64,000 nt of DNA from Planctomycetales bacterium (GTDB lineage: Bacteria; Planctomycetota; Phycisphaerae; SM23-33). The notes under the pieces were generated by a model. That model ran no database searches. It was not told the origin of the DNA and saw nothing but the letters and a program-made list of their open reading frames with translations. The translations under genes were made by a program, and so were the position numbers. The stretch's first letter is position 1, and the number at the start of each line of letters is the position of its first letter. Of this stretch, positions 1-64,000 are shown piece by piece. Where the stretch lies: contig JAUWNJ010000016.1 of assembly GCA_030612725.1 (NCBI GenBank), positions 1-64,000 on the forward strand. Direction: 5' to 3'.

Positions 1-64
1 CGCGACTGCAAGGGAGCGGTCATTAAGACTTTCGCACTGGTCTGACCGCTCCCTTGCAGTCGCG
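1..64. repeat. 22-bp perfect inverted repeat with 20-nt loop
   Basis: Bases 1-22 are the exact reverse complement of bases 43-64, with 20 nt between. The GC-rich arms would form a very stable hairpin in RNA or a cruciform in DNA. No T-run follows on either strand, so it is not an ordinary intrinsic terminator. It may be the end of an element that continues beyond the window edge. Confidence 0.85.
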
Positions 65-116
65 GCTCGTAGAGCACTTACCATCATTAATTAAATGCCG
101 ATGGTATTACTCCCCA

Positions 117-148
117 CCGCCATAAACACGGGTAGCGTCCCCAGGTTT
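117..148. repeat. 32-bp direct repeat, copy 1
   Basis: Matches 671-702 at 31 of 32 positions; the shared core is GGTAGCGTCCCCAGGTTT. A shorter degenerate version lies at about 190-225. The copies bracket the palindrome-rich stretch and end at the stop codon of the gene at 711. Function unknown. Confidence 0.8.
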
Positions 149-150
149 TT

Positions 151-173
151 GGTAAACAGTGTAACCGTCTTTG
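151..173. repeat. 23-bp direct repeat, copy 1
   Basis: Identical to 2432-2454, which lies in the trailer of the 16S rRNA gene. The two copies bracket the two unknown genes and the orphan antitoxin-like gene. They could mark the borders of an insertion downstream of 16S, but 23 bp may equally be a dispersed repeat. Confidence 0.7.
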
Positions 174-245
174 CCGGCGTCATCGCTCGGCTGGTCCCCG
201 GGTAGCGTCCCGGGGTTTCCCAGGTTTCCTATTTGTATTTTGTTA

Positions 246-305
246 AAAAACGGAGCCGAACTCCTAAGCCGATGCTGAAAGTCGGCTTGGGAGTTCGGTT
301 CTGTT
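246..305. terminator. Bidirectional terminator-like hairpin
   Basis: Arms 256-272 and 282-298 pair over 17 bp with one G-U-type mismatch. The hairpin is flanked by an A-run on the left and a T-run on the right, so either strand would give a stem followed by U residues. No gene can be assigned to it with confidence. Confidence 0.5.
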
Positions 306-331
306 TTTCAATAACCCACCTTCAATACAGC

Positions 332-417
332 AGGTAGGCTGGGCCGGAGCGAAGCGGAGTCCCACCTTTTTATGAGGTTGAAGGTGGGACTCCGCTTCGC
401 TCCGTCCCAGCCTACCT
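332..417. repeat. 37-bp near-perfect inverted repeat
   Basis: Arms 332-368 and 381-417 match at 36 of 37 positions around a 12-nt loop. The right arm contains GTGGGACTCCGCTTCG, which recurs almost unchanged at 27509-27524, and related purine-rich words occur at 503-517 and in the hairpin at 48091-48139. This suggests a dispersed palindromic element. Confidence 0.85.
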
Positions 418-670
418 ACTGGCTGCGGCGAGGGCTTGGGACAGTAGTCGTGGGCATAAGTCCACGGTAACCGGCTGCACAATCAGTCCAGCCCCAACGG
501 TCGGAGCGAAGCGGAGACTCGCCGTGGCGAGGACGTCGGAAAATCATTCGCTTTCTCCGCCGTCCCTTCGGGACTGATTCTGTAGCCGCACCTTTCCGGG
601 GGCTGAACCGCCCCCGGCTACCATCCCCCGACCCTCCGGGCCGAAACCCGCACGACCTACACGCTCCCCG

Positions 671-702
671 CCGCCATAAACATGGGTAGCGTCCCCAGGT
701 TT
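671..702. repeat. 32-bp direct repeat, copy 2
   Basis: Second copy of the repeat at 117-148, with one difference. It ends 9 nt before the stop codon of the leftward gene at 711-1595. Confidence 0.8.
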
Positions 703-710
703 CCAGGTTT

Positions 711-1595
711 CTAAAAGGCTATACCCCAGATTGGCAACCGCGATTCAATGTACTGCTGTAATAAGTAATACCGCACAGCCAGCTTGGAATTGCCTGCGTT
801 ACGGAACCGAAGGGCCTCGGATCGCACGAATTCGTACGCCATTCTAACCGTATCGCCACCTTTTAGGTCAGGGCCGAGCAGGTCTCGAAGCTCCTTATCG
901 AGAAAGTCCACGATCCAGCAACCGTCCACATCCTGACAGATGAACGAACGGCATGTTCCGGCAATCTGCTTCATGATCTCGGCGACTTCCCGGTCAGAAC
1001 TATACACCTGTCCGTCTGCCAGGAATTGGCGGACTGAGTTGGAGACAACTACACGCGGATAACCAGCGACTTCGCTCTCAAGATAATGGGCTTCAGCTAA
1101 ACCAGGGCCGTAGAAACTCTCATCTTCCAATTCGGCTCCAGTTCCGATACTGATAGCACCCCGCACGGGCGTCTTGGCCGCCAGCGACCAGAACATGGCC
1201 ATGCAGCAGGCTGCAAGTATCCGGTAGAGGGGTGTTATGGATGCGTCACCGTGAGTGTTCGGAATTGGGGAGCTAAACACAAAGGTGTCCGAGAACCGCT
1301 CCACCTTAACGCGGCACTCCTTGAAGCGATGATACTGTTTCTGCTTCTCGCTGGGCAGGGCAGTCAATTTGTCCGGCATCGTGCATTGTCCCAACTGCTC
1401 GAAGAATTGGATGAATTGGTCCCGGAACGTCAGGACTGTGCCTATTGTATCCTTCAACGCTTTGATGAAATCGGGTGTTACCTGCCTATCATCAGGCAGC
1501 TCTGCCCATTGGGCCAGCTTCTGCTTCTGACCGAGCACATCTATCAGGCAAACCACGTGATAACCCAGAAAGTAGTCGTCGTCTTTGCCGCTCAT
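711..1595 (-). CDS. Unknown protein with possible nucleotide-cyclase-like fold
   Basis: A 294-residue soluble protein with no signal or membrane segment. I chose the ATG at 1595 because AGGAGG lies 8 nt upstream; an ATG seven codons earlier would place that site inside the gene. Near the N-terminus is LIDVLG, later RFSDTF, then RGAISIG. Two Asp-bearing strands followed by RG.I..G recall the metal-binding layout of class III cyclase-fold proteins, but the Asp spacing (about 84 residues) is longer than in classical cyclases. The function is therefore unproven. It follows the gene at 1673-2065 in the same direction, about 77 nt downstream, so the two may be co-transcribed. Confidence 0.6.
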   Translation of the reverse strand: MSGKDDDYFLGYHVVCLIDVLGQKQKLAQWAELPDDRQVTPDFIKALKDTIGTVLTFRDQFIQFFEQLGQCTMPDKLTALPSEKQKQYHRFKECRVKVERFSDTFVFSSPIPNTHGDASITPLYRILAACCMAMFWSLAAKTPVRGAISIGTGAELEDESFYGPGLAEAHYLESEVAGYPRVVVSNSVRQFLADGQVYSSDREVAEIMKQIAGTCRSFICQDVDGCWIVDFLDKELRDLLGPDLKGGDTVRMAYEFVRSEALRFRNAGNSKLAVRYYLLQQYIESRLPIWGIAF

Positions 1596-1626
1596 ATCTT
1601 TTTCCTCCTGAATCATGGGAATTATG

Positions 1627-1688
1627 GGGACAGATACATAATCGCCCCTTTCATCTGTGCGCCGCCATCGAATTAAGGTATCTGTCCC
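1627..1688. repeat. REP/MITE-like inverted repeat
   Basis: GGGACAGATAC at 1627-1637 and its reverse complement at 1678-1688 enclose 40 nt. From memory, ends of this kind (a GGGGACAGATAC-like end) often flank IS200/RAYT-type transposase genes, but none is present here. The right arm supplies the last codons and is adjacent to the stop of the gene at 1673-2065. Confidence 0.5.
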
Positions 1689-2065
1689 TGTGTCTTCTGT
1701 GTCTTCTCTTTTGATGAGAGCCCTTCTTCAACATATCCAAGTTTGTCAATCTCTTTATCAATGATTTCAGTAAGGAAGCCAATATTATCTTCATCAAGCG
1801 GATGAATCTTGAATTCGACTACGGCAATAGCGTGACATGCTTCACGAAGAGTCCTAATTGGACTGTTGACTTCAAAGTAAAAATCTACCCTTTCTTGCTG
1901 CTCTGCTGGCGTATATACACGATGCATGCGCCTTTGGAATATGAGCGGGGCAATTTCGGCTTCTGTAGAACCCGGGGTTTTCTTTTGGGTAAGTTTGAAT
2001 AGTCTAAACTGCGTTCGAGCAATGCCACGAATAGACCACTTCGTAATGAAATTACCTAATCCCAT
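1673..2065 (-). CDS. Unknown 130-residue protein
   Basis: I do not recognise the family. The ATG at 2065 has GAGG six nt upstream. The protein is charged and soluble, with a basic N-terminal third and an acidic helical C-terminal half. Its last residues (about TQKTQGQIP) come from low-complexity DNA and the inverted repeat at 1678-1688. The original C-terminus may therefore have been replaced when that repeat arrived. It lies upstream of the possible cyclase-fold gene on the same strand and may share its transcript. Confidence 0.5.
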   Translation of the reverse strand: MGLGNFITKWSIRGIARTQFRLFKLTQKKTPGSTEAEIAPLIFQRRMHRVYTPAEQQERVDFYFEVNSPIRTLREACHAIAVVEFKIHPLDEDNIGFLTEIIDKEIDKLGYVEEGLSSKEKTQKTQGQIP

Positions 2066-2212
2066 AATTGCCTCAAGTTAGCAGCATACCTCAACAGCGA
2101 GAGAGGAGAAAGTTGGAACAACCGGAACGGCTTCCAATTTCAATTTTGCTTTTTGTCATCACCTCGATGTTGTATGTGCGGCGTCTGCTTTAGCGGCGTC
2201 GATTCGCTGCTG

Positions 2213-2338
2213 TCACTTTGCTCCCGCGGCGCGGAAGAAGGCGACTTCCTCGGCAGGCGTCATGCCCTTGACCTGTTGGCGGATATTCTCCTGGCAGGTT
2301 CGTTTCATTTCCACACAATCAAATTTCTTCTTCTTCAT
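2213..2338 (-). CDS. Orphan antitoxin-like small protein
   Basis: A 41-residue frame starting MKKKKFDCVEMKR and continuing with GMTPAEEVAFFR. It resembles a widespread family of very small proteins (K.FDCVEMK ... GMTPEEE...), which from memory are often found beside PIN-type toxins. No toxin gene lies on either side: the frame ends 148 nt before the next start. It may be a remnant or may act in trans. No strong ribosome-binding site is visible. Confidence 0.5.
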   Translation of the reverse strand: MKKKKFDCVEMKRTCQENIRQQVKGMTPAEEVAFFRAAGAK

Positions 2339-2390
2339 AATACCTGCCCCTGCGAACATTATAACACGTGCAACGAAAGCACAGCGCGCA

Positions 2391-2430
2391 AAAAAGGCCC
2401 CGCGCGGTTAGGCGCGGGGCCTTTATATAT
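2391..2430 (-). terminator. Intrinsic terminator of the 16S rRNA gene
   Basis: A 12-13 bp GC stem (2394-2405 with 2411-2423, loop GGTTA) is followed on the minus strand by six T residues. It lies about 200 nt past the 16S 3' end on the same strand. No 23S, 5S or tRNA sits between them, so the 16S transcript probably ends here as a single-gene unit. Confidence 0.8.
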
Positions 2431-2431
2431 G

Positions 2432-2454
2432 GGTAAACAGTGTAACCGTCTTTG
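2432..2454. repeat. 23-bp direct repeat, copy 2
   Basis: Exact copy of 151-173, lying between the 16S 3' end and its terminator. Confidence 0.7.
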
Positions 2455-2620
2455 TCATGCGTTGCCGCACGGCTGTTCTGCTTCGCCCGCCAATGGCGTG
2501 CTTCGCAGGACGAGGTTGTGTTGACTTATCTTCCGGGCAGATCTCTCTGCGTGGCGGGAGTTTACTCGGCCACAAAATTGTGGTCGATTGTTCTCGCCGA
2601 CCGGCGTCTAGATTTTCCTC

Positions 2621-4181
<1,561 letters not shown>

Positions 4182-4662
4182 ATCTATTGTTCTTATCGAA
4201 CCCGAAGGAACGATCAGTTCAACATAGGGTGATGCTGGTTTATCGGACAGGTTTCACCCTGCCAAAATGGTCAAGCCCGCAATCCAAAAGGACAACGAAC
4301 CAGGCCAACTCAAAATTCTGCTATGCTATCTGGCTTAATAAGCATCACGAGAACTTTGAGTCCGGACCCACCATCGTGAAATAGCAGGACCTTTTGCAGA
4401 ATCTCCAGGCCCGACAGCAACCGTGATAGATGCCGCCAAACCTGTCACATCCTCGTGACGATTACACTGTTCACTTGTCAAAGAACTTTTCCCTTCGACT
4501 CAACCAGCCGGGGGATTACTTCCAAACATCAAGGCGTACGATACACGTACCCCTCATTTCACACCTATCAAAAATGTTTCATTTACTGATGTTTCGTCTA
4601 TTACTATACCACCCTCGTTTTCACTCGTCAAGTGTTTCTGGAATGTTTCTGAAAAAATATTT
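4182..4662 (-). other. 16S rRNA leader region
   Basis: No gene is visible. The stretch runs from the promoter at 4603-4631 to the 16S 5' end, giving a leader of roughly 415 nt. A second TTGACA occurs at about 4474-4479 (minus strand) without a convincing -10 box. Confidence 0.6.
4603..4631 (-). promoter_or_regulatory. Sigma-70-type promoter of the 16S rRNA gene
   Basis: On the minus strand TTGACG (4631-4626) is separated by exactly 17 nt from TATAGT (4608-4603). Each hexamer differs from consensus at one position. It faces the 16S gene and begins about 30 nt past the end of the dehydrogenase gene. Confidence 0.8.
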
Positions 4663-5619
4663 TCACGACACAACGTTTATCGGTTTTCCCGCGATGAACG
4701 CAGCCAGATTCTCCGCGGTCGTTTGCATCAATCGCCTGCGGGCAGCCAAAGCCGCCCATGCGATATGCGGCGTAATCAGGCAGTTTTTTGCCGATAACAG
4801 CGGGTTTTCGGAGCTTATCGGTTCGGTCGAAACCACGTCCAGTGCAGCCCCTGCAATACGCCCAGCCTCAAGCGCATCGGCAAGATCAGACTCGACGATT
4901 AACCCGCCGCGAGAATTATTAATTAAAAAAGCGTTGGATTTCATCCGGGCCAGAAGTTCGCTATTGACCATTCCGACATTCTCAGCCGTCTGCGGGCAAT
5001 GCAAACTGACGACATCGGCTTCGGCGAATAATTCCTCAACCTCGATCCATTGGAACGGCTCGTACTCCGGCGGATTGGTTTGGTTGACGTCGGATGCGAG
5101 GACTTCCATTCCGAATGCGTGCGCCAGTTCGCCGACTCGCCTGCCGATCCTGCCGAAGCCGACGACGCCCATTTTCTTCCCGGCCAGTTCTACCAACGGA
5201 AAATCCCAGAAGCAAAAATCCGGCGACTCGCTCCATCGACCGGCCTTGACGGCTTGGTCGTGCGCGCCGACGTGATGGGCCAGTTCCAACAGCATCGCAA
5301 AGGTGAACTGCGCGACCGAGTCAGTCGCGTATATCGGAACGTTCGAGACCACCACGCCCTGGCGGCTGGCGGCTTCGACATCTACGACGTTATATCCCGT
5401 GGCAAGGACGGAGATAAATCGCAGGCCTGGAAGTTGCGCCAGCGTGTCAGCCGACAGCGGCGTCTTGTTAGTCAGCAGCACTTCCGCCCCATCAGCCCGC
5501 TGAAGAATCTCATCGGGCGCTGTCCGGTCATAAACGGTCAGTTGGCCTAGTCCTTCGACCGCATCCCACGGATTATCTCCGGGATTGAGCGTCTTTCCGT
5601 CCAGTACAACGATTTTCAT
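4663..5619 (-). CDS. D-isomer-specific 2-hydroxyacid dehydrogenase (glycerate/hydroxypyruvate type)
   Basis: A 318-residue cytosolic NAD(P)-dependent enzyme that would interconvert a 2-keto acid and a D-2-hydroxy acid, for example hydroxypyruvate and glycerate. The Rossmann motif GFGRIG is at 154-159. The catalytic triad of the family is visible as Arg237 (NNSRGG), Glu266 (STEP) and His285 (TPHIAW). Length is normal. GGA lies upstream of the ATG at 5619. It is the last gene before the 16S promoter on the same strand. Substrate cannot be fixed from sequence alone. Confidence 0.9.
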   Translation of the reverse strand: MKIVVLDGKTLNPGDNPWDAVEGLGQLTVYDRTAPDEILQRADGAEVLLTNKTPLSADTLAQLPGLRFISVLATGYNVVDVEAASRQGVVVSNVPIYATDSVAQFTFAMLLELAHHVGAHDQAVKAGRWSESPDFCFWDFPLVELAGKKMGVVGFGRIGRRVGELAHAFGMEVLASDVNQTNPPEYEPFQWIEVEELFAEADVVSLHCPQTAENVGMVNSELLARMKSNAFLINNSRGGLIVESDLADALEAGRIAGAALDVVSTEPISSENPLLSAKNCLITPHIAWAALAARRRLMQTTAENLAAFIAGKPINVVS

Positions 5620-5643
5620 AGCAAATTTCCTTTAAAAAAGAAC

Positions 5644-5733
5644 TTCACAGCAGAGCACGCAGAGGCCGCAGAGGAGTTGAAAATAGCCGAACCGAACAAC
5701 AATATTTTTCTCTGCGATCTCTGCGGTTCATTT
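5644..5733. repeat. Word-repeat hairpin element (GCAGAG words)
   Basis: The left arm (about 5648-5676) repeats CGCAGAG-type words and the right arm (about 5709-5730) carries their complement, around an A/T-rich centre. Pairing is imperfect. Same architecture as the elements at 7798, 10032 and 21140. Confidence 0.6.
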
Positions 5734-6052
5734 TGTTATGGTCTCTTATTCAAATTGTGTCGCGGGATTGTACCCAAAAGTCGGCGCCGTTACACGCATT
5801 ACGGACCGGTCAATAAAATTGGGCAATGATCAACGACCCCTACCCAGCCGACCGGCCGCGACTGGGGGCTACCGGCACGGATGGCCGCCATCCTCTACAC
5901 AAACCGGTTGACTTGATGGCACCGAGGCCAGACAATGGCTTCCAGCGAACGGTGTCTAGCCTGCTATAGCGGCAGGAATTGAGTCTCTTTTTCGTTGAGC
6001 ATGCAGATATTCCCGCTTAACGGAAAAATTCCATTCAATCACCTGTTGGGCG

Positions 6053-6058
6053 TATAAG
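6053..6058 (+). promoter_or_regulatory. -10 box of a probably leaderless gene
   Basis: TATAAG lies exactly 6 nt before the ATG at 6065, so transcription should begin at or next to the start codon. There is no Shine-Dalgarno sequence. The -35 region is weak. Confidence 0.45.
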
Positions 6059-6064
6059 AGAACA

Positions 6065-6958
6065 ATGGAACCAGATAAATTGAACCTTTCCCTTATTGAG
6101 AACAGCCACACCTTCATGACCGAGGCTGTGCGTAAAGCCATATCTGCACGAGAAGACATCCGGCAGTGGCAATTCGCGATTCTGAACCTCGTTCAATCTG
6201 TAGAACTCAGCCTGAAGGAACTTCTACGCCGGGAACATCCAGTCCTCATATTCGAAAACATCGACGCTCCACGCAATACGGTCTCCCTGAACCAAGCGCT
6301 GGCGCGAATTGAGAATCCGAAGATATTAGGAATCACCATTCCAGAAGACGAAAAGCGCAAGATTGCCAAGGCCGTCAAACTCAGAAACAAGATTACCCAT
6401 TTCGAATTCGATCTGACCGCCGAATATGCCATGGCAAAGTTCTCTGAGCTCTTCGCCTTTCTTGTCTACTTCCAGGGTCGCTTCCTGAAATTGGAGATGG
6501 ACGAAATTCTATCGCAGGATTTGCTCCAGTCTGTAATAGATATCGAGAAATGCTTCACAGAACTACGAGACAAGGCGGTACAGAGAATCAAAGACGAGGC
6601 AGTCTCGCAGGATCTTGTTTGGCCCTGCCCAAACTGCGGAGAAGAGACTTTCGTGATCGAAGATGATCAGAACGTGTGTTTCCTTTGCCGTGCCACTGCG
6701 GAGGTGACCGAGTGTCCACAGTGCGGGCAACTCTGTTTCGGTCACGAAATGCATGACTTCTCGGACCTAATTGACAGCGACTACTCGGAAGGACAAGTCC
6801 TTATCCACAATGACTACGGGTACTCTCGCTTCAATGCATGTCCAGAATGCATCGAGAAGATACGGGAAGACATAGAGCAGCAGAGGGCCGACGAGTATTA
6901 TCGCTTCATGGAAGAGCAAGAGTGGCACTCACGACGACAGCAATTGCCCGATATCTGA
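6065..6958 (+). CDS. HEPN-domain protein with C-terminal zinc ribbons
   Basis: A 297-residue cytosolic protein of two parts. The helical N-terminal half has the HEPN hallmarks: a first helix pair (QWQFAILNLVQSVELSLKEL) and the R-x4-H motif RNKITH at 107-112, the RNase active site in many HEPN proteins. The C-terminal half has Cys pairs at 188/191, 205/208, 217/220 and 259/262, arranged like zinc ribbons that could bind nucleic acid. It stands alone, with a likely leaderless promoter. The layout fits an RNA-targeting stress or defence effector, but no partner is visible, so the role is inferred only. Confidence 0.7.
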   Translation: MEPDKLNLSLIENSHTFMTEAVRKAISAREDIRQWQFAILNLVQSVELSLKELLRREHPVLIFENIDAPRNTVSLNQALARIENPKILGITIPEDEKRKIAKAVKLRNKITHFEFDLTAEYAMAKFSELFAFLVYFQGRFLKLEMDEILSQDLLQSVIDIEKCFTELRDKAVQRIKDEAVSQDLVWPCPNCGEETFVIEDDQNVCFLCRATAEVTECPQCGQLCFGHEMHDFSDLIDSDYSEGQVLIHNDYGYSRFNACPECIEKIREDIEQQRADEYYRFMEEQEWHSRRQQLPDI

Positions 6959-7127
6959 TATCCGGGGACACTATACACGGGAAACAACCGGGACGGTTCC
7001 TGTTTCTCCGACCATTTTCAGCATAACGTTAACATAAGCAGCCCATCATTCTCCGTCAACACCAATATAGGCGAGCAAATACCGCATGATTGTTTTCGTC
7101 TGCGGGAGCGTATAGACTCTCCAGCCG

Positions 7128-7481
7128 ATGAAACGCAGGCGGTTCAAGTCAAATTTCAGATTGCTTACGCATCGCCCTCTGGTTTTCGCACGCATTTATC
7201 GATGGGAGTTGTTGTTTCTGCTCGTCGGGGCGACCCTTGATGCTGCGACCACTGTCGTATTTATGCGCAAGCACGGACCCGACGCTGAGGTGCATCTCGC
7301 CATCCGTCTAGTGGCCCATATCCTCGGCCCAGTGGCCGGGCCTGTGCTGGGTAAAATCGGACAGGTCGTCTTCGTGCTGTTCGTCGCAAGCCTGTGGCGA
7401 CCCTGGTGCAAGTGGCTCATACTTCTCTGCGGCGGGCTTTATCTGCTGGCATCCGTCAGTAATCACTTCGTTTGGTTGTAG
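7128..7481 (+). CDS. Small membrane protein, DUF5658-like
   Basis: A 117-residue protein with a basic N-terminus and three hydrophobic segments (about 27-44, 62-87 and 91-112). The segment LLVGATLDAATTVVFM followed by a polar turn resembles small DUF5658-type membrane proteins. No clear ribosome-binding site lies before the ATG. Function unknown; I am fairly sure it is a real membrane protein but not of its family. Confidence 0.6.
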   Translation: MKRRRFKSNFRLLTHRPLVFARIYRWELLFLLVGATLDAATTVVFMRKHGPDAEVHLAIRLVAHILGPVAGPVLGKIGQVVFVLFVASLWRPWCKWLILLCGGLYLLASVSNHFVWL

Positions 7482-7540
7482 GCAAGCCTACCGACGGATT
7501 GCTATCCGTCGGTTCCGTCCACGTTCATGTGAAGTAAGCC

Positions 7541-7711
7541 TTATGCCGGGCTGATTGCTTCGGCCGAACATGCGTCGGCACATTGGCCGCAGTCGATGCA
7601 CAAATCCGCATCAATTACATAAATCGGGTCGCCCTCGCTGATTGCCTCAACCGGGCAGGTCTCCACACAGGTTCCACATTTCGTGCATGCATCACTAATT
7701 ACGTACGCCAT
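7541..7711 (-). CDS. 2[4Fe-4S] ferredoxin
   Basis: A 56-residue ferredoxin with two complete clusters of ligands: CTKCGTCVETC followed by P, and CIDCGQCADAC. It would carry low-potential electrons in the cytosol, pointing to anaerobic or fermentative metabolism. AAGGAG lies 8 nt before the ATG at 7711. The gene is monocistronic by position, with the membrane protein convergent on its left and a hairpin element upstream. Length is typical for clostridial-type ferredoxins. Confidence 0.93.
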   Translation of the reverse strand: MAYVISDACTKCGTCVETCPVEAISEGDPIYVIDADLCIDCGQCADACSAEAISPA

Positions 7712-7797
7712 AAATTACACTCCTTATAAAAACCGTTTCCGTAACTCAACTTCGCATTCTTTATATTATTTCCGCCTACAGGTCAAAAGGTTTTTAA

Positions 7798-7868
7798 GCA
7801 TTCAGCATTCAGCATTCAGCGGTCAGTAAGAAACGGATATAAATGCTGAACGCTGATTGCTGAACGCT
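7798..7868. repeat. Word-repeat hairpin element (CAGCATT words)
   Basis: The left arm (7798-7828) repeats TTCAGCA words. The right arm (7843-7868) is the complementary series of GCTGAACGCTGATT words. It fills the gap between the ferredoxin start and the gene at 7881. The same word class recurs at 9883-9914, 25791-25913 and 35660-35690. Confidence 0.7.
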
Positions 7869-7880
7869 AATCGCTATCTG

Positions 7881-8489
7881 TTATCTTCTCCAGAATTGCC
7901 ACCATTTCTTTTTGTTTTCGGTGAGAGTATCGTGCGTCATCCTTGCCGCCATTACTCGCAGATCGGGTAGTTTGCTTCTTATGTCGCGGAGCCTTTGGCG
8001 TGTGAATTTCTCAGGGTGTTCGGCAAATGCCTGCCTGGAGGCATCTACATAGAATGCCGATTCGGGGGGAAGTTCGTCGTCGGTGTAGAATTTCAGGGCC
8101 TCATCGAGGCACTGGGCTGCACGGAAACCGATCCGACGAGCCTCGACGTCCACAGCAGCGGCAGCCTTCTCGACCAGCATGTAGAACAGGCTTAACCATT
8201 GCCCCAGATCGATAATCCGGCTTGGATGAGGCGTCGGGTTAATCACTTCGGGCAGAAAGCGTTGCGGGTCGTCGGGGCGGTCTTCCGCCATGCCTGCCCA
8301 GTCGAAGAAGAATTTTTTTTCTGCCCGGCAGTGGACGCATCTGGCAAGGAGCATCCCGTCCGTATGATCGGTTTCGGAATTGTCCAGTTCTTCTGTAATT
8401 TCCCAAGGCCCGTCGGAGCAATTCGGGCACGGCGTAACCGTCAGGTACAGATGGGCTTCTTCCTGGCTATGTGCGTGAAGCGTCTGCAT
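7881..8489 (-). CDS. Unknown protein with zinc-ribbon-like Cys pairs
   Basis: About 202 residues if translation starts at the ATG at 8489, with GGAGAGG roughly 13 nt upstream. The frame stays open to 8690, but that part overlaps the lipoprotein gene and has shadow-like composition. The N-terminal region has CPNC and, 34 residues later, CVHC, a likely single zinc-binding knuckle. The rest is helical, ending in a Trp/Lys/Arg-rich tail (KKKWWQFWRR). It follows the lipoprotein gene by 61 nt and is probably co-transcribed. I do not recognise the family. Confidence 0.6.
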   Translation of the reverse strand: MQTLHAHSQEEAHLYLTVTPCPNCSDGPWEITEELDNSETDHTDGMLLARCVHCRAEKKFFFDWAGMAEDRPDDPQRFLPEVINPTPHPSRIIDLGQWLSLFYMLVEKAAAAVDVEARRIGFRAAQCLDEALKFYTDDELPPESAFYVDASRQAFAEHPEKFTRQRLRDIRSKLPDLRVMAARMTHDTLTENKKKWWQFWRR

Positions 8490-8550
8490 TGCTTTTCGCG
8501 GGCCTCTCCGTTGGATAACCTGATGAATTTTCAGATGGAGCCTGGCGCGG

Positions 8551-8961
8551 TCAATTTCTACGGCGACGACGCTCGTCAGGACGGCGACTATCATCGAAAC
8601 GGCGACGCTCATCAGGACGGCGACGAGGCACGACGGCAGGCTTGGCGGCAGGCTTGGCGACAGGTTTGGCGACAGGAGTATCCGACACATCGGGTACAGG
8701 TGTCGGCGAGGCAGTGGTATCCTCGCCGTCGGTCTTTTCTTCAGTCTCGATAGACTCTGCGTCGAGTTTGGCCTGACGGGATATTTTCTTCTGATCGGCC
8801 AGCAGGTTCTCGTCGGCGATGACGGTCAGAACGCAGACCGGACCGTCAATTTTCTCGTCGAACCTGTCTGCGTCTTCGGCCTGCCCGACCCTTTTCTCGC
8901 ATCCAAGGGTCAGGAATATCATCGTCGCGGCCAGAATTATCGTCAGTTGTTTCACCTTCAT
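8551..8961 (-). CDS. Predicted lipoprotein with Pro/Arg-rich tail
   Basis: A 136-residue protein with a short signal peptide ending in the lipobox LTLGC (Cys at about 21). The middle is acidic. The last 50 residues are low complexity: PVAKPVAKPAAKP followed by Arg/Asp/Glu repeats such as RRPDERRR. It is probably anchored in a membrane facing the periplasm. The positively charged tail could bind polyanions or cell wall. It is upstream of the unknown gene ending at 7881. Confidence 0.6.
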   Translation of the reverse strand: MKVKQLTIILAATMIFLTLGCEKRVGQAEDADRFDEKIDGPVCVLTVIADENLLADQKKISRQAKLDAESIETEEKTDGEDTTASPTPVPDVSDTPVAKPVAKPAAKPAVVPRRRPDERRRFDDSRRPDERRRRRN

Positions 8962-9010
8962 GCTCCCATTATATGGATTGGTTCCGGGTTTGGTTTGAAG
9001 TTTTCTTCTT

Positions 9011-9049
9011 TCCTGGTCCCAAGTCTCTAGTCCCTGTTCCCTATCTGTA
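9011..9049. repeat. Single-arm word tract (GTCCC words)
   Basis: Repeats of words such as GGTCCCAAGTCTCTAGTCCC between the lipoprotein promoter side and the amidohydrolase stop codon. It is the same word class as 24060-24099, 27466-27566 and 28840-28879, without a pairing arm here. Confidence 0.55.
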
Positions 9050-9875
9050 GTTCCGTCATTGCGTCGCGTTCGATTATTCCGCGCAGGATTTCTCTCGGCA
9101 CGGTCGGCAGGCCCGTACCGTGGGTTATTTCATTTATGCGGTACATTCGCTCGATGGCTTCGGCCGCTGTCGAGAACGGAAAATCGCTTCCGAAAAGCAA
9201 TTTTCCCGTTACGCCGGACTGATGCGCCTTCAGCAGCGATTCGTAGGCTCCCCAAGGCCTGCGAAGCAGAGCGGCGATATCGGCATAGACCCCCGGCTGC
9301 TTTGCCATCAGGGTAACAGTTTCGTTGACCCACGGGCTTCCCATCGCGGCGATGACAATTGTCAAGGCCGGGAAATCCCTCGCTATTTCGTCGAACAGGT
9401 GTGGGCGGGCGAATTCGAGAACTGCCTGCGGTGCGAAGTCCGTCCCGCTTTCGACGAACACGCCCAGGCGTCGCTCGGCACAGAAGGCATAGACTTTATA
9501 GGCCCGCGTGTCGGCGGGATGAAAACCCTGTGCGGCGGGGCTGATAGTGATTCCGGCGAATCCCGAATGATCGGCGATATTCGCCAGACGTTCCATCGCG
9601 TCCGGTTCGGTCGGGTCAATGGCCGCTATACCGACAGCCTGTTGTTTATGTTGAGCGACGTAATCGGAAAGGAAGGCGTTGGGGACATCCGCCTTCAAAC
9701 GCCGGCTTCGGAAACCCCACACGAGCGTTTTGGTAACATCGCGTGAAGCGGCTGCGTGTTCGCCCGGATCGGCCGACAGATTCTCCTGCCCGCCATGACG
9801 CACAAGCCACCCGGCGGCTCCAAGACCCATCTGCCCCGGCGACGCCCATATCCGTGTATGACAATCAATAATCAT
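9027..9875 (-). CDS. Amidohydrolase-family metal-dependent hydrolase
   Basis: A 282-residue TIM-barrel protein of the amidohydrolase-2 type. It starts MIIDCHTRIW, where the family usually has DxHxH; the second His is replaced, so one metal ligand is altered. The later signature LLFGSDFPF, with the catalytic Asp, is intact. The substrate is unknown; related enzymes decarboxylate or hydrolyse small ring compounds. AAGG seven nt before the ATG falls within a CAGC-word tract (9883-9914), so the ribosome-binding site is supplied by the repeat. The C-terminus ends within another word tract. Confidence 0.75.
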   Translation of the reverse strand: MIIDCHTRIWASPGQMGLGAAGWLVRHGGQENLSADPGEHAAASRDVTKTLVWGFRSRRLKADVPNAFLSDYVAQHKQQAVGIAAIDPTEPDAMERLANIADHSGFAGITISPAAQGFHPADTRAYKVYAFCAERRLGVFVESGTDFAPQAVLEFARPHLFDEIARDFPALTIVIAAMGSPWVNETVTLMAKQPGVYADIAALLRRPWGAYESLLKAHQSGVTGKLLFGSDFPFSTAAEAIERMYRINEITHGTGLPTVPREILRGIIERDAMTELQIGNRD

Positions 9876-9882
9876 TTATTAG

Positions 9883-9914
9883 CCTTCAGCAATCAGCCGT
9901 CAACGATCAGCAAA
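9883..9914. repeat. Single-arm word tract (CAGCAATCAGC words)
   Basis: Short series of TCAGCAATCAGC-type words directly upstream of the amidohydrolase gene. It provides that gene's ribosome-binding site. No complementary arm nearby. Confidence 0.6.
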
Positions 9915-10031
9915 CATCCCCGTTTTTTACTGACTGCCGACCGCTTTCGCGTATTCTACCGTTATTTCTCCCTGGGTGAATGATAATTTTCTCTGTTTGT
10001 CTGTTACGCTGTTTGTGATACATAAACAGAA

Positions 10032-10122
10032 TGAACCACAAAGAGCACGAAGAACACAAAGAAAACAAAATGGATTTTTTGTTTCTTTTACTCTTGGTGT
10101 GCTTCGTGACTTTTGTGGTTTG
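10032..10122. repeat. Word-repeat hairpin element (CACAAAG words)
   Basis: The left arm (10034-10061) reads as variants of CACAAAGAGCACGAAG. The right arm (10091-10120) is the complementary series. The centre is A-rich then T-rich. It lies between the divergent amidohydrolase and prmC genes, so it cannot serve simply as a terminator. Confidence 0.7.
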
Positions 10123-10144
10123 AATTTTTTTGAGGCTATTCAAC

Positions 10145-11029
10145 ATGAGTGAAGCAGCGGAAAACTGGACGGTCCTTCGCCTGATTAACTGGACTAAAGA
10201 TTATTTTGCGCGATCCGGTATCGACGAACCGAGACTGGCCGCCGAGGTGCTGCTGGGGCATGTTCTGTCCTGCCCGCGGGTGGCGCTGTACACACAGTTC
10301 GACCGGATAGTGGAGGCAGGACATCTCTCTGCCTTTCGCGGACTTATTCGCCAGGCAGCCGACGGAGAACCGATTGCATACCTGATTGGCCGGAAGGATT
10401 TTTATTCGCTGACGATAAAGGTAACGCCCGACGTACTCATTCCACGTCCCGAGACGGAACTTCTGGTCGATGCGGTGCTGGATTACGCCCGAAGCCGAGG
10501 CGGCGAACCACTCCGGTTGTGGGACGTCTGCACCGGAAGCGGATGCGTAGCAGTGGCGGCGGCGAAGCAGTACCCGACATTGACCGTCCTTGCCACCGAC
10601 ATATCCGAAGCCGCCTTGACCGTGGCGCGAGAAAATGTCAAGCAGCACGGGCTGGCGAGGCAAGTGCGTCTTGAACAGGCGGATTTATTAACCTTGCCGG
10701 AATCGGCCGAGAGATTTTTCGACATAATCACATCCAATCCGCCTTACGTAACCGATGCTGAAATGGAACAACTTCCCGAACCGGTCAAGCGCGAGCCTGA
10801 CGCCGCCCTCCGCGCCGGACCGGACGGATTGGAATTCATCACACGCATCATCCACAACGCCTCGGACCATCTGAAACCGAACGGGCTGCTGACCGTCGAA
10901 ATCGGCTTCGATCAGGCCGAACGGGTCTATGACCTGCTCAACGAAGCGGGTCGATATGAGGATATTCGATTCGGCAAAGACGCCGCAGGTATTGATCGCG
11001 TCGCAATGGCACATACCATTTCGGATTGA
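10145..11029 (+). CDS. prmC: Peptide chain release factor N5-glutamine methyltransferase
   Basis: A 294-residue SAM-dependent methyltransferase that modifies the Gln of the GGQ motif in release factors, needed for efficient termination. An N-terminal helical domain (to about 75) precedes a Rossmann core with CTGSGCVAVAAA (SAM binding) and the catalytic NPPY at about 198-201. I chose the ATG at 10145 (GAGG 11 nt upstream) over a TTG at 10130. Normally prmC sits beside prfA; here it does not. The assignment is secure. Confidence 0.93.
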   Translation: MSEAAENWTVLRLINWTKDYFARSGIDEPRLAAEVLLGHVLSCPRVALYTQFDRIVEAGHLSAFRGLIRQAADGEPIAYLIGRKDFYSLTIKVTPDVLIPRPETELLVDAVLDYARSRGGEPLRLWDVCTGSGCVAVAAAKQYPTLTVLATDISEAALTVARENVKQHGLARQVRLEQADLLTLPESAERFFDIITSNPPYVTDAEMEQLPEPVKREPDAALRAGPDGLEFITRIIHNASDHLKPNGLLTVEIGFDQAERVYDLLNEAGRYEDIRFGKDAAGIDRVAMAHTISD

Positions 11030-11073
11030 GGAGTATTATCGGCCGGGGCCGTCAGATTCGCCCTGTTTGCCGA

Positions 11074-13029
11074 TTATCGTCCAATGAGGATGACGCAATG
11101 CCAGGCGGGGATATCCGGAACCGTCATGGTCATCTCATTGTTGCGACGTTTCACCGGAAGGGCCTTTTCGCCCGACGACTCCAGTATGGCTACCTGTTTT
11201 GATCGGACGCGTAGCCGCAGCGGTAGCGGTCCGGTCGAGTCGAGGCTGTTGTTCAGCAGCACTGCTACGAAGCGTCTGCGGTCCTCGTTGACGCGAATGA
11301 ACGGCGCCACTCGCGCGGTGGTATCGATCAGGATCGGTAATTGGCCACCCGATATCCAATTGGCTAGACGCTGGAGTTGGCGCATCTTTGCGCCGCGTCC
11401 GAGTCGGCGCCAGGGTGAATATGTCGTTACGACGACCCGTCCGCCCAGGTCATTTGTATGGGCCGAGAGGCACATGCCCAGGTCGCTGTCGCTCCAGTCC
11501 ATCAGATGCGCCAGGTCTTCGACGTCCGCAGCGTGCGCCAGCGTGCAGGCCGGGTTTTCGGACGATATCATCGCATTGCGTCCGTCCCCGGCATCGTCGC
11601 CGTTCCAGGGGTGGTCGGTTAGTCGCTCCCATATGCTGTCGTCATATTTTCGCCCCGGTCGGACGCCGGTCAGTTCGCCCAGAGACCGTTCCCAGAGCAC
11701 CTCCAGGGCAGCGGAGTCCATCATGACGCCGCCGGTGAGTATCTCCCGCAGTTCGTCGTCGCTGAACGCCTCGGCAATTCGACCTGAAAGAACCGTACCG
11801 CAGGCAGTGCGCGAATCGGTGCTGAACGGCATACCCAACTCCAGGAGTTCGTCAGGCCCGTGGATGTCGTAAGGCCCGTCTTCCCGGAACCACCCGTCGC
11901 TGCGGACCTCCCGCCTGGCCATGAGGCGATCATGATCCGCCGGCCAAAGCCCCGACAGAACCGTCCCTCGACAGGCGTCCACAAGAGCCTCCCAAATCGG
12001 CCCATGCTGCGCGATGGCCTGCGTGTCCTTCTCGTAATCGTCCAGTTTGCCGGGAAAAAGACTCGGCAAAGCGAAAGTCAAATCGTTGCATCCCATGACC
12101 AGTGCAAGGGTGCACTCGTCCAGCAAAGCCCGCGTTGATTTGTCCAGTGGAATGTGCGGGTAGTTCTCCATCTCATACATAATGGAGGTAACGTCCGAGT
12201 GATACCCGCGCACCTGGCGTCCCACTTCCAGGGCCTTGTACAGCATTCCGCGTGGTCGCTGGTCATCATAGAACCCATGGCCGGGCCGACCGCGGGTCGC
12301 GCCCATGGCGGCCATCCAGCGGCTGTAGGCCTGACCGGAATACGTGCTGTGCCCCGGGCCGACGGTCATCAGACCCAGCGCCACATCAGGCGCGACCGCA
12401 CGGACTGCCTCGCCGATCTCACGCAGGAGTCCCTCAATCACCGTGGCGTTGTGTTCGACCCATGCCTCCCGCAGCGTTCCGCCGGCGGGGTCGTTGAGCC
12501 GGTCCACCAGCGCTTCGCGGTCCCATCGCCCATCCTGAAATTTGCCCAGGCACGTCGGGCAGAAACAGGGATAGGCAGGCCCGTGGTGGTTCATGCGCAC
12601 GTCGTCGTCGGCGTCGATAAAATCGGGATGTATCTCCGCCAGTATCTGATACTTTTCGGCAATATAGGCGCGAAAGCCGGGATCGTTCGGGCATGGACAG
12701 CATCGGGAGACTTTACCGTCATGTCCCACGGCGTGGCCCCAGGAATCGTTCAGCCCGCCGCTCCATCCGACGTCCCCGTGTCCCAGCGTCCAACCCACGG
12801 TCAGACCCACCGACCGGACGCCCGCATGATGCAGGGCATCGATGCGGCGCCTCAAGAGTTCCAGTCGCTTTGCCAAAACCTCCGGGGCCGGATAGTGGTC
12901 GGTAAGGTTCTCGGCGGCCAGGTTGACCTCGTTGTAGGCTTGCGGACAGGCCTTCAGCATCGCCACGAGCCGCGAGAATTGCTCGTCGGTCTCATACTGC
13001 GCCGGAGCGGTCCGAAGAGATCGTTTCAT
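11074..13029 (-). CDS. Large TIM-barrel-like protein of a sugar-processing operon
   Basis: A 651-residue protein starting MKRSLRTA. Its ATG lies 2 nt after the stop of the upstream GH106-like gene, whose last codons contain the GGAG that serves as ribosome-binding site, so the two are translationally coupled. The frame stays open further upstream, but that part duplicates the neighbour's coding region. No signal peptide. A long first part (to about 360) with repeated acidic and His-rich loops, such as FIDADDDVRMNHHG followed by a CFCPTC knuckle, looks like a catalytic barrel, and the end like a beta-sandwich. I cannot name the family; a glycoside-hydrolase-like role is inferred from context. 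Confidence 0.65.
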   Translation of the reverse strand: MKRSLRTAPAQYETDEQFSRLVAMLKACPQAYNEVNLAAENLTDHYPAPEVLAKRLELLRRRIDALHHAGVRSVGLTVGWTLGHGDVGWSGGLNDSWGHAVGHDGKVSRCCPCPNDPGFRAYIAEKYQILAEIHPDFIDADDDVRMNHHGPAYPCFCPTCLGKFQDGRWDREALVDRLNDPAGGTLREAWVEHNATVIEGLLREIGEAVRAVAPDVALGLMTVGPGHSTYSGQAYSRWMAAMGATRGRPGHGFYDDQRPRGMLYKALEVGRQVRGYHSDVTSIMYEMENYPHIPLDKSTRALLDECTLALVMGCNDLTFALPSLFPGKLDDYEKDTQAIAQHGPIWEALVDACRGTVLSGLWPADHDRLMARREVRSDGWFREDGPYDIHGPDELLELGMPFSTDSRTACGTVLSGRIAEAFSDDELREILTGGVMMDSAALEVLWERSLGELTGVRPGRKYDDSIWERLTDHPWNGDDAGDGRNAMISSENPACTLAHAADVEDLAHLMDWSDSDLGMCLSAHTNDLGGRVVVTTYSPWRRLGRGAKMRQLQRLANWISGGQLPILIDTTARVAPFIRVNEDRRRFVAVLLNNSLDSTGPLPLRLRVRSKQVAILESSGEKALPVKRRNNEMTMTVPDIPAWHCVILIGR

Positions 13030-13031
13030 CG

Positions 13032-16000
13032 TTATTCTCCAGATTCTCTGCGGTCGGATTGCTGTTCCAGTATTTCGAAGACCGGCGGTGCCGTCAGTCC
13101 GTGGTCGTTGAGCATATACTCGTCGGTCCATTGTTCGTCGTGCGGGCTGAAGTGATTCGGGCCGGTCCAGCCGCCCCATGGCGTATGGAGCGGGCCAAAG
13201 ATGTTCTTCCGCCCGCCGATGACCTCCACGCCAACCTCCTCGACTCCGGCGGCAAGCGCGTCGGTAATATCCGCGCTCATTGGCGACCAGGGCAGCACGA
13301 AGGTTTTCTGACCGACATGAATGGCTGCGGCTGTGCATTCGACCGCCGGCAGCGCCAGCCGGACGCTCCGCCCGGCCTCGACAGCGTCGCGGACCGAATC
13401 AGGGACGCCGATGCGATATTTCACAGCCCCACCGTAAAAATCCAGACCTTGCCCGACCCACGAACCGGCAGGAAGTTCCGTCGGCGGAGCGGTCAGCGTG
13501 TAACCGTCGAACGTTGGTTTCGCACCCGTCCGGCGGACGCCGAACGGCCCGATAAGGTGCAGGTCTTCCAGTTCCATATCCGAGCGATAATCGAATCGCA
13601 GCAGCAGTTCGTTGTTGCCGTCGGCTACAGCGCCGCTGATGTCGATTGTCTTGAGGTCTTCATCGACCCACCATCCGGTCGGTTCCGATCCGACCGTTTG
13701 CCCATTGAGGACGATTTCGAAATCTTCAGGCCGTTCGATTGCCACGTGCAGGGACGCCGGCGGATCGGAGATATGGAAATTGAACATCATCTCGCACCGG
13801 CCAAGCGGTTTTCGGTCGGCCCGACCTGTGGCGGCGAGATACCACGGCTGTTGCGCGGCGTAGTCCCGCTTCGGCAGGCCGAAACCAGTGCGAATCTTCT
13901 CATCCGCCAGCAGCACCGGAACAGGGTCCGAAAAATCTCCCTCGCCGACGCGGAACCGGCAAAAATCCAGCGGGAAACTGTTCGGCTCGAGCAGTTCTAT
14001 CTCCCACGCCGGCGAAACCGGGACGGTGGAGACGACCTCGACCGGTTCGAGCGGTTCATCGGCTTCGACGCGCAGACCCACGCTCACCAGCGCCGATCCG
14101 GTCGGCGGAAGGTGCAGGTCGAACTCCACGGAACCGCCTCCGGAGGCAGATTCGACCCGGCGGCGATTGCCCGTCATGTTGTCCCACAGGACGACGGGGT
14201 TTTTGCCTCGGACGCAGACATGAACATCATGCCCTGCCTGGCGGTCACAGGACTGAACAAACAGCAGGTGGCCGCCCTTGACCTTCCGCAGCATGGTCCA
14301 GACGTATTCTGTCCGGCGGCCTTTCTCGGTAACGACGACCCGCCGTTCGAGACGTTCCTCGATGGCTTCGACAACGGCTTTCGGGTCCGAGGGGCACGTG
14401 CCGGACTGTTCCAGCAGGTGCGACAATTCTTCGGAGGCCGCTCCGTCGATTCGGCCCGGCGTGCTTCCGGCGAACAGCACCCGCCCGCCGGCCGAGACGA
14501 ACTCCTTCAATATCGCCACCGTGCTCGCCCGAAGCGTTTCCGTCGGCGGAACGAGCACGAGACGGTATTTCATCTTCCCGAGGCGCAATTCGTCTTTGGC
14601 GACCTTTCCGTAGCGTTCCAGAAGCGATTCGTCGGCGAGGTCGTAGTCGTATTGCCCGTCCAGCAGACCCGCCAGCAGCGACTGGAAGGCCTTGTCGAGT
14701 TCCACGACCGGTCCGGTCGAAGGCGCCTCTTTCCAGTCGGGCGTAGCAGTGAACAACCCCCACGCGCTTTCGATGGGATGGATCATCAGCACGTCGCGGA
14801 CCGCCTTGCCGCGGGTCAGCATCGCGCTCATCCGGGCGAAATAATCCTCCACTGTCCGGTAATATTTCCACCACGGGCTGTGAGGGAAGATACTGGCTGG
14901 GTAGTCGCGTTTGCCCCCGCCGGCCAGACTATAGAACGACAAGTGCGGGCAGCGGAAATTGACGCCCAGGACGTACTGCCAGTCGGCGTTGAACTTATGC
15001 CCCTCCAGCGGCCAGTCCCAACCAGTGCAGCCGTACAACTCGCTCAGCACACGCTCTCGCCCCAACTGGTCGGCGACGGAGGTGCACTGCTTGACCGTGG
15101 CGATTTCGTCGCGCTGATCGGTGAGAATGTCGATGCCGGGCCACTGCTGGTACGGGTAGTGCGCCATGGCCGCGCCGATGTGCTGCGTCTGAAGAGGCAG
15201 GGTTCCCTCGGCATTGTAGTGTCCAGTCAACACGATCCCGTTTCGTACGCACCAGCGACCGATCCGGACGGAGAAATTCTCAACGAACAACTCCGTAATA
15301 GTCCGGTAGTAATCGTAACGGACCTTGCTGAAGCCCTCGCCGGGCAGGGCGAACGCCAACTCAACCAGGTGCTCCCGCAAATCGTATCCGCGACGGCGTT
15401 TGAACTGTCGCGGCAGGTGCTTCGTCCACGGCAGCGTCGCAGCCAGGCCGTCCATGCTGACCGAGCCGTGGGAATAGTTCGGCTCGTCGGTGAAGATTGC
15501 CGGTATCACGCCCCCGAAATCCTCACCGAAGCGGTCGGCGTAGGCCTGGTGCGTGAGGTTGACGAACTGATCAACTGCCTCGGCGCTGAGCACGTCCAGA
15601 TAAGGCGCGTCGTTGAACCATCGTTCAGGGTCGGACGGCGCGACGGCAAATGAAATAAGCGTCTCACCGTCAGCGGGGTGTTCGCCCTTCTTCAGAGGCC
15701 GATAATCCAGGACGTGCCCGGAATCGTCGAACTTCACGGCGAATTCCCCGATACGCTTCGTCTCCGCCGGCGCACGCTCCTGGCGAAGCGCAACCAGAAG
15801 ATGCACGCCCAGGTCGGGCCTGTCTCGTGTAACCATTCCTCCGGCGCTTCCCGACGGAAAGCGGTCTTCATCATAGAGGTAGGCCTTCATACCGAGGCGG
15901 CGGGCCTGCTCCACGCACGCATCCACACATGCAAACCATTCTTCGGAGAGGTACGGCGTCTTCAGACCGTTGCGGCTGTGCATGAAGAACCCGCCCATCC

Positions 16001-16139
16001 CCGCAGAGTGCATCTGCTCGATCTGGCGGCACAGACGCTCCGGATCCAACCAATCGTTCCACGCCCAGAACGGCGCGCTGCGATAGATGCTCGGCGGGTC
16101 AAGCCACATTTCGTCGGTCCATTCTGCCGCTTTACTCAT
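13032..16139 (-). CDS. GH106-like glycoside hydrolase (alpha-L-rhamnosidase type)
   Basis: A 1035-residue enzyme. The N-terminal stretch PFWAWNDWLDPERLCRQIEQ followed by GMGGFFMHSRNGLKTPYLS is typical of GH106-like proteins. A TIM-barrel core is followed by a Rossmann-like segment (about 500-560) and C-terminal beta-sandwich modules that include a carbohydrate-binding-like part (about 790-860). No signal peptide is visible, so it may act on sugars already imported. The ATG at 16139 has GGAG 7 nt upstream. It lies between the unknown gene at 16210-17457 and the coupled barrel protein. GC-rich codon use gives a long antisense open frame that is not a gene. Substrate is inferred, not shown. Confidence 0.8.
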   Translation of the reverse strand: MSKAAEWTDEMWLDPPSIYRSAPFWAWNDWLDPERLCRQIEQMHSAGMGGFFMHSRNGLKTPYLSEEWFACVDACVEQARRLGMKAYLYDEDRFPSGSAGGMVTRDRPDLGVHLLVALRQERAPAETKRIGEFAVKFDDSGHVLDYRPLKKGEHPADGETLISFAVAPSDPERWFNDAPYLDVLSAEAVDQFVNLTHQAYADRFGEDFGGVIPAIFTDEPNYSHGSVSMDGLAATLPWTKHLPRQFKRRRGYDLREHLVELAFALPGEGFSKVRYDYYRTITELFVENFSVRIGRWCVRNGIVLTGHYNAEGTLPLQTQHIGAAMAHYPYQQWPGIDILTDQRDEIATVKQCTSVADQLGRERVLSELYGCTGWDWPLEGHKFNADWQYVLGVNFRCPHLSFYSLAGGGKRDYPASIFPHSPWWKYYRTVEDYFARMSAMLTRGKAVRDVLMIHPIESAWGLFTATPDWKEAPSTGPVVELDKAFQSLLAGLLDGQYDYDLADESLLERYGKVAKDELRLGKMKYRLVLVPPTETLRASTVAILKEFVSAGGRVLFAGSTPGRIDGAASEELSHLLEQSGTCPSDPKAVVEAIEERLERRVVVTEKGRRTEYVWTMLRKVKGGHLLFVQSCDRQAGHDVHVCVRGKNPVVLWDNMTGNRRRVESASGGGSVEFDLHLPPTGSALVSVGLRVEADEPLEPVEVVSTVPVSPAWEIELLEPNSFPLDFCRFRVGEGDFSDPVPVLLADEKIRTGFGLPKRDYAAQQPWYLAATGRADRKPLGRCEMMFNFHISDPPASLHVAIERPEDFEIVLNGQTVGSEPTGWWVDEDLKTIDISGAVADGNNELLLRFDYRSDMELEDLHLIGPFGVRRTGAKPTFDGYTLTAPPTELPAGSWVGQGLDFYGGAVKYRIGVPDSVRDAVEAGRSVRLALPAVECTAAAIHVGQKTFVLPWSPMSADITDALAAGVEEVGVEVIGGRKNIFGPLHTPWGGWTGPNHFSPHDEQWTDEYMLNDHGLTAPPVFEILEQQSDRRESGE

Positions 16140-16209
16140 CACTCATCTCCTGACTTTTACAAGGGGTTCTTATCTTTTTTGAAAGTATTGTTATCGGTAA
16201 CAAAGTTAC

Positions 16210-17457
16210 TCAGCGCCGCCCGGTCACTCCCTGCCGAACGGTCAGATAGTGAAAATACTCGGCAACGCACAGTGAATGGGACGCATGTAGGGTCTCGTAG
16301 GAATATACCGAAAGTAACCGAAGCATGTCCCGGCTTACCTTCCGGATCAACTCCTCATCATCCGAGAGGAGCACGGTAACAGCGGCTTCCAGCGGTTGGC
16401 GAGCAGTCTTGCCCTCGTGCAGCAGCGCCGCCCGCCTGACCATCCAGTACTTCTCGATGAATTTCATCAGGTGTTCGTGTTGGGTCGGGTCGGACAGGTC
16501 CAGGCCGGGATTATCGGCGACAAAGTCGCTCAGTGCACCCCGCCAGTCGAAGTCGCACTCGAAGGCCATTTGCTGCGGGTCGTGATCCTTGTACTGCCCG
16601 ATGACCGGGGCGATGAGCCTGGCCGCCTTCCGCAGCCCCTGGCGGTAAATTTCCTTAACCTCGGCGTCGTCCTCAAGTTCGTACAGGTCCCGAAGGGCCA
16701 CCTGGTTCTGAAACAGCGCATAGACCGACCAGCCCGACAAGTCCCACCCGCCGGTGAAGTCCGCCAATCTTGCCCGTCCGTTTTCATTCACTTTGTCCCA
16801 ATAGACATCAAGCCAATGTTCCTCGCCCGTAACGGCATGGCCGACGCGGTACATCTGGAGCAGGCGGCACGCCCGGTCGGGTACGAACGCTCCGATGTCG
16901 CCGAAGATCGACTCCCTGCCCGTCTCGGTCAGGAGGCTGAAACCGTCCTGCTCGACGCACCGGCACATGTCCGCCACGATTGAAGCGATCTGCCCGCGAT
17001 GCTCATCGGTGCAGACGGCGCTGCGGTGGTACCGCCACAGGCCGTCGAGGCAGTGCGTGTACTGGTCCACGGAAGAGTTGACGTAGTGGCTCTTTCCGTC
17101 TTCCGGTCTCACGCCGCGAGCGAGGAAACCCTTGCGGTCGCTGACCGTGCACAGAAGGCGAAGCCCGCTGTAAATCCGGCGGATATGATCCTCAAGATCG
17201 AAGCCCATCGCCTGGCCCTCGACAATCGCCGCCAGGCACACACCGCCGTTAATCGCGCAGTCTTCCATCCCGGTCGCCCATCCGGCGACGTTGGGTATGC
17301 AGCGGCGGATCTCTTCGGCGGTGGGTGGACGCCTGGTGCGATACTCCGGCCAATCGTAGATTGTGAGGTGTTCTGAATCGACGAATCGCCGCCACAGGAC
17401 ATCCCGACACTGCTGTAACCTTTCGTCGAAGTGCTCGTTGTTCTCCGATGTTTCCAT
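16210..17457 (-). CDS. Probable all-helical sugar-operon protein
   Basis: About 415 residues from the ATG at 17457, with AAGGA upstream; a GTG immediately before is an alternative. It is mostly helical, with conserved-looking aromatic and acidic patches such as YVNSSVDQYTHCLDGLWRYH. This suggests an (alpha/alpha)6-barrel like those in unsaturated-glycan hydrolases and lyases, but I cannot assign a family. It is the first gene of the leftward three-gene set with the GH106-like enzyme (71 nt gap). A role in breakdown of plant or algal polysaccharide is inferred from context. Confidence 0.6.
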   Translation of the reverse strand: METSENNEHFDERLQQCRDVLWRRFVDSEHLTIYDWPEYRTRRPPTAEEIRRCIPNVAGWATGMEDCAINGGVCLAAIVEGQAMGFDLEDHIRRIYSGLRLLCTVSDRKGFLARGVRPEDGKSHYVNSSVDQYTHCLDGLWRYHRSAVCTDEHRGQIASIVADMCRCVEQDGFSLLTETGRESIFGDIGAFVPDRACRLLQMYRVGHAVTGEEHWLDVYWDKVNENGRARLADFTGGWDLSGWSVYALFQNQVALRDLYELEDDAEVKEIYRQGLRKAARLIAPVIGQYKDHDPQQMAFECDFDWRGALSDFVADNPGLDLSDPTQHEHLMKFIEKYWMVRRAALLHEGKTARQPLEAAVTVLLSDDEELIRKVSRDMLRLLSVYSYETLHASHSLCVAEYFHYLTVRQGVTGRR

Positions 17458-17668
17458 CACGTTGCTTTCCTTTTCTCTTACGAGTCTTTCTGTCCGGTTC
17501 TGTGCATGAGCACATCGCCAAGCCGGGAGCATTTCTCCTGACGGCAGCGGTCCTCGTCATAGAGACAGGCCTTCCTGTCTTCAATAGCAAACCATTATCC
17601 CTGCGAGGAGGGTATTGTCTTCAGCTAATTGTGGCAGTCAAGAAGATAACGGCTTAAACCGTCGAATC

Positions 17669-17698
17669 TTGCGGATTGAGGATTGCGGATTGAGGAGT
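17669..17698. repeat. Single-arm word tract (GCGGATTGAGGATT words)
   Basis: Three near-copies of CGGATTGAGGATTG immediately upstream of murA. The same class occurs at 24027-24050, 28727-28830 and 31817-31862, and a single GGATTGAGGAG follows prmC. The GAGGAG here may be used as a distant ribosome-binding site for murA. Confidence 0.55.
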
Positions 17699-17720
17699 AT
17701 CATCCTAAAGTGAAGCATTA

Positions 17721-18983
17721 ATGGATCAGTTTATCATTCAAGGTGGACGGCGGCTTCGGGGCGAGGTGGCTGTCAGCGGGGCGAAGAACGCCGCGCTTCC
17801 GATAATGGCAGCCTGCCTGCTGGCTGACGGACCAAGCAAACTTACCGGGCTTCCCGACGTCGCCGACGTCAAAACCCTTTCAGTCCTGCTGGGCGAACTC
17901 GGCGTCAAGGCCGATCATCACGACGATACCGTCGAACTGGAAGTTACCGGCGAAGATAACTCCCATGCCCGATACGACCTCGTCTGTACGATGCGTGCGA
18001 GTATCTGCGTGCTGGGCCCGCTGCTTGCCAAGCGAGGCTACGCCCGCGTTGCTATGCCCGGCGGATGCGCCATCGGCTCGCGCCCGATCGATATTCATCT
18101 TCGCGGGCTTGAAGCGCTGGGCGCGCAGATCGACCTGAAGAGCGGCGACATCGTCGCAAAGGCAAAACGTCTCAAGGGTGCGGAGATTTTCCTCGGCGGG
18201 CCTTTCGGATCGACCGTTACGGGAACCGCCAACATCATGATGGCAGCCACGCTGGCTGAAGGGGCGACCGTTATCGAGTCCGCCGCCTGCGAGCCGGGAG
18301 TGCAGGACCTCGCCGATTTCCTCAACAAAATGGGCGCGAAAATCACCGGCGCAGGTTCGCCGAGAATTACAATCGAAGGCGTCGAAAATCTACAGGGAAC
18401 GACGCACCAAATCATACCAGACCGCATCGAGGCAGGAACGTTCATGGTGGCCGCCGCCATTACCAACGGCGAGGTGAAACTCTCACGAGTCCGCCTCGAC
18501 CACATGATGGCCGTTGTCGATAAACTCCGCCAGATCGGCATCATTATTGAAAAAGACAACGGCGGAGCCATTATCAGCAGCCGGAGAAGGATTTCGGCGA
18601 CCGACGTAACAACCCAACCTTATCCCGGTTTCCCCACCGACCTTCAGGCCCAATTGATGGCGTTATTATGTCTGGCCAGCGGCAACAGCGTCATCACCGA
18701 GAAGATATACCCCGACCGTTTCCTGCACGTTTCTGAACTTGCGCGGATGGGCGCGAACATTCGCAAGGAAGGCCCGACAGCCATTATCACCGGCGTAAAG
18801 CGTCTGGTCGGCGCGCCGGTAATGGCCGGCGACTTACGTGCATCGGCGGCGCTGGTGCTTGCGGGCCTGGCCGCAGAGGGAACAACAACCATCAGCCGGG
18901 TCTATCACATCGACCGGGGATACGAGCACATCGAATCCAAACTCGCCGCACTAGGCGCAGACATCAAACGCGTCAATGAATGA
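17721..18983 (+). CDS. murA: UDP-N-acetylglucosamine 1-carboxyvinyltransferase
   Basis: A 420-residue cytosolic enzyme that transfers enolpyruvyl from PEP to UDP-GlcNAc, the first committed step of peptidoglycan synthesis. The N-terminal GAKNAALPIMAA motif and the catalytic loop MPGGCAIGSRP are intact, with Cys116 (the fosfomycin target) present. Length is normal. The region just upstream of ATG is a word tract rather than a clean ribosome-binding site. Presence of murA supports a peptidoglycan wall in this planctomycete-like organism. Confidence 0.96.
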   Translation: MDQFIIQGGRRLRGEVAVSGAKNAALPIMAACLLADGPSKLTGLPDVADVKTLSVLLGELGVKADHHDDTVELEVTGEDNSHARYDLVCTMRASICVLGPLLAKRGYARVAMPGGCAIGSRPIDIHLRGLEALGAQIDLKSGDIVAKAKRLKGAEIFLGGPFGSTVTGTANIMMAATLAEGATVIESAACEPGVQDLADFLNKMGAKITGAGSPRITIEGVENLQGTTHQIIPDRIEAGTFMVAAAITNGEVKLSRVRLDHMMAVVDKLRQIGIIIEKDNGGAIISSRRRISATDVTTQPYPGFPTDLQAQLMALLCLASGNSVITEKIYPDRFLHVSELARMGANIRKEGPTAIITGVKRLVGAPVMAGDLRASAALVLAGLAAEGTTTISRVYHIDRGYEHIESKLAALGADIKRVNE

Positions 18984-19051
18984 TCCGTTCAGACCTTGAT
19001 TCTCCCCTGCGATATGTGTAGATTCCCTCGAACGTATCGAAAGGAAAAACT

Positions 19052-19705
19052 ATGTCCGACAACGGCAACTTGATAATCCAAAACGATCAAACGGTTGTAT
19101 TCATCGGCGACAGCATCACGGACTGTGGCCGGCGGGGAGAGGCCGCCCCGCTGGGGTCCGGTTACGTCAGCATGGCTGTTGCCCTGATAACCGCCAGGTA
19201 CCCGCAGCGTAATATCCGCTTCATCAACGAGGGCATTGGCGGCGACGTAAGCACAGGCCTGCGCGACCGGTGGGACGACGACATTATCGTCCACAAGCCC
19301 GACTGGGTCAGCGTCATGGTCGGAATCAACGACCTGCACCGCATGCTCCGCAACAATCCCGACCCCGTCCCGCCAGACATCTACCGCAAGGCGTACACAC
19401 AATGCCTCCAAAGCACTGCCGAGAACACGTCGGCCAGGCTGATTCTGATGGATCCGTTCTATATGAGCCGTGCGACCGACCCACACAGTTGGCGCACCGG
19501 GGTGCTGAAGGTATTGCCGGAGTATATCGACATCGTGGCCGAACTGGCCGAGAAGTTCGATGCAATCCACGTCCGCCTGCACGAGATGTTCCAGGGGATT
19601 CTTAAATACAGACCGGTTGATTTCGTCTGTCCCGAGCCGGTCCATCCCAATCCCTCAGGCCACTTGATAATCGCACACGAATGGCTCAAGACCGTTGGGT
19701 GGTGA
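19052..19705 (+). CDS. SGNH/GDSL-family hydrolase
   Basis: A 217-residue hydrolase with the four family blocks: VFIGDSIT (nucleophile Ser), a Gly in block II (GIGGDVSTG), VMVGINDL (block III Asn) and a final P-VHPNPSGH with Asp/His-type ends. No signal peptide, so cytosolic. It would remove acyl or acetyl groups from a sugar or lipid. AAAGGA precedes the ATG. It follows murA by 68 nt and may share its transcript; co-location with murA could hint at cell-wall sugar deacetylation, but this is only context. Confidence 0.85.
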   Translation: MSDNGNLIIQNDQTVVFIGDSITDCGRRGEAAPLGSGYVSMAVALITARYPQRNIRFINEGIGGDVSTGLRDRWDDDIIVHKPDWVSVMVGINDLHRMLRNNPDPVPPDIYRKAYTQCLQSTAENTSARLILMDPFYMSRATDPHSWRTGVLKVLPEYIDIVAELAEKFDAIHVRLHEMFQGILKYRPVDFVCPEPVHPNPSGHLIIAHEWLKTVGW

Positions 19706-19773
19706 GCAGGAAAAGGTGGGCTACTCTGTAACATGCTAATTTCAGGGTGGCACGGAGTACCACGAATCTGTTG

Positions 19774-19870
19774 AAAAATGTCCCGGTCGACCGGCTGTAA
19801 GCCGAGTTCTGTTCCCCGTCCGCTAGCGGACTTTCCGGAGGCGGGACGTTACCGGGCCTGTCTTGAGCGA
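19774..19870 (-). repeat. Duplicate of the rnpB 3' end (outer border of a TA cassette)
   Basis: Bases 19774-19821 are identical to 20620-20667, the last 48 nt of rnpB including its terminal T-run. Beyond a 4-nt variable spot (a GTCCGCTAGCGGAC palindrome here), another 20 bp match perfectly, and weak similarity continues to about 19870. It is a free 3' fragment, not a second rnpB. With the complete gene at 20622-21077 it brackets the PIN/Phd cassette like left and right attachment sites. Confidence 0.9.
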
Positions 19871-20073
19871 ATTTCGCGGACCGCCGACAGAATGTCTGAT
19901 GTTGCCGCTTTGGTCTTGACGCCGGTAATATCAAAGGGCGAACCGCCTTGGCGCTGAGGCACTACAGCGAACACCTCCCCGCCGCGTCTGCGGATCGTAA
20001 CATCTTCGGTCTTGGCGCGATTCAGGACTTGCGAAAGATTCTGCCGTGCCTGTGAGTATGTATAAACTTTCAT
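19849..20073 (-). CDS. Phd/YefM-family antitoxin
   Basis: A 74-residue protein that should neutralise the PIN toxin and bind the operon promoter. The start MKVYTYSQARQNLSQVLNRA is the typical DNA-binding and dimerisation domain of Phd/YefM proteins, followed by RRRGGEVFAVVP. Its ATG overlaps the toxin stop codon (ATGA), so it is the second gene: toxin first, antitoxin second, the reverse of the usual VapBC order. Its last codons lie inside DNA that resembles rnpB, so the C-terminus may have been set by the insertion junction. Confidence 0.85.
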   Translation of the reverse strand: MKVYTYSQARQNLSQVLNRAKTEDVTIRRRGGEVFAVVPQRQGGSPFDITGVKTKAATSDILSAVREIRSRQAR

Positions 20074-20465
20074 GTTTGCTCCACAACTCTGATGTCCAAT
20101 TGTTTCGCCACTTGCTTCATGGCCTTATCAAGCGTCAGCAGCGAACATCGTGTCTCAAAGGCACATTGTAAGAAATAGGCGTCATAGGCATAGATGCCGA
20201 AGCGTCCAGCCAGGACAAGAGCCGCTCGAATGTCGATCTCCACCAGTTCGACGGAAACACCGGCAACAGCATCCCATATGTCCGGTAGCTGCTCGGTAAG
20301 GACGACCTTTCTTTTCACCAGCGCCGACAGAGCATTTCCGATTTCGTACGGTAGGACCGCCGGAGCCGCCAGGTCATGTCCATCGGTCACCTGGATAAGC
20401 CATGATTTCTCCGGTTCATTCAGCGCTACCGCTAGAAACGTATTTGTGTCCGCCACATACTTCAT
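20070..20465 (-). CDS. VapC-type PIN-domain toxin
   Basis: A 131-residue PIN RNase. The four acidic active-site positions are visible: Asp6 in YVADTN, Glu in PYEIGNAL, Asp in YAYDAYFLQ and Asp in LLTLDKAM. Such toxins cut RNA, often initiator tRNA or rRNA, to halt growth. The start ATG at 20465 is immediately preceded by a palindrome and a strong promoter; the frame remains open upstream through the tRNA-like sequence, but that part is not coding. It is first in the cassette, overlapping the antitoxin by ATGA. Confidence 0.88.
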   Translation of the reverse strand: MKYVADTNTFLAVALNEPEKSWLIQVTDGHDLAAPAVLPYEIGNALSALVKRKVVLTEQLPDIWDAVAGVSVELVEIDIRAALVLAGRFGIYAYDAYFLQCAFETRCSLLTLDKAMKQVAKQLDIRVVEQT

Positions 20466-20467
20466 AC

Positions 20468-20501
20468 GTACAATTGTACACATCGGAAGGCTTTTTGTCA
20501 A
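20468..20501 (-). promoter_or_regulatory. Toxin promoter with palindromic operator, leaderless start
   Basis: On the minus strand TTGACA (20501-20496), a 17-nt spacer and TACAAT (20478-20473) make a near-consensus promoter. The perfect 12-bp palindrome GTACAATTGTAC (20468-20479) covers the -10 box and is a likely site for autorepression by the antitoxin complex. The -10 box ends 7 nt before the ATG, so the toxin mRNA should have no leader. Confidence 0.75.
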
Positions 20502-20572
<71 letters not shown>

Positions 20573-20621
20573 TTGTTCGCAGATAAGTGTATCGGCAGTC
20601 TGCTGCAAATTGAGCATACAA

Positions 20622-21077
20622 AAATGTCCCGGTCGACCGGCTGTAAGCCGAGTTCTGTTCCCCGTCCCCGGCGGACTTTCCGGAGGCGGGGCGAAGGCCA
20701 TCTGTCTTGACCCGCCATCGCTGACGAGCTCTCCATACGGAAGCGGCCTACCCGCGATCATAAGACCTGAACCGCGTCATAATCGCTGCTTGACCTTGCA
20801 CCCGGTGGGGTTTACCAAGCCGACGATGTTACCATCGTCGCGGTGCGCTCTTACCGCACCTTTTCACCCTTACCCCCCTTCGCCATACTGCTTTGCCGGA
20901 GGCTACGCAGTATCCGGCTTCGGAGGGCGGTATATTTTCTGTGGCACTTTCCCTATCCTGCTTCGCCAAAGGCTATGCAGGACGGTGGGCGTTACCCACC
21001 ACCGTGGTTCAGTGGTGCTCGGACTTTCCTCTCCCCGCCGAAATGACAGGGAGCGACCTTCCACCGGCCGACCGGTT
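20622..21077 (-). ncRNA. rnpB: RNase P RNA (bacterial type A)
   Basis: Catalytic RNA of ribonuclease P, which matures tRNA 5' ends. Near the 5' end the minus strand has the conserved GAGAGGAAAGTCCGAGCAC (about 21035). Near the 3' end it has ACAGAACTCGGCTTACAGCC. Outer helix P1 pairs CCGGTCGGCCGG (from 21075) with CCGGTCGACCGG at the 3' end, followed by TTTTT. A TATAAT at 21086-21081 gives a start at about 21076. The 3' end is duplicated at 19774, so this copy may carry a cassette-supplied end. Confidence 0.93.
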
Positions 21078-21080
21078 CTT

Positions 21081-21086
21081 ATTATA
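21081..21086 (-). promoter_or_regulatory. -10 box of rnpB
   Basis: TATAAT on the minus strand, positioned so that transcription begins at about 21076, at the P1 helix. No good -35 hexamer is seen at the usual distance. Confidence 0.6.
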
Positions 21087-21139
21087 CGACAAAATACCAG
21101 ATACGGGTCTTGTAAATCTGGCTTTTATCGTGGCAAAGA

Positions 21140-21285
21140 GAATATTGAATATTGAACAGAGAATTTCGAATTTTGAAGTAACAGAAAGAAAAAAAGACTC
21201 TGAATCCACGCTTTGGGTGTCATTTATCTTCTTTTTCTTCTTCTCACTTCAAAATTCAACATTCTCTGTTCAATATTCAATATTC
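21140..21285. repeat. Word-repeat hairpin element (AATATTGA words)
   Basis: Arms 21140-21179 and 21246-21285 are reverse complements at 38 of 40 positions. The arm itself is built of repeated GAATATTGAA words. The 66-nt centre is purine-rich then pyrimidine-rich. It lies between the rnpB promoter and the end of the PLD-like gene. Confidence 0.9.
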
Positions 21286-21340
21286 ATTTTAAAAGCACCA
21301 CCTTGAAAAACTCGCCAGAAAAAAAGGTCGCTCACATGAT

Positions 21341-21865
21341 TCACAGCTCCGGTTCTTCGAGCGGGACGGGGCAGTAGTCCTTTCGGTCGCAATCGTCGCA
21401 GTGTGCGCCGGTCCAGATTTCATCGAGCATATCAGCCACGGGGTCAATCAGGGCAAGTTCGTCGGTCCAGACACCGGCCTCGAAATTACGCCGGCGCGAA
21501 CCCTTCGCACCCAGTCCCGCGCCGGTCAGATTGGCCGAACCTACGTACATCATCCGCCCGTCGGCGATAACGACCTTGGCGTGAGCGCGCGGGCAGCGGC
21601 GCATTGTGAAGTTCTCCGGAACATGCCGCTTCAACCGCTTCAACAGAGGCCCGGACGGTACGCCGCTGTGCAGCAATCGTATCTCGACTCCGCGTGCGGA
21701 TAGTTTCCCGAAGACCTCCAGGATGCTGCGTGCCTGGCGCGGTCCGGACGGTACGTGCAGGTCTTTTACGTTGGCAGTGGCGATAAACAAGCGATGGCGG
21801 CAACTTTCCAACGCCTCGGTCAGGACGACCCCCAGATGATCACGGTTCAGTACAATTTTAATCAC
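21341..21865 (-). CDS. Phospholipase-D-like nuclease/phosphodiesterase, single HKD motif
   Basis: A 174-residue protein with one PLD active-site motif, HAKVVIADGRMMYVGSANLT, so the active enzyme would be a dimer like bacterial Nuc. The C-terminus has a compact CDDC...C cluster that might bind metal. No signal peptide is visible, so it probably acts in the cytosol on nucleic acid or lipid phosphodiesters. The start is a GTG without a clear ribosome-binding site. It ends 264 nt upstream of rnpB and lies 50 nt downstream of aroB on the same strand. Confidence 0.8.
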   Translation of the reverse strand: MIKIVLNRDHLGVVLTEALESCRHRLFIATANVKDLHVPSGPRQARSILEVFGKLSARGVEIRLLHSGVPSGPLLKRLKRHVPENFTMRRCPRAHAKVVIADGRMMYVGSANLTGAGLGAKGSRRRNFEAGVWTDELALIDPVADMLDEIWTGAHCDDCDRKDYCPVPLEEPEL

Positions 21866-21915
21866 GGAAGATATATCGACCAGTCGGCAGCGGCATCGCC
21901 AGTCGGAAAAAACCG

Positions 21916-23031
21916 TTACCCAAGCGCCGCGACGGCGGCTTTGATTTGTTCGTCGGTAACGTCGTCGAATATGGCGACGACGCCGGGGGATACCGGGAGC
22001 ACAAAGCGGACTACGCCGCCGAGCGTCTTTTTATCGTGTGCCATTATCTCGCGCAGCCTGTTCGGGTTACGCGCCTCGGCGGGTAAATTCGACAGGTCGT
22101 CGAAGTTTACAGGCAGGGACAATTCGGTGAGGATTTTCCGAACTCTGCCGGCTACCGACGAGTCGATAAGCGAGCGTGATTCAGCGATATCAAAAGCGGC
22201 GACCATACCTAAAGCGACGGCCTGGCCGTGGGAAAGCACGCCATACCCCGCCGCCGTTTCGATGGCATGACCGATGGTGTGCCCGAAGTTCAGATGCGCC
22301 CGCTCGCCGGATTCCCGCTCATCGGCCGAAACAACGGAGGCCTTTATCGCGACGTTGCGACCGATTAATTCAGCAAGCGTATCGGGTTGGCATGACGTGA
22401 TTTTTTCGATATTGTCTTCGATGAAATCCAGCAACGCCCAATCGCGGATAACGCCGTGTTTGACGCACTCCGCCAGGCCGTTGCCGAGTTCATCGGCCGG
22501 GAGGGTTTTCAGCACGGCGGCGTCGATAATCACTGCTTCAGGCTGGTAAAACGCGCCTATGAGGTTTTTTCCAGCCTGTGCGTTGAGGCCTGTTTTTCCG
22601 CCGACGGCAGCATCAACGTCGGCCAGAAGCGTGGTCGGCAAATTGACAAACGGCAACCCTCGCAATGCAGTCGCAGCCACGAAACCGCCCAGATCCCCCA
22701 CCACGCCACCGCCCAGCGTAACAACGACGGAACGCCGGTCAATCGGCGGCTCCAGAGACAGTATCCTGTCCATTACGTCCTCGTAGGTCGCGAGGTTTTT
22801 GTGCTCTTCGCCGGCAGGAAACTCAATTACATCAGACCGCCCGGACGCATCGCTCAGGCTGGCCTGAACGGCATCGGCGTAGAGCGGTCTTACGTTCGAG
22901 TCGGTAATAACAACGACCCTGCCGTCGCTCGCAGCGGCAATTCTCCCCAGGCCGGTAAGAATATCTATGCCAACGGTAACCTTGTAAGATCGTCCCGGAA
23001 GGTCAACGGAAATTTCATGCGTTATCGGCAT
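21916..23031 (-). CDS. aroB: 3-dehydroquinate synthase
   Basis: A 371-residue NAD- and metal-dependent enzyme converting DAHP to 3-dehydroquinate in the shikimate pathway. The NAD-binding stretch GGGVVGDLGGFVAA and metal-ligand motif HLNFGHTIGHAIE are intact. The start MPITHEI at 23031 overlaps the upstream gene by 17 nt; an 18-codon N-terminal extension in the open frame falls inside that gene and is unlikely to be real. Overlap suggests co-transcription with the lipoprotein gene. Confidence 0.95.
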   Translation of the reverse strand: MPITHEISVDLPGRSYKVTVGIDILTGLGRIAAASDGRVVVITDSNVRPLYADAVQASLSDASGRSDVIEFPAGEEHKNLATYEDVMDRILSLEPPIDRRSVVVTLGGGVVGDLGGFVAATALRGLPFVNLPTTLLADVDAAVGGKTGLNAQAGKNLIGAFYQPEAVIIDAAVLKTLPADELGNGLAECVKHGVIRDWALLDFIEDNIEKITSCQPDTLAELIGRNVAIKASVVSADERESGERAHLNFGHTIGHAIETAAGYGVLSHGQAVALGMVAAFDIAESRSLIDSSVAGRVRKILTELSLPVNFDDLSNLPAEARNPNRLREIMAHDKKTLGGVVRFVLPVSPGVVAIFDDVTDEQIKAAVAALG

Positions 23032-23944
23032 CTTTTTCTCTTTTTTCGGCCTGGTGTAATTTGACCTGTCGTTGGAGTTCTTCATCCACCTCGCCTGTCG
23101 CAGCCTCTACGTTATTGTCAGGTCGAGTCGGTTGATATTCGCGCACGCCGGCGGCTCGCTGACGTGAAACGCCCCGCCTTAATCGCATAAAGACAAACAG
23201 CATAATCATTACCGCGATAATCATAACAGCGACGGCCCACCGGAAATCGCTTTCCTCCGAGCGTGGAGGCAGTAACGATGAAGCCACGATAACCGGGTAC
23301 TCGTCCTTCACGTTCGGGTCGCCCTCTTCGGCGTCTTCGCGCAATTTCGCCAGTTTGTAGAATAGTCCGACAAGTTCCAAAGGCTGGCGATTTTTGAGGT
23401 TCTTCGGGGGTTCATGCCCCATCACGACCACCATGAGTTCGTACGAAGGCGGCTTGGTCTTTTCGACCTCTACAAGGACATCCACCACCCAGACGTCACG
23501 CCTGCCCCACCATCTTCCGGACACAACATTTTCCGTCCAGAGCGTAGCCCTTCCGGCGTAGAAAACTTTGAGCCGGACAAGCCGGTTTCGATAACGCCCC
23601 GGCTCACGCCAGAGGTTTTTGGGGCTGGGGCGTTCCGCCTCTTCGAGCGTCTTGTCGCCTTCGGGTAGCATTTCCGCCCGACGAAGCAGCACATACATCG
23701 CCGGCGAACCCAACGTAGATTCGCTGTCGCTGACATCCCCCAGAACAATCTTTTCGTCTTTACTGTAGTCGAGTGCGTCTTCGACTGTTTCCGCCCGGAT
23801 TATCGACAAAGGTTTCTTAAACCGCGGCATCGTTATGGGCTGTTTATCGCCGGATTTATCGGCATCCGGCGGGGCTACGGCGCAACCCGCATGGAAAAAA
23901 GCCGGTATCGTCAGGGAGAAACACAGAATTGCGGTAATTCTCAT
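23015..23944 (-). CDS. Lipoprotein with C-terminal membrane helix
   Basis: About 309 residues from the ATG at 23944 (AAAGGTG upstream). A signal peptide ends at the lipobox FHAGC. The long middle part is beta-rich, and a hydrophobic helix near the C-terminus (WAVAVMIIAVMIMLFVFM) precedes a basic, then charged cytosolic tail. With both a lipid anchor and a membrane helix it probably bridges membrane surface and cytosol. Family not recognised. It overlaps aroB by 17 nt. Confidence 0.65.
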   Translation of the reverse strand: MRITAILCFSLTIPAFFHAGCAVAPPDADKSGDKQPITMPRFKKPLSIIRAETVEDALDYSKDEKIVLGDVSDSESTLGSPAMYVLLRRAEMLPEGDKTLEEAERPSPKNLWREPGRYRNRLVRLKVFYAGRATLWTENVVSGRWWGRRDVWVVDVLVEVEKTKPPSYELMVVVMGHEPPKNLKNRQPLELVGLFYKLAKLREDAEEGDPNVKDEYPVIVASSLLPPRSEESDFRWAVAVMIIAVMIMLFVFMRLRRGVSRQRAAGVREYQPTRPDNNVEAATGEVDEELQRQVKLHQAEKREKDADNA

Positions 23945-24026
23945 GATTACACCTTTTCGAACCATACAAAGGAATCTTTCAGACGTGATTGTAGGATAAT
24001 GCTATGGATTTGTACATCAAAGGATT

Positions 24027-24099
24027 GAGGATTGTAGATTGCGGATTTTCTGTTTCTCTTCCTAGCCCCTAATCCCAAGTCCCAAGTCCCTAAACCCTA
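24027..24099. repeat. Two-class word tract (GGATTG then GTCCC words)
   Basis: GGATTGAGGATTGTAGATTGCGG-type words, a pyrimidine-rich joint, then AATCCCAAGTCCCAAGTCCC words. The same order of classes is repeated at 28800-28879. No complementary arms here. It occupies the gap between the leftward lipoprotein and the end of the pseudopilin-like gene. Confidence 0.6.
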
Positions 24100-24107
24100 T
24101 CTTCTCA

Positions 24108-25085
24108 TCACTCCGGATGCGGAAGCAGGAATGTATCGGTCGGCGAGGCGGGTTTTTCCTTACCGGTGTAATTGGATACGCCTTCTACCAGCCAGATGTT
24201 ATCTCCGTTGACGCCGATGCGGCAATCCGTAGCCCATTTCACATGCCCGTCCAGATACAGGACGTTCTGCCCGCCATCGGGATGATTTTCGCTGACTGCG
24301 CGTTCGGCGCGTTCCGGGCGGAAAGTTCCACCGGTAAAGACCGGCGTGGTATCGGCGAGAATAACCATCTGTTCAGCCACCGTCGCCAGTGAACCGACAT
24401 CTCTGCGGACAGGTGTGTTGAGGCTATGCTGGTAACTGTAATTTATCGACTGCGGCGATGGGAAATCCGTCATGTCGTCAGACAGCACGAACGCCCGCCC
24501 ACCGGCAGAAGGACACTGAAACACTTCCGGCGAGGCGCTTCGACCACGAACCAGCAAAAAAAGCACAGCCGAGTTGCTGGCATATTTACGCCCCGGCTGG
24601 TGAAGCCACGCTTCGGTCGCAGCCGGGCCTGATGGAAAGTTGCCTTCGCTATCGTTGGCATAGTGATTCAGAGCGGCTCCGACCGCCCATACGTTATTGG
24701 CACAAAGGCTCCTGTTGGCCAGGCGATGCGCCTGTCGAAGCGATGGAAGCAGTATTCCGACCACGATCACTGCCGCTGCCGCCAATGCCGATAACTCCCG
24801 AATGGAAAACCTCGAAAGCAGCATTCCGCCGCTTGGATGGACAGTTTGAAGCACCTCGGCCCGGCCAGATGAACTCACCCGCGCCAGCGTACGCTCGCAA
24901 AGGTCCGCCGGCATCCGCGCAGACTCACAAAGCCCCAATGCAGCGAATGTCCGACTGATACCCTCGTGGAGCAAGGCGAATTCACCACCAGACTCAAGAC
25001 GACGACGGACATCCTCGGCTACCGGCTCATCGCAGCGACCCAGAATAAAATCTATCAACAATTGTTCATCACCGGACTTACTCAT
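24108..25085 (-). CDS. Anti-sigma-like / DUF1559-type pseudopilin fusion
   Basis: About 325 residues. The N-terminal 85 residues are soluble and resemble the cytosolic part of anti-sigma factors (DEQLLIDFILGRC...), but no HxxxCxxC zinc motif is visible. A membrane helix (about 95-112, LSALAAAAVIVVGILLPSL) is followed by an outer domain typical of planctomycete DUF1559/prepilin-like proteins, with a C-terminal NVLYLDGHVKW motif. Its ATG overlaps the sigma-factor stop (ATGA), which supports a sensor/anti-sigma role: an external cue could release the sigma factor. This is inference from layout. Confidence 0.75.
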   Translation of the reverse strand: MSKSGDEQLLIDFILGRCDEPVAEDVRRRLESGGEFALLHEGISRTFAALGLCESARMPADLCERTLARVSSSGRAEVLQTVHPSGGMLLSRFSIRELSALAAAAVIVVGILLPSLRQAHRLANRSLCANNVWAVGAALNHYANDSEGNFPSGPAATEAWLHQPGRKYASNSAVLFLLVRGRSASPEVFQCPSAGGRAFVLSDDMTDFPSPQSINYSYQHSLNTPVRRDVGSLATVAEQMVILADTTPVFTGGTFRPERAERAVSENHPDGGQNVLYLDGHVKWATDCRIGVNGDNIWLVEGVSNYTGKEKPASPTDTFLLPHPE

Positions 25086-25699
25086 TCTGCGTCCTTTTTT
25101 TCGCGTAGCGACGGACCTGCCAATGCCCATTGTCGGGCGAACTGCCTCACCGCCAGGTGCAGGCGGCTCTTGACCGTACCGAGCGGAACGGAAAGGATTT
25201 CGGCAATTTCTTTATAGGCGAAATCGTAAAAATAACTCAGTAAAAGCACGATCCTCAGGTTCTCCGGCATCTGCCTGACAATACTTTGTACGGCTTCGGA
25301 GGCTTCGTGGTTCTCAATTCTCGTAGTCGGCGATGGAATATTTGCGGGTATCAGGTCGATGAAGTGCACATCGTCCTGGCCCGAAGCGACCGGAGCGTCG
25401 AGTTCGGCGGCGGGTCTGCGCAGACGGTAACGCATCGCATCGCGCGCCTTGTTGGCGGCTATTGTGAAGAGCCAGGGTTTCAGGCGACGCGAAACGTCAA
25501 AACTGTCGGCGGAAAGGTGAATCTGAAGGAACGTCTCCTGGAAAACGTCTTCAGCCAGGGTCGCATCGCCCAGGAACCTCGCAAGGAAGGCGAACAACTC
25601 CCGCTCGTAACGATGCACGAGGGCTGCGAACGCCTCCGAATCGCCGCGAGTGTACCGCAGAAGCAGTTGTTCGTCCGATATATGTTCCCTGCTTTTCAT
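25082..25699 (-). CDS. ECF-type RNA polymerase sigma factor
   Basis: A 205-residue sigma-70-family protein with region 2 (RYERELFAFLARFLGDATLAE, DVFQETFLQ) and region 4 (LSYFYDFAYKEIAEIL, GTVKSRLH). It directs RNA polymerase to a small regulon. It is translationally coupled to the anti-sigma/pseudopilin gene downstream. A long word-repeat hairpin lies upstream in the divergent gap to the GAF regulator. Confidence 0.93.
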   Translation of the reverse strand: MKSREHISDEQLLLRYTRGDSEAFAALVHRYERELFAFLARFLGDATLAEDVFQETFLQIHLSADSFDVSRRLKPWLFTIAANKARDAMRYRLRRPAAELDAPVASGQDDVHFIDLIPANIPSPTTRIENHEASEAVQSIVRQMPENLRIVLLLSYFYDFAYKEIAEILSVPLGTVKSRLHLAVRQFARQWALAGPSLREKKDAE

Positions 25700-25790
25700 A
25701 CAGATTTACGCCGCATCATAGGAAACAGCACGTCGCGTCGCAATTTTTTCTTGACCGAGCGCATCGGCGCGACCAAACTCACATGAAGAT

Positions 25791-25913
25791 AGCGGTCAGC
25801 AATCAGCGTTCAGCAGTCAGCAAAAGACAAAACAACAAAATCCGCGTCTGACCGTTTGTTGCTCCTTCATCTTTTGCTGAACGCTGATTGCTGATCGCTG
25901 ATTGCTGATTGCT
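25791..25913. repeat. Word-repeat hairpin element (CAATCAGC words)
   Basis: The left arm (25791-25826) and right arm (25871-25913) are complementary series of CAATCAGCGTTCAGCA words ending in AAAAG/CTTTT next to the centre. The right arm runs to within 6 nt of the start codon at 25919 and displaces any ribosome-binding site there. It lies between two divergent genes. Confidence 0.85.
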
Positions 25914-25918
25914 AAATC

Positions 25919-27481
25919 ATGGTATCTATTCGAAACCTACCACAGGAGACACTTTCGGCGTTGGTCGATGCTTCAGCGGCGATTAACGCCGCACAGGGGC
26001 TTACCGAAACGCTCCACGCCATAGCCGCTGCGTCGGCGGCAGTGCTGAGGGCGGAGGCATCCAGCGTTATCATGCTCGACCAGGCGCGGGGCAAACAGGT
26101 ATTCCTGGCTGCGGTCGGCGACCGGTCCGACCAGTTGATCGGCGTGGAATACGATGCCGGAGTGGGGCTTTCAGGAAAGGCGATCGCCACCGGAAAGGCG
26201 CAAATCCACAACGACGTCGCACACGAAAAGGCCCACTACAAGGAAATCGACGATCGCGTCGCGTTTCAGACCCGTAGCCTCGTGGCCGCTCCCATGATCC
26301 ACAAGGGCGAGTCGCTCGGCGTCGTGGAGGTCATCAATCCCGTCGATGCCGAACAGTTCGGCGACAAGGACAAGGAACTTGCCCAGGTCTTCGCCAACCT
26401 TGCTGCAATCGCCGTCGCCAACGCCAGATCGTTCGACCGGGTCAAGCGGGAAAATCGCGGGCTTAAGGAGGCATTCCGCCCACCGGCGAAGATGCTGGGC
26501 GATTCACCGGCAATGCGAGAGGTTCTGGGGCTGATTCAGCGCGTCTCGCCGTCTGCCGCTACTGTCCTGCTACTGGGCGAGAGCGGTACCGGAAAGGAAC
26601 TCGCCGCCAGGGCGATCCACGAAAACTCACCACGCGCCGATCTGCCTTTCATCGCCGTCAACTGCGCAGCCCTCCCCGAAACGCTCCTGGAAAGCGAACT
26701 GTTCGGACACGAAGCCGGAGCCTTCACAGGCGCTACGGGACGACGCCTCGGACGGTTTGAATTGGCCGACGAAGGGACAATCTTCCTCGACGAAATAGGC
26801 GAAGTCGCCCCCACCGTTCAGGTCAAACTCCTTCGCGTTCTCCAGGAAAAAGAATTCGTCCGCGTCGGCGGAACCCGGACGATCGGATGCGACGTTCGCG
26901 TCATAGCCGCCAGTAATCGCGACCTCGACGCCGACCGGCGCGACGGACGGTTCCGCGACGACCTGTACTACCGACTGAACGTCTTTCCCATCACCGTCCC
27001 GCCGCTGCGTATGCGACGCGAAGACATCCCGACACTGGTGAGGCATTTTCTGTCCCTGCTGGCGGGCGAACTGAAAACCCCCCGCCCCGACGTTACGGAC
27101 CAGGCTATGCAGGCCCTTGCCCAATACGATTGGCCCGGAAATATCCGCGAACTCCAGAACATCCTCGAACGGGCGTGCCTTCTGGCCGATAAGAACGTCA
27201 TCAGCCCGACACAACTCCCGCCCGAAATCGTCGAACCGACCGGTCAACCCCCCTTCGGGTCTGAACCGCATGGTCGAAGACCGGCGGGGCCTCCACCAAC
27301 CAAACCGCAAAAAACAGGAAATACGCTGGAAGGGATGGAAAAGACCCTGATCGTCAACGCACTGCGCGAAAACGCCGGCAACCAGACCCGCACCGCCAAG
27401 GCCCTCGGTATCAGCAGAGACAACCTCCGATATCGTATCAAAAAATACCAAATTATCATAAAGAGAGGGACTGGGGACTAG
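25919..27481 (+). CDS. GAF-domain sigma-54-dependent transcriptional activator
   Basis: A 520-residue bacterial enhancer-binding protein. A GAF sensor domain (about 20-170) is followed by an AAA+ domain with Walker A GESGTGKE, the sigma-54 contact loop GAFTGAT and Walker [10 protein letters not shown] Pro-rich linker precedes a Fis-type helix-turn-helix ([20 protein letters not shown]). There is no Shine-Dalgarno sequence, because the word-repeat element reaches almost to the ATG. The stop codon and last residues (RGTGD) are encoded by the next element at 27466. Target genes and ligand are unknown; the AraC-type gene follows. Confidence 0.93.
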
Positions 27482-27566
27482 GGATTTGGGACTTGGCAAA
27501 AGAAAAAAAGTGGGACTCCGCTACGTCTCGCCCCGCACTTCTTTTTTTCCCTAGTCCCCAGTCCCT
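27466..27566. repeat. Word-repeat hairpin element (GGGACTGGGGACTAGGGA arms)
   Basis: Arms 27466-27484 and 27548-27566 are perfect 19-nt reverse complements. The centre has A-runs and T-runs around a copy of GTGGGACTCCGCT, the sequence of the 332-417 palindrome. The left arm supplies the stop codon of the GAF regulator. Confidence 0.9.
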
Positions 27567-27587
27567 GTCTTTAAGCATAATGATGAA

Positions 27588-28601
27588 ATGAACACTATCC
27601 GGGAAGCAATCCGTGATATTATCAATGACCGCATCCTGCCATGGATCGAGCGCGACGGTATCAGTAATCTCATCCTGCCGGAGCAAATCACCCCCGCCGA
27701 CTGCGCCAGGCCGATAAAATGCAAACGACCATGCCTCGCGCAACACCGTGAGGGCGAACTTGGAATCGGGCTTACCGGCAATACGCCGTACTGCATAGAG
27801 AACAAAACGTTTATCTTCACGCCGGGGGCGATGATGCTCCTTCCGGCGAGAACTCCTCACGGGCCTGCTCAGACGAGACGACGGCTTATCAAAGACCTTG
27901 ACTACAATCAGCCTTCTTCGATGCTCTGGTTACTGAGTTATCCGTCGGGTGTATGGGTACAGGTTATTCGCATTATAGAAGATACGAATACGATGGAAGG
28001 AACTTATCCCTGCGTGCTTCTGGACCTTCATTTCAGCAAACTGATGGCCTGGTTGGTCGAAGAGGTCCAGTCCCGCCGACCCAATTACGCCGGCATCGGT
28101 CGGGGTACAATGATCGAGTTTATGGAGCGATGTCTGCGGGCAACCTCTACCGACGCCACCGTAGATATACTGGCCGTCCTTCCACAACCCCGGCGCCGTT
28201 CGACCTCATCTGTCCCGAGCAAAACCAAGGGGCTCACGACAGGCAAACAGACCAAGGCCAAGGCGAAACAAATCCCCGGTAAGGTTCAGGCCGCACAGGA
28301 ATTCATCCACTCAAACTACCCTATGCCCATCACACTGGACAACATTGCCGAATCGGCCGACAGCAGCCACACTCACCTCACCCGGCAGTTCAAGGCCGCC
28401 ATCGGCATGACACCCGTCCAGTACCTCCTGAACATCCGCATGGCCGCCGCCAGGCAACTTTTGCTGACCGACCTGAAGGTCTTCGAAGTGGCCCACATGG
28501 TCGGGATCGAAGACCACTGCTACTTCAGCCGACTCTTCCGACGAATCACCGGCGTCAGCCCCATCGCCTACCGCCTGAAAATGTCCAAAAAGGCCGAATA
28601 A
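27588..28601 (+). CDS. AraC-family transcriptional regulator
   Basis: A 337-residue regulator. The N-terminal two thirds is a probable cupin-like sensor domain (CLAQHREGELGIGLTG, FTPGAMMLLPARTPHG). The C-terminal 100 residues hold two helix-turn-helix motifs of the AraC type (ITLDNIAESADSSHTHLTRQF and FEVAHMVGIEDHCYFSRLFR). A Lys-rich linker lies between. Many such proteins control sugar-use genes. There is no ribosome-binding site before the ATG, which follows the hairpin element by 21 nt. Confidence 0.9.
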   Translation: MNTIREAIRDIINDRILPWIERDGISNLILPEQITPADCARPIKCKRPCLAQHREGELGIGLTGNTPYCIENKTFIFTPGAMMLLPARTPHGPAQTRRRLIKDLDYNQPSSMLWLLSYPSGVWVQVIRIIEDTNTMEGTYPCVLLDLHFSKLMAWLVEEVQSRRPNYAGIGRGTMIEFMERCLRATSTDATVDILAVLPQPRRRSTSSVPSKTKGLTTGKQTKAKAKQIPGKVQAAQEFIHSNYPMPITLDNIAESADSSHTHLTRQFKAAIGMTPVQYLLNIRMAAARQLLLTDLKVFEVAHMVGIEDHCYFSRLFRRITGVSPIAYRLKMSKKAE

Positions 28602-28672
28602 CGCCCAAATAACGCCCAAATCCGCGAAATTCCACAAAGTTGCATAGTCCAATGAAAAGGTTGAATCGTCCA

Positions 28673-28701
28673 TTGGCGATTTCGGGCTTTTGTGATATAA
28701 T
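28673..28701 (+). promoter_or_regulatory. Sigma-70-type promoter of the PEP-CTERM gene
   Basis: TTGGCG (28673-28678), a 17-nt spacer, then a perfect TATAAT (28696-28701). Transcription would start near 28708. Confidence 0.7.
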
Positions 28702-28726
28702 TCGGGCAGTGGGATGGAAGTCGTTC

Positions 28727-28879
28727 AATTGCAGATTGTGGATTTCAGATCGCGGATTTCAGATTAGCAAAGTCGAATTAAGAAAGGAGGTAAAACCATT
28801 GCGGATTGCGGATTGCGGATTTCGGACCTCTTTGTTTTTTCCTGGTCCCTAATCCCAAGTCCCAAGTCCCTAGTCCCTG
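28727..28879. repeat. Two-class word tract (GGATT then GTCCC words)
   Basis: Series of GATTGCGGATTGCGGATT words followed, after a pyrimidine-rich joint, by CCCTAATCCCAAGTCCC words. Same composition and order as 24027-24099. No complementary arm. Confidence 0.65.
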
Positions 28880-28963
28880 TTTTTAAAAGTGGAGTGTCTT
28901 TTATCGGCGGCGTGTTGCCGCCAAGGCGCTTCACGGAGGCTTCAGTATGTAAGGAGATGTAAA

Positions 28964-29707
28964 ATGAAAAATGCAATTGTTTTATTGGCAGTAGCAGCAG
29001 TATTGGGTCTCGTGGCCCTCCCGGCACAGGCCGGTTTGTTCAAACTGGACTTCGGGGACCACAGTTTTTCACTGTGCCCGAACCTGGATTGGGATGTGGT
29101 CGGTACTACGAGCGGAGGAACCAGGGTCATCAATCCGACGGACTACCTGCCTCACCTGCTTGTGGACTATCCGGGTCCCGACCCCATTAATCCCGGCAAC
29201 GAGGACAACGATGTAACCGTCACTATGTTGGCCGGGAGCGTAGCCCTGAGCACAAACGGCGCGCCGACGGTCGGCGCAACGTTCGACGGGATATACGTCC
29301 CCGTGCGTGCGACCGGTGACCCCGTCAATTGCCGCGTGTTTGACGATTATTTGTACATGGGATCGGGTGACACCGTCTTCGAGTTCAAGAACCTCGACGC
29401 CGGTACGTACAACGTAACCGTTTTCCAGGGCCGGGCAACCAGCCAGCAGGGCAAAATCTGGGTCGGCCCGACAACCGACAACGACCCGGACGCTCATAGT
29501 TACAATACCGGCAGTTACAGCAACGGTAGCGGCGACACCCCACTGCCATTCACCGTCAGCGATGGTGATTCCCTGTTCTTCGCCCACCACGAGGATAACA
29601 GCGGCGGCACCAGCGGGATGATCATCCGCCTGGTTCCCGAACCGGCGACACTGGCGCTGCTTGGCATCGGCGGAATCGGCGTCCTGTTGCGACGACGAAA
29701 AAAGTAG
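28964..29707 (+). CDS. PEP-CTERM sorting-domain protein
   Basis: A 247-residue exported protein. A signal peptide (MKNAIVLLAVAAVLGLVALP, cleavage after AQA) is followed by a beta-rich Gly/Asn/Asp-rich domain. It ends in the exact PEP-CTERM signal: VPEPATLALLG, a hydrophobic helix and LLRRRKK. Such proteins are processed by exosortase and usually released or attached at the cell surface. The ATG at 28964 has AAGGAGATGTAAA upstream. A strong terminator follows. The beta domain resembles rhamnogalacturonan-lyase-like or malectin-like carbohydrate-binding modules only loosely. Confidence 0.93.
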   Translation: MKNAIVLLAVAAVLGLVALPAQAGLFKLDFGDHSFSLCPNLDWDVVGTTSGGTRVINPTDYLPHLLVDYPGPDPINPGNEDNDVTVTMLAGSVALSTNGAPTVGATFDGIYVPVRATGDPVNCRVFDDYLYMGSGDTVFEFKNLDAGTYNVTVFQGRATSQQGKIWVGPTTDNDPDAHSYNTGSYSNGSGDTPLPFTVSDGDSLFFAHHEDNSGGTSGMIIRLVPEPATLALLGIGGIGVLLRRRKK

Positions 29708-29797
29708 TCCACGGATAGTACTCTGCGAAGTAGCAACACTTCGCTACGTAGCACGAGTTACACAAATAGTCAACAATTGGCAGTTGGTTTGTACTCT

Positions 29798-29841
29798 CAG
29801 TCCACGGAGTTTTTCTCCTTCTCCGTGGACTGGTTTTTTTT
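29798..29841 (+). terminator. Intrinsic terminator after the PEP-CTERM gene
   Basis: Perfect 12-bp arms CAGTCCACGGAG (29798-29809) and CTCCGTGGACTG (29821-29832), followed by one G and eight T residues. A textbook Rho-independent terminator. Confidence 0.92.
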
Positions 29842-29871
29842 ACCCTATGCCCTGCGCCCTATGTTTCACAA

Positions 29872-29899
29872 TTGCACCACGCGGTTCATCTGATATAAT
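29872..29899 (+). promoter_or_regulatory. Promoter of the HNH gene, leaderless start
   Basis: TTGCAC (29872-29877), a 16-nt spacer, then TATAAT (29894-29899). Only 6 nt separate the -10 box from the ATG at 29906, so the transcript should begin at the start codon. There is no Shine-Dalgarno sequence. Confidence 0.7.
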
Positions 29900-29905
29900 C
29901 ATATC

Positions 29906-30541
29906 ATGTTGACCGCATCGGCCAATCCGCTGAATGCCAATGTGTTAATGCTGAACAAGCATTATGCCGCCATTCGCATCATTCCCGCCCGCCGGGCGTT
30001 CAGCCTGCTGTACCGCAACCTTGCCGAAGTCGTCAGCATGGAGGACGACCAGTATCTGTCATACGATTTTAACTCCTGGCGAGAGGTAAGCGAGTTTCGC
30101 TCCCGGTACCAGCGTGACGGGCACGATTGGATCCGCTGCGTGCGGTTCGAGATTGCCGTACCGTGGATTGTAAGACTGATGTTCTACGATCGCCTGCCAC
30201 AACAGAGGGTCAAGTTCAATCGCAGGAACATCTACGCCCGCGACCACAGCCACTGCCAGTACTGCGGGAAACGCTTTCCGCTGCCCGAACTTAGCCTGGA
30301 CCACATCGTACCCCGAAGCCTCGGCGGAAAGGCCACCTGGGACAACGTCGTGTGCTGCTGTGTCGCGTGCAACGTCCGCAAAGGCGGAAGGACGCCAAGG
30401 CAGGCCGGTATGAAACTTATTACTACACCGGTCAAGCCGAAGCGTTCGCCTGTGATCCAGGTGCAACTGACGGGGGAAAAATACGCTTCCTGGAAGCAAT
30501 TCCTCAACGCCGCATACTGGAACGTGGAATTAAAAGAGTGA
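29906..30541 (+). CDS. HNH endonuclease-family protein
   Basis: A 211-residue protein. The HNH zinc-finger nuclease core is complete: CQYCGKRF, then LSLDHIVPRSLGGKATWDNVV, then a CCCVACNVRKGG second Cys pair. An N-terminal domain (to about 105) precedes it and a short tail follows. Standalone genes of this type are frequent in planctomycetes, and whether they act in DNA repair or in mobile-element biology is not known. It is predicted leaderless. The stop codon borders the nested hairpin element. Confidence 0.88.
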   Translation: MLTASANPLNANVLMLNKHYAAIRIIPARRAFSLLYRNLAEVVSMEDDQYLSYDFNSWREVSEFRSRYQRDGHDWIRCVRFEIAVPWIVRLMFYDRLPQQRVKFNRRNIYARDHSHCQYCGKRFPLPELSLDHIVPRSLGGKATWDNVVCCCVACNVRKGGRTPRQAGMKLITTPVKPKRSPVIQVQLTGEKYASWKQFLNAAYWNVELKE

Positions 30542-30758
30542 TTGTCAATTTCCGATTTTCAATTGACAAAGAGGAAGAAGAAAAAGAAGAGGAAGAAAAA
30601 GAAGATAGCGGGATTTCGGGGATTACTGGATTATGGGGATTGCAATCTTGTGAGAAGAAGAAAAAGAAAAAATCCCTGTAATCCGGTAATCCCTGAAATC
30701 CTGCTATTCTGTTTTTCTTTTTTTTTGTCAATCGAAAATCAAAAATCAAAAATCGGAA
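30541..30758. repeat. Nested word-repeat hairpin element
   Basis: Two hairpins sit one inside the other. Inner arms 30603-30641 and 30671-30710 are complementary series of GGGATTACTGGATT words. Outer arms (about 30543-30568 and 30726-30758) are complementary series of TTTCCGATTTTC words, one of them with an extra word copy. Purine-rich DNA between the left arms pairs with the T-run between the right arms. The whole 218 nt can fold into one long stem. It separates the convergent HNH and DUF1571 genes. Confidence 0.88.
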
Positions 30759-30759
30759 A

Positions 30760-31617
30760 TTATTTCAACTTCATCCCATTGGCTTTGGGCGTGAAGTCGT
30801 TTTCGGTCAGACCGACGTTGAATTCCACGTTGCTGTAGGAATATCGGCATGTTTCCTGGTCGTCCCAGTCTTTGGCCTTCAGTCCTATGGGGACGAGATG
30901 ATCGACATCAAGGTACCAGACGGTGGTTTTTGCGGGGTAGTCTTTTTTCGGCGGGAGGACGCGTTTGAGGACCATTACCTTGTGGGCCTTGGTCTTGTAT
31001 CCTTCGAATGTGAATTTTCCCTCGCCCCGACTTACTGCCAGTTCGTTCACTTTCAGAAGACTTTCCATTAAGCGTTTGAATCCGAAGAGCGTAACGGGTT
31101 TGCGTGTGTTGGCCATGGCGTCGGGTCCGTCGGGGGCACGTTTCACCGTACCGACCAGCGCCCCCAGGAATCCCTTGGGCTTGACCAGCATCTGCCCGCT
31201 ATATTTTCCTTCGATGTATAGTACCCGCTCGCCGGCGGGGGCGTTTTTCGTCCATCGCATCGCCACGGAGAACGGCTGATCGAGGAATTTTACCTGAATT
31301 TCCTGCTCTTTGCGGAATTTACCATTAATCCGCTCGTGCTTGGTAAATGTGCAGGTGTAATCCTGATAACTCTTGCTGTAATTTACCAATGCCTGCTTCA
31401 GGAGGGTTACATGGTCGGACCCGGCCAGACGTTCCAACTCCTTAAGCCGATCCTGGGAAACGCTCACACCCGGACTCCCTGCAATGGCCGTTACCTCCAT
31501 GCTGCTTCGGAAAGCCTCATGCTGAGTGCATTGAATGCAGAACATCGTCGCCAGCAGGATACCGACAACCAGGCGAATGCGATTATTTGTAGGGCGAATA
31601 ATTCGCTTTAGCACCAT
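30760..31617 (-). CDS. DUF1571-family lipoprotein-like protein
   Basis: A 285-residue protein. A signal segment (RLVVGILLATMFCIQC) suggests export with a possible lipobox Cys. The body has the DUF1571 pattern common in planctomycetes (YSKSYQDYTCTFTKHERINGKF, PFSVAMRWTKNAP, RVLYIEGKYSGQMLVKPKG), a curved beta-sheet resembling LolA-type lipoprotein carriers. A role in lipid or lipoprotein handling at the envelope is inferred from fold only. It is convergent with the HNH gene across the nested hairpin. Confidence 0.8.
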   Translation of the reverse strand: MVLKRIIRPTNNRIRLVVGILLATMFCIQCTQHEAFRSSMEVTAIAGSPGVSVSQDRLKELERLAGSDHVTLLKQALVNYSKSYQDYTCTFTKHERINGKFRKEQEIQVKFLDQPFSVAMRWTKNAPAGERVLYIEGKYSGQMLVKPKGFLGALVGTVKRAPDGPDAMANTRKPVTLFGFKRLMESLLKVNELAVSRGEGKFTFEGYKTKAHKVMVLKRVLPPKKDYPAKTTVWYLDVDHLVPIGLKAKDWDDQETCRYSYSNVEFNVGLTENDFTPKANGMKLK

Positions 31618-31816
31618 AGTTTTGAGCCTCTCAAGGCCTGTAAAACCAATCCGACCGGTACCTCCTCATACCACCAAGTCGGCATTACACTATAATCGGC
31701 ATAAACCGGCAATCAACTTTAGTTTTCCGCGCATAACAAAAGCCGGACAATTTGAAGGAATTATAGAGATGCCCGCATGGATTGCAAATTAAAAATTCCA
31801 AAAAAACACCCCCTTT

Positions 31817-31862
31817 CAATTGCAGATTGCGGATTGTGGATTGCGGATTGCGGATTTTTCGG
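31817..31862. repeat. Single-arm word tract (GGATTGCGGATTG words)
   Basis: Five variants of GATTGCGGATTGTGG in a row between the DUF1571 start and the htpX stop. Same class as 17669, 24027 and 28727. Confidence 0.6.
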
Positions 31863-31875
31863 TAATCCGGTCTTC

Positions 31876-32808
31876 TCACTGTGTCAGCGACATTAATCGG
31901 TTGATTCGCTCTTTAATGGGCGGGTGGGTGCTGAAGATGGATTCCGCTCTTTTTTCAAACCTTTTGATTGGGTGGACGATATAGAGGCTGGCTGTGGCGC
32001 GGTTGGCAACTTCGAGGACCTCCGGGTCGTCGGATATCCTCGCCAACGCATGAGCGAGGCCTTCGGGGTTGCGCGTCAGTTCGATTGCTGAGGCGTCGGC
32101 GAGGTACTCCCGCTGGCGGCTCATGGACATCTGGATTACGCGGGCAAGGATAGGGGCGATAATCGCCAGGACAATCGCGACAATGAGTATAATCAGTTGG
32201 CCCAGACCGCCGCCTTCTTTGCTGCTGCTGCGACGCCGCCCGCCGCCGAACCATAAACTCCGCAGAAACACATCGCACAGCATCACCAGCACGCCGACCA
32301 TCACCGCCATCAGCATCGCAAAGAGAATGTCGTAATTGCGGACGTGGCTCAATTCGTGGGCCATGACGCCCTGAAGTTCGTCGCGCTTGAGTTTCTGGCG
32401 CAGGCCTGTGGTAATGGCGACAATGGCGTTTTTCGGGTTGCGTCCGGTGGCGAAAGCGTTCGGAGCTGTGTCGTTGATGAGGTAAATCTTCGGCATGGGC
32501 AGGCCTGCGGCAATGCAAAGTTCATCAACCACGTTGAATAACTGCGGGTCGTCCGCCTTCTGGATTGGCCTGGCCTTGGAAATCGCCAGAACGGCCGAGG
32601 CTCCACCGAAATAACTGAACATAATCAGGATAAACGCCACAATCGCAGCCACGGCTGCGATGATAATCGAAAATGTCCAGTTTCCCCCGCCCCAGACCGA
32701 ACCAATCAGCAGGCCTATTCCGACGAACAACACAACAAATACGCTAATCAGCAGCCAGCTGTTGCGCTTGTTGCGGGAAATCAGTGTATGAAAGGTTTCA
32801 ATGGCCAT
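31876..32808 (-). CDS. htpX: HtpX-like M48 membrane zinc protease
   Basis: About 310 residues from the ATG at 32808; a TTG four codons earlier is an alternative. Two N-terminal membrane helices (about 20-40 and 48-75) precede the zinc motif HELSHVRNYD, and further hydrophobic segments follow. HtpX degrades damaged membrane proteins in the inner membrane. In many bacteria it is adjacent to lemA; here lemA lies 2.3 kb upstream on the same strand, split off by a polysaccharide-lyase-like gene. Confidence 0.92.
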   Translation of the reverse strand: MAIETFHTLISRNKRNSWLLISVFVVLFVGIGLLIGSVWGGGNWTFSIIIAAVAAIVAFILIMFSYFGGASAVLAISKARPIQKADDPQLFNVVDELCIAAGLPMPKIYLINDTAPNAFATGRNPKNAIVAITTGLRQKLKRDELQGVMAHELSHVRNYDILFAMLMAVMVGVLVMLCDVFLRSLWFGGGRRRSSSKEGGGLGQLIILIVAIVLAIIAPILARVIQMSMSRQREYLADASAIELTRNPEGLAHALARISDDPEVLEVANRATASLYIVHPIKRFEKRAESIFSTHPPIKERINRLMSLTQ

Positions 32809-32878
32809 TGGTTCGCTCAAAAATCAACAGGGAATTAACAGATGAATAATGAATATTCGATTAAATATATCAAGCCTT

Positions 32879-34933
32879 TCACCCGACAACCACTTTTCCT
32901 CGTCCCCGGCCCAGCTCGACCAGGCAGCGAGCGCTTAACTTCCTGCCCTTCCAGATCAAGCCGTCGAGCCGTTCGGGATTGAGAACGATTACGTCTGTAC
33001 CTCGCGGCGTCTTCACTTCGAAGGCTTCAGCCCGGAACAGTTCGGCGCCCTTCGCCTCAACCGGCCGGATCGTTACTTTCGGCGTCGCGCCCTTGAACGG
33101 ATACAGCAGCGTGGCGAACCCGACCGTCCCGGTGTACTCGGCAATCGGCATCCAACGCCTTGCCCGCAGGTAATATCTGTCCGACCAGGTGCTCTTGACG
33201 GTTACCTCGTCTCCGGCGAAGTCCACACCCGCCTCCAGACGACGGAGATTTTCTGTTCGCGCGTACGCCAGAACCATCGCCGGCCGGTCTTTCGTGCGTG
33301 CCAGGCCGGGGCCGGCGACCGTGAACGCAAACGGCGAATGCCAGTTCTGCGTAATAGCCAAACCCGCCGGTTCTGGACTTTCAAGACGACGAACCGAGTC
33401 AAAAACAAGCGAGTAACCCGGATCCTTGACGAACACCACCGTCCGCCGCACAACCGCGTTGGCGCTCTCGCTGCCAAGCCGGTAATACTTATAGGCCAAG
33501 TGGCAGGCGGAGAAGTAGTCAATCTCCGGGCTGGAGTGCCAGAATACGTCCCGTCCCCGGACATCGTCGGCGTCATCGGCCTCGAAGTGCTGCCCGTCAA
33601 TCGTAACGACGTTGTGATATTCCGGCGTCCTAATCAGCGTGTCGAGCGGATTGTCGTAACTGTCGAACCGCCCTGCCTCCTCGATCAGAGGCTGCCCCAG
33701 CGCCCAGAAATTCAGGTTGAGCACGTCCATGTGCGAGTGCCAACCGGCGAATTTACCGAAGGTGATGTTCAGATAGGCCGAAGCCGACTCGCCGCCGCCG
33801 TTGCGCATGATGGCGAATCCCGACGGTTTGAGCAGGCACGACCGGCTGCGGTCGATACCGAGGTCTCTGTCCGTACCTTTTGGGAAATACCGCAGGGCCT
33901 TGTCGATGATGTCGCTGCCGGAGCCGAGGTGGCAATCTCCATATTCGGGCTTGAGTTCGTCCGGGCCGAGCGTTCCGGCGAACCAGCGGAAGGCGTTGCG
34001 AATCTTCCGCAGGAAGTATCCCTGATCCTTGCCAAGCCCGCCTCGGCACTGCGCCATGTCATAAACGTCGCAGAACCCGCCGAGGCTCATGAAGCCGTAA
34101 CCCCAACACCTCTCGCCATGCCCGCCGTCGGAGAAAAATTCTCGCCGGAGATGTTCGAGAAGGTATCGCATCGCAGCCTTCTCCCAGCTGCGCGACTCGG
34201 AGAACTCCGGGAAAACTCGCGCCAGGCGGAAGAGGCCCGAACAGCCGGCGATCTGATGATTGCCCTCGCGATAAGACTTCTGGCATCGTTTGAGCGAACG
34301 CGCAAACCCCAGAAACAGTTTGACAAAGGCCTCGACCGTCCTGCCGGCAATCTCGCCCTCGTTGATCAGCGCCAGGTAGAGCGGAAGGAGCGTCCTGGTT
34401 TTGTTCCATGAGGTGAGTTCGTAATAAACCGGGTGGAGGCGCGAAACAGGCCTATTCAGCGAGTTTCGCGCGGCGTAATATGACTCGACGATACCGACCA
34501 GGCAGTCGCGATAACGCTCCTCGCGACGCTCGATAAACCGGCGCACCGCCGGGTTGAGCCAGGAGAGGTAATGGAAACCGTACCAGCCAATCCCGCCGAA
34601 AACGCCGCAATTCCAGTCAATCTTTGCCTTGAACTGTACCATGTGGTCCATGTAGCCTGCGATCTTGAGTTTCAGCACGTCCTCGGCTTTCTGGTATGGA
34701 TGGACCGGTTCGCGTTCGATGCGGTCGCGCTCAAGATCCCAGATGTCTTTCATGGCGACGCGGTGGTATTCAGCCAGCGACTTGTAGGCAGCGTCCTTCC
34801 TCCCCGCCAGGCCAAGACGAACCGCCTTTACCAGATGCTCAACGCCCTCGCCCTTGCTCGGTACGCGGATGTGCGACCAGAAATCCTTCTCGGAAATATC
34901 GCAGATGCTGTCAGGATAATTTTTGCTCTTCAT
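32879..34933 (-). CDS. Heparinase II/III-like protein
   Basis: A 684-residue protein with the two-part layout of heparinase II/III-like lyases: an N-terminal (alpha/alpha) toroid (to about 330) and a C-terminal beta-sandwich. The signature region AGWHSHMDVLNLNFWALG followed by PLIEEAGRFDSY is clear. These enzymes cleave uronic-acid-containing polysaccharides by beta-elimination. No signal peptide is visible. It is placed between lemA and htpX and preceded by a word-repeat hairpin, consistent with insertion into that pair. Confidence 0.82.
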   Translation of the reverse strand: MKSKNYPDSICDISEKDFWSHIRVPSKGEGVEHLVKAVRLGLAGRKDAAYKSLAEYHRVAMKDIWDLERDRIEREPVHPYQKAEDVLKLKIAGYMDHMVQFKAKIDWNCGVFGGIGWYGFHYLSWLNPAVRRFIERREERYRDCLVGIVESYYAARNSLNRPVSRLHPVYYELTSWNKTRTLLPLYLALINEGEIAGRTVEAFVKLFLGFARSLKRCQKSYREGNHQIAGCSGLFRLARVFPEFSESRSWEKAAMRYLLEHLRREFFSDGGHGERCWGYGFMSLGGFCDVYDMAQCRGGLGKDQGYFLRKIRNAFRWFAGTLGPDELKPEYGDCHLGSGSDIIDKALRYFPKGTDRDLGIDRSRSCLLKPSGFAIMRNGGGESASAYLNITFGKFAGWHSHMDVLNLNFWALGQPLIEEAGRFDSYDNPLDTLIRTPEYHNVVTIDGQHFEADDADDVRGRDVFWHSSPEIDYFSACHLAYKYYRLGSESANAVVRRTVVFVKDPGYSLVFDSVRRLESPEPAGLAITQNWHSPFAFTVAGPGLARTKDRPAMVLAYARTENLRRLEAGVDFAGDEVTVKSTWSDRYYLRARRWMPIAEYTGTVGFATLLYPFKGATPKVTIRPVEAKGAELFRAEAFEVKTPRGTDVIVLNPERLDGLIWKGRKLSARCLVELGRGRGKVVVG

Positions 34934-34951
34934 TATTTTAATCTCTCAAAA

Positions 34952-35044
34952 AATCAGCAGGGATGCAGGGGATACAGGGGATAAGGAGTAAATAAAAAAA
35001 AGAAAAAGTTCTTATCCCTTGTATCCCCTGCATCCCTGCTAATT
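34952..35044. repeat. Word-repeat hairpin element (GGGATGCAGGGGATAC words)
   Basis: Arms 34952-34985 and 35011-35044 are reverse complements at 32 of 34 positions. Each is made of GGGGATACAGGG words. The centre is A-rich. It lies between the heparinase-like start and the lemA stop, on a stretch transcribed in one direction. Confidence 0.9.
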
Positions 35045-35060
35045 CTGTTTGTGTTTGCCC

Positions 35061-35639
35061 CTAGAACTTCACCGCCGGTGCTTCGCGTTCGGCGGGTTCT
35101 TCTATCTCGAAGTAGTCCCGCGTCTGGAAGTTGAACATTCCGGCGATGACACTGTTTGGGAACGTTTCGCGGGCGGTGTTGTAAATCGCGGCAGTGTCGT
35201 TGTAGTGCTGACGGGAGAAGGCAATTTTGTTTTCTGTACTGGTCAATTCTTCCTGCAACTGCATGAAGTTCTGATTGGCTTTGAGGTCGGGATAGGCTTC
35301 GCTGAGGGCGAAGATTTGCTTCAGTGCGCCTGTAAGGAAGTTCTCGGCCTTTGCTTGGCCTTTCACGTCGCCGGGGCCTACGGCGATGGCGGCGTTACGG
35401 GCCTGGATAACGCGTTCGAAGGTCTCTTTTTCGTGGGCAGCGTATCCCTTGACCGTCTCGACGAGATTGGGTATCAGGTCGTAACGACGTTTCAACTGCA
35501 CGTCGATCTGGCTCCACGCCTCCCTGCATCGGATGCGCTTCTGGACCAGACTGTTGTAGATTCCGATAACAACAAAAATCACCAAAACGACAACGCCAAG
35601 AATAATCCAAACCGGAAGCATGTTCATTGCAATAACCAT
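35061..35639 (-). CDS. lemA: LemA-family protein
   Basis: A 192-residue membrane-anchored protein. One N-terminal helix (about 8-28) is followed by the typical LemA helical domain (YNSLVQKRIRCREAWSQIDV, QLKRRYDLIPNLVETVKGY). Function is not settled; it is often co-encoded with HtpX and linked to envelope homeostasis. AAGGGGA is placed correctly before the ATG. A CAGCAATCAGCG word tract follows upstream (35660-35690). Confidence 0.93.
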   Translation of the reverse strand: MVIAMNMLPVWIILGVVVLVIFVVIGIYNSLVQKRIRCREAWSQIDVQLKRRYDLIPNLVETVKGYAAHEKETFERVIQARNAAIAVGPGDVKGQAKAENFLTGALKQIFALSEAYPDLKANQNFMQLQEELTSTENKIAFSRQHYNDTAAIYNTARETFPNSVIAGMFNFQTRDYFEIEEPAEREAPAVKF

Positions 35640-35659
35640 TTTCGTTCCCCTTATAAAAA

Positions 35660-35690
35660 GCTATCAGCAATCAGCGTTCAGCAAACATGG
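35660..35690. repeat. Single-arm word tract (CAATCAGCGTTCAGC)
   Basis: Short tract of CAGC words just upstream of the lemA ribosome-binding site; same class as 7798, 9883 and 25791. Confidence 0.55.
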
Positions 35691-35734
35691 CAGTGAGTTT
35701 AGTATTTCGTCAACTTTAAATTCGTCAGCATGAT

Positions 35735-35811
35735 TATGCGACACAAAGACGCAGAGAGTAAAAAAAGAAAAAGATATAATTATTTCTTCGCACCTCTGTG
35801 TCGAATTATTA
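35735..35811. repeat. Word-repeat hairpin element (ACACAAAGACGCAGAG)
   Basis: Left arm (35739-35759) and right arm (35787-35803) are imperfectly complementary around an A-rich centre. It lies in the divergent gap between lemA and mutS2. Confidence 0.6.
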
Positions 35812-35948
35812 ACGCCCGAGTTTATTCACAGATTGAATCTTTACAGAACACTACTCCCCCAGCCCCATAAAAATCAAGATAAAACAACCAACAATGCCGC
35901 ATTTGTGGTAAAATATCGCAACGCCGTTTTTGATAAGAAAATCGGGGA

Positions 35949-38471
35949 ATGTGTGTGGATTCGTTCACGCTTGACAAACTTGAGTTCAATCAGATACGTC
36001 AGATTATCAGCCGATTCTGTCGTTGCTCTCTTGGACAAAAACTCGCCCGTCATATAGGTCCGTCGCTCAGACCTGAGACAGTCCGTAAGTGGCTTGAGGA
36101 GACTTCGCAGATGATTCGCGCCCTCTGCGACGCCGGTCCGCCGCCGTTCGGCGGGATAAGCGACATTCACAAACATATCGGCAGGGCGCATCCCGGCGGT
36201 GGAGCCGGCGGCCAGGATTTCGCAATCATCGCCTCGGCGCTCGAAGGCGCCGGCGCTGTTCGCCGATGGGGGCTGGGACTTGGCGAATCGCTGAACCTGC
36301 TGCACGAACTGGCCGGTGAGATACCGGAATTCGGCAAAGAACTCGAAGCCATTCGTTCGATAGTCAATTCTCGTGGCGAGGTTTTCGAGTCGGCATCGGA
36401 AACCCTGTCTCGAACCCGTCGCGCCATCGAGGAAACCCGCCGGAAAATCCATGAAGTCGTCTATGGCTACACTCGCCGACCCGACGTAGCCAAAATCCTC
36501 CAAAATCCCGTCGTTACGCTCCACGACGACCGTTTCGTCCTTCCGGTCAAGGCTGAACATCGCGGCGAACTTCCCGGCGTGGTGCATCGCGCCTCGAACA
36601 CCGGCGCAACCGTTTTCGTCGAGCCGAACGAATCAGTCGAACTGAACAACGCCCTTGTGGAACTTCTGGACGCCGAACGTCGCGAAATCGCACGCCTGCT
36701 GAACGAACTGGCTATTCTCGTCCACCGTCGGGAAGGCGACATGCTCCAGGCTCTGCGAACACTGGGGCAAATCGACCTGCTCGCCGCCAAGGCCCAATAC
36801 GCATACGAGTTCGAGTTCACCTGCCCGGAGATTTCCGAACGTGGCGGGATGCAATTGCACCAGGCACGCCATCCGCTGCTCGTCGAGCAGGTCCACCAGC
36901 AGAAGAAGCAGCAACAGCCGTCCTTCGAGGTCGTCCCTATCGACGTCCGTCTCGGCGTGGATTTCGACATACTCATCATCACAGGACCGAACACAGGCGG
37001 CAAAACGGTAACGCTCAAGACGGTCGGGCTGATGGCGATAATGGCGCAATCGGGTCTGCACATCCCAGCCGGGCGGGGAAGCACGATGCCAATCTTCCGA
37101 AACGTCCTGCTCGACGTCGGCGACGAACAATCGCTCCAGCAGTCGCTATCAACCTTCGGCGGGCACATGCGCCGGATAAAAAATATCGTCAGCAACGCCG
37201 ACCGCTTCAGCCTCGTCCTGCTGGACGAACTGGGCGCAGGAACCGACCCGGACGAAGGCGCCGCCATAGGGCAGGCCGTCGTGGACGCCCTGCGACGGGC
37301 GGGATGCCTGGCAATGGTCTCCACACACTTAGCAGCCCTGAAGGCCTACGCCTTCAACCACGACCGCGCCGATAACGCCTCAGTCGAGTTCGACACGCGA
37401 ACGCTCCGCCCGACGTACCACCTCCGCATCGGTGAACCGGGCGAAAGCCACGCCATTACCGTCGCCGCAGCAATGGGACTACCCAAGCGGATGACATCGG
37501 ATGCACGGAAATACCTCGACGAAAAAGGAAGCGCGTTCCGAAAGGCCATTCGCGCCACCTCGTCGGCCCGGCGGGCGTCCGAAGACGCCCGCGAAAAAGC
37601 GCACACAGCACGCCTTGCATCCAAAGACACGCAGGAACAGTACGAATCCAAACTGGCCGACCTGTTTAAACTACAGGAGAAATTCGAAAACTGGACAGCC
37701 TCGCTCGCCGAACTCAAACCCGGCGACGAAATCCACGTCCCGTCAAGGGATAAGTCGGGCCGACTGGTCCGAATCCAGTTCAACAAGCAAATTGCCCTCG
37801 TCGATGTCGATAAGGTGCAGGTCGAGGTCCCGCTGGCAGAACTGATGCCCGATATGGGCCAAGCCGGTATCAGAAAGGAAATCTCCTCGCTGCGCGAGCA
37901 GATTATGTCTCAATCCCGACAGACGGCCAAACTCCGCACCGAAGCCGAACATCTCCATCAGGAATATCATCGCTCGCTCACCCAGCAGCGGACCCATGCA
38001 CGCCAGTTCGATCAGTGGCTCGCGTCGATAGGCAGGGTAAAAGTCGGCGACGTCGTGCCCATAACCCCCCCGCCGGGGAAAGGCAAAATCATCGAACTCG
38101 ACCTGACGACAAGCAGGGCGAAAATCCAAACGCCCTCGACTACAGGCTGGTTGAGATTGCAGGAACTCTTCCCCCAGACCGGTCCGTTCGCGCCGCACCA
38201 CAAGGGGCCGAAGCACAAACCTCATAAGAAAAAACCCGAGCGAGGCGATAAACCGGTCCACCATCGCCGCCCAGACAGCGCAGCCGCCAAAGCAAGCAGA
38301 GACGCAGTCCTGGCAACCGCGCCGGGCGAAAAACTCTATGTCGTACCCTTCCGCAAGCAGGCGACATTAATCCGATTCAATCCCGACAAGAACCAAGCCG
38401 TCGTCCAATCAGGCGCATTCGAGATGCAAATCCCCATCGCCGACCTCGAACCGGCAAGAAAGACGAAATAA
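35949..38471 (+). CDS. mutS2: MutS2-type ATPase lacking the Smr domain
   Basis: An 840-residue MutS-family ATPase. MutS2 proteins bind branched DNA or stalled ribosomes rather than mismatches. The Walker A motif GPNTGGKT is at about 346-353, Walker B (VLLDELGAGTD) and the switch VSTHLAALK follow, then a coiled coil (about 525-575). The C-terminus ends in three short beta-barrel-like segments without a recognisable Smr nuclease domain, so it differs from canonical MutS2. A GTG at 35955 with GGGGA upstream could be the true start. The last 70 bases before its final codons are duplicated at 39218-39287, beyond a toxin-antitoxin cassette. Confidence 0.9.
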   Translation: MCVDSFTLDKLEFNQIRQIISRFCRCSLGQKLARHIGPSLRPETVRKWLEETSQMIRALCDAGPPPFGGISDIHKHIGRAHPGGGAGGQDFAIIASALEGAGAVRRWGLGLGESLNLLHELAGEIPEFGKELEAIRSIVNSRGEVFESASETLSRTRRAIEETRRKIHEVVYGYTRRPDVAKILQNPVVTLHDDRFVLPVKAEHRGELPGVVHRASNTGATVFVEPNESVELNNALVELLDAERREIARLLNELAILVHRREGDMLQALRTLGQIDLLAAKAQYAYEFEFTCPEISERGGMQLHQARHPLLVEQVHQQKKQQQPSFEVVPIDVRLGVDFDILIITGPNTGGKTVTLKTVGLMAIMAQSGLHIPAGRGSTMPIFRNVLLDVGDEQSLQQSLSTFGGHMRRIKNIVSNADRFSLVLLDELGAGTDPDEGAAIGQAVVDALRRAGCLAMVSTHLAALKAYAFNHDRADNASVEFDTRTLRPTYHLRIGEPGESHAITVAAAMGLPKRMTSDARKYLDEKGSAFRKAIRATSSARRASEDAREKAHTARLASKDTQEQYESKLADLFKLQEKFENWTASLAELKPGDEIHVPSRDKSGRLVRIQFNKQIALVDVDKVQVEVPLAELMPDMGQAGIRKEISSLREQIMSQSRQTAKLRTEAEHLHQEYHRSLTQQRTHARQFDQWLASIGRVKVGDVVPITPPPGKGKIIELDLTTSRAKIQTPSTTGWLRLQELFPQTGPFAPHHKGPKHKPHKKKPERGDKPVHHRRPDSAAAKASRDAVLATAPGEKLYVVPFRKQATLIRFNPDKNQAVVQSGAFEMQIPIADLEPARKTK
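38392..38461. repeat. mutS2 3'-end repeat, inner copy (border of a TA cassette)
   Basis: Seventy bases identical to 39218-39287. They encode about the last 25 residues of MutS2. The next 12 bases differ only at two synonymous positions, ending at TAA in both copies. Confidence 0.93.
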
Positions 38472-38530
38472 CCGGTGGGGCGGCTACCCGACATATGTTT
38501 TCGTTTCTCTTTCAATTGCTATGGATGTAA

Positions 38531-38536
38531 TATAAT
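38531..38536 (+). promoter_or_regulatory. -10 box of the second PIN toxin, leaderless start
   Basis: Perfect TATAAT ending 6 nt before the ATG at 38543. The intervening AAAGAG is too close to act as a ribosome-binding site. The -35 region is poor. Confidence 0.55.
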
Positions 38537-38542
38537 AAAGAG

Positions 38543-39031
38543 ATGAAACCTTCAGTATATATTGAGACCAGCGTCGTCAGTGCGATTGATGATCATCGCG
38601 ACGACCCGATCAGCCAAGCCCAGCGTCTCATAACGAAGGATTGGTGGGAAAATCAGAGACGCCACTTCGATTTATACTACAGTCAGGCGGTAGTGGCGGA
38701 ATTGAATCGCATCGAATTCCCCGGACAGAGAGCGGCCTTGTCGCTTCTGGATGAGATGGTGCTTCTTCCGATTACGCCTGATGTGGACGGTGTAGCAGAG
38801 GCATACCGCCAGCACTTGGTAATGCCATCAGGTGAAATGGGTGACGCCGTGCATCTGGCGGTAGCGTGTGTGCACGAAGTTGATTATCTATTGACGTGGA
38901 ATTGCAAGCACATTGCCAATACCAATAAAATTCAACATATTCGTGTTATCAATATGCGTTTAGGGTTACTGACGCCGACGATGTTAACTCCGGAAATGCT
39001 GGCAGGCGAGGAGAAAAACGATGCCTGGTAA
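38543..39031 (+). CDS. PIN-domain toxin (IETS subgroup)
   Basis: A 162-residue PIN protein of the subgroup that starts with YIETSVVS instead of the usual DTN. Further PIN positions are AELNRIE, GEMGDAVHLAVA and YLLTWNCKHIAN. It should be an RNase toxin. It is the first gene of a two-gene cassette; the small partner gene starts 11 nt before its stop codon. The cassette begins about 70 nt after the mutS2 stop and is flanked by duplicated mutS2 3' ends. Probably leaderless. Confidence 0.85.
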   Translation: MKPSVYIETSVVSAIDDHRDDPISQAQRLITKDWWENQRRHFDLYYSQAVVAELNRIEFPGQRAALSLLDEMVLLPITPDVDGVAEAYRQHLVMPSGEMGDAVHLAVACVHEVDYLLTWNCKHIANTNKIQHIRVINMRLGLLTPTMLTPEMLAGEEKNDAW

Positions 39032-39197
39032 AAAATCCGACAGTCCGATTGTCGAATCAGTTCGACAAGCGCGCGAACAAATTGCCAAAGACAACCAATA
39101 CGATCTTCGGAAGATGCTGAAAGAGTTGCGGAAGGATGAACGGGCATCCGGAAAATCCACGCATAGCCCACGCGATTCCAAAACCAAATCAAACTAA
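39021..39197 (+). CDS. Small antitoxin partner of the PIN toxin
   Basis: A 58-residue basic protein, start MPGKKSDSPIVESVRQAREQ, followed by QYDLRKMLKELRKDERASG. The pattern PIVE.VR..R...A....YDL is familiar from small proteins encoded next to IETS-type PIN toxins. The ATG overlaps the toxin gene by 11 nt, so translation is coupled. Toxin-first order is the same as in the rnpB cassette. It ends 20 nt before the outer mutS2 repeat. Confidence 0.75.
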   Translation: MPGKKSDSPIVESVRQAREQIAKDNQYDLRKMLKELRKDERASGKSTHSPRDSKTKSN

Positions 39198-39217
39198 TCA
39201 CCCAATTACTTTCAAAG

Positions 39218-39287
39218 ACCAAGCCGTCGTCCAATCAGGCGCATTCGAGATGCAAATCCCCATCGCCGACCTCGAACCGGCAAGAAA
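39218..39287. repeat. mutS2 3'-end repeat, outer copy
   Basis: Exact 70-bp copy of 38392-38461, continuing through a synonymous K-T-K-stop ending (AAA ACA AAA TAA against AAG ACG AAA TAA). About 12 further bases after the stop remain alignable. It has no start codon or gene body of its own, so it is a detached 3' end. Confidence 0.93.
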
Positions 39288-39308
39288 AACAAAATAATTG
39301 CGGGGCGA

Positions 39309-41159
39309 TCATTTCTGGTTAGCTTTGGGTTTCGGCGGGGGCCAAGTGGTCTTTTCCGCCGTCGCGCCGAGATGCAGAAGGGGAAGATGCTCTTTCGCCG
39401 GTGGCGGACGGTACTGGAAGAGAACGAAGCCGGCCGTCTTATATTTCCGAGTAATGAGAACGTGGTGAAGCGTCTGGTCCGGCGTCATGAGCCGAACCAA
39501 ACCGATGCCCGGCGTCAGCGGGACCCGCCCGCCGACCCAGCGGCTTATGGCCTGCATCTGGGTTTCAAAGTCGGCGGTCCTCTGGATGTACTGCATGGGG
39601 CAGACGAAATCGAGATAACCCTTCTCGACCCAGAGTTTCCAGTCCTGTCCGACCATCACGCGGGCGCTGGGCCAGTGCCAGAACACCGCCGCCGAGACGA
39701 GGATGTCCGGCCTGGCCTTGTGGGTAGCCTTGTTGACGGCTGCGACCAGGTTCGTAATGCGATCGCAGCGGAACTGGAGATACTTTTTCTTCAACTCGCC
39801 GGTGCGAACGTCGGCGGGCCAGTTTTTGACCTTGACCTTATACTCTGTCTCGAATTGCTTTCGGCATCGCGGGCAGTAGCATGTCTCGTGGCCTGGGAAA
39901 CGGATGTAATCGAAGTGAACGCCCGCAATGTCGTAATCGCGGGCCATCTCAACCATAGAATCCACTTCCAGTTTTATGTTGGCCGGGTCGGACGGGCACA
40001 TCGCGTATTCGACCGTCTTGCCGTGACAATCCTGCATCAATCGTCCCTCGCGGCGGAGTTTTTCGTGGAACTTACCGGACCTGCTGGCCCGGCAGCGCAG
40101 ATTACACTTCCAGGCGTGGACGGCGATGCCGTGTTTTTTACCGGCTGCGGCGCACTCTGCCAGTAAGTCCCGTTTCTTGTCGCCCACCATCGGCAGCAGT
40201 TTGCTTTTATAGGCGGCGGCGTCGCCCCATGACATGTTCACAATGATGGCGTTGAACCCGACGTCCGAGAGCGTCTTCAACGCCTGGTCCCAACTCATCC
40301 CGCTGATGCCGGCCGGCGAGTGGCACCAGACGGCGCGAAACTCGCCCGGTTTCGACGGTACGCTGGCAGCGTAGGCCTGTATATACGCCTGTTGGGCCTG
40401 GTTAAGCATCTTGACCGCCTTGGCTGAATCGCCACGCTTCATCGTCAACCCGGCCTCGCGGGTGATGTTCTCGGCTTTGGTCAGCATCTCCAATACGGTA
40501 TTGCGACGTTCCTCGCCCTGGCCTCGAAGATTCGCCTTGATCGCGGCGGTCAGTTCCCTGACGCCGCCGAAGCCGGCTACCTTTCCCATCCGATTCAGCG
40601 CCTCGGCCAGCGGGTTCTCGGGTTTGCTCGAAAGGCCGCGAAGATTGGAGACCATAATCGTCCGGTTCACCTCGTCGCACAGCACCAACAGACGGATGGC
40701 GGTGATTTTGTCCCAGCCGGCGGGTTTGCCCTCCTTTTCAAATTTTTTACACGGCAGCGTGAGGGTATTCGTCCCGGCTCGCGCGCTTAACCAGCACCGA
40801 TGCCAACCCGGTCCGCTTCGCAAGTACAGCACCATGAACGCAGGCAGGCCTCGGTCGGCGTTAACTTCCAGCGCGATCTCCTGACAGCCCGACAGGTCCC
40901 ACTTGCCGCTGCGCTCCCAGCCGAGACGCCAATGCTCGTTCGCGCTGAAGTCGCACGACAGTTTCAGCACGGGCCGACCACCGACGGTCCCAACACCAAC
41001 CGGCGGAAAGTCCTTCTCCATCGGTTTCCACTGCGCGCCGGCTGCCTCGGCTGAGGCGTACTTGCAATCGTCCAGGACGATTACTTTCTGCTCCCCCGCC
41101 GCCGGATAAGCCTGTAATAAAATAACGCTCGCGAAAAGAAATGTGATGATACGTTTCAT
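39309..41159 (-). CDS. Exported GHL10-like glycoside-hydrolase-family protein
   Basis: A 616-residue secreted protein. A signal peptide (MKRIITFLFASVILLQAYPA, cleavage near AAG) is followed by a beta-sandwich carbohydrate-binding-like domain (about 25-180), a helical linker, and a TIM-barrel starting EFRAVWCHSPAG, the typical opening of GHL10-type domains. HFDYIRFPG with a following CYCPRC knuckle is also typical. The substrate is probably peptidoglycan or another polysaccharide. It converges on the mutS2 cassette, ending 20 nt after the outer repeat. Confidence 0.85.
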   Translation of the reverse strand: MKRIITFLFASVILLQAYPAAGEQKVIVLDDCKYASAEAAGAQWKPMEKDFPPVGVGTVGGRPVLKLSCDFSANEHWRLGWERSGKWDLSGCQEIALEVNADRGLPAFMVLYLRSGPGWHRCWLSARAGTNTLTLPCKKFEKEGKPAGWDKITAIRLLVLCDEVNRTIMVSNLRGLSSKPENPLAEALNRMGKVAGFGGVRELTAAIKANLRGQGEERRNTVLEMLTKAENITREAGLTMKRGDSAKAVKMLNQAQQAYIQAYAASVPSKPGEFRAVWCHSPAGISGMSWDQALKTLSDVGFNAIIVNMSWGDAAAYKSKLLPMVGDKKRDLLAECAAAGKKHGIAVHAWKCNLRCRASRSGKFHEKLRREGRLMQDCHGKTVEYAMCPSDPANIKLEVDSMVEMARDYDIAGVHFDYIRFPGHETCYCPRCRKQFETEYKVKVKNWPADVRTGELKKKYLQFRCDRITNLVAAVNKATHKARPDILVSAAVFWHWPSARVMVGQDWKLWVEKGYLDFVCPMQYIQRTADFETQMQAISRWVGGRVPLTPGIGLVRLMTPDQTLHHVLITRKYKTAGFVLFQYRPPPAKEHLPLLHLGATAEKTTWPPPKPKANQK

Positions 41160-41259
41160 GACGATTTTCCCGATTCGTGGACATTAACAAACGCCATCTC
41201 CGCACGGCGGCGCTCTTTATCAGTATCAGGCAAAACGACAAGGAGATAAAAGTCCCTGT

Positions 41260-41287
41260 TTGACAAACCGTCTCGAATGATTACTGT
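41260..41287 (+). promoter_or_regulatory. Probable promoter of the aminotransferase gene
   Basis: Perfect TTGACA (41260-41265), a 16-nt spacer, then TACTGT (41282-41287). It lies 50 nt before the ATG at 41337. Confidence 0.5.
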
Positions 41288-41336
41288 ACATTGCTGTGGA
41301 AATCAAGAACCAACAACAGTTACAGGAACAATAATC

Positions 41337-42509
41337 ATGGATATATCAAATCGAATCAAAAGCGTAACTCCCAGCGTAACACTGGCTGTAACAGGTAAGG
41401 CCAGGCAAATGGTCGCCGACGGTATCGACGTGGTATCCTTCGGCGCAGGCGAGCCGGACTTCCCGACACCACCGTTTATCTGCGCAGCCGCAAAAGCAGC
41501 AATCGACGCCGGCGATACGAAATACATGCCGAAGTGCGGCGCAGACCTCAAGGCCGCTATCGTCGAAAAACTCCGGCGAGAAAACAACCTCAACCTCGCC
41601 CCGGAGAATATCCTCGTAACCTTCGGCGGGAAACAAGCGCTGTTCAACGCCTTTCAGGTCTTACTGAATCCGGGCGACAAGGTGCTGATCCCAGCACCCT
41701 ATTGGGTCAGTTACCCCGAACAGGTAAAACTCGCCGGAGGAGAGTGCGTCTTCATTCCCACAGGGCCTGAAAAAGATTTCAAGATTACCGGCCAGGACGT
41801 GCTCGCACACGCCGCCGGCGCGAAAATCCTCATGATCAACAGCCCATGCAACCCAACCGGCGTAACCTATACGCCCGAAGAACTCAAAGACATCGCCGAT
41901 GCGGTGCTCCAAACGGACTTAATTGTCTTTACCGACGAGATTTACGAGAAACTCATTTATGGCGACACGCGTTCGGTAAGTTTCGCGTCGCTGGATGAAC
42001 GCCTGGCCGAGCGGACGCTGACGTTCAACGGCCTGGCCAAGACATTCAGCATGACCGGATGGCGGATAGGATGGTTGGCCGGTCCCGCCGAGGTCGTCAA
42101 AGCGATGGCGACTCTGGCGTCGCACCAGACCAACAGCCCGGCAGGTTTCATCCAGGCAGGCGCACTGGCAGCCTACACCGATTCGTCCGCCGCCGAAGCC
42201 ATCGAGACTATGCGTCAGGAATTCGAAAATCGAGGCCTGCATATGCACCAACGTCTGAACGCCATCGAAGGCGTCTCCTGCACCAAACCGACCGGAGCGT
42301 TTTACTGTTTCCCTGATATATCAGCCAGTTACGGTAAAGTCTCCGGTTCGCTGGACTTCGCGAGCGTCTGTCTGGAGCAGGCCAGGGTCGCGCTGGTTCC
42401 TGGCGTCGCCTTCGGCGAGGATCGTTGCGTCAGATTGTCATTTGCAACCAGTCTGGAGCAAATAGACAAGGGCATCGACCGTCTGGAAAAGATGATCAGG
42501 CAGGGGTAA
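41337..42509 (+). CDS. Class I PLP-dependent aminotransferase (aspartate aminotransferase type)
   Basis: A 390-residue cytosolic enzyme of the aspartate aminotransferase I-gamma type, transferring amino groups between Asp and 2-oxoglutarate or related pairs. PLP Lys lies in FNGLAKTFSMTGWRIGW. The PCNPTG substrate loop and FTDEIYEKL are present. A 20-codon upstream extension of the open frame is less likely; the ATG at 41337 (MDISNRI) has GGA nearby. Exact amino acid specificity cannot be settled from sequence. Confidence 0.92.
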   Translation: MDISNRIKSVTPSVTLAVTGKARQMVADGIDVVSFGAGEPDFPTPPFICAAAKAAIDAGDTKYMPKCGADLKAAIVEKLRRENNLNLAPENILVTFGGKQALFNAFQVLLNPGDKVLIPAPYWVSYPEQVKLAGGECVFIPTGPEKDFKITGQDVLAHAAGAKILMINSPCNPTGVTYTPEELKDIADAVLQTDLIVFTDEIYEKLIYGDTRSVSFASLDERLAERTLTFNGLAKTFSMTGWRIGWLAGPAEVVKAMATLASHQTNSPAGFIQAGALAAYTDSSAAEAIETMRQEFENRGLHMHQRLNAIEGVSCTKPTGAFYCFPDISASYGKVSGSLDFASVCLEQARVALVPGVAFGEDRCVRLSFATSLEQIDKGIDRLEKMIRQG

Positions 42510-42698
42510 AATCAACCATCAACGCACCCACTATCTCTCATGGGAATTATTGGGAATTACACCGCAATCCTGACTTTCGCGCTATTATTATGATAATTCG
42601 CGTTTTAAACTGAATTAATAAAATATATATCCGATTAACTATTCATAGCAATAACTCTGGTCGGGGCTGTTACTCCAGTTTCACAGGAGAAAAATCTT

Positions 42699-43199
42699 AT
42701 GTCAATAGATGACCGAGTCTTCTCCGTTGCCAGATGTGGTGACAAAGTTGTAACGATTACCCCCGATGATTTGATTAAATCAGCCGTCAGTAAAATGGCT
42801 ACACACAATATCGGTAGCCTCCTGGTCATCGATGATCATGGCCGGATTAAGGGAATACTGACCGAACGGGATATTGTCGGTAAAATAGTCAACAATTCAA
42901 AGGACCCTAATCGGAGCCGCGTCAGCAGCGTAATGACACGCCGGGTCATCACGTGCTCTATGGACACGCCGCTGGTCCTGGCACAACAGACAATGACCAA
43001 GCACGGTATCCGCCACATGCCGATACTGAAAGACGGCAGGCCGGTCGGAATGATTTCAAACCGCGACATTCTTGCCCACCAACTCGTAACCGCCCGGAAT
43101 ACTGTGCGTAAGCAATCCGAGGTTTTTGCTAATCTGGAAGCGGCTTATCCGGGCATAAACCGGTTGAAACACGACGATAGCGGGCGAATCGTCATATGA
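42699..43199 (+). CDS. Tandem CBS-domain protein
   Basis: A 166-residue protein made of two CBS domains (ITPDDLIKSAVSKMATHNIG, GILTERDIV; then CSMDTPLVLAQQTMTKHGIR, GMISNRDIL). These bind adenosine nucleotides such as AMP, ATP or SAM and signal energy state. AGGAG precedes the ATG. It lies directly upstream of acs, where it could sense adenylate charge, but it has its own spacing and no shared transcript is proven. Confidence 0.9.
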   Translation: MSIDDRVFSVARCGDKVVTITPDDLIKSAVSKMATHNIGSLLVIDDHGRIKGILTERDIVGKIVNNSKDPNRSRVSSVMTRRVITCSMDTPLVLAQQTMTKHGIRHMPILKDGRPVGMISNRDILAHQLVTARNTVRKQSEVFANLEAAYPGINRLKHDDSGRIVI

Positions 43200-43275
43200 T
43201 TTCACAGATACCGAAATGAGAACATCACACGCCGGCATAACCAGGCGGAACATAACAATCTCAAACTGATCGATT

Positions 43276-43310
43276 TCGCAGCACGGGCGACTTACCTGCT
43301 CGTGCTGCGA
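43276..43310 (+). terminator. Hairpin after the CBS gene
   Basis: TCGCAGCACG and CGTGCTGCGA form a 10-bp stem (longer with a following GGC/GC pair). Only three T residues follow, so termination may be weak. Confidence 0.45.
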
Positions 43311-43360
43311 CTTTCTTAACAACTCCAACATCACCTGTTTGTTTTTTTCGTCATTTTCGG

Positions 43361-43389
43361 TTGACATTTCGCCTTCAAGTCGGCAGAAT
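43361..43389 (+). promoter_or_regulatory. Promoter of acs
   Basis: Perfect TTGACA, a 17-nt spacer and CAGAAT. The predicted leader is about 125 nt. Confidence 0.6.
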
Positions 43390-43522
43390 CCCCAATTCGA
43401 TGCTCTTGTAGCATTGGGAATTCAGGCGACTTTCGTAATCGGCAGTTTGGAATCAACCAGGCTGTTTTTTCAATATCTTCCGTAAAATCGGAATTAACAA
43501 GCAGAAAGGAAGAGGTAAAAAA

Positions 43523-45511
43523 ATGGCAGAGCAAGAAAACAGGGCAATCGATTCGCTTATGAACGAGGACAGGACGTTCCCCCCGTCGGCGGAACGGTCG
43601 GCCAAGGCGCATATCAAGTCGCACCAGCAGTACCAGGAAATGTACGACCGGTCAATCAACGACTCCGACGGCTTCTGGCTGGAACAGGCGAAAGAACTCC
43701 ATTGGTTCAAGGAACCGACCAAAGCCCGCGAGTTCACCTGGGACACAGACGCCCGCAAAATCGAGCACACCTGGTTCGCCGACGGCGAACTGAACGTATG
43801 CTATAACTGCCTCGACCGCCACCTCGGTACGCCGACTGCCGACAAGGCCGCTCTGGTCTGGCAGGGCGAGCCGGAAGACGACGCCATAACGCTGACCTAT
43901 AAACAGTTGCACGCAGAGGTCTGCAAATTCGCCAACGTCCTGAAGTCGTTCGGCGTCAAGAAAGGCGACCGCGTCTGCATCTATATGCCGATGATCCTGG
44001 AACTTCCTATCGTCATGCTGGCCTGCGCCCGAATCGGCGCTATCCACTCGATAGTCTTCGGCGGTTTCAGCGCCGACGCGCTCCGCAACCGCATCAACGA
44101 CTCAGACTGCAAAATCCTCATCACCGCAAACGTATCGCTCCGCGCCGGAAAGCATATCCACCTCAAGGACATCTCCGACAACGCACTGAAAGATACGCCG
44201 ACCATCGAAAAGGTCATCGTCGTCAAACGCAACGAAGAACCTTGCCACATGGAAGATGACCGCGACGTCTGGTATCACGACCTGATGACCGACGTACCCA
44301 ACGAGTGCGAGGCCGAGCATATGAACGCCGAAGACCCGTTGTTCATTCTTTACACCTCCGGCTCGACGGGCAAACCCAAGGGCGTCGTCCACACCACTGC
44401 CGGATACCTCCTGCACACAATGCTCACGCACAAATACATCTTCGATATTCACGAAGACGACATGTACTGGTGCACCGCCGACATCGGCTGGGTTACGGGA
44501 CACAGTTATATTGTTTATGGTCCGCTGGCCGGGGGAGCGACAAGCCTGATGTTCGAAGGCGTTCCGACCTATCCCGATGCCGGACGGTTCTGGCAGATCG
44601 TTGAAAAGTACAAGGTTACGGTCTTCTACACAGCCCCGACCGCTATCCGGGCACTTATCCGCCATGGCGACGATTGGCCCGCGAAGTACGACCTCAGTTC
44701 GCTGCGCGTTCTCGGATCGGTCGGCGAACCGATTAACCCCGAAGCCTGGATGTGGTACCACGAGCACATCGGCAAAGGCAATTGCCCCATCGTCGATACG
44801 TGGTGGCAGACCGAGACCGGCGGAATTCTCATCAGCCCGCTTCCCGGCGCACACACTCTCAAACCGGGCAGCGCCGCCAGACCGTTCTTCGGCGTCGAGC
44901 CGGTTATCCTCCGCGAAGACGCCACCGAATGCGGCGTCAACGAAGGTGGGAAACTCTGCATCAAGAAGCCCTGGCCGGGAATAATGCGGACCATGTGGGG
45001 CGATCACGAGCGGTTCGTCGATACCTACTGGACGATGTACGCTGACCTCTACTTCACCGGCGACGGATGCCGGATCGACCCGGACGGCGATTACTGGCTC
45101 ATGGGCAGGATCGACGACGTTGTCAATGTTTCCGGGCACCGCATCGGAACGGCAGAAGTCGAATCCGCTCTGGTTTCCCACCCCAAGGTAGCCGAAGCCG
45201 CCGTAGCCCCGATGCCACACGAAATCAAGGGCCAGGCGCTGTACGCATACGTAACTCTCATCGATGGCGTGGAAGAATCCGACGAATTGAAGAAGGAACT
45301 CGTCAAGCACGTACGCAGCGAGATCGGACCGATTGCCGCACCGGATAAGATTCAGTTCGCACCCGCCCTGCCGAAAACGCGATCCGGTAAGATCATGCGG
45401 CGAATCCTCCGCAAGATAGCCGAAGGTATCGTCGATAAAAGCACGCTGGGCGACACATCGACGCTTGCCGACCCGCACATTGTCGATTCGCTGATCGAGG
45501 GCAGGCAATAA
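43523..45511 (+). CDS. acs: Acetyl-CoA synthetase
   Basis: A 662-residue AMP-forming enzyme that activates acetate to acetyl-CoA. The ATP/AMP motifs [11 protein letters not shown] (277-287) and WWQTETGG (about 430) are present. The C-terminal [10 protein letters not shown] carries the Lys that is acetylated to switch the enzyme off. Length matches the family. AGGAAGAGG precedes the ATG. The next gene encodes an OFA-family carrier, so the pair may take up and activate acetate or a related acid. Confidence 0.97.
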
Positions 45512-45531
45512 GAGAACCTTTTAGACACATT

Positions 45532-45573
45532 GCCACCCCCGTACCGGAAAAGGTGCGGGGGTGGCGTCATTTT
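45532..45573 (+). terminator. Intrinsic terminator between acs and the OFA gene
   Basis: A 14-bp stem (45532-45545 with 45552-45565, one G-U pair) with a 6-nt loop GGAAAA, then four T residues two bases later. It ends just before the OFA ribosome-binding site and may be leaky. Confidence 0.8.
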
Positions 45574-45586
45574 CGGAGTTTGACAA

Positions 45587-46891
45587 ATGAGCGAAAATCC
45601 CAAAGTAATGAACCGCTATTTCGTCGTCGTCGGTGCGATCCTTATCCAGCTATGTCTGGGCGCTATCTACGCCTGGAGCGTTTTTACCAAGAAGATCACT
45701 GCCGTTGACGGCGGATACGGATTCTCGGCATCTCAGGCGATGTGGATATTTTCAGCCGGTCTTGCGGCGTTCGCCGTTGTGATGGTCCTTGCCGGTCGGC
45801 TTCAGGCAAAAATAGGTCCGCGCCCCATCGCTGTCGCCGGCGGGATAGTTCTCGGCGCCGGTTACATTCTCGGCGGATTCTTCGGTAAGACGTTCGCTGC
45901 GCAATTAATCTGCATCGGGTTGATTGGCGGCGCAGGAATCGGACTGGCATACGTCGTACCGATAGCCGTCGGCGTAAAATGGTTCCCGGACAAAAAGGGG
46001 CTTATCAGCGGCCTGGCGGTAGCGGGTTTCGGGTTCGGCGCTACGCTCTGGGTAAAACTTGCCGGTAGTTGGTTTGGCGGAGGTCTGTTGAATACCACTA
46101 ACCTTTTCGGACTTCCGGGCGTTCAGAGCGTCTTCGTAATCTACGGAATTGCTTTTGCGGTATTGGTACTTCTGGGAAGTATTGTCATGGTCAATCCGCC
46201 GGAAGGTTATAAACCCGCCGGATGGACGCCACCGGCGCCACACGAAAAGGCATCGGGTGCAATCGACCTGACCAGCGGGCAGATGCTAAAGACACCGCAA
46301 TACTGGAGCCTGCTGCTGATGTTCATCGGGTCCGGACTGGCGGGACTGATGGTAATCGGCTGCATCAGACTGTTCGGAGTTGACGCGCTTCAGGCAAGCG
46401 GAGCCGCCGACGCAAAATCGGCCGGCGCAATAGCAGGAACCGCAATGGCATGGTACGCCATACTCAACGGCCTGGGGCGGATCGCGTGGGGAACCGCCTC
46501 CGACAAAATCGGACGGAAACTCTCGCTGATCCTGATGTGCCTGTTCCAGGGCGTCATAATGCTGCTGTTCTTCAAGATAGGCGGAACCGAGATCGGGCTG
46601 ATTGTCGGAGCGTGCATCATCGGATTCAACTTCGGCGGAAACTTCGCGCTCTTCCCCGCCGCCACTGCCGACTTCTTCGGAAACAAAAACGTCGGAACAA
46701 ACTACGGATGGGTGTTCCTCGCCTACGGCGTCGCAGGTATCGCAGGGCCACAGGTGGCCGGTTACTTCAAAGACACCGCAAGCGGCGATGTCAACGCATG
46801 GACCACGCCGTTCATCATCGCCGGCGTCGCGTGCCTCGTCGCTGCGGCTATCGCACTGACGCTCAAAGCACCGAAAAAAGCGGCAGCGTAA
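45587..46891 (+). CDS. OFA-family MFS transporter
   Basis: A 434-residue membrane protein with about 12 helices. The start NRYFVVVGAILIQLCLGAIYAWSVF is typical of the oxalate/formate antiporter family. Further family features are GGAGIGLAYVVPIAVGVKWFPDKKG and FNFGGNFALFPAATADFFG. It would exchange or take up small carboxylates. Its position after acs suggests acetate, pyruvate or a similar acid, but the substrate cannot be read from sequence. GGAG is 8 nt before the ATG. Confidence 0.93.
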   Translation: MSENPKVMNRYFVVVGAILIQLCLGAIYAWSVFTKKITAVDGGYGFSASQAMWIFSAGLAAFAVVMVLAGRLQAKIGPRPIAVAGGIVLGAGYILGGFFGKTFAAQLICIGLIGGAGIGLAYVVPIAVGVKWFPDKKGLISGLAVAGFGFGATLWVKLAGSWFGGGLLNTTNLFGLPGVQSVFVIYGIAFAVLVLLGSIVMVNPPEGYKPAGWTPPAPHEKASGAIDLTSGQMLKTPQYWSLLLMFIGSGLAGLMVIGCIRLFGVDALQASGAADAKSAGAIAGTAMAWYAILNGLGRIAWGTASDKIGRKLSLILMCLFQGVIMLLFFKIGGTEIGLIVGACIIGFNFGGNFALFPAATADFFGNKNVGTNYGWVFLAYGVAGIAGPQVAGYFKDTASGDVNAWTTPFIIAGVACLVAAAIALTLKAPKKAAA

Positions 46892-46919
46892 GAATTAACT
46901 ACAAAGCACATTTGTACTT

Positions 46920-46950
46920 GCGCGGCGGGGCCTTGTCCCGTCGCGCTTTT
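46920..46950 (+). terminator. Intrinsic terminator after the OFA gene
   Basis: Arms GCGCGGCGGG and CCCGTCGCGC form 10 pairs with one G-U, followed by TTTT. Confidence 0.75.
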
Positions 46951-46957
46951 AATAGGT

Positions 46958-47554
46958 ATGAGCAAATATAACGCAATCCTGCTTATCGGCCCGACCGGTT
47001 CGGGAAAGACGCCCCTGGGCGAAATCCTCGAATCCCAAGGCCTCCATGGCCGACGATGCCTCCACTTCGACTTCGGACAAAACCTCCGACAGGTCAACAC
47101 CGACACATTGAACGGCGAAGAACTCGAAGTTGTCGCCCGTTCGCTCGAAACCGGCTCGCTGCTGGAAGATGAACATTTCCCCATCGCACGGAAAATACTG
47201 TTGGCCTTCCTGGACAAGCGGAACATCGGCAAAGATGATATTGTTATCATCAACGGCCTGCCGAGGCACGCCGGCCAGGCTGAAGGTGTTGATGCGATAC
47301 TGAACGTCCAATCTGTGGTGTATCTGTCATGTTCGCCGGAAATTGTTTATAAAAGAATCCACTCCAACGCCGGCGGCGACCGAACTGATAGAATCGACGA
47401 CGATATTGAGTCAATCAAACGGAAACTCGATATCTTCACCGAACGAACGGCTCCGCTGCTGGAACACTATCGGCAGCGCGGAGCGAAAATTGAAACAATC
47501 GAAATCGCCGCGACAACCACAGCGAAAGATGTTTGGGAGAGGCTCAATGCTTGA
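46958..47554 (+). CDS. P-loop nucleoside monophosphate kinase-like protein
   Basis: A 198-residue protein related to adenylate kinase. The P-loop GPTGSGKT is at 11-18; a lid-like Arg-rich region GGDRTDRIDDD follows at about 142-152, before IESIKRKLDIF. It is shorter than adenylate kinase and lacks the typical FPR-type NMP-binding motif (NGLPRHAGQAEG is the closest), so the exact substrate is uncertain. It ends overlapping the isochorismatase-like gene by 8 nt, so the two are co-translated. Confidence 0.8.
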   Translation: MSKYNAILLIGPTGSGKTPLGEILESQGLHGRRCLHFDFGQNLRQVNTDTLNGEELEVVARSLETGSLLEDEHFPIARKILLAFLDKRNIGKDDIVIINGLPRHAGQAEGVDAILNVQSVVYLSCSPEIVYKRIHSNAGGDRTDRIDDDIESIKRKLDIFTERTAPLLEHYRQRGAKIETIEIAATTTAKDVWERLNA

Positions 47555-48083
47555 TATTGACAATACCGTTCTGGTGGTGATTGACGTGCAGGGCAAACTG
47601 GCGCAGTCGATGCACGAAAAGGCCGACCTGTTTGAGAACGTCGCCAAACTTATCAAGGCTGCCGGCGTTCTGGAGATTCCGATTGTCTGGACCGAGCAGT
47701 ATCCCGAAGGCCTCGGGCCGACAATCCCCGAAATCGCCGAGTTGCTCCCCGGTGAGGCAATTTCCAAGGTCGCCTTCAGTTGCTGCGGCGAAAAACGCTT
47801 CGTCGAGGCGATGGAAGAACTGGGCCGGAATCAGGTTCTGCTCTGCGGTATCGAAACCCACGTCTGCGTGTATCAGACAGCCATTGATTTGCTCGCGACG
47901 GCTTACGAAGTAGAGGTCGTCGCCGACGCCGTTTCGTCGCGCGCGCCTGACAACAAAGCCATCGGCCTGGCGAAGATGCAAGCCGCCGGAGCGGCCATTA
48001 CCAGCGTTGAGACGTCGCTTTTCGAGTTGCTTGAAGTGGCAGGCGGCGAAAAATTCAAAGCGATTTTGCAGATCGTAAAATAA
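47547..48083 (+). CDS. Isochorismatase-family cysteine hydrolase
   Basis: A 178-residue hydrolase. The catalytic triad of the family is recognisable: Asp in VVIDVQGKLA, a Lys in the AISKVAFSCC segment and Cys in LCGIETHVCVYQT. Substrates in the family range from isochorismate to nicotinamide and N-carbamoyl compounds. The ATG overlaps the kinase stop by 8 nt. A palindromic terminator-like hairpin follows. Confidence 0.9.
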   Translation: MLDIDNTVLVVIDVQGKLAQSMHEKADLFENVAKLIKAAGVLEIPIVWTEQYPEGLGPTIPEIAELLPGEAISKVAFSCCGEKRFVEAMEELGRNQVLLCGIETHVCVYQTAIDLLATAYEVEVVADAVSSRAPDNKAIGLAKMQAAGAAITSVETSLFELLEVAGGEKFKAILQIVK

Positions 48084-48090
48084 TCTGGTT

Positions 48091-48139
48091 GGGTGGCACG
48101 GTCAAGTTTCCGCTCCGCTCCAACTTGACCGCGCCACCC
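48091..48139. terminator. Bidirectional hairpin between convergent genes
   Basis: Arms 48091-48108 and 48122-48139 match at 17 of 18 positions around a 13-nt loop. It lies between the isochorismatase-like gene and the leftward B12-domain gene. No T-run is present. Its TCCGCTCCGCTCC loop recalls the 332-417 palindrome. Confidence 0.6.
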
Positions 48140-48165
48140 GTCAAATTACGTATCACAGAGTACCG

Positions 48166-48939
48166 TTACGACGCCTTCGCCATAGCGCGTGGGCGGGATT
48201 TCTTTACCTTGGCTTTAACCGCAGCCTTGGTCGGTCGTTTGGATGTCTTTCGTTTGCGGCGCCGACCAGGCTGGGGAAAGTCCGGTCGGGGAATGCGCAC
48301 AGGATGCTCCATAACGGTTTTGAGCGATTCGGCGGCGTCGGAGGCCGATAGGTCCGCGCGAATTTCCTCATCAAGCCCGGCAGCGCGATTGAAAACCCCA
48401 CCGACAACCATAATCTGCATCTGCTCATGCGCTCCAATTTCACGAATCATGTCAATCAATCGGCGGATTCCCGGAACCCCTTCCGGCTTGGTGCCGTAAG
48501 CACACAAAACGTCGGGACGAAGTCTTCCGAGAAGTTCCACAACTTCGTCGTTCGGTACGCCCGCACCGAGCAACCAGACGCCCCATCCCTCTGCCTCAAA
48601 CAAATCGCCTATCATCTGCGCGCCAAGTTCCTCGCGCTCGCCGTCCCCGCAGGTTACCAGCAGACGCATCCCGTTCTTGGGGCTTCTGGCGAGATGTGAT
48701 TGAATCTGGTCGGCGATCATGCGATTAATCCGCGTAGCAATGTGCTCCAGAAGGCGATTAATCTTCCCCTCGTCATAAAGCCTCTCGATCTGCACCATTG
48801 CGGGCCAGATTACGAACTGGATTAACTTCCGCCCGCAGATTCCGCGATCAAGCGTGGCTTCGATCATCTCACGCGCTTCACAACGCTTCCCTGAAAGAAG
48901 ATGCTCCATATACTGTGCGAATACTTCGGCAATTTGCAT
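48166..48939 (-). CDS. B12-binding-like domain protein with altered His motif and basic tail
   Basis: A 257-residue protein. The N-terminal helical cap (to about 85) and Rossmann domain match MetH-type cobalamin-binding modules. The usual DxHxxG, which supplies the lower axial His, reads DGEREELG here, so the His is missing. B12 binding is therefore doubtful, or base-on. The last 45 residues are Lys/Arg/Ala/Pro-rich and could contact DNA or RNA. Related proteins act as light or redox sensors. It stands alone. Confidence 0.8.
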   Translation of the reverse strand: MQIAEVFAQYMEHLLSGKRCEAREMIEATLDRGICGRKLIQFVIWPAMVQIERLYDEGKINRLLEHIATRINRMIADQIQSHLARSPKNGMRLLVTCGDGEREELGAQMIGDLFEAEGWGVWLLGAGVPNDEVVELLGRLRPDVLCAYGTKPEGVPGIRRLIDMIREIGAHEQMQIMVVGGVFNRAAGLDEEIRADLSASDAAESLKTVMEHPVRIPRPDFPQPGRRRKRKTSKRPTKAAVKAKVKKSRPRAMAKAS

Positions 48940-49133
48940 AATCCGGTACCTTTCAACATTTCAGAGGCAAAGAAGCCTGTTATAAAAAAATCATGCCAAT
49001 TCCAATACGCCGCTTGGTAATATAGGTAAAATACGCAGCATAGGTAAAATCGGACAAGGCGGGCGAAAATCTTTACTTAAAATGTTAAAATAAATAAATA
49101 GGGTATTATAGGGGGTTTAGGGGCGGGTTGTAT

Positions 49134-49173
49134 TGCGAATCGGCAAGCCGATAAATCGGCTTGCCGATTCGCA
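49134..49173. repeat. 19-bp perfect inverted repeat
   Basis: Arms 49134-49152 and 49155-49173 pair perfectly with only two bases between. It follows the end of the opine-dehydrogenase-like gene and may stop leftward transcription, though no T-run is seen. The A/T-rich 48960-49130 stretch holds repeated GGTAAAATA words and no gene. Confidence 0.8.
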
Positions 49174-49183
49174 TATCGCACTA

Positions 49184-50278
49184 CTAACCGGTTTGTACCA
49201 ATTTCATAATCTCTTCGCGGTCAAGGTCTTCCAGACCCAAATCGACCAGTTTTCGCCCTGTTCGGCGGTAGTCCTCGCCGCAGACGACCGAACCGATGTC
49301 GATAACCGCGTCGATCAGGGGCGTCGGAACTTTTAATTTCCTGGCGAATTCCGATAGCGGCACCAAGCCAAAAGGAATGTCCTCCACCAGGTAACGGTCG
49401 TTCAGCGACTTCGGGCCGATAATCTGTGCAATTACATCGATAGTATCGGACGGAGCCTGGAACGCCACACCCATGACACTGGCGGTTGTCTGAAAGTCGC
49501 TGTCCTTGTACGCCAGTATCTCGAATCCCATCGCCTCTGCCAAAGCGGCCGTTTCGTCATAGACCGCTCGGATGGCGCGGGCAACCGCTTCTGTAATACC
49601 TTCTCGATACAGGTAGAAGTTTCCGCGGGAAAACTGAATGGCGCCGGTGTTCAGCAGCGAAGCGATCGGATGGACGACGGGGTTTGGGTTGCTGAAGGCC
49701 GTCGCCAGGACATTCGCCGCCGGATAGACGACGGGGTACAGTTCCTGTAAGCGGGGCAGAACCTTCTTAGTCCCGGTTGCAGGCAGGGCGGATACGGTGA
49801 TCCCCTGCGCGGTCAGCAGCAAATCCACCTGTCCCGGAGCGGTCATCCGCGTACCGTAAGGAAGAGTATTCGCCTCTACGATTACCGGCTTGGACTTTAT
49901 ACCATTCTGTTTGAGCAGTTTTTTCAGGTGCAGCGAACCGTAATTTCCGGGCCAGATTACTATGATGTGCTCATCTGTCAGCGACGGTAGCATCGCCTCG
50001 AAGAACGCATCGTGCCCGGTGGTCGGTATCGCAATGAAAATCAGTTCGACGTCGCGGATCGCCTCGGCGACGTCGAGCGTTAGCTTGTGTATCTTGGCTG
50101 TACCAGTCCGCCCCACACCGGTCAACTCGATACGCCCGCTATCGATAACGGGTTGGAATGATTCGGCAAATGTCGGAAATTCACACAAATTCACGTCCCG
50201 CCCCCCCAGTGTCAGGTCGGCAGCCATACATTGTCCGCCGTTTCCTGCCCCGAGGACGGCAATCGGTTTTTTCGCCAC
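49184..50278 (-). CDS. Opine/octopine-dehydrogenase-family protein
   Basis: A 364-residue NAD(P)-dependent enzyme. The N-terminal Rossmann motif VLGAGNGGQCMA is followed by the helical domain of octopine/nopaline dehydrogenases, with NPNPVVHPIASLLNTG holding the catalytic His. Such enzymes reductively join an amino acid to a keto acid or act on related ketone substrates; in some bacteria they make metallophores. No amine partner gene is nearby, so substrate is unknown. The same strand continues into the YebC gene upstream. Confidence 0.88.
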   Translation of the reverse strand: MAKKPIAVLGAGNGGQCMAADLTLGGRDVNLCEFPTFAESFQPVIDSGRIELTGVGRTGTAKIHKLTLDVAEAIRDVELIFIAIPTTGHDAFFEAMLPSLTDEHIIVIWPGNYGSLHLKKLLKQNGIKSKPVIVEANTLPYGTRMTAPGQVDLLLTAQGITVSALPATGTKKVLPRLQELYPVVYPAANVLATAFSNPNPVVHPIASLLNTGAIQFSRGNFYLYREGITEAVARAIRAVYDETAALAEAMGFEILAYKDSDFQTTASVMGVAFQAPSDTIDVIAQIIGPKSLNDRYLVEDIPFGLVPLSEFARKLKVPTPLIDAVIDIGSVVCGEDYRRTGRKLVDLGLEDLDREEIMKLVQTG

Positions 50279-50316
50279 AGTTGTTCTCCTGTTACTCGTT
50301 CGTGGATATCCCCCAA

Positions 50317-51081
50317 TTATTTCCGGCCTGACTCTGTTTCGAGCGAAGCGGCTATGTCGTCGGAGATATTGAAATTAGCGAAGATATTCTGAACGTCGTC
50401 GTGATCATCCAGTTGGTCCATAAGGTGAAGTATTTGCTTAGCATTTCCCGCATCGGCCTCAACGGTGGTGTTCGGGATCATGGCGATTTCAGCAGTGATT
50501 GTCTCGATGCTCTTTTGCGCCAGGGCTTCTTTGACGGCGTGGAAATCGGCGACTTCGCAGGTAATTTCGAAGACATCGCCTTCTTTTGTAACATCGTCCG
50601 CACCGGCATCGAGGCATATCTCGATAAGTGCGTCTTCGGCGACTGCTGACGTTGCGATGGTGAACGTCCCCTTCTGCGTGAACATCCACGCGACGCAGTT
50701 CGATTCGCCGAGTTGCCCGCCTGCCCGTTCAAATATCTTTCGCAGTTCCGGAACGGTACGGTTGCGGTTATCGGTCAGGCATTCGACCATAACCGCCACC
50801 CCGGCAGGGCCATAACCTTCATAGATAACGCGTTCGTAGTCTTCGGCTCCGAGTTCACCGGTTCCCTTTTTGATGGCTTTATTGATGGTGTCTTTTGGCA
50901 GGTTAGCGGCTTTGGCGTCGTCGATTGCATATCGCAGTTGCAGGTTTTCGTCCGGGTTTCCGCCCCCTGCTTTTGCAGCGACGATGATCCGCCTTGCGAG
51001 TTTCGACCATACTCGCCCTCTTTTGGCATCATTAGCCGCCTTCGACCGCTTGATCGTCGCCCAATGTGAATGTCCTGACAT
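50317..51081 (-). CDS. YebC/PmpR-family regulator
   Basis: A 254-residue protein starting MSGHSHWATIKRSKAANDAKRG, the near-invariant beginning of the family. YebC proteins act in transcriptional control or, as shown more recently, help ribosomes through polyproline stretches. Three-domain length is normal. It lies between the TPR lipoprotein gene and the opine-dehydrogenase-like gene on the same strand. Confidence 0.95.
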   Translation of the reverse strand: MSGHSHWATIKRSKAANDAKRGRVWSKLARRIIVAAKAGGGNPDENLQLRYAIDDAKAANLPKDTINKAIKKGTGELGAEDYERVIYEGYGPAGVAVMVECLTDNRNRTVPELRKIFERAGGQLGESNCVAWMFTQKGTFTIATSAVAEDALIEICLDAGADDVTKEGDVFEITCEVADFHAVKEALAQKSIETITAEIAMIPNTTVEADAGNAKQILHLMDQLDDHDDVQNIFANFNISDDIAASLETESGRK

Positions 51082-51092
51082 ATTTCTATTCC

Positions 51093-54000
51093 TTATTTAT
51101 CCGCTGTTTTGGCGGAGACTCCCTTTCCCAACGGCGCCACGGACGGTTTTTTACCCTTCCGTACCGATTTTATTTTCCCCGGCGTTCCGGCCAGCACTTT
51201 TTTCGTGTCGGTTCCCGGATGCTTTTCCTTCTTGGCCTTTTTTACAGCCTGCTGCCACAATCGAATCGCCTCGCTCTGGAGTCCGAGTCGCCAGCAGGTA
51301 TCCCCTGCGTGGTCGAGCATAACCGGATGTTTTCCTGCTTCAGTTGAAATTACGCTGTCAAAAACGGTTTTCGCCTCGGAAAAGCGTCCCTGTTTGTACA
51401 GCACCCACCCAAAACTGTCCCTGATGGCGACGGAATTGGGGCTGGCCGCCAAGGCTTTGCGTATCATGGTCTCGGCCTTGTCCAGATCGACGCCCTTCTC
51501 GGCCAGTGAGTATCCCAAATCATTATTGATAAGCGGGTCGTCGGGGTCGAGTTTGTATATCTTCTCGGCGACTTTCATCGCTTCGTCTTCTTTTTCCATC
51601 GACACCAACGCCGTTCTGAGAATGTGAAGCGCTTTGGTCTGTTGCGGATTATCCCCAGCGAGTTTACGGGCGAGTTCCAATGCCTGTTTCTTCCTACCGG
51701 CCTTTATGAGGATATATACGGGCGATCCTTGGGCGGTAAGAATTTTTTCAGTCCGCTTTGGAGTATTGGGAGGGAGTTTTTCCTGATGTTTGAGCCAATT
51801 TTCCGCGATTTTGAGAGCCTGGTCGTACTTTTCGTTTTCAACCAGCAGGGCAATGACGATACGATACACTTCGCCGGCATCGGCTGACTTATCGACCCAT
51901 TTTTGCCCGAACTGCACCAGTTTGCCGAACTGCTTCTGCTGTGCGTACAGAATCAATTTCGACGCTCGCAGGCTGTCCATCACCTCCTGGATACCACCGG
52001 CGTCTATCCACTCGTCCACAATCGCGTGGGCCTTGTCGTACTGCTTTGCTTCCATGAGCACCGCGATGATCATATTCCGGGGGCTTGGATTGCCCGGTTC
52101 GTTCCGAATCCACTTTTTGGCGGATGCGATCGCTTCGTCGTATTTCTTCGCGAGTCCGAAGATTCGTATCTTCTCGCTTCGGAGCGAGTTGAGCAGCGCC
52201 GGTTCGGGCGCCGATGCGATCCATCGGTCCAGAAGTCGCTGGGCCTTGTCGTAATGTTCAGCGGCTTCGTACGCCCTCATCGCCTGGAAACGTAACCTCG
52301 TGAGTGTCGCTTTATCAGGTTTTTCGCTCATCCACTGCTCGATAAGCCTCTCTACCCGCTCGTATCGCTTGATTTGCAGCATGGACTCCAGCGCCACCAT
52401 TCGTATTGCCGGTGTTGCCGATTTTTGTCCTGCGATTTCCTCCGCCGCTTCGGCAACCTGTTTGTCCAGACCGGCCTTGATAAGCGAATTGAGCCAGGCA
52501 GCGGTAATTCGCTCGTCGCAATGCCTCCGGCGGTGCAAGACCGCCCAGACCTTCGAAGCCTCGGCGTCTTGACCCTGATTGACCAAAAGACCGGCGCATA
52601 ACCTGTTGGCTGCGACGTTCTGCGGGTCCAGTTTGAGAATGTAGTGAATCTTTTTCATCGCAGAAGCCGCCTGGTCAGGCTGAAGCGGTTCGTCTGGCGG
52701 CAGGTTTGGGGGCAGGTCGAAAAACAGTTCAAACAATCTGACATCGACGTTTTCGGGCGCTTCAGACAGAAGTGATTTGAGTATTTTTCGAGCACGTTTG
52801 GTCTTATTGGTCGAGAGGTAGAATCGCCCCATCAGCATACGTGCGCGGATGCTTTTGGGGTTATGCCGCAAAATTTGCATCACGACCCTTCCGGCGTCAA
52901 CGTGACGTCGCCTCGCTATGTAAAGGACAAACATATCCTCGGCAACTGCAAGGTTTCCGGGTGATAAATCCACCGCCATCAGCAGGTAGCGTTCAGCATC
53001 GCCGAACAACCTTGCCCGCAGGAACGCTCTCCCAAGCAGGTGCATCGTCGGTATATGCCGGCTGCAACGGGCGTAGGCGCGGTCCAGATTATCTATGGCC
53101 TCGGCGGTGCATCCTCGGTCGAGTTGTATTTTTCCGGTAAAATAGAACCTGAACCATCCATCGCCGGCAAGACGGGCTGCCTTTGCGACGAGGGCGTCGA
53201 TCCTGGCGAACTCCCCGCCGGAAATGTAAAAGTCCGCAAGGACATCATACGCAGGCCAGAACTTTTCATTCGCCTCAATGGCCTGCAGGCAAAGAGCGAC
53301 GCCTTTTTCCCGTGAACCGGTACTATCTGCCAGCATCGCCGCGACGGTCAGAAATGCCGGTTTCAACTCGCCTTTTTCGGACGCCTCTGCGGATAATTCA
53401 TCCACAAAGCCCTTTTTGACTCCGTACATGGTCAGGCCCGCGACTTCTTCGCGCAATTGCGAGGTATCACAGGCATCGACATTCAGAAGCGAGGCGAGTT
53501 GCCCGACAGCGGCTGGGAGATTTCCCGTACGAGCGTAAAGCCTCGCCAGTCGAAGCGCAACGGCTTTGTCTCCCGACGCCTTTGAGAGATATTTCGTCAG
53601 TATTTCGGCGGCATCGTCCGATGCGCCCAGTTCGGCGGCGATTTCGGCCATTGCAACGACAAAATCCGAATTGGGTTTTCCGTCGGCGAGGTGCTGGGTC
53701 AGCAGGGCTTTGGGCGCGGACGGCGTTTTCTTCGCCCGGCACCACATCACTGCCAGCGCCGTCGCGTCGCGCCGACGAACGGGCGTAACAAGCATTTCCA
53801 TAATGATACTTCTGGCCCGTTCGAATTCGCCGGTTTTCGTCAGGGCGATTACGGCCAATCGTCCCGCATGGGGGTCGGTCTTATCTCGCCGATATGCCCG
53901 TTCCAGCAGAACTGCCGCCTTTTCGGTCTTGCGAAGTTTCAACAGCAGTCGCCCCCTGGCGACGATACATCGCTCAGGGTTGGCAACCAGAGATTTCAAC

Positions 54001-54665
54001 AGTGGACGACTGGAATACGCCCGCCCGTGCAAAGCGATGAGTTCGCCCAATCGCTCGTAACATTCAAGCGATGCGGCCCATCGTTCTCGACGCTCCAACA
54101 GGTCTCCAAGGCGTAGCAGGCTCTCGGCTGCGTCGGGGTTTTCGTCGGCGGCGTCGCTGCACAGTAATGCCCGGCGAAAGCGGATTATCGCCTTGTCGAA
54201 CTGTCGTTGCGTGGTCGCATACCGACCGAGGATAAGTTGAACCCGCACATGGTCCGGGGCGTCCTTGGATGAAGCGAGCAGGTGAGGTTCTGCCTTTGCG
54301 CGGTCGCCCAGGGCGGCGTAGGCTAGGCCCAGTCCTCTGCGCAAGCGGGCAGAGTTTTGGTCGAACCCGATGGCTCGCTCGAACAGATTGATTGCCTGGA
54401 TATAATTGCCCCTTCGAGCCATCGCTTCGGCGCGAACGACTATTTCACCGGCGCGCTTGGAGAGTTTTCCGGCATCGGGCGAATCGGAGACCCGTTTCAG
54501 GGCGGGGAGCAATTTCGCCAGCGGCACTTTCGCAGCCGCCGACAGCGCCGCAGGTTTGGCCTTTGGCGACGGTTTATCGGTTCCGGGTCCGTCAGGCCCG
54601 GGACACGCCAGACCCGACATGGAGGCAGCAACAACGCACAGCAATAACCACGCAAAATGTTTCAT
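51093..54665 (-). CDS. Very large TPR-repeat lipoprotein
   Basis: A 1190-residue exported protein. The signal peptide ends at the lipobox SGLAC (Cys about 21), followed by a Pro/Lys-rich spacer. The rest is almost entirely tetratricopeptide-like repeats (for example NYIQAINLFERAIGFDQNS, RFSEAKTVFDSVI), ending in a Lys-rich tail. It probably forms a long superhelical scaffold on the outer side of a membrane, as seen with exopolysaccharide or secretion systems. It lies 11 nt from the YebC start and may be its operon partner. No specific partner can be named. Confidence 0.88.
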   Translation of the reverse strand: MKHFAWLLLCVVAASMSGLACPGPDGPGTDKPSPKAKPAALSAAAKVPLAKLLPALKRVSDSPDAGKLSKRAGEIVVRAEAMARRGNYIQAINLFERAIGFDQNSARLRRGLGLAYAALGDRAKAEPHLLASSKDAPDHVRVQLILGRYATTQRQFDKAIIRFRRALLCSDAADENPDAAESLLRLGDLLERRERWAASLECYERLGELIALHGRAYSSRPLLKSLVANPERCIVARGRLLLKLRKTEKAAVLLERAYRRDKTDPHAGRLAVIALTKTGEFERARSIIMEMLVTPVRRRDATALAVMWCRAKKTPSAPKALLTQHLADGKPNSDFVVAMAEIAAELGASDDAAEILTKYLSKASGDKAVALRLARLYARTGNLPAAVGQLASLLNVDACDTSQLREEVAGLTMYGVKKGFVDELSAEASEKGELKPAFLTVAAMLADSTGSREKGVALCLQAIEANEKFWPAYDVLADFYISGGEFARIDALVAKAARLAGDGWFRFYFTGKIQLDRGCTAEAIDNLDRAYARCSRHIPTMHLLGRAFLRARLFGDAERYLLMAVDLSPGNLAVAEDMFVLYIARRRHVDAGRVVMQILRHNPKSIRARMLMGRFYLSTNKTKRARKILKSLLSEAPENVDVRLFELFFDLPPNLPPDEPLQPDQAASAMKKIHYILKLDPQNVAANRLCAGLLVNQGQDAEASKVWAVLHRRRHCDERITAAWLNSLIKAGLDKQVAEAAEEIAGQKSATPAIRMVALESMLQIKRYERVERLIEQWMSEKPDKATLTRLRFQAMRAYEAAEHYDKAQRLLDRWIASAPEPALLNSLRSEKIRIFGLAKKYDEAIASAKKWIRNEPGNPSPRNMIIAVLMEAKQYDKAHAIVDEWIDAGGIQEVMDSLRASKLILYAQQKQFGKLVQFGQKWVDKSADAGEVYRIVIALLVENEKYDQALKIAENWLKHQEKLPPNTPKRTEKILTAQGSPVYILIKAGRKKQALELARKLAGDNPQQTKALHILRTALVSMEKEDEAMKVAEKIYKLDPDDPLINNDLGYSLAEKGVDLDKAETMIRKALAASPNSVAIRDSFGWVLYKQGRFSEAKTVFDSVISTEAGKHPVMLDHAGDTCWRLGLQSEAIRLWQQAVKKAKKEKHPGTDTKKVLAGTPGKIKSVRKGKKPSVAPLGKGVSAKTADK

Positions 54666-54728
54666 AACAAGTAGCCCGAAATAATGTTAAACAGCACTCC
54701 CGATAATAGAACCCAGCCGCCATCGAAA

Positions 54729-54862
54729 AAATATAGCGGGATTACAGGGATTACCGGATTATAGGGATTTATTTTTTTCTTTTTTTAATCCTGCTATTTT
54801 TTCTTCTTTTTTAAACAAGATTAAAATCCCCGTAATCCAGTAATCCCTGTAATCCCGTTATT
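54729..54862. repeat. Word-repeat hairpin element (GGGATTACAGGGATTACC words)
   Basis: The left arm 54729-54770 and right arm 54824-54862 are complementary at about 35 of 40 positions. The arms are built of GGGATTACAGG words. The centre is T-rich. Same words as the inner arms at 30603 and the element at 57329. It lies between the TPR gene start and the hisG stop. Confidence 0.88.
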
Positions 54863-54890
54863 CTGTTTGTTTTTTCTTCTTCTTTCGTAA

Positions 54891-55778
54891 TCAACTAATC
54901 ACCTTGTTGAGCGGATAGGTTATTATCCCGGTCGCTCCGGCCCGTTTGAGTTGTGGGATCATCTCGCGTTCGAGACGTTCGGATACTATCACTTCAAGGG
55001 CGACCCAGTCCTCATCGGCGAGGTTGGAAACAGTCGGGCTTTTCTCGGCGGGGAGCAAACTCAGAACGCCCTGGAGGTCCGTACGTCGGACGTTCATCTT
55101 CAGTCCGACCTTTTCCCATGCGGAAATCGCCCCTTGCAGCAGCAGTGAGATGTTTTCGATCTTTTCGCGCTTCCACGGGTCCGACCATGCCGCTTTGTTT
55201 GCGATTAACCGGGGCGTGGAAAAAAGAATCGTATCAATAACACGCAGGCGGTTGGCACGGAGGCTCGAACCGGTCTCGGTTACATCGACGATGGCATCGA
55301 CCAGGCGGGCCTTGACTTCCGTAGCGCCCCAACTGAACTCGACCTTAACGTCTATCCCTTTGTCGGCGAAGTACTTGCGAGTAGTGTTGGCCAGTTCCGT
55401 CGCGACGATACCACCGGCAAGAGCGGAAGCGTCCATTATCTCGGATTCTTCCGGTACAGCCAGTACCCACTTGACCGATTGGAGGTTGCGTTTGGCATAG
55501 ACGAGTTCCGCCACCTCTACGACGTCGGATTCGTTCTCTGCAATCCAGTCGTTTCCGGTTATTCCGATGTCGATAACGCCGTCGGCGACGTATCGGCTCA
55601 TCTCCTGAGCGCGGAACATCACAGCAGTGATGTCCGGGTCGTCCACTGATGGGAAATAACTGCGCGACGAGATCGAAACCCTGAATCCCGCCCGCTTGAG
55701 CAGTTCCACCGTGCTGTCCTGTAATGAACCCTTGGGGATTCCCAGTGCGAGTTTTTGCTCTGACTTCTTATCAATCAC
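54891..55778 (-). CDS. hisG: ATP phosphoribosyltransferase, long form
   Basis: A 295-residue enzyme for the first step of histidine synthesis (ATP plus PRPP). The catalytic domain ([31 protein letters not shown]) is followed by a C-terminal ferredoxin-like HisG_C domain (from about 225), so it is the homohexameric long form that needs no HisZ and is His-inhibited. The start is GTG with GGAG 8 nt upstream. No other his genes lie nearby. Confidence 0.95.
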
Positions 55779-55816
55779 GAACGCATCTCCATTCCAACAA
55801 AACCTTTCCGGCGATT

Positions 55817-56755
55817 TTATTTCTTCGCGCGGCGCGATGCCGTTTTCTTCTTGCCGACGGTCTTACCGGCCTTCTTTTTCTTCTTTACCGTCTTTTTCCC
55901 AACGGTATTCGCGGGCGATTTTGCTTTTTTCTTCGTCGCAGGTTTCGCCTTTCCCTTAGCTTTAGCCTTCGTCTTTGTTTTTACTTTCTTTTTTTTCTTA
56001 TCCTTCGCCTTGGCTTGAGCCTCCGCCTTTGCCTTTGCTTCTGCTTTTACTTTAGCCCTTGCTTCTGCTTTAGCCTTTGTTTTTGCTTCGGCCTTGGCTT
56101 TTACTTTGGCTTGGGCTTGGGCCAACCTTCGGAGACGGGCTCTTTCTCTGGCAACTTTCGGCGCGGTTTTTACCGAATAGGCTTGAAGCGCCTCGTGCCA
56201 GGAAATCGCGTCCTTTCCGGGAGTAATACGTTCCAGGAAGCCCTGAAGGTCTAACAGGTCGCTGTCGGGGTGTATATACTCGCCCATCTTCAGCGCCTCA
56301 AGCAGCAGGTCATCCACAGGCATGGCGTGTCCGCCGAAGCCGTAGAGCGTAACCACGCTCTCGGACCAGGGGCTCAGACCTATCTCATCGCGCAACAGGC
56401 TGCGAACCTCACGTTTGGTCATTTTGGCGAGAAACTCCAGGGACAGCGAGTTGGTGCGGTCGAACACAGCCTGTATCGCCGCGGTTATGGTCCCTGCCTT
56501 TTCGCGGACACCGGGGAAATCCTCGCCGAGCACTTCAACAATATCCCGGAGCGGACTGACGCGAAGTTCGTTGAAATCGGTGAATTCTTCACCCAGTGTC
56601 GTTATTGCCGCCGACGCCTTGGCGAGCGTTGTGTCTTCGGAGAGGACACCCTCGACCAGCAAGGCGATCAGGTCGGTCTGCCGGACCGGTGCGGGAGAGG
56701 CTTCTGAGGCTACGAGACGTTTTATCTTCTTTGCGTATTTTTTGCTGTTCTTCAT
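55817..56755 (-). CDS. HhH-GPD-like domain fused to a histone-H1-like basic tail
   Basis: About 312 residues. Residues 20-190 are helical and follow the course of endonuclease III-type HhH-GPD proteins: [15 protein letters not shown], ..., [17 protein letters not shown], with the Asp of the catalytic loop kept, but the catalytic Lys and the Cys cluster absent. The last 120 residues are almost only Lys, Ala and Arg ([13 protein letters not shown], then [16 protein letters not shown]), like histone H1 or bacterial Hc1 tails. It may be a DNA-binding or -compacting protein. I use the ATG at 56755; a GTG at 56764 is possible. It follows rbfA. Confidence 0.65.
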
Positions 56756-56767
56756 AAGGCTCACATC

Positions 56768-56939
56768 CTAATTCCACGAATTACACAAATTACACAAATT
56801 TTCAAAAACATTGTTTTAGATGCAACACCAATTACAGGACGACTTTTTCCTGTTTTTATATAATCTGTGTAATCTGTGGACCACTATTCTTTTTCTTCTT
56901 CTCTTACGTCCGTGCAATCCGTGTAATCCGTGGACTGTT
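56768..56939. repeat. Word-repeat hairpin element (AATTACACAAATT words)
   Basis: The left arm (56772-56800) repeats AATTACACAA. Complementary right-hand words (TAATCTGTGTAATCTGTGG at 56861-56880, and again 56910-56937) lie on the other side, the latter inside the 3' end of rbfA. The element encodes the tail of RbfA (STDYTDCTD). Confidence 0.75.
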
Positions 56940-57309
56940 CCGTTTCTTCTTCTTTTTCCCTGATTTCGTCCATTGCCTGTCGTATAACATTCAGTGTTTC
57001 CAGTGTTTTTTTGAACTGGTGGTCGATTTCGAACTCCAGTATGGGCATATGCCGCAGGGTTACATTGTCCCGCACGATTGCCCGTATTCGTCCAGCCGCC
57101 CTTTCCAGCGCCTTGATGCAGCGTTGCTGTTGGGCCTGGGTTCCTATAATCGAAATATAGACCTTTGCTCTGACGAGGTCTTCGGTGGCTTCTACCCGCG
57201 TAATCGAGGTTCGCGCCGAATCGATCCTCGGATCGGCCAGTTTTCCAAGAAGCACCTTCCCGACTTCATGCTGAAGCAGTTTTCCGATACGTTCTGTTCT
57301 ACGATTCAT
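56884..57309 (-). CDS. rbfA: Ribosome-binding factor A
   Basis: A 141-residue KH-like protein that helps mature the 30S subunit, binding near the 5' end of 16S rRNA. The core (RIGKLLQHEVGKVLLGKLADP, ITRVEATEDLVRAKVYIS) is normal. The last 20 residues, including STDYTDCTD, come from the word-repeat element and are not part of the family. It is the last gene of the nusA-infB-(ylxP)-rbfA cluster, separated from the ylxP remnant by another element. Confidence 0.93.
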   Translation of the reverse strand: MNRRTERIGKLLQHEVGKVLLGKLADPRIDSARTSITRVEATEDLVRAKVYISIIGTQAQQQRCIKALERAAGRIRAIVRDNVTLRHMPILEFEIDHQFKKTLETLNVIRQAMDEIREKEEETEQSTDYTDCTDVREEEKE

Positions 57310-57328
57310 ATGAATAAGACCCTGGCGA

Positions 57329-57443
57329 CAAAGAAAAAAACATCAATAGCGGGATTACAAGGATTACAGGATTATAGGGATTTGTTTTTTTTTCCTGCAA
57401 TCCTAAAATCCCTGTAATCCTGCTATCGATGTTTGTTTCTTTA
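57329..57443. repeat. Word-repeat hairpin element (GGGATTACAAGGATT words)
   Basis: The left arm (57330-57383) and right arm (57398-57443) are complementary series of GGATTACAGG words, extended outward by AAAGAAAAAAACATC against GATGTTTGTTTCTTT. It lies inside the translation-factor cluster, between the ylxP remnant and rbfA. Confidence 0.85.
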
Positions 57444-57733
57444 CAAAATCTCGACCTCGTAATCCAGCATCACCATTGAGCGGTTTGCTCTGACGGCATC
57501 GACTATTTTATCCATCGGCGCCCCTGATATATCTGGCGTCCGACCCGACCATCAGACACTTACCAGTACGGCCTGCCTGATGCTGCCGACGTGATCGACC
57601 TCTGCTATCGAAACGTTCCGTCCGTGAGCGATTCGGTCCAGAGAAACTTTTGACGACCCGTCGCTTGTCCTTGAGGCTCAAAAGCGTCGGGGATCATCAG
57701 TTTCAGATGCAGCAAGGCCACTTTTGTCGCCAT
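57441..57733 (-). pseudogene. ylxP: Broken ylxP (DUF503) gene
   Basis: Translated in different frames, this stretch gives successive parts of a normal DUF503 protein: MATKVALLHLKLMIPDA, then SLKDKRRVVKSF, then LDRIAHGRNVSIAEVDH, then VGSDARY, then MDKIVDAVRANRSMVM and LDYEVEIL before a stop. At least four single-base shifts separate the parts, so no full protein can be made. The position between infB and rbfA is the usual ylxP position, which supports the identity. It could also reflect sequencing error, but four shifts in 290 bases with clean neighbours argue for decay. Confidence 0.85.
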
Positions 57734-57740
57734 GGTGCAA

Positions 57741-60449
57741 TCACTCGTTACCGGACGATGATCGACCCGCAGAACTACCCACGGGCACTTCCACCGTCTG
57801 GTAGGCCTCAATTACGTCGCCGACCTTTATGTCGTTGAAATCGGCGATTCTCAAACCGCATTCCAGTCCGGCCCGAACCTCGCGGACGTCATCCTTGACC
57901 CGGCGTAGGCTAAACAACTTGCGCTCATCCACAACAACGATGTTATCCCTGATGAGGCGAATAGCGGCGTTACGGTTAATCAAGCCATCGGTAACGTAGC
58001 ATCCCGCGATTGTCCCGATGCGGGAAATCTTGAACACTTCCCTGACCTCGGCCCGTCCTGTTACCTTCTCGACCGTTTCGGGAGTCAACATTCCGCGAAC
58101 CGCCTGTTCGATATCCTCTATAAGTTGATAAATCACGCGATAAGTGCGGATTTCGACGCCCTTTTGTTCAGCCAGCAACCGCGACCTGTTGTCGGCGGTT
58201 ACTCTGAATCCCAGGACAATCGCATCGGACGCCTCGGCCAGTAGCACGTCGCCTTCGGTTATCCCGCCGACGCCGGAGTGAAGGATCGTAACCTTTACTT
58301 CTTCGATCTCCACTTTGCGGAGGCTTCCAAGCAGCGCCTCGATCGAACCTTGCACGTCGGCTTTGACGATAAGTTTCACTTCCGCCGAAGCGCCGGCTTC
58401 GATGCGATCGAAGAGGTTTTCCAATGTTGTCTGCGGCGTTGCGGCCAGGCTTTGGGCGCGTTGCTCCTGTCGGCGTTCCTGGGCTACATCCTTGGCGCGG
58501 GTCAGGTCTTCAACCACATAGAATCGGTCTCCGGCATCGGGGACCTCGTCCAGACCGGTGATTTCCACCGGAGTGGCTGGAGGCGCCTGCTTGATCGTTT
58601 TTCCGCGATAGTCCAGGATTTTCCGTACTCGCCCGGCAGCGCCCCCGCAGAGTACCACGTCGCCGACCTTCAACGTTCCGTTTTTGACCAGCAGACCCGC
58701 CAGAACACCCCTGGCGGAATCGCGCGACGCCTCAGTAACCCATCCGGAAGCAGGTGCGTCGGGTTCGGCCTGCAGTTCGAGCAGTTCGGCCTCCAGCGCA
58801 AGTATCTCGACAAGTTTGTCGATACCTTCGCCGGTGGTTGCGGAGGTCTGTATCACTTCGGTCTGCCCGCCCCATTCTCTAGGTTGGAGGTCGTGCTCGG
58901 CCAGTTGTCCCATCGCCCGCTGAATGTTTGCGTTCGGGAGGTCGATTTTATTGAGCGCGACGACTATCGGAACTTCGGCGGCTTTGGCGTGGTTGATCGC
59001 TTCTATGGTCTGCGGCATCACGCCGTCGTCGGCAGCGACAACGAGAACGACTATGTCGGTCATATCTGCGCCGCGAGCGCGCATTGCCGTAAATGCTTCG
59101 TGCCCCGGCGTGTCCAGAAAGACGATGCTTTTGCCCTCTACGTCATAACGGTACGAACCGATACCCTGCGTGATTCCGCCGTCCTCTTTTTCGGCTACTG
59201 CGGCGTTTCGGATATGGTCCAGGAGCGATGTTTTCCCGTGGTCAACGTGCCCAAGGAACGTAACCACCGGCGCTCGCGGTTCGGTTCGACCTTCTTTGCG
59301 CTGGGCGAATTCTTCTTCCAGTAAATCTTCAGCCGTTTTGGCGATTTTCACATTCAGTTCGATACCGTTGTCGGACGCTATTGATTGCGCCGTTTCGCGG
59401 TCCAGAGTTTGATTAATCGTCGCGAGGACGCCTTCGCTCATCAGTTTCCGGATAATGCTGTTACTTCTGATTCCGGTAGCGGCGGAGAGACTTTTGACTG
59501 TAATCGGTTCGGATATTTCGATTTCGCCGACCTGTCCGCCGAGCCTTGGCTCAACCTGTCCCGGACCGACGGATGCGCGATGGCGACGCAGCGTACCTCC
59601 GGCAGCGGCAGCCAATCGGGCGGACCTTTCCATAAGGTCTCTGTCCCGCCACTCTCGCAAACCTTCGCCTGATTCGCCACCGCCTTTTCGACGCGGGCTA
59701 CGGCGCTGGGATCGCTTGGCCTTATCGCCACCCGCCGCCGCTCCGGTTCGACCTCGTTTTTTTCCTTTGGCTCCTGGCGGCGAAGCCGCCGCTGCCGCCG
59801 CCTCCGCTGCAAGGTCCGTAACAGGCCTGGGGCGCGGACGCCTTCTCACCGGGCGAGGCGCGGGAGATGTTTCAACACCGTCGAAACGCACGACCCGTGG
59901 TCCTTGAAGTTTGGCGGGAGCGGGAACAACCTGTGGACCTGCGGGTACGACGACTTCAGGTATGACCGGTTTGTTGGGGACGACTTTCGGTAATTCCGGT
60001 TCCTGTGGTTTTTCAACCGTCTCTTCGACTTCCGGAGGCGCTTCGGGCGTTTCGACTTCAGCGACCGCCTGTTGAGCCTCTTCAACCACCACCGGAGCCT
60101 CGGCTACGGGTTCAGGTTCGGGTTCAACTTCCGCTACAGGCGCTTCGACGGATGCTTCGTCTGCGAGTTCCTGCTCGGAAGCCTTCTTTTCGGCCGCTTT
60201 CTTCTTCCGACGACGACGTTGCGCTTCGGCCTTTTTGTGGGCCTTGTCAAGATCGACGTGCGTGGTAGTTTCCACCGCCGTTCCGCCGCTGGCGGCCCCG
60301 CTGAACCATTCACTGATAGTCGCCTCAAGACCCGCCGACAGCGCGGTCATGTGGTTTTTGACTTCCAGACCCTCGGCGCGGCATTTCTCAAGGACGGCCT
60401 TGGAAGTAACGCCCATCTCCCTGGCGAGTTCAAATATGCGCTTAGCCAA
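57741..60449 (-). CDS. infB: Translation initiation factor IF-2
   Basis: A 902-residue GTPase that places initiator tRNA on the ribosome. An N-terminal IF2_N domain ([23 protein letters not shown]) is followed by a long Lys/Glu/Pro/Ala-rich linker (about 75-320) and the G domain with [19 protein letters not shown] and NKIDLP, then domains II-IV. The start appears to be TTG at 60449 with GGAG 8-9 nt upstream, which is unusual for this gene. A hairpin element separates it from nusA; ylxR is missing between them. Confidence 0.97.
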
Positions 60450-60463
60450 AAATTATGCTCCAG

Positions 60464-60585
60464 CAGTATTGGTAGTCAGTATCCGGTAGTCAGTAGTCGG
60501 GAAAAAACATGAAGAAAAGATACCTGACGCCAATCTTTTTCTTCTTTTCCCGGCTACCGGCTACCGACTACCGGCTACTTATCTT
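60464..60585. repeat. Word-repeat hairpin element (CCGGTAGTCAGTA words)
   Basis: The left arm (60464-60506) repeats GGTAGTCAGTATCC. The right arm (60545-60583) has the complementary CCGGCTACCGACTACC words. AAGAAAAGAT lies in the centre. It sits in the nusA-infB gap. Confidence 0.8.
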
Positions 60586-60589
60586 CAGG

Positions 60590-61966
60590 TTATACTTCAG
60601 TATCACTGACGATATTATCGTCCGATGTGGTTTCCGCTTCAGTGGAAACTTCCTTTTCCGGTATCATCTCGTCGGTAGCGGCATCGTCTTTAGTCGTTTC
60701 TTGAACAGGCTGGGGCGGTTCGGTCGCTTCGGCGACCTTGACCGCTTCGTCGTTCTGTTGCTTTTCTTTTTCCGCCGCTTTTTCCGCCGCTTTTTCCGCT
60801 GCTTTCTTCACTAATTGTTCTTCGGCAATTTCTTTCGCCCGTTCACCGCACCGTCGGACAATTTGCTCTGCGAGGGATTGTTCCATCGCGAGTTCTTTGA
60901 CAAGCGGTTCCGGTCCGACTTCTTCGAAGTCCAGGACGTTGACCATTCCCAGCGCGACGATTTGGCTGACGATTTGGCTATCGACGCCGTCGATATCGAG
61001 CAGGGTCTTTTCCATGGCGTCCATACCGCTGTTGAATTCCGTCGGCGTGAGTATGTCGATGTCCCATTGCGTAAGTCTGGCGGCAAGGCGGACGTTCTGA
61101 CCGCGTTTCCCGATAGCCAGAGACAGTTGGTCTTCGGTTACCACGACGATTGCTCGTCCCATCTCGAAGCACAGGCTGATGTCATAGACTTCCGCCGGTT
61201 TGAGCGCGTTTGCGATAAGAACTTTGGAGGAATCGTCCCATCGTACGATGTCGATTTTTTCTCCGCCCAGTTCATCGACGATGCTCCTGATGCGGCTGCC
61301 CCGGATACCTACGCAAGCGCCGACGGCATCGACTCTCGAATCGAGACTGCTGACGGCGACCTTTGTGCGGTATCCCGCTTCGCGCGCCAAGGCGCGAATT
61401 TCAATGACCTGTTCGGCGACTTCAGGCACTTCCACTTCAAAGAGTCTGCGGACGAAATCGGGATGCGTCCGTGACAGGACAATTCTGACCTGTCCGGGCT
61501 GCTCGCGGACTTCGAGGATCATCGCACGGACGCGGTCTTCGAGAGAATGCGTCTCGCCGGGAATTTGTTCGCTCCGTGGAAGAATGGCCTCGGCGCGACC
61601 CGTCTCGACAATCAACGACCCGCCTTCACGACGCACTACCCGCCCGGTGGCAATTTGACCTCGGAGTTCGAGATACTCTTCGTAGATGCTTCCTCTTTCG
61701 GCTTCGCGTATCTTCTGAATCATCACCTGTTTTGCGGTCTGCGCGGCAATGCGTCCCAGTTCGCTCATCGACAGGGGAGTCCCGTCAACGCCGGCGGTAA
61801 CGGTGCCGTCCTGGCGATTTATATGCACTTCGATATCGTCGGCCTGGGCGTTCGCCTTGCGAATAGCGGAAATCATGGCCGCTTCCAGGTCCTCGAACAC
61901 TGTTTCGGGATCGATATTTCTGTCCCTGGCGATACCGTCCACCAATCGCAGCAGTTCCTGATTCAT
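60590..61966 (-). CDS. nusA: Transcription termination/antitermination factor NusA
   Basis: A 458-residue RNA-polymerase-associated factor. N-terminal domain (LLRLVDGIARDRNIDPETVFE), S1 domain, two KH domains (GSRIRSIVDELGGEKIDIV, LAIGKRGQNVRLAARLT). A C-terminal extension rich in KAAEKAAEKAAEK and acidic Glu/Thr stretches replaces the usual repeats. AAGGGAAG precedes the ATG at 61966. The usual upstream gene rimP is not present here; a sugar-ABC ATPase gene is instead. Confidence 0.96.
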   Translation of the reverse strand: MNQELLRLVDGIARDRNIDPETVFEDLEAAMISAIRKANAQADDIEVHINRQDGTVTAGVDGTPLSMSELGRIAAQTAKQVMIQKIREAERGSIYEEYLELRGQIATGRVVRREGGSLIVETGRAEAILPRSEQIPGETHSLEDRVRAMILEVREQPGQVRIVLSRTHPDFVRRLFEVEVPEVAEQVIEIRALAREAGYRTKVAVSSLDSRVDAVGACVGIRGSRIRSIVDELGGEKIDIVRWDDSSKVLIANALKPAEVYDISLCFEMGRAIVVVTEDQLSLAIGKRGQNVRLAARLTQWDIDILTPTEFNSGMDAMEKTLLDIDGVDSQIVSQIVALGMVNVLDFEEVGPEPLVKELAMEQSLAEQIVRRCGERAKEIAEEQLVKKAAEKAAEKAAEKEKQQNDEAVKVAEATEPPQPVQETTKDDAATDEMIPEKEVSTEAETTSDDNIVSDTEV

Positions 61967-62023
61967 AATTCTTCCCTTTTCCCGATTTATCTTGCCTCCG
62001 GCATATACGAAGCCTTCGACAGG

Positions 62024-62052
62024 CAAAAAAAAGCGGGCATTGCACGCCCACT
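62024..62052 (-). terminator. Intrinsic terminator upstream of nusA
   Basis: On the minus strand AGTGGGC and GCCCGCT form a 7-bp stem with a 7-nt loop, followed by eight T residues. It ends the ABC ATPase transcript, or could act as an attenuator in the nusA leader. A CCCGCCGCGGCGGG palindrome lies just upstream (62168-62181). Confidence 0.8.
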
Positions 62053-62196
62053 TTAAAAACCAATTCCGCCTCCCGACATGTCTCGACGAGTCAGTCGTTC
62101 ATAACGTCTCCCGACCGATTCGCCGACGATATGCCGGCAACCATCCCAAGTGGGTTGGGACTTTTTACCCGCCGCGGCGGGACAGGCCTATCCGCC

Positions 62197-63333
62197 CTAC
62201 GCTGAAACACCGGAGGCCTCTTTACTTAAACACAAGTTCACACCAATATCTCCCGGTTCAAAAATATGAAGTTTGTCCGTATCCAGGTACATCTGCATCT
62301 GGCTGTCTTCAGAGATTTCCTCGTGAGCATTCACACGAGCCACAAGGGTGTTATCGCCTATCTTCATGTGAACGTCTTTTGTATCACCAAGAATTTCCAC
62401 CACGCTGACCTCGACAGAAAGAACGTTGTCGATATCACCAAAACGACCTTCGTGGTTGGAAGACATGTGTTCAGGCCTGACGCCAAGCACAACATCCTTT
62501 CCCGCGTGGTCAACCAGATATTGGTTGTGGGCATCCGGGAGTTTAAGTTTCGCCCCGGCGCCTTCCCACCAGACGCTCCCGTTGGAGCCGGTGAGTTTCC
62601 CTTCCAGGAAGTTCATCGGCGGCGTTCCGACGAACCCCGCCACGAACCGATTGACCGGGTAGTCGTACACTTCCAGCGGCGCGGCACACTGCTGAATAAC
62701 GCCCTCAAACATGACCACAATCCTGTCGCCCAGCGTCATTGCCTCTTCCTGATCGTGCGTAACGTAAATGGTCGTGGTGTGCAGGCGGCGGTGCAGGGAC
62801 TTGAGTTCCGCACGGGTCTCGACGCGAAGTTTGGCGTCGAGGTTGCTCAACGGTTCGTCGAACAGGAACGCCTGCGGTTCCCGCACTATCGCCCGCCCCA
62901 ACGCCACACGCTGCCTCTGACCGCCCGAAAGGGCTTTGGGCTTACGGTCAAGCAGTTCCGAAATCCCCAGAATCTTTGCGGCGTGGGCCACACGCTGTTT
63001 TATATCTTCTTTCGGGAACTTCCGCAACTTCAACCCGAAAGCCATGTTCTTAAACACCGTCATGTGCGGATATAACGCGTAACTCTGGAACACCATGGCA
63101 ATGTCGCGGTCCTTGGGCTGAACGTTGTTAATCAGACGTTCGCCTATGTGGATAGTACCGGACGTAATGTCTTCCAGACCGGCGACCATCCGCAGCGTGG
63201 TGCTTTTACCGCAACCACTAGGCCCGACAAGAACGATAAATTCACGGTCTCGAACCGTCAGGTTTATCGACTTGGCGCCAACTATCCCGCCGTCATAGAT
63301 TTTTGTCGTATCCTTGAACACTACTTCTGCCAT
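62197..63333 (-). CDS. Sugar ABC transporter ATP-binding protein (MsmX/UgpC/MalK type)
   Basis: A 378-residue ATPase subunit. Walker [10 protein letters not shown], the Q-loop [12 protein letters not shown], the signature [14 protein letters not shown] and Walker [14 protein letters not shown] are all present. The C-terminal regulatory domain (from about 240) is of the MalK/UgpC type, which serves sugar importers. No permease or binding protein lies nearby, so it may energise several importers, as MsmX does. The ATG at 63333 has CAGGAG upstream. Such shared ATPases suit an organism with many carbohydrate genes. Confidence 0.93.
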
Positions 63334-63534
63334 CGCTATATACTCCTGCTGCTGCACAATAACCGGTATATCAATTTAGTCCCTCAATTATAGGTGATGC
63401 AATATCGCTGTCAAAGAAAAAGCAACATGAAAAATAACCGCCAATAAACACGCGGCATCTTCGGTGTTGACGAATCGGATTTTCGGCGATAGTGTTAGCG
63501 CTTGGTCCACTCGATAAAACAAGGCATATAACAA

Positions 63535-64000
63535 ATGATTGACATCAAACTGCTCCGCGAAAACCCGGACCTGTTCATCCAGGCAGCCAAGGTCAAAAAC
63601 TTCAAGGTCGATATAAACGCCCTGCTGGAAGCAGACCGTCGTATCCTCGCGGCGCAGCAGGAGTTACAGCAAATACGTACCGAGCAAAACCTGGCGGGCA
63701 AGCAAATCGCCCAACTCAAAGGCACTGAAAGACAGGAAGCCATTGAGCAAATGTCCCGCCTCAAGACCAAAGCGAAAGAATTGTCCGACCAGATCGACAA
63801 CCTCCTTCCCGAATTCAACGATCAGATGCTTCTGGTCGCCCAGCCGGCAGAGACGGACGTGCCCGTCGGTAAAGACGACACCGAAAACGTAGAAATCCGT
63901 AAAGTCGGGAAAATTCGCAAATTCGACTTTGACCCGAAAGATCACGTCGAACTGGGAAAATCGCTGGATATTATCGACATCGAGCGCGGCGTAAAACTTT
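63535..64000 (+). CDS. serS: Seryl-tRNA synthetase, N-terminal part (cut by window end)
   Basis: Open frame from the ATG at 63535 to the window edge, 155 residues visible. The start MIDIKLLRENPDLFIQAAKV and the long charged coiled coil (RRILAAQQELQQIRTEQNLA) are the tRNA-binding arm of class II seryl-tRNA synthetase. The visible end (RKFDFDPKDHVELGKSLDII) begins the catalytic domain. AAGG lies 11 nt upstream. It is divergent from the ABC ATPase gene. Confidence 0.95.
   Translation, partial: MIDIKLLRENPDLFIQAAKVKNFKVDINALLEADRRILAAQQELQQIRTEQNLAGKQIAQLKGTERQEAIEQMSRLKTKAKELSDQIDNLLPEFNDQMLLVAQPAETDVPVGKDDTENVEIRKVGKIRKFDFDPKDHVELGKSLDIIDIERGVKL

Follow-up and report, generated by a model that had tools for sequence, protein, structure and literature searches.

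The window analysed here is a 64-kb (64,000-nt) stretch of the genome G000 of an uncultured planctomycete, which belongs with G001, G002, and G003 to one genus; all compared genomes are MAGs. In the window, an HNH endonuclease gene, with orthologues in the relatives, and a gene for a DUF1571-family, lipoprotein-like protein converge on a gap occupied throughout by a single long, imperfect inverted repeat (Table 1). The outer arms of the repeat consist of degenerate 7-nt words of the form RATTNNY, and its inner arms consist of 38 nt of 8–9-nt GGGATT words. The outer arms extend into the stop codons on both sides. Specifically, the HNH stop codon, TGA at 30539–30541, overlaps the first outer word (a T followed by GATTGTC supplies the TGA), and the right outer arm ends where a T followed by AATTTCC, on the other strand, supplies the TAA stop codon of the DUF1571 gene. 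The right outer arm reads GTCAATC GAAAATC AAAAATC AAAAATC GGAAATT on the + strand and AATTTCC GATTTTT GATTTTT GATTTTC GATTGAC on the − strand. Left and right differ at 5 of 37 positions in the inner layer and at 2 of 31, plus gaps, in the outer layer, and every inner-arm mismatch in G000 leaves a G-U pair on the + strand.

Table 1. Coordinates of the genes and repeat features in the window.
Feature	Position	Strand	Basis and remarks
HNH endonuclease gene	29906–30541	+	ORF; Pfam HNH_5 E 5e-18, HNH E 3.5e-13
Left outer arm	30540–30567	+	Four heptamers, GATTGTC AATTTCC GATTTTC AATTGAC; inverted-repeat pairs
Purine (GA) tract, ~36 nt, partly tandem doubling	30568–30603	+	Pairs with the right pyrimidine tract
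Left inner arm, GATAGCGGGATTTCGGGGATTACTGGATTATGGGGATT, 8–9-nt GGGATT words	30604–30641	+	Sequence, inverted repeat, family members
Terminal loop, A/G-rich, 29 nt	30642–30670	+	Sequence, inverted-repeat search
Right inner arm	30671–30708	+	Reverse complement of the left inner arm, 32/37 positions match
Pyrimidine (T-rich) tract	30709–30726	+	U-tract-like tail of the inner stem on the + strand
Right outer arm	30727–30761	−	Five heptamers; ends at the DUF1571 stop
DUF1571-family, lipoprotein-like gene	30760–31617	−	ORF; Pfam PF07608 E 2e-41
Second slot	56759–56943		L213, L227, L241; outer-only, nested, and inner-type-only among relatives

The nested hairpin is real, and its fold lies far beyond chance. 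The RNA fold of 30521–30778 has an energy of −100.2 kcal/mol (z = −10.3), which none of 200 shuffles equalled, and no hairpin nested within another, both having arms of at least 14 nt, arose in 500 dinucleotide shuffles. In the minimum-energy fold of 30541–30758, 144 of the 218 nt are paired, and the left purine tract is longer than the pyrimidine tract that it faces and bulges. A preliminary description of this DNA had proposed two word classes nested in one stem of about 218 nt, purine-rich DNA opposite a T-run, and an extra word copy in one outer arm; the fold, the facing tracts, and the five right words versus four left words bear out each of these points. A simple terminator scan, which allows only loops of 3–8 nt, does not list the nested hairpin, and a search of Rfam at gathering score gave no match for it, the matches in the window being SSU rRNA, RNase P, and one tRNA. 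Elsewhere in the window, 1–64 and 240–421 contain a cluster of strong GC-rich hairpins that fall outside the word type.

The inner unit belongs to a hairpin family whose members are dispersed. At E ≤ 1e-5, GGGATT matches (whole and partial) number 47 in G000, 28 in G001, 97 in G002, and 72 in G003, figures that exceed the number of copies because a single copy often matches more than once, through its two arms or through tandem pieces. Among the 34 genomes of the order searched outside the genus, one further genome of the family has 14 matches and the other 33 have none. Many members are single hairpins with GA/CT tracts like those of the nested unit, laid out as GA tract, TAGCGGGATT words, loop, reverse words, and CT tract, and 11 full copies share a consensus stem of 36 pairs, with compensatory change at 4 of the pairs. 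A further GGGATT hairpin is present at window positions 54666–54897 (L213) in G000, G002, and G003, while the G001 gap is cut to 3 bp; the absence of the element from G001 at 54.67–54.90 kb looks like an imprecise deletion because G002 and G003 have it. In terms of MITE features, the family has inverted arms, the sole empty site is this deletion-like one, and no true empty target site and no target duplication were found among the relatives compared. Outer-type hairpins without nesting are present in G000 at C11:2977 (L152), C18:52530 (L154), and C61:103510 (L162), in the first of which the words enclose a GA and a CT tract. The two word classes exist apart from each other.

Comparison of the orthologous HNH/DUF1571 gap, which three genomes cover (G000, G002, and G021; no G001 or G003 contig spans it), reveals a shared outer shell with differing contents. 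In the congener G002 (MAG CSMAG_432; DUF1571 protein identity 82%), the gap contains the nested form with changed words, and the stem has A-C and other mismatches. In the more distant G021 (CSMAG_1105), both flanking genes are present, with protein identities of 85% (HNH) and 76% (DUF1571), and the left outer arm lies at the corresponding position in all three genomes. The left shell of G021 reads, after a T, GATTGGC AATTGCC AATTTCC AATTTTC AATTTCC AATTGGA, and the right shell, in reverse complement, reads AATTTCC AATTTCC AATTTCC AATTGGA; its 28-nt arms match at 26 of 28 positions and lie 386 nt apart. There is no GGGATT unit inside the orthologous gap of G021. Instead, the interior contains a small hairpin of heptamers along with three more palindromes, placed one within another; in this gap (L112:3637–4092), a GTAACAGGCCCCCGCTTTAGCGGGGG pair surrounds a CCCCTTTTTCTCTTTCCCGCCCC hairpin. 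Since G000 and G002 have the nested form and G021 has the shell with other palindromes, the shell is shared and its contents are lineage-specific. Words have changed unit by unit. The tree of 2.1 kb of nearby DNA, ((G000,G001),G002),(G003,G021), is unrooted, and the direction of change, gain in G000/G002 versus loss and replacement in G021, is read from this tree and three genomes.

We surveyed hairpins in 854 kb (27%) of G000 by an ungapped search for arms of at least 16 nt. The survey yielded 189 hairpins and 9 nested pairs. Counting intergenic hairpins within the loop of another, we observed 8, compared with 7.8 expected under the assumption of uniform placement in intergenic DNA, and nesting therefore needs no targeting of insertion to hairpin centres. 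Words of period 7 are found in 41 and words of period 9 in 21 of the 133 arms, whereas shuffles give about 1.4 of each (1.3 for period 7), so that 62 of 133 arms have one or the other period versus about 3 in shuffles. Hairpins in tandem gaps lie a median of 19 nt after the stop codon and 77 nt before the next start, and hairpins are scarcer in divergent gaps (17% versus 33–37% elsewhere, Fisher p = 0.002), counts that are approximate because gene calling relied on a simple hexamer script.

Orthologous arms differ at 6–8% of positions, and the two arms of one hairpin differ at 13%. Orthologous arms are more alike than paired arms, and the arms are therefore not being made alike at present, which argues against a general process of arm homogenisation through template switching. 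The hairpins appear, from these mismatch levels, to start imperfect and then to drift. Two G000 hairpins, C10:13019–13297 and C61:105393–105548, have a ~20-nt insert identical in both arms, a mini-palindrome of the CGTAG-N5-CTACG type, which suggests that copying from arm to arm happens at times. The C61:105393–105548 insert recurs at several other places, some beside GAATATT-type words. In addition, C61:51896–52099 and C10:13019–13297 contain GTAG-tagged REP-like dimers (GTAGGCTGGGACGG...) whose loop encloses a heptamer hairpin of the GAATATT type.

A second slot of the window, at 56.76–56.94 kb, has outer-only, nested, and inner-type-only states among the relatives. The outer-only state, a CCACGAATTACAC-type hairpin, is that of G000 and G021; G003 is nested, with outer arms as in G000 around a GGTAATTGG hairpin; and G001, whose nearby DNA is 95% identical to that of G000, has an inner-type hairpin alone (GGTAATTGG/GGTAATTCG-type). 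These states fit no single series on the tree because G000 is outer-only and its closest relative, G001, is inner-type-only. Two other positions in the window also differ between relatives: at 34939–35059 (L225), a GGGATRCAG hairpin occupies the gap in G000 and G002, and in G003 the gap contains a tandem TATGCCC heptamer array; at 25749–25918 (L219, L224), where G000 has an AATCAGC-word hairpin, G002 and G003 instead contain different, longer DNA that may comprise short genes.

With respect to function, the stem at the locus is followed directly 3′ by a U-rich tract on both strands, as in an intrinsic terminator, and from this layout the nested stem could end transcription of both the HNH and the DUF1571 genes. 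A general terminator role does not extend to the sampled G000 hairpins, which have no 3′ U-tract excess (T content of 0.33 3′ of tandem-gap hairpins versus 0.39 at the mirror position). Selection at the RNA level finds no counterpart in them either, G-U and A-C mismatches being about equally common (71 versus 59, p = 0.34). Neither layer of the nested hairpin has a GTAG or CGTC tag of the REP/REPIN type at its ends. Mobilisation of the word hairpins by RAYTs is not indicated, since hairpins within 1.5 kb of the six Y1_Tnp genes of G000 belong to other classes. Two of these genes (L209, L210; G000 C6:31.9–34.7 kb) are near-identical and RAYT-like and have AATTAAGGGGACGGAGCACTTAATTATT hairpins nearby, and AATTAAGGGGACGGAGCACTTAATTATT hairpins recur elsewhere in G000 (C9:27266).

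We consider it probable that the locus comprises intergenic repeat hairpins from two different families, one of them placed within the other's loop, with the outer hairpin older and the inner hairpin later. A heptamer-word outer hairpin (RATTNNY) would already have filled the HNH/DUF1571 gap in the ancestor shared by G000, G002, and G021. In the G000/G002 lineage, a dispersed GGGATT member with its own purine and pyrimidine flanks would have come into the outer loop, presumably by insertion rather than by de novo growth, and in G021 other palindromic elements would occupy the corresponding interior. The interior of a hairpin is intergenic and probably function-free, and arrival there would leave the outer pairing intact, so that further repeats would accumulate at the rate of random placement; gain and loss of words in 7-nt units would leave the arms different in length. 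The preliminary description had suggested that a new element arose or inserted exactly at the centre of an older one. The first part of this suggestion is supported by the G021 shell and its other contents and by the occurrence of both classes as single hairpins elsewhere, while the implied precision is not supported by a nesting count at the level of uniform placement. The composite forms a long bidirectional stem between convergent genes, with a U-rich tail on each strand, and its effect is likely to be small; the nested stem may mildly help to end transcription or to protect 3′ ends.

Three other accounts can be weighed against the same observations. The preliminary description had also offered a single copying event that mirrored the whole composite, in which one template switch would have copied a ready-made half (words, GA tract, and GGGATT words) and formed both layers together. 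The similar left–right mismatch of the two layers and the two hairpins with a ~20-nt insert in both arms, as arm-to-arm copying would leave, speak for such an event. However, the G021 shell without the inner unit largely refutes it, the inner GGGATT family is spread over the genome alone, without the shell, and paired arms differ more than orthologous arms, so that we regard a mirrored origin as quite improbable. It is rather unlikely, in turn, that the composite was selected as a bidirectional terminator or 3′-end stabiliser, with nesting favoured because it makes the stem stronger. The convergent gap with U-rich tracts after the stem on both strands, the avoidance of divergent gaps and proximity to stop codons among hairpins, and the G-U pairs left by all inner-arm mismatches in G000 are consistent with it, but the G002 stem has A-C and other mismatches, the genome-wide survey reveals neither a G-U preference nor a U-tract excess, and close relatives differ in the word class at a slot or in whether the hairpin is there at all.

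The shell whose contents differ between G000/G002 and G021, the three states of the slot at 56.8 kb, and the REP-like dimers with heptamer hairpins in their loops could also be read as signs that hairpin loops are preferred landing sites or nurseries, with nesting as a directed step in class switching. A nested count equal to the random expectation and a set of 56.8-kb states that do not follow the tree in one series make this highly improbable. A scheme in which slots keep a hairpin and exchange its word class from the inside out seems unlikely; in it, a new word hairpin would begin within the resident's loop, the composite would last for a while as the nested intermediate that is seen, and the outer arms would be lost last.

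The nested hairpin has precedents in other bacteria. The heptameric repeats of Xanthomonas (GGGAATC) and Nostoc (GGGGA(C/T)T) are degenerate and intergenic, lie 28 nt from the preceding stop codon, are rarer between divergent genes, are poorly conserved in place between species, and in 70–75 cases form convergent inverted pairs able to form a stem (PMC4692102). The planctomycete hairpins resemble them in having 7-nt degenerate words, intergenic positions near stop codons, rarity between divergent genes, inverted pairs, and positions that are little conserved between species; the STRR-like properties of tandem 7-nt units, location near 3′ ends, and rarity between divergent genes are all present, although the 7-nt unit holds for the outer layer only because the inner arms have a period of 8–9. 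They differ in having many word classes per genome, 9-nt words as well, a location mostly in hairpins, GA/CT tracts, and hairpins of different classes nested in each other. The P6b stem-loop of the Nostoc trnL intron has Class I (TDNGATT) and Class II (NNTGAGT) words with independent class replacements (PMC4476775). It is likewise a stem of degenerate heptamers with word-unit length changes on one or both sides and replacement of class, and its Class I resembles the planctomycete outer words; however, it lies within a group I intron, and its inserts make side stems rather than a second apical hairpin.

A direct precedent for the Russian-doll form, with one palindromic family at the centre of another, is provided by REP dimers within other palindromes in Anabaena variabilis (GTAG-15), T. 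roseum (GTAG-23), and H. neapolitanus (CGTC-1) (PMC3733652). The inner unit in those cases is a tagged REP, whereas both planctomycete layers are untagged word-array hairpins. A bidirectional intrinsic terminator also shares the stem flanked by purine and T-rich tracts between convergent genes, but the stem here is much longer, and U-tract excess and RNA-strand bias are absent genome-wide. Literature searches for such repeats in planctomycetes turned up only tagged REPs.

The locus is thus a case of real repeat turnover, of a sort already seen in other bacteria; new here is that a single genome has many word classes, which replace one another at fixed slots and are sometimes nested. Direct comparison of one gap in three species resolves the order of the layers of a Russian-doll hairpin. 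Gaps in this planctomycete genus swap hairpins of different word classes, and the neighbouring genes remain. Hairpins built from heptamer words are present in several phyla, and close relatives in which the flanks are conserved while the hairpins change offer a way to test how such hairpins originate.
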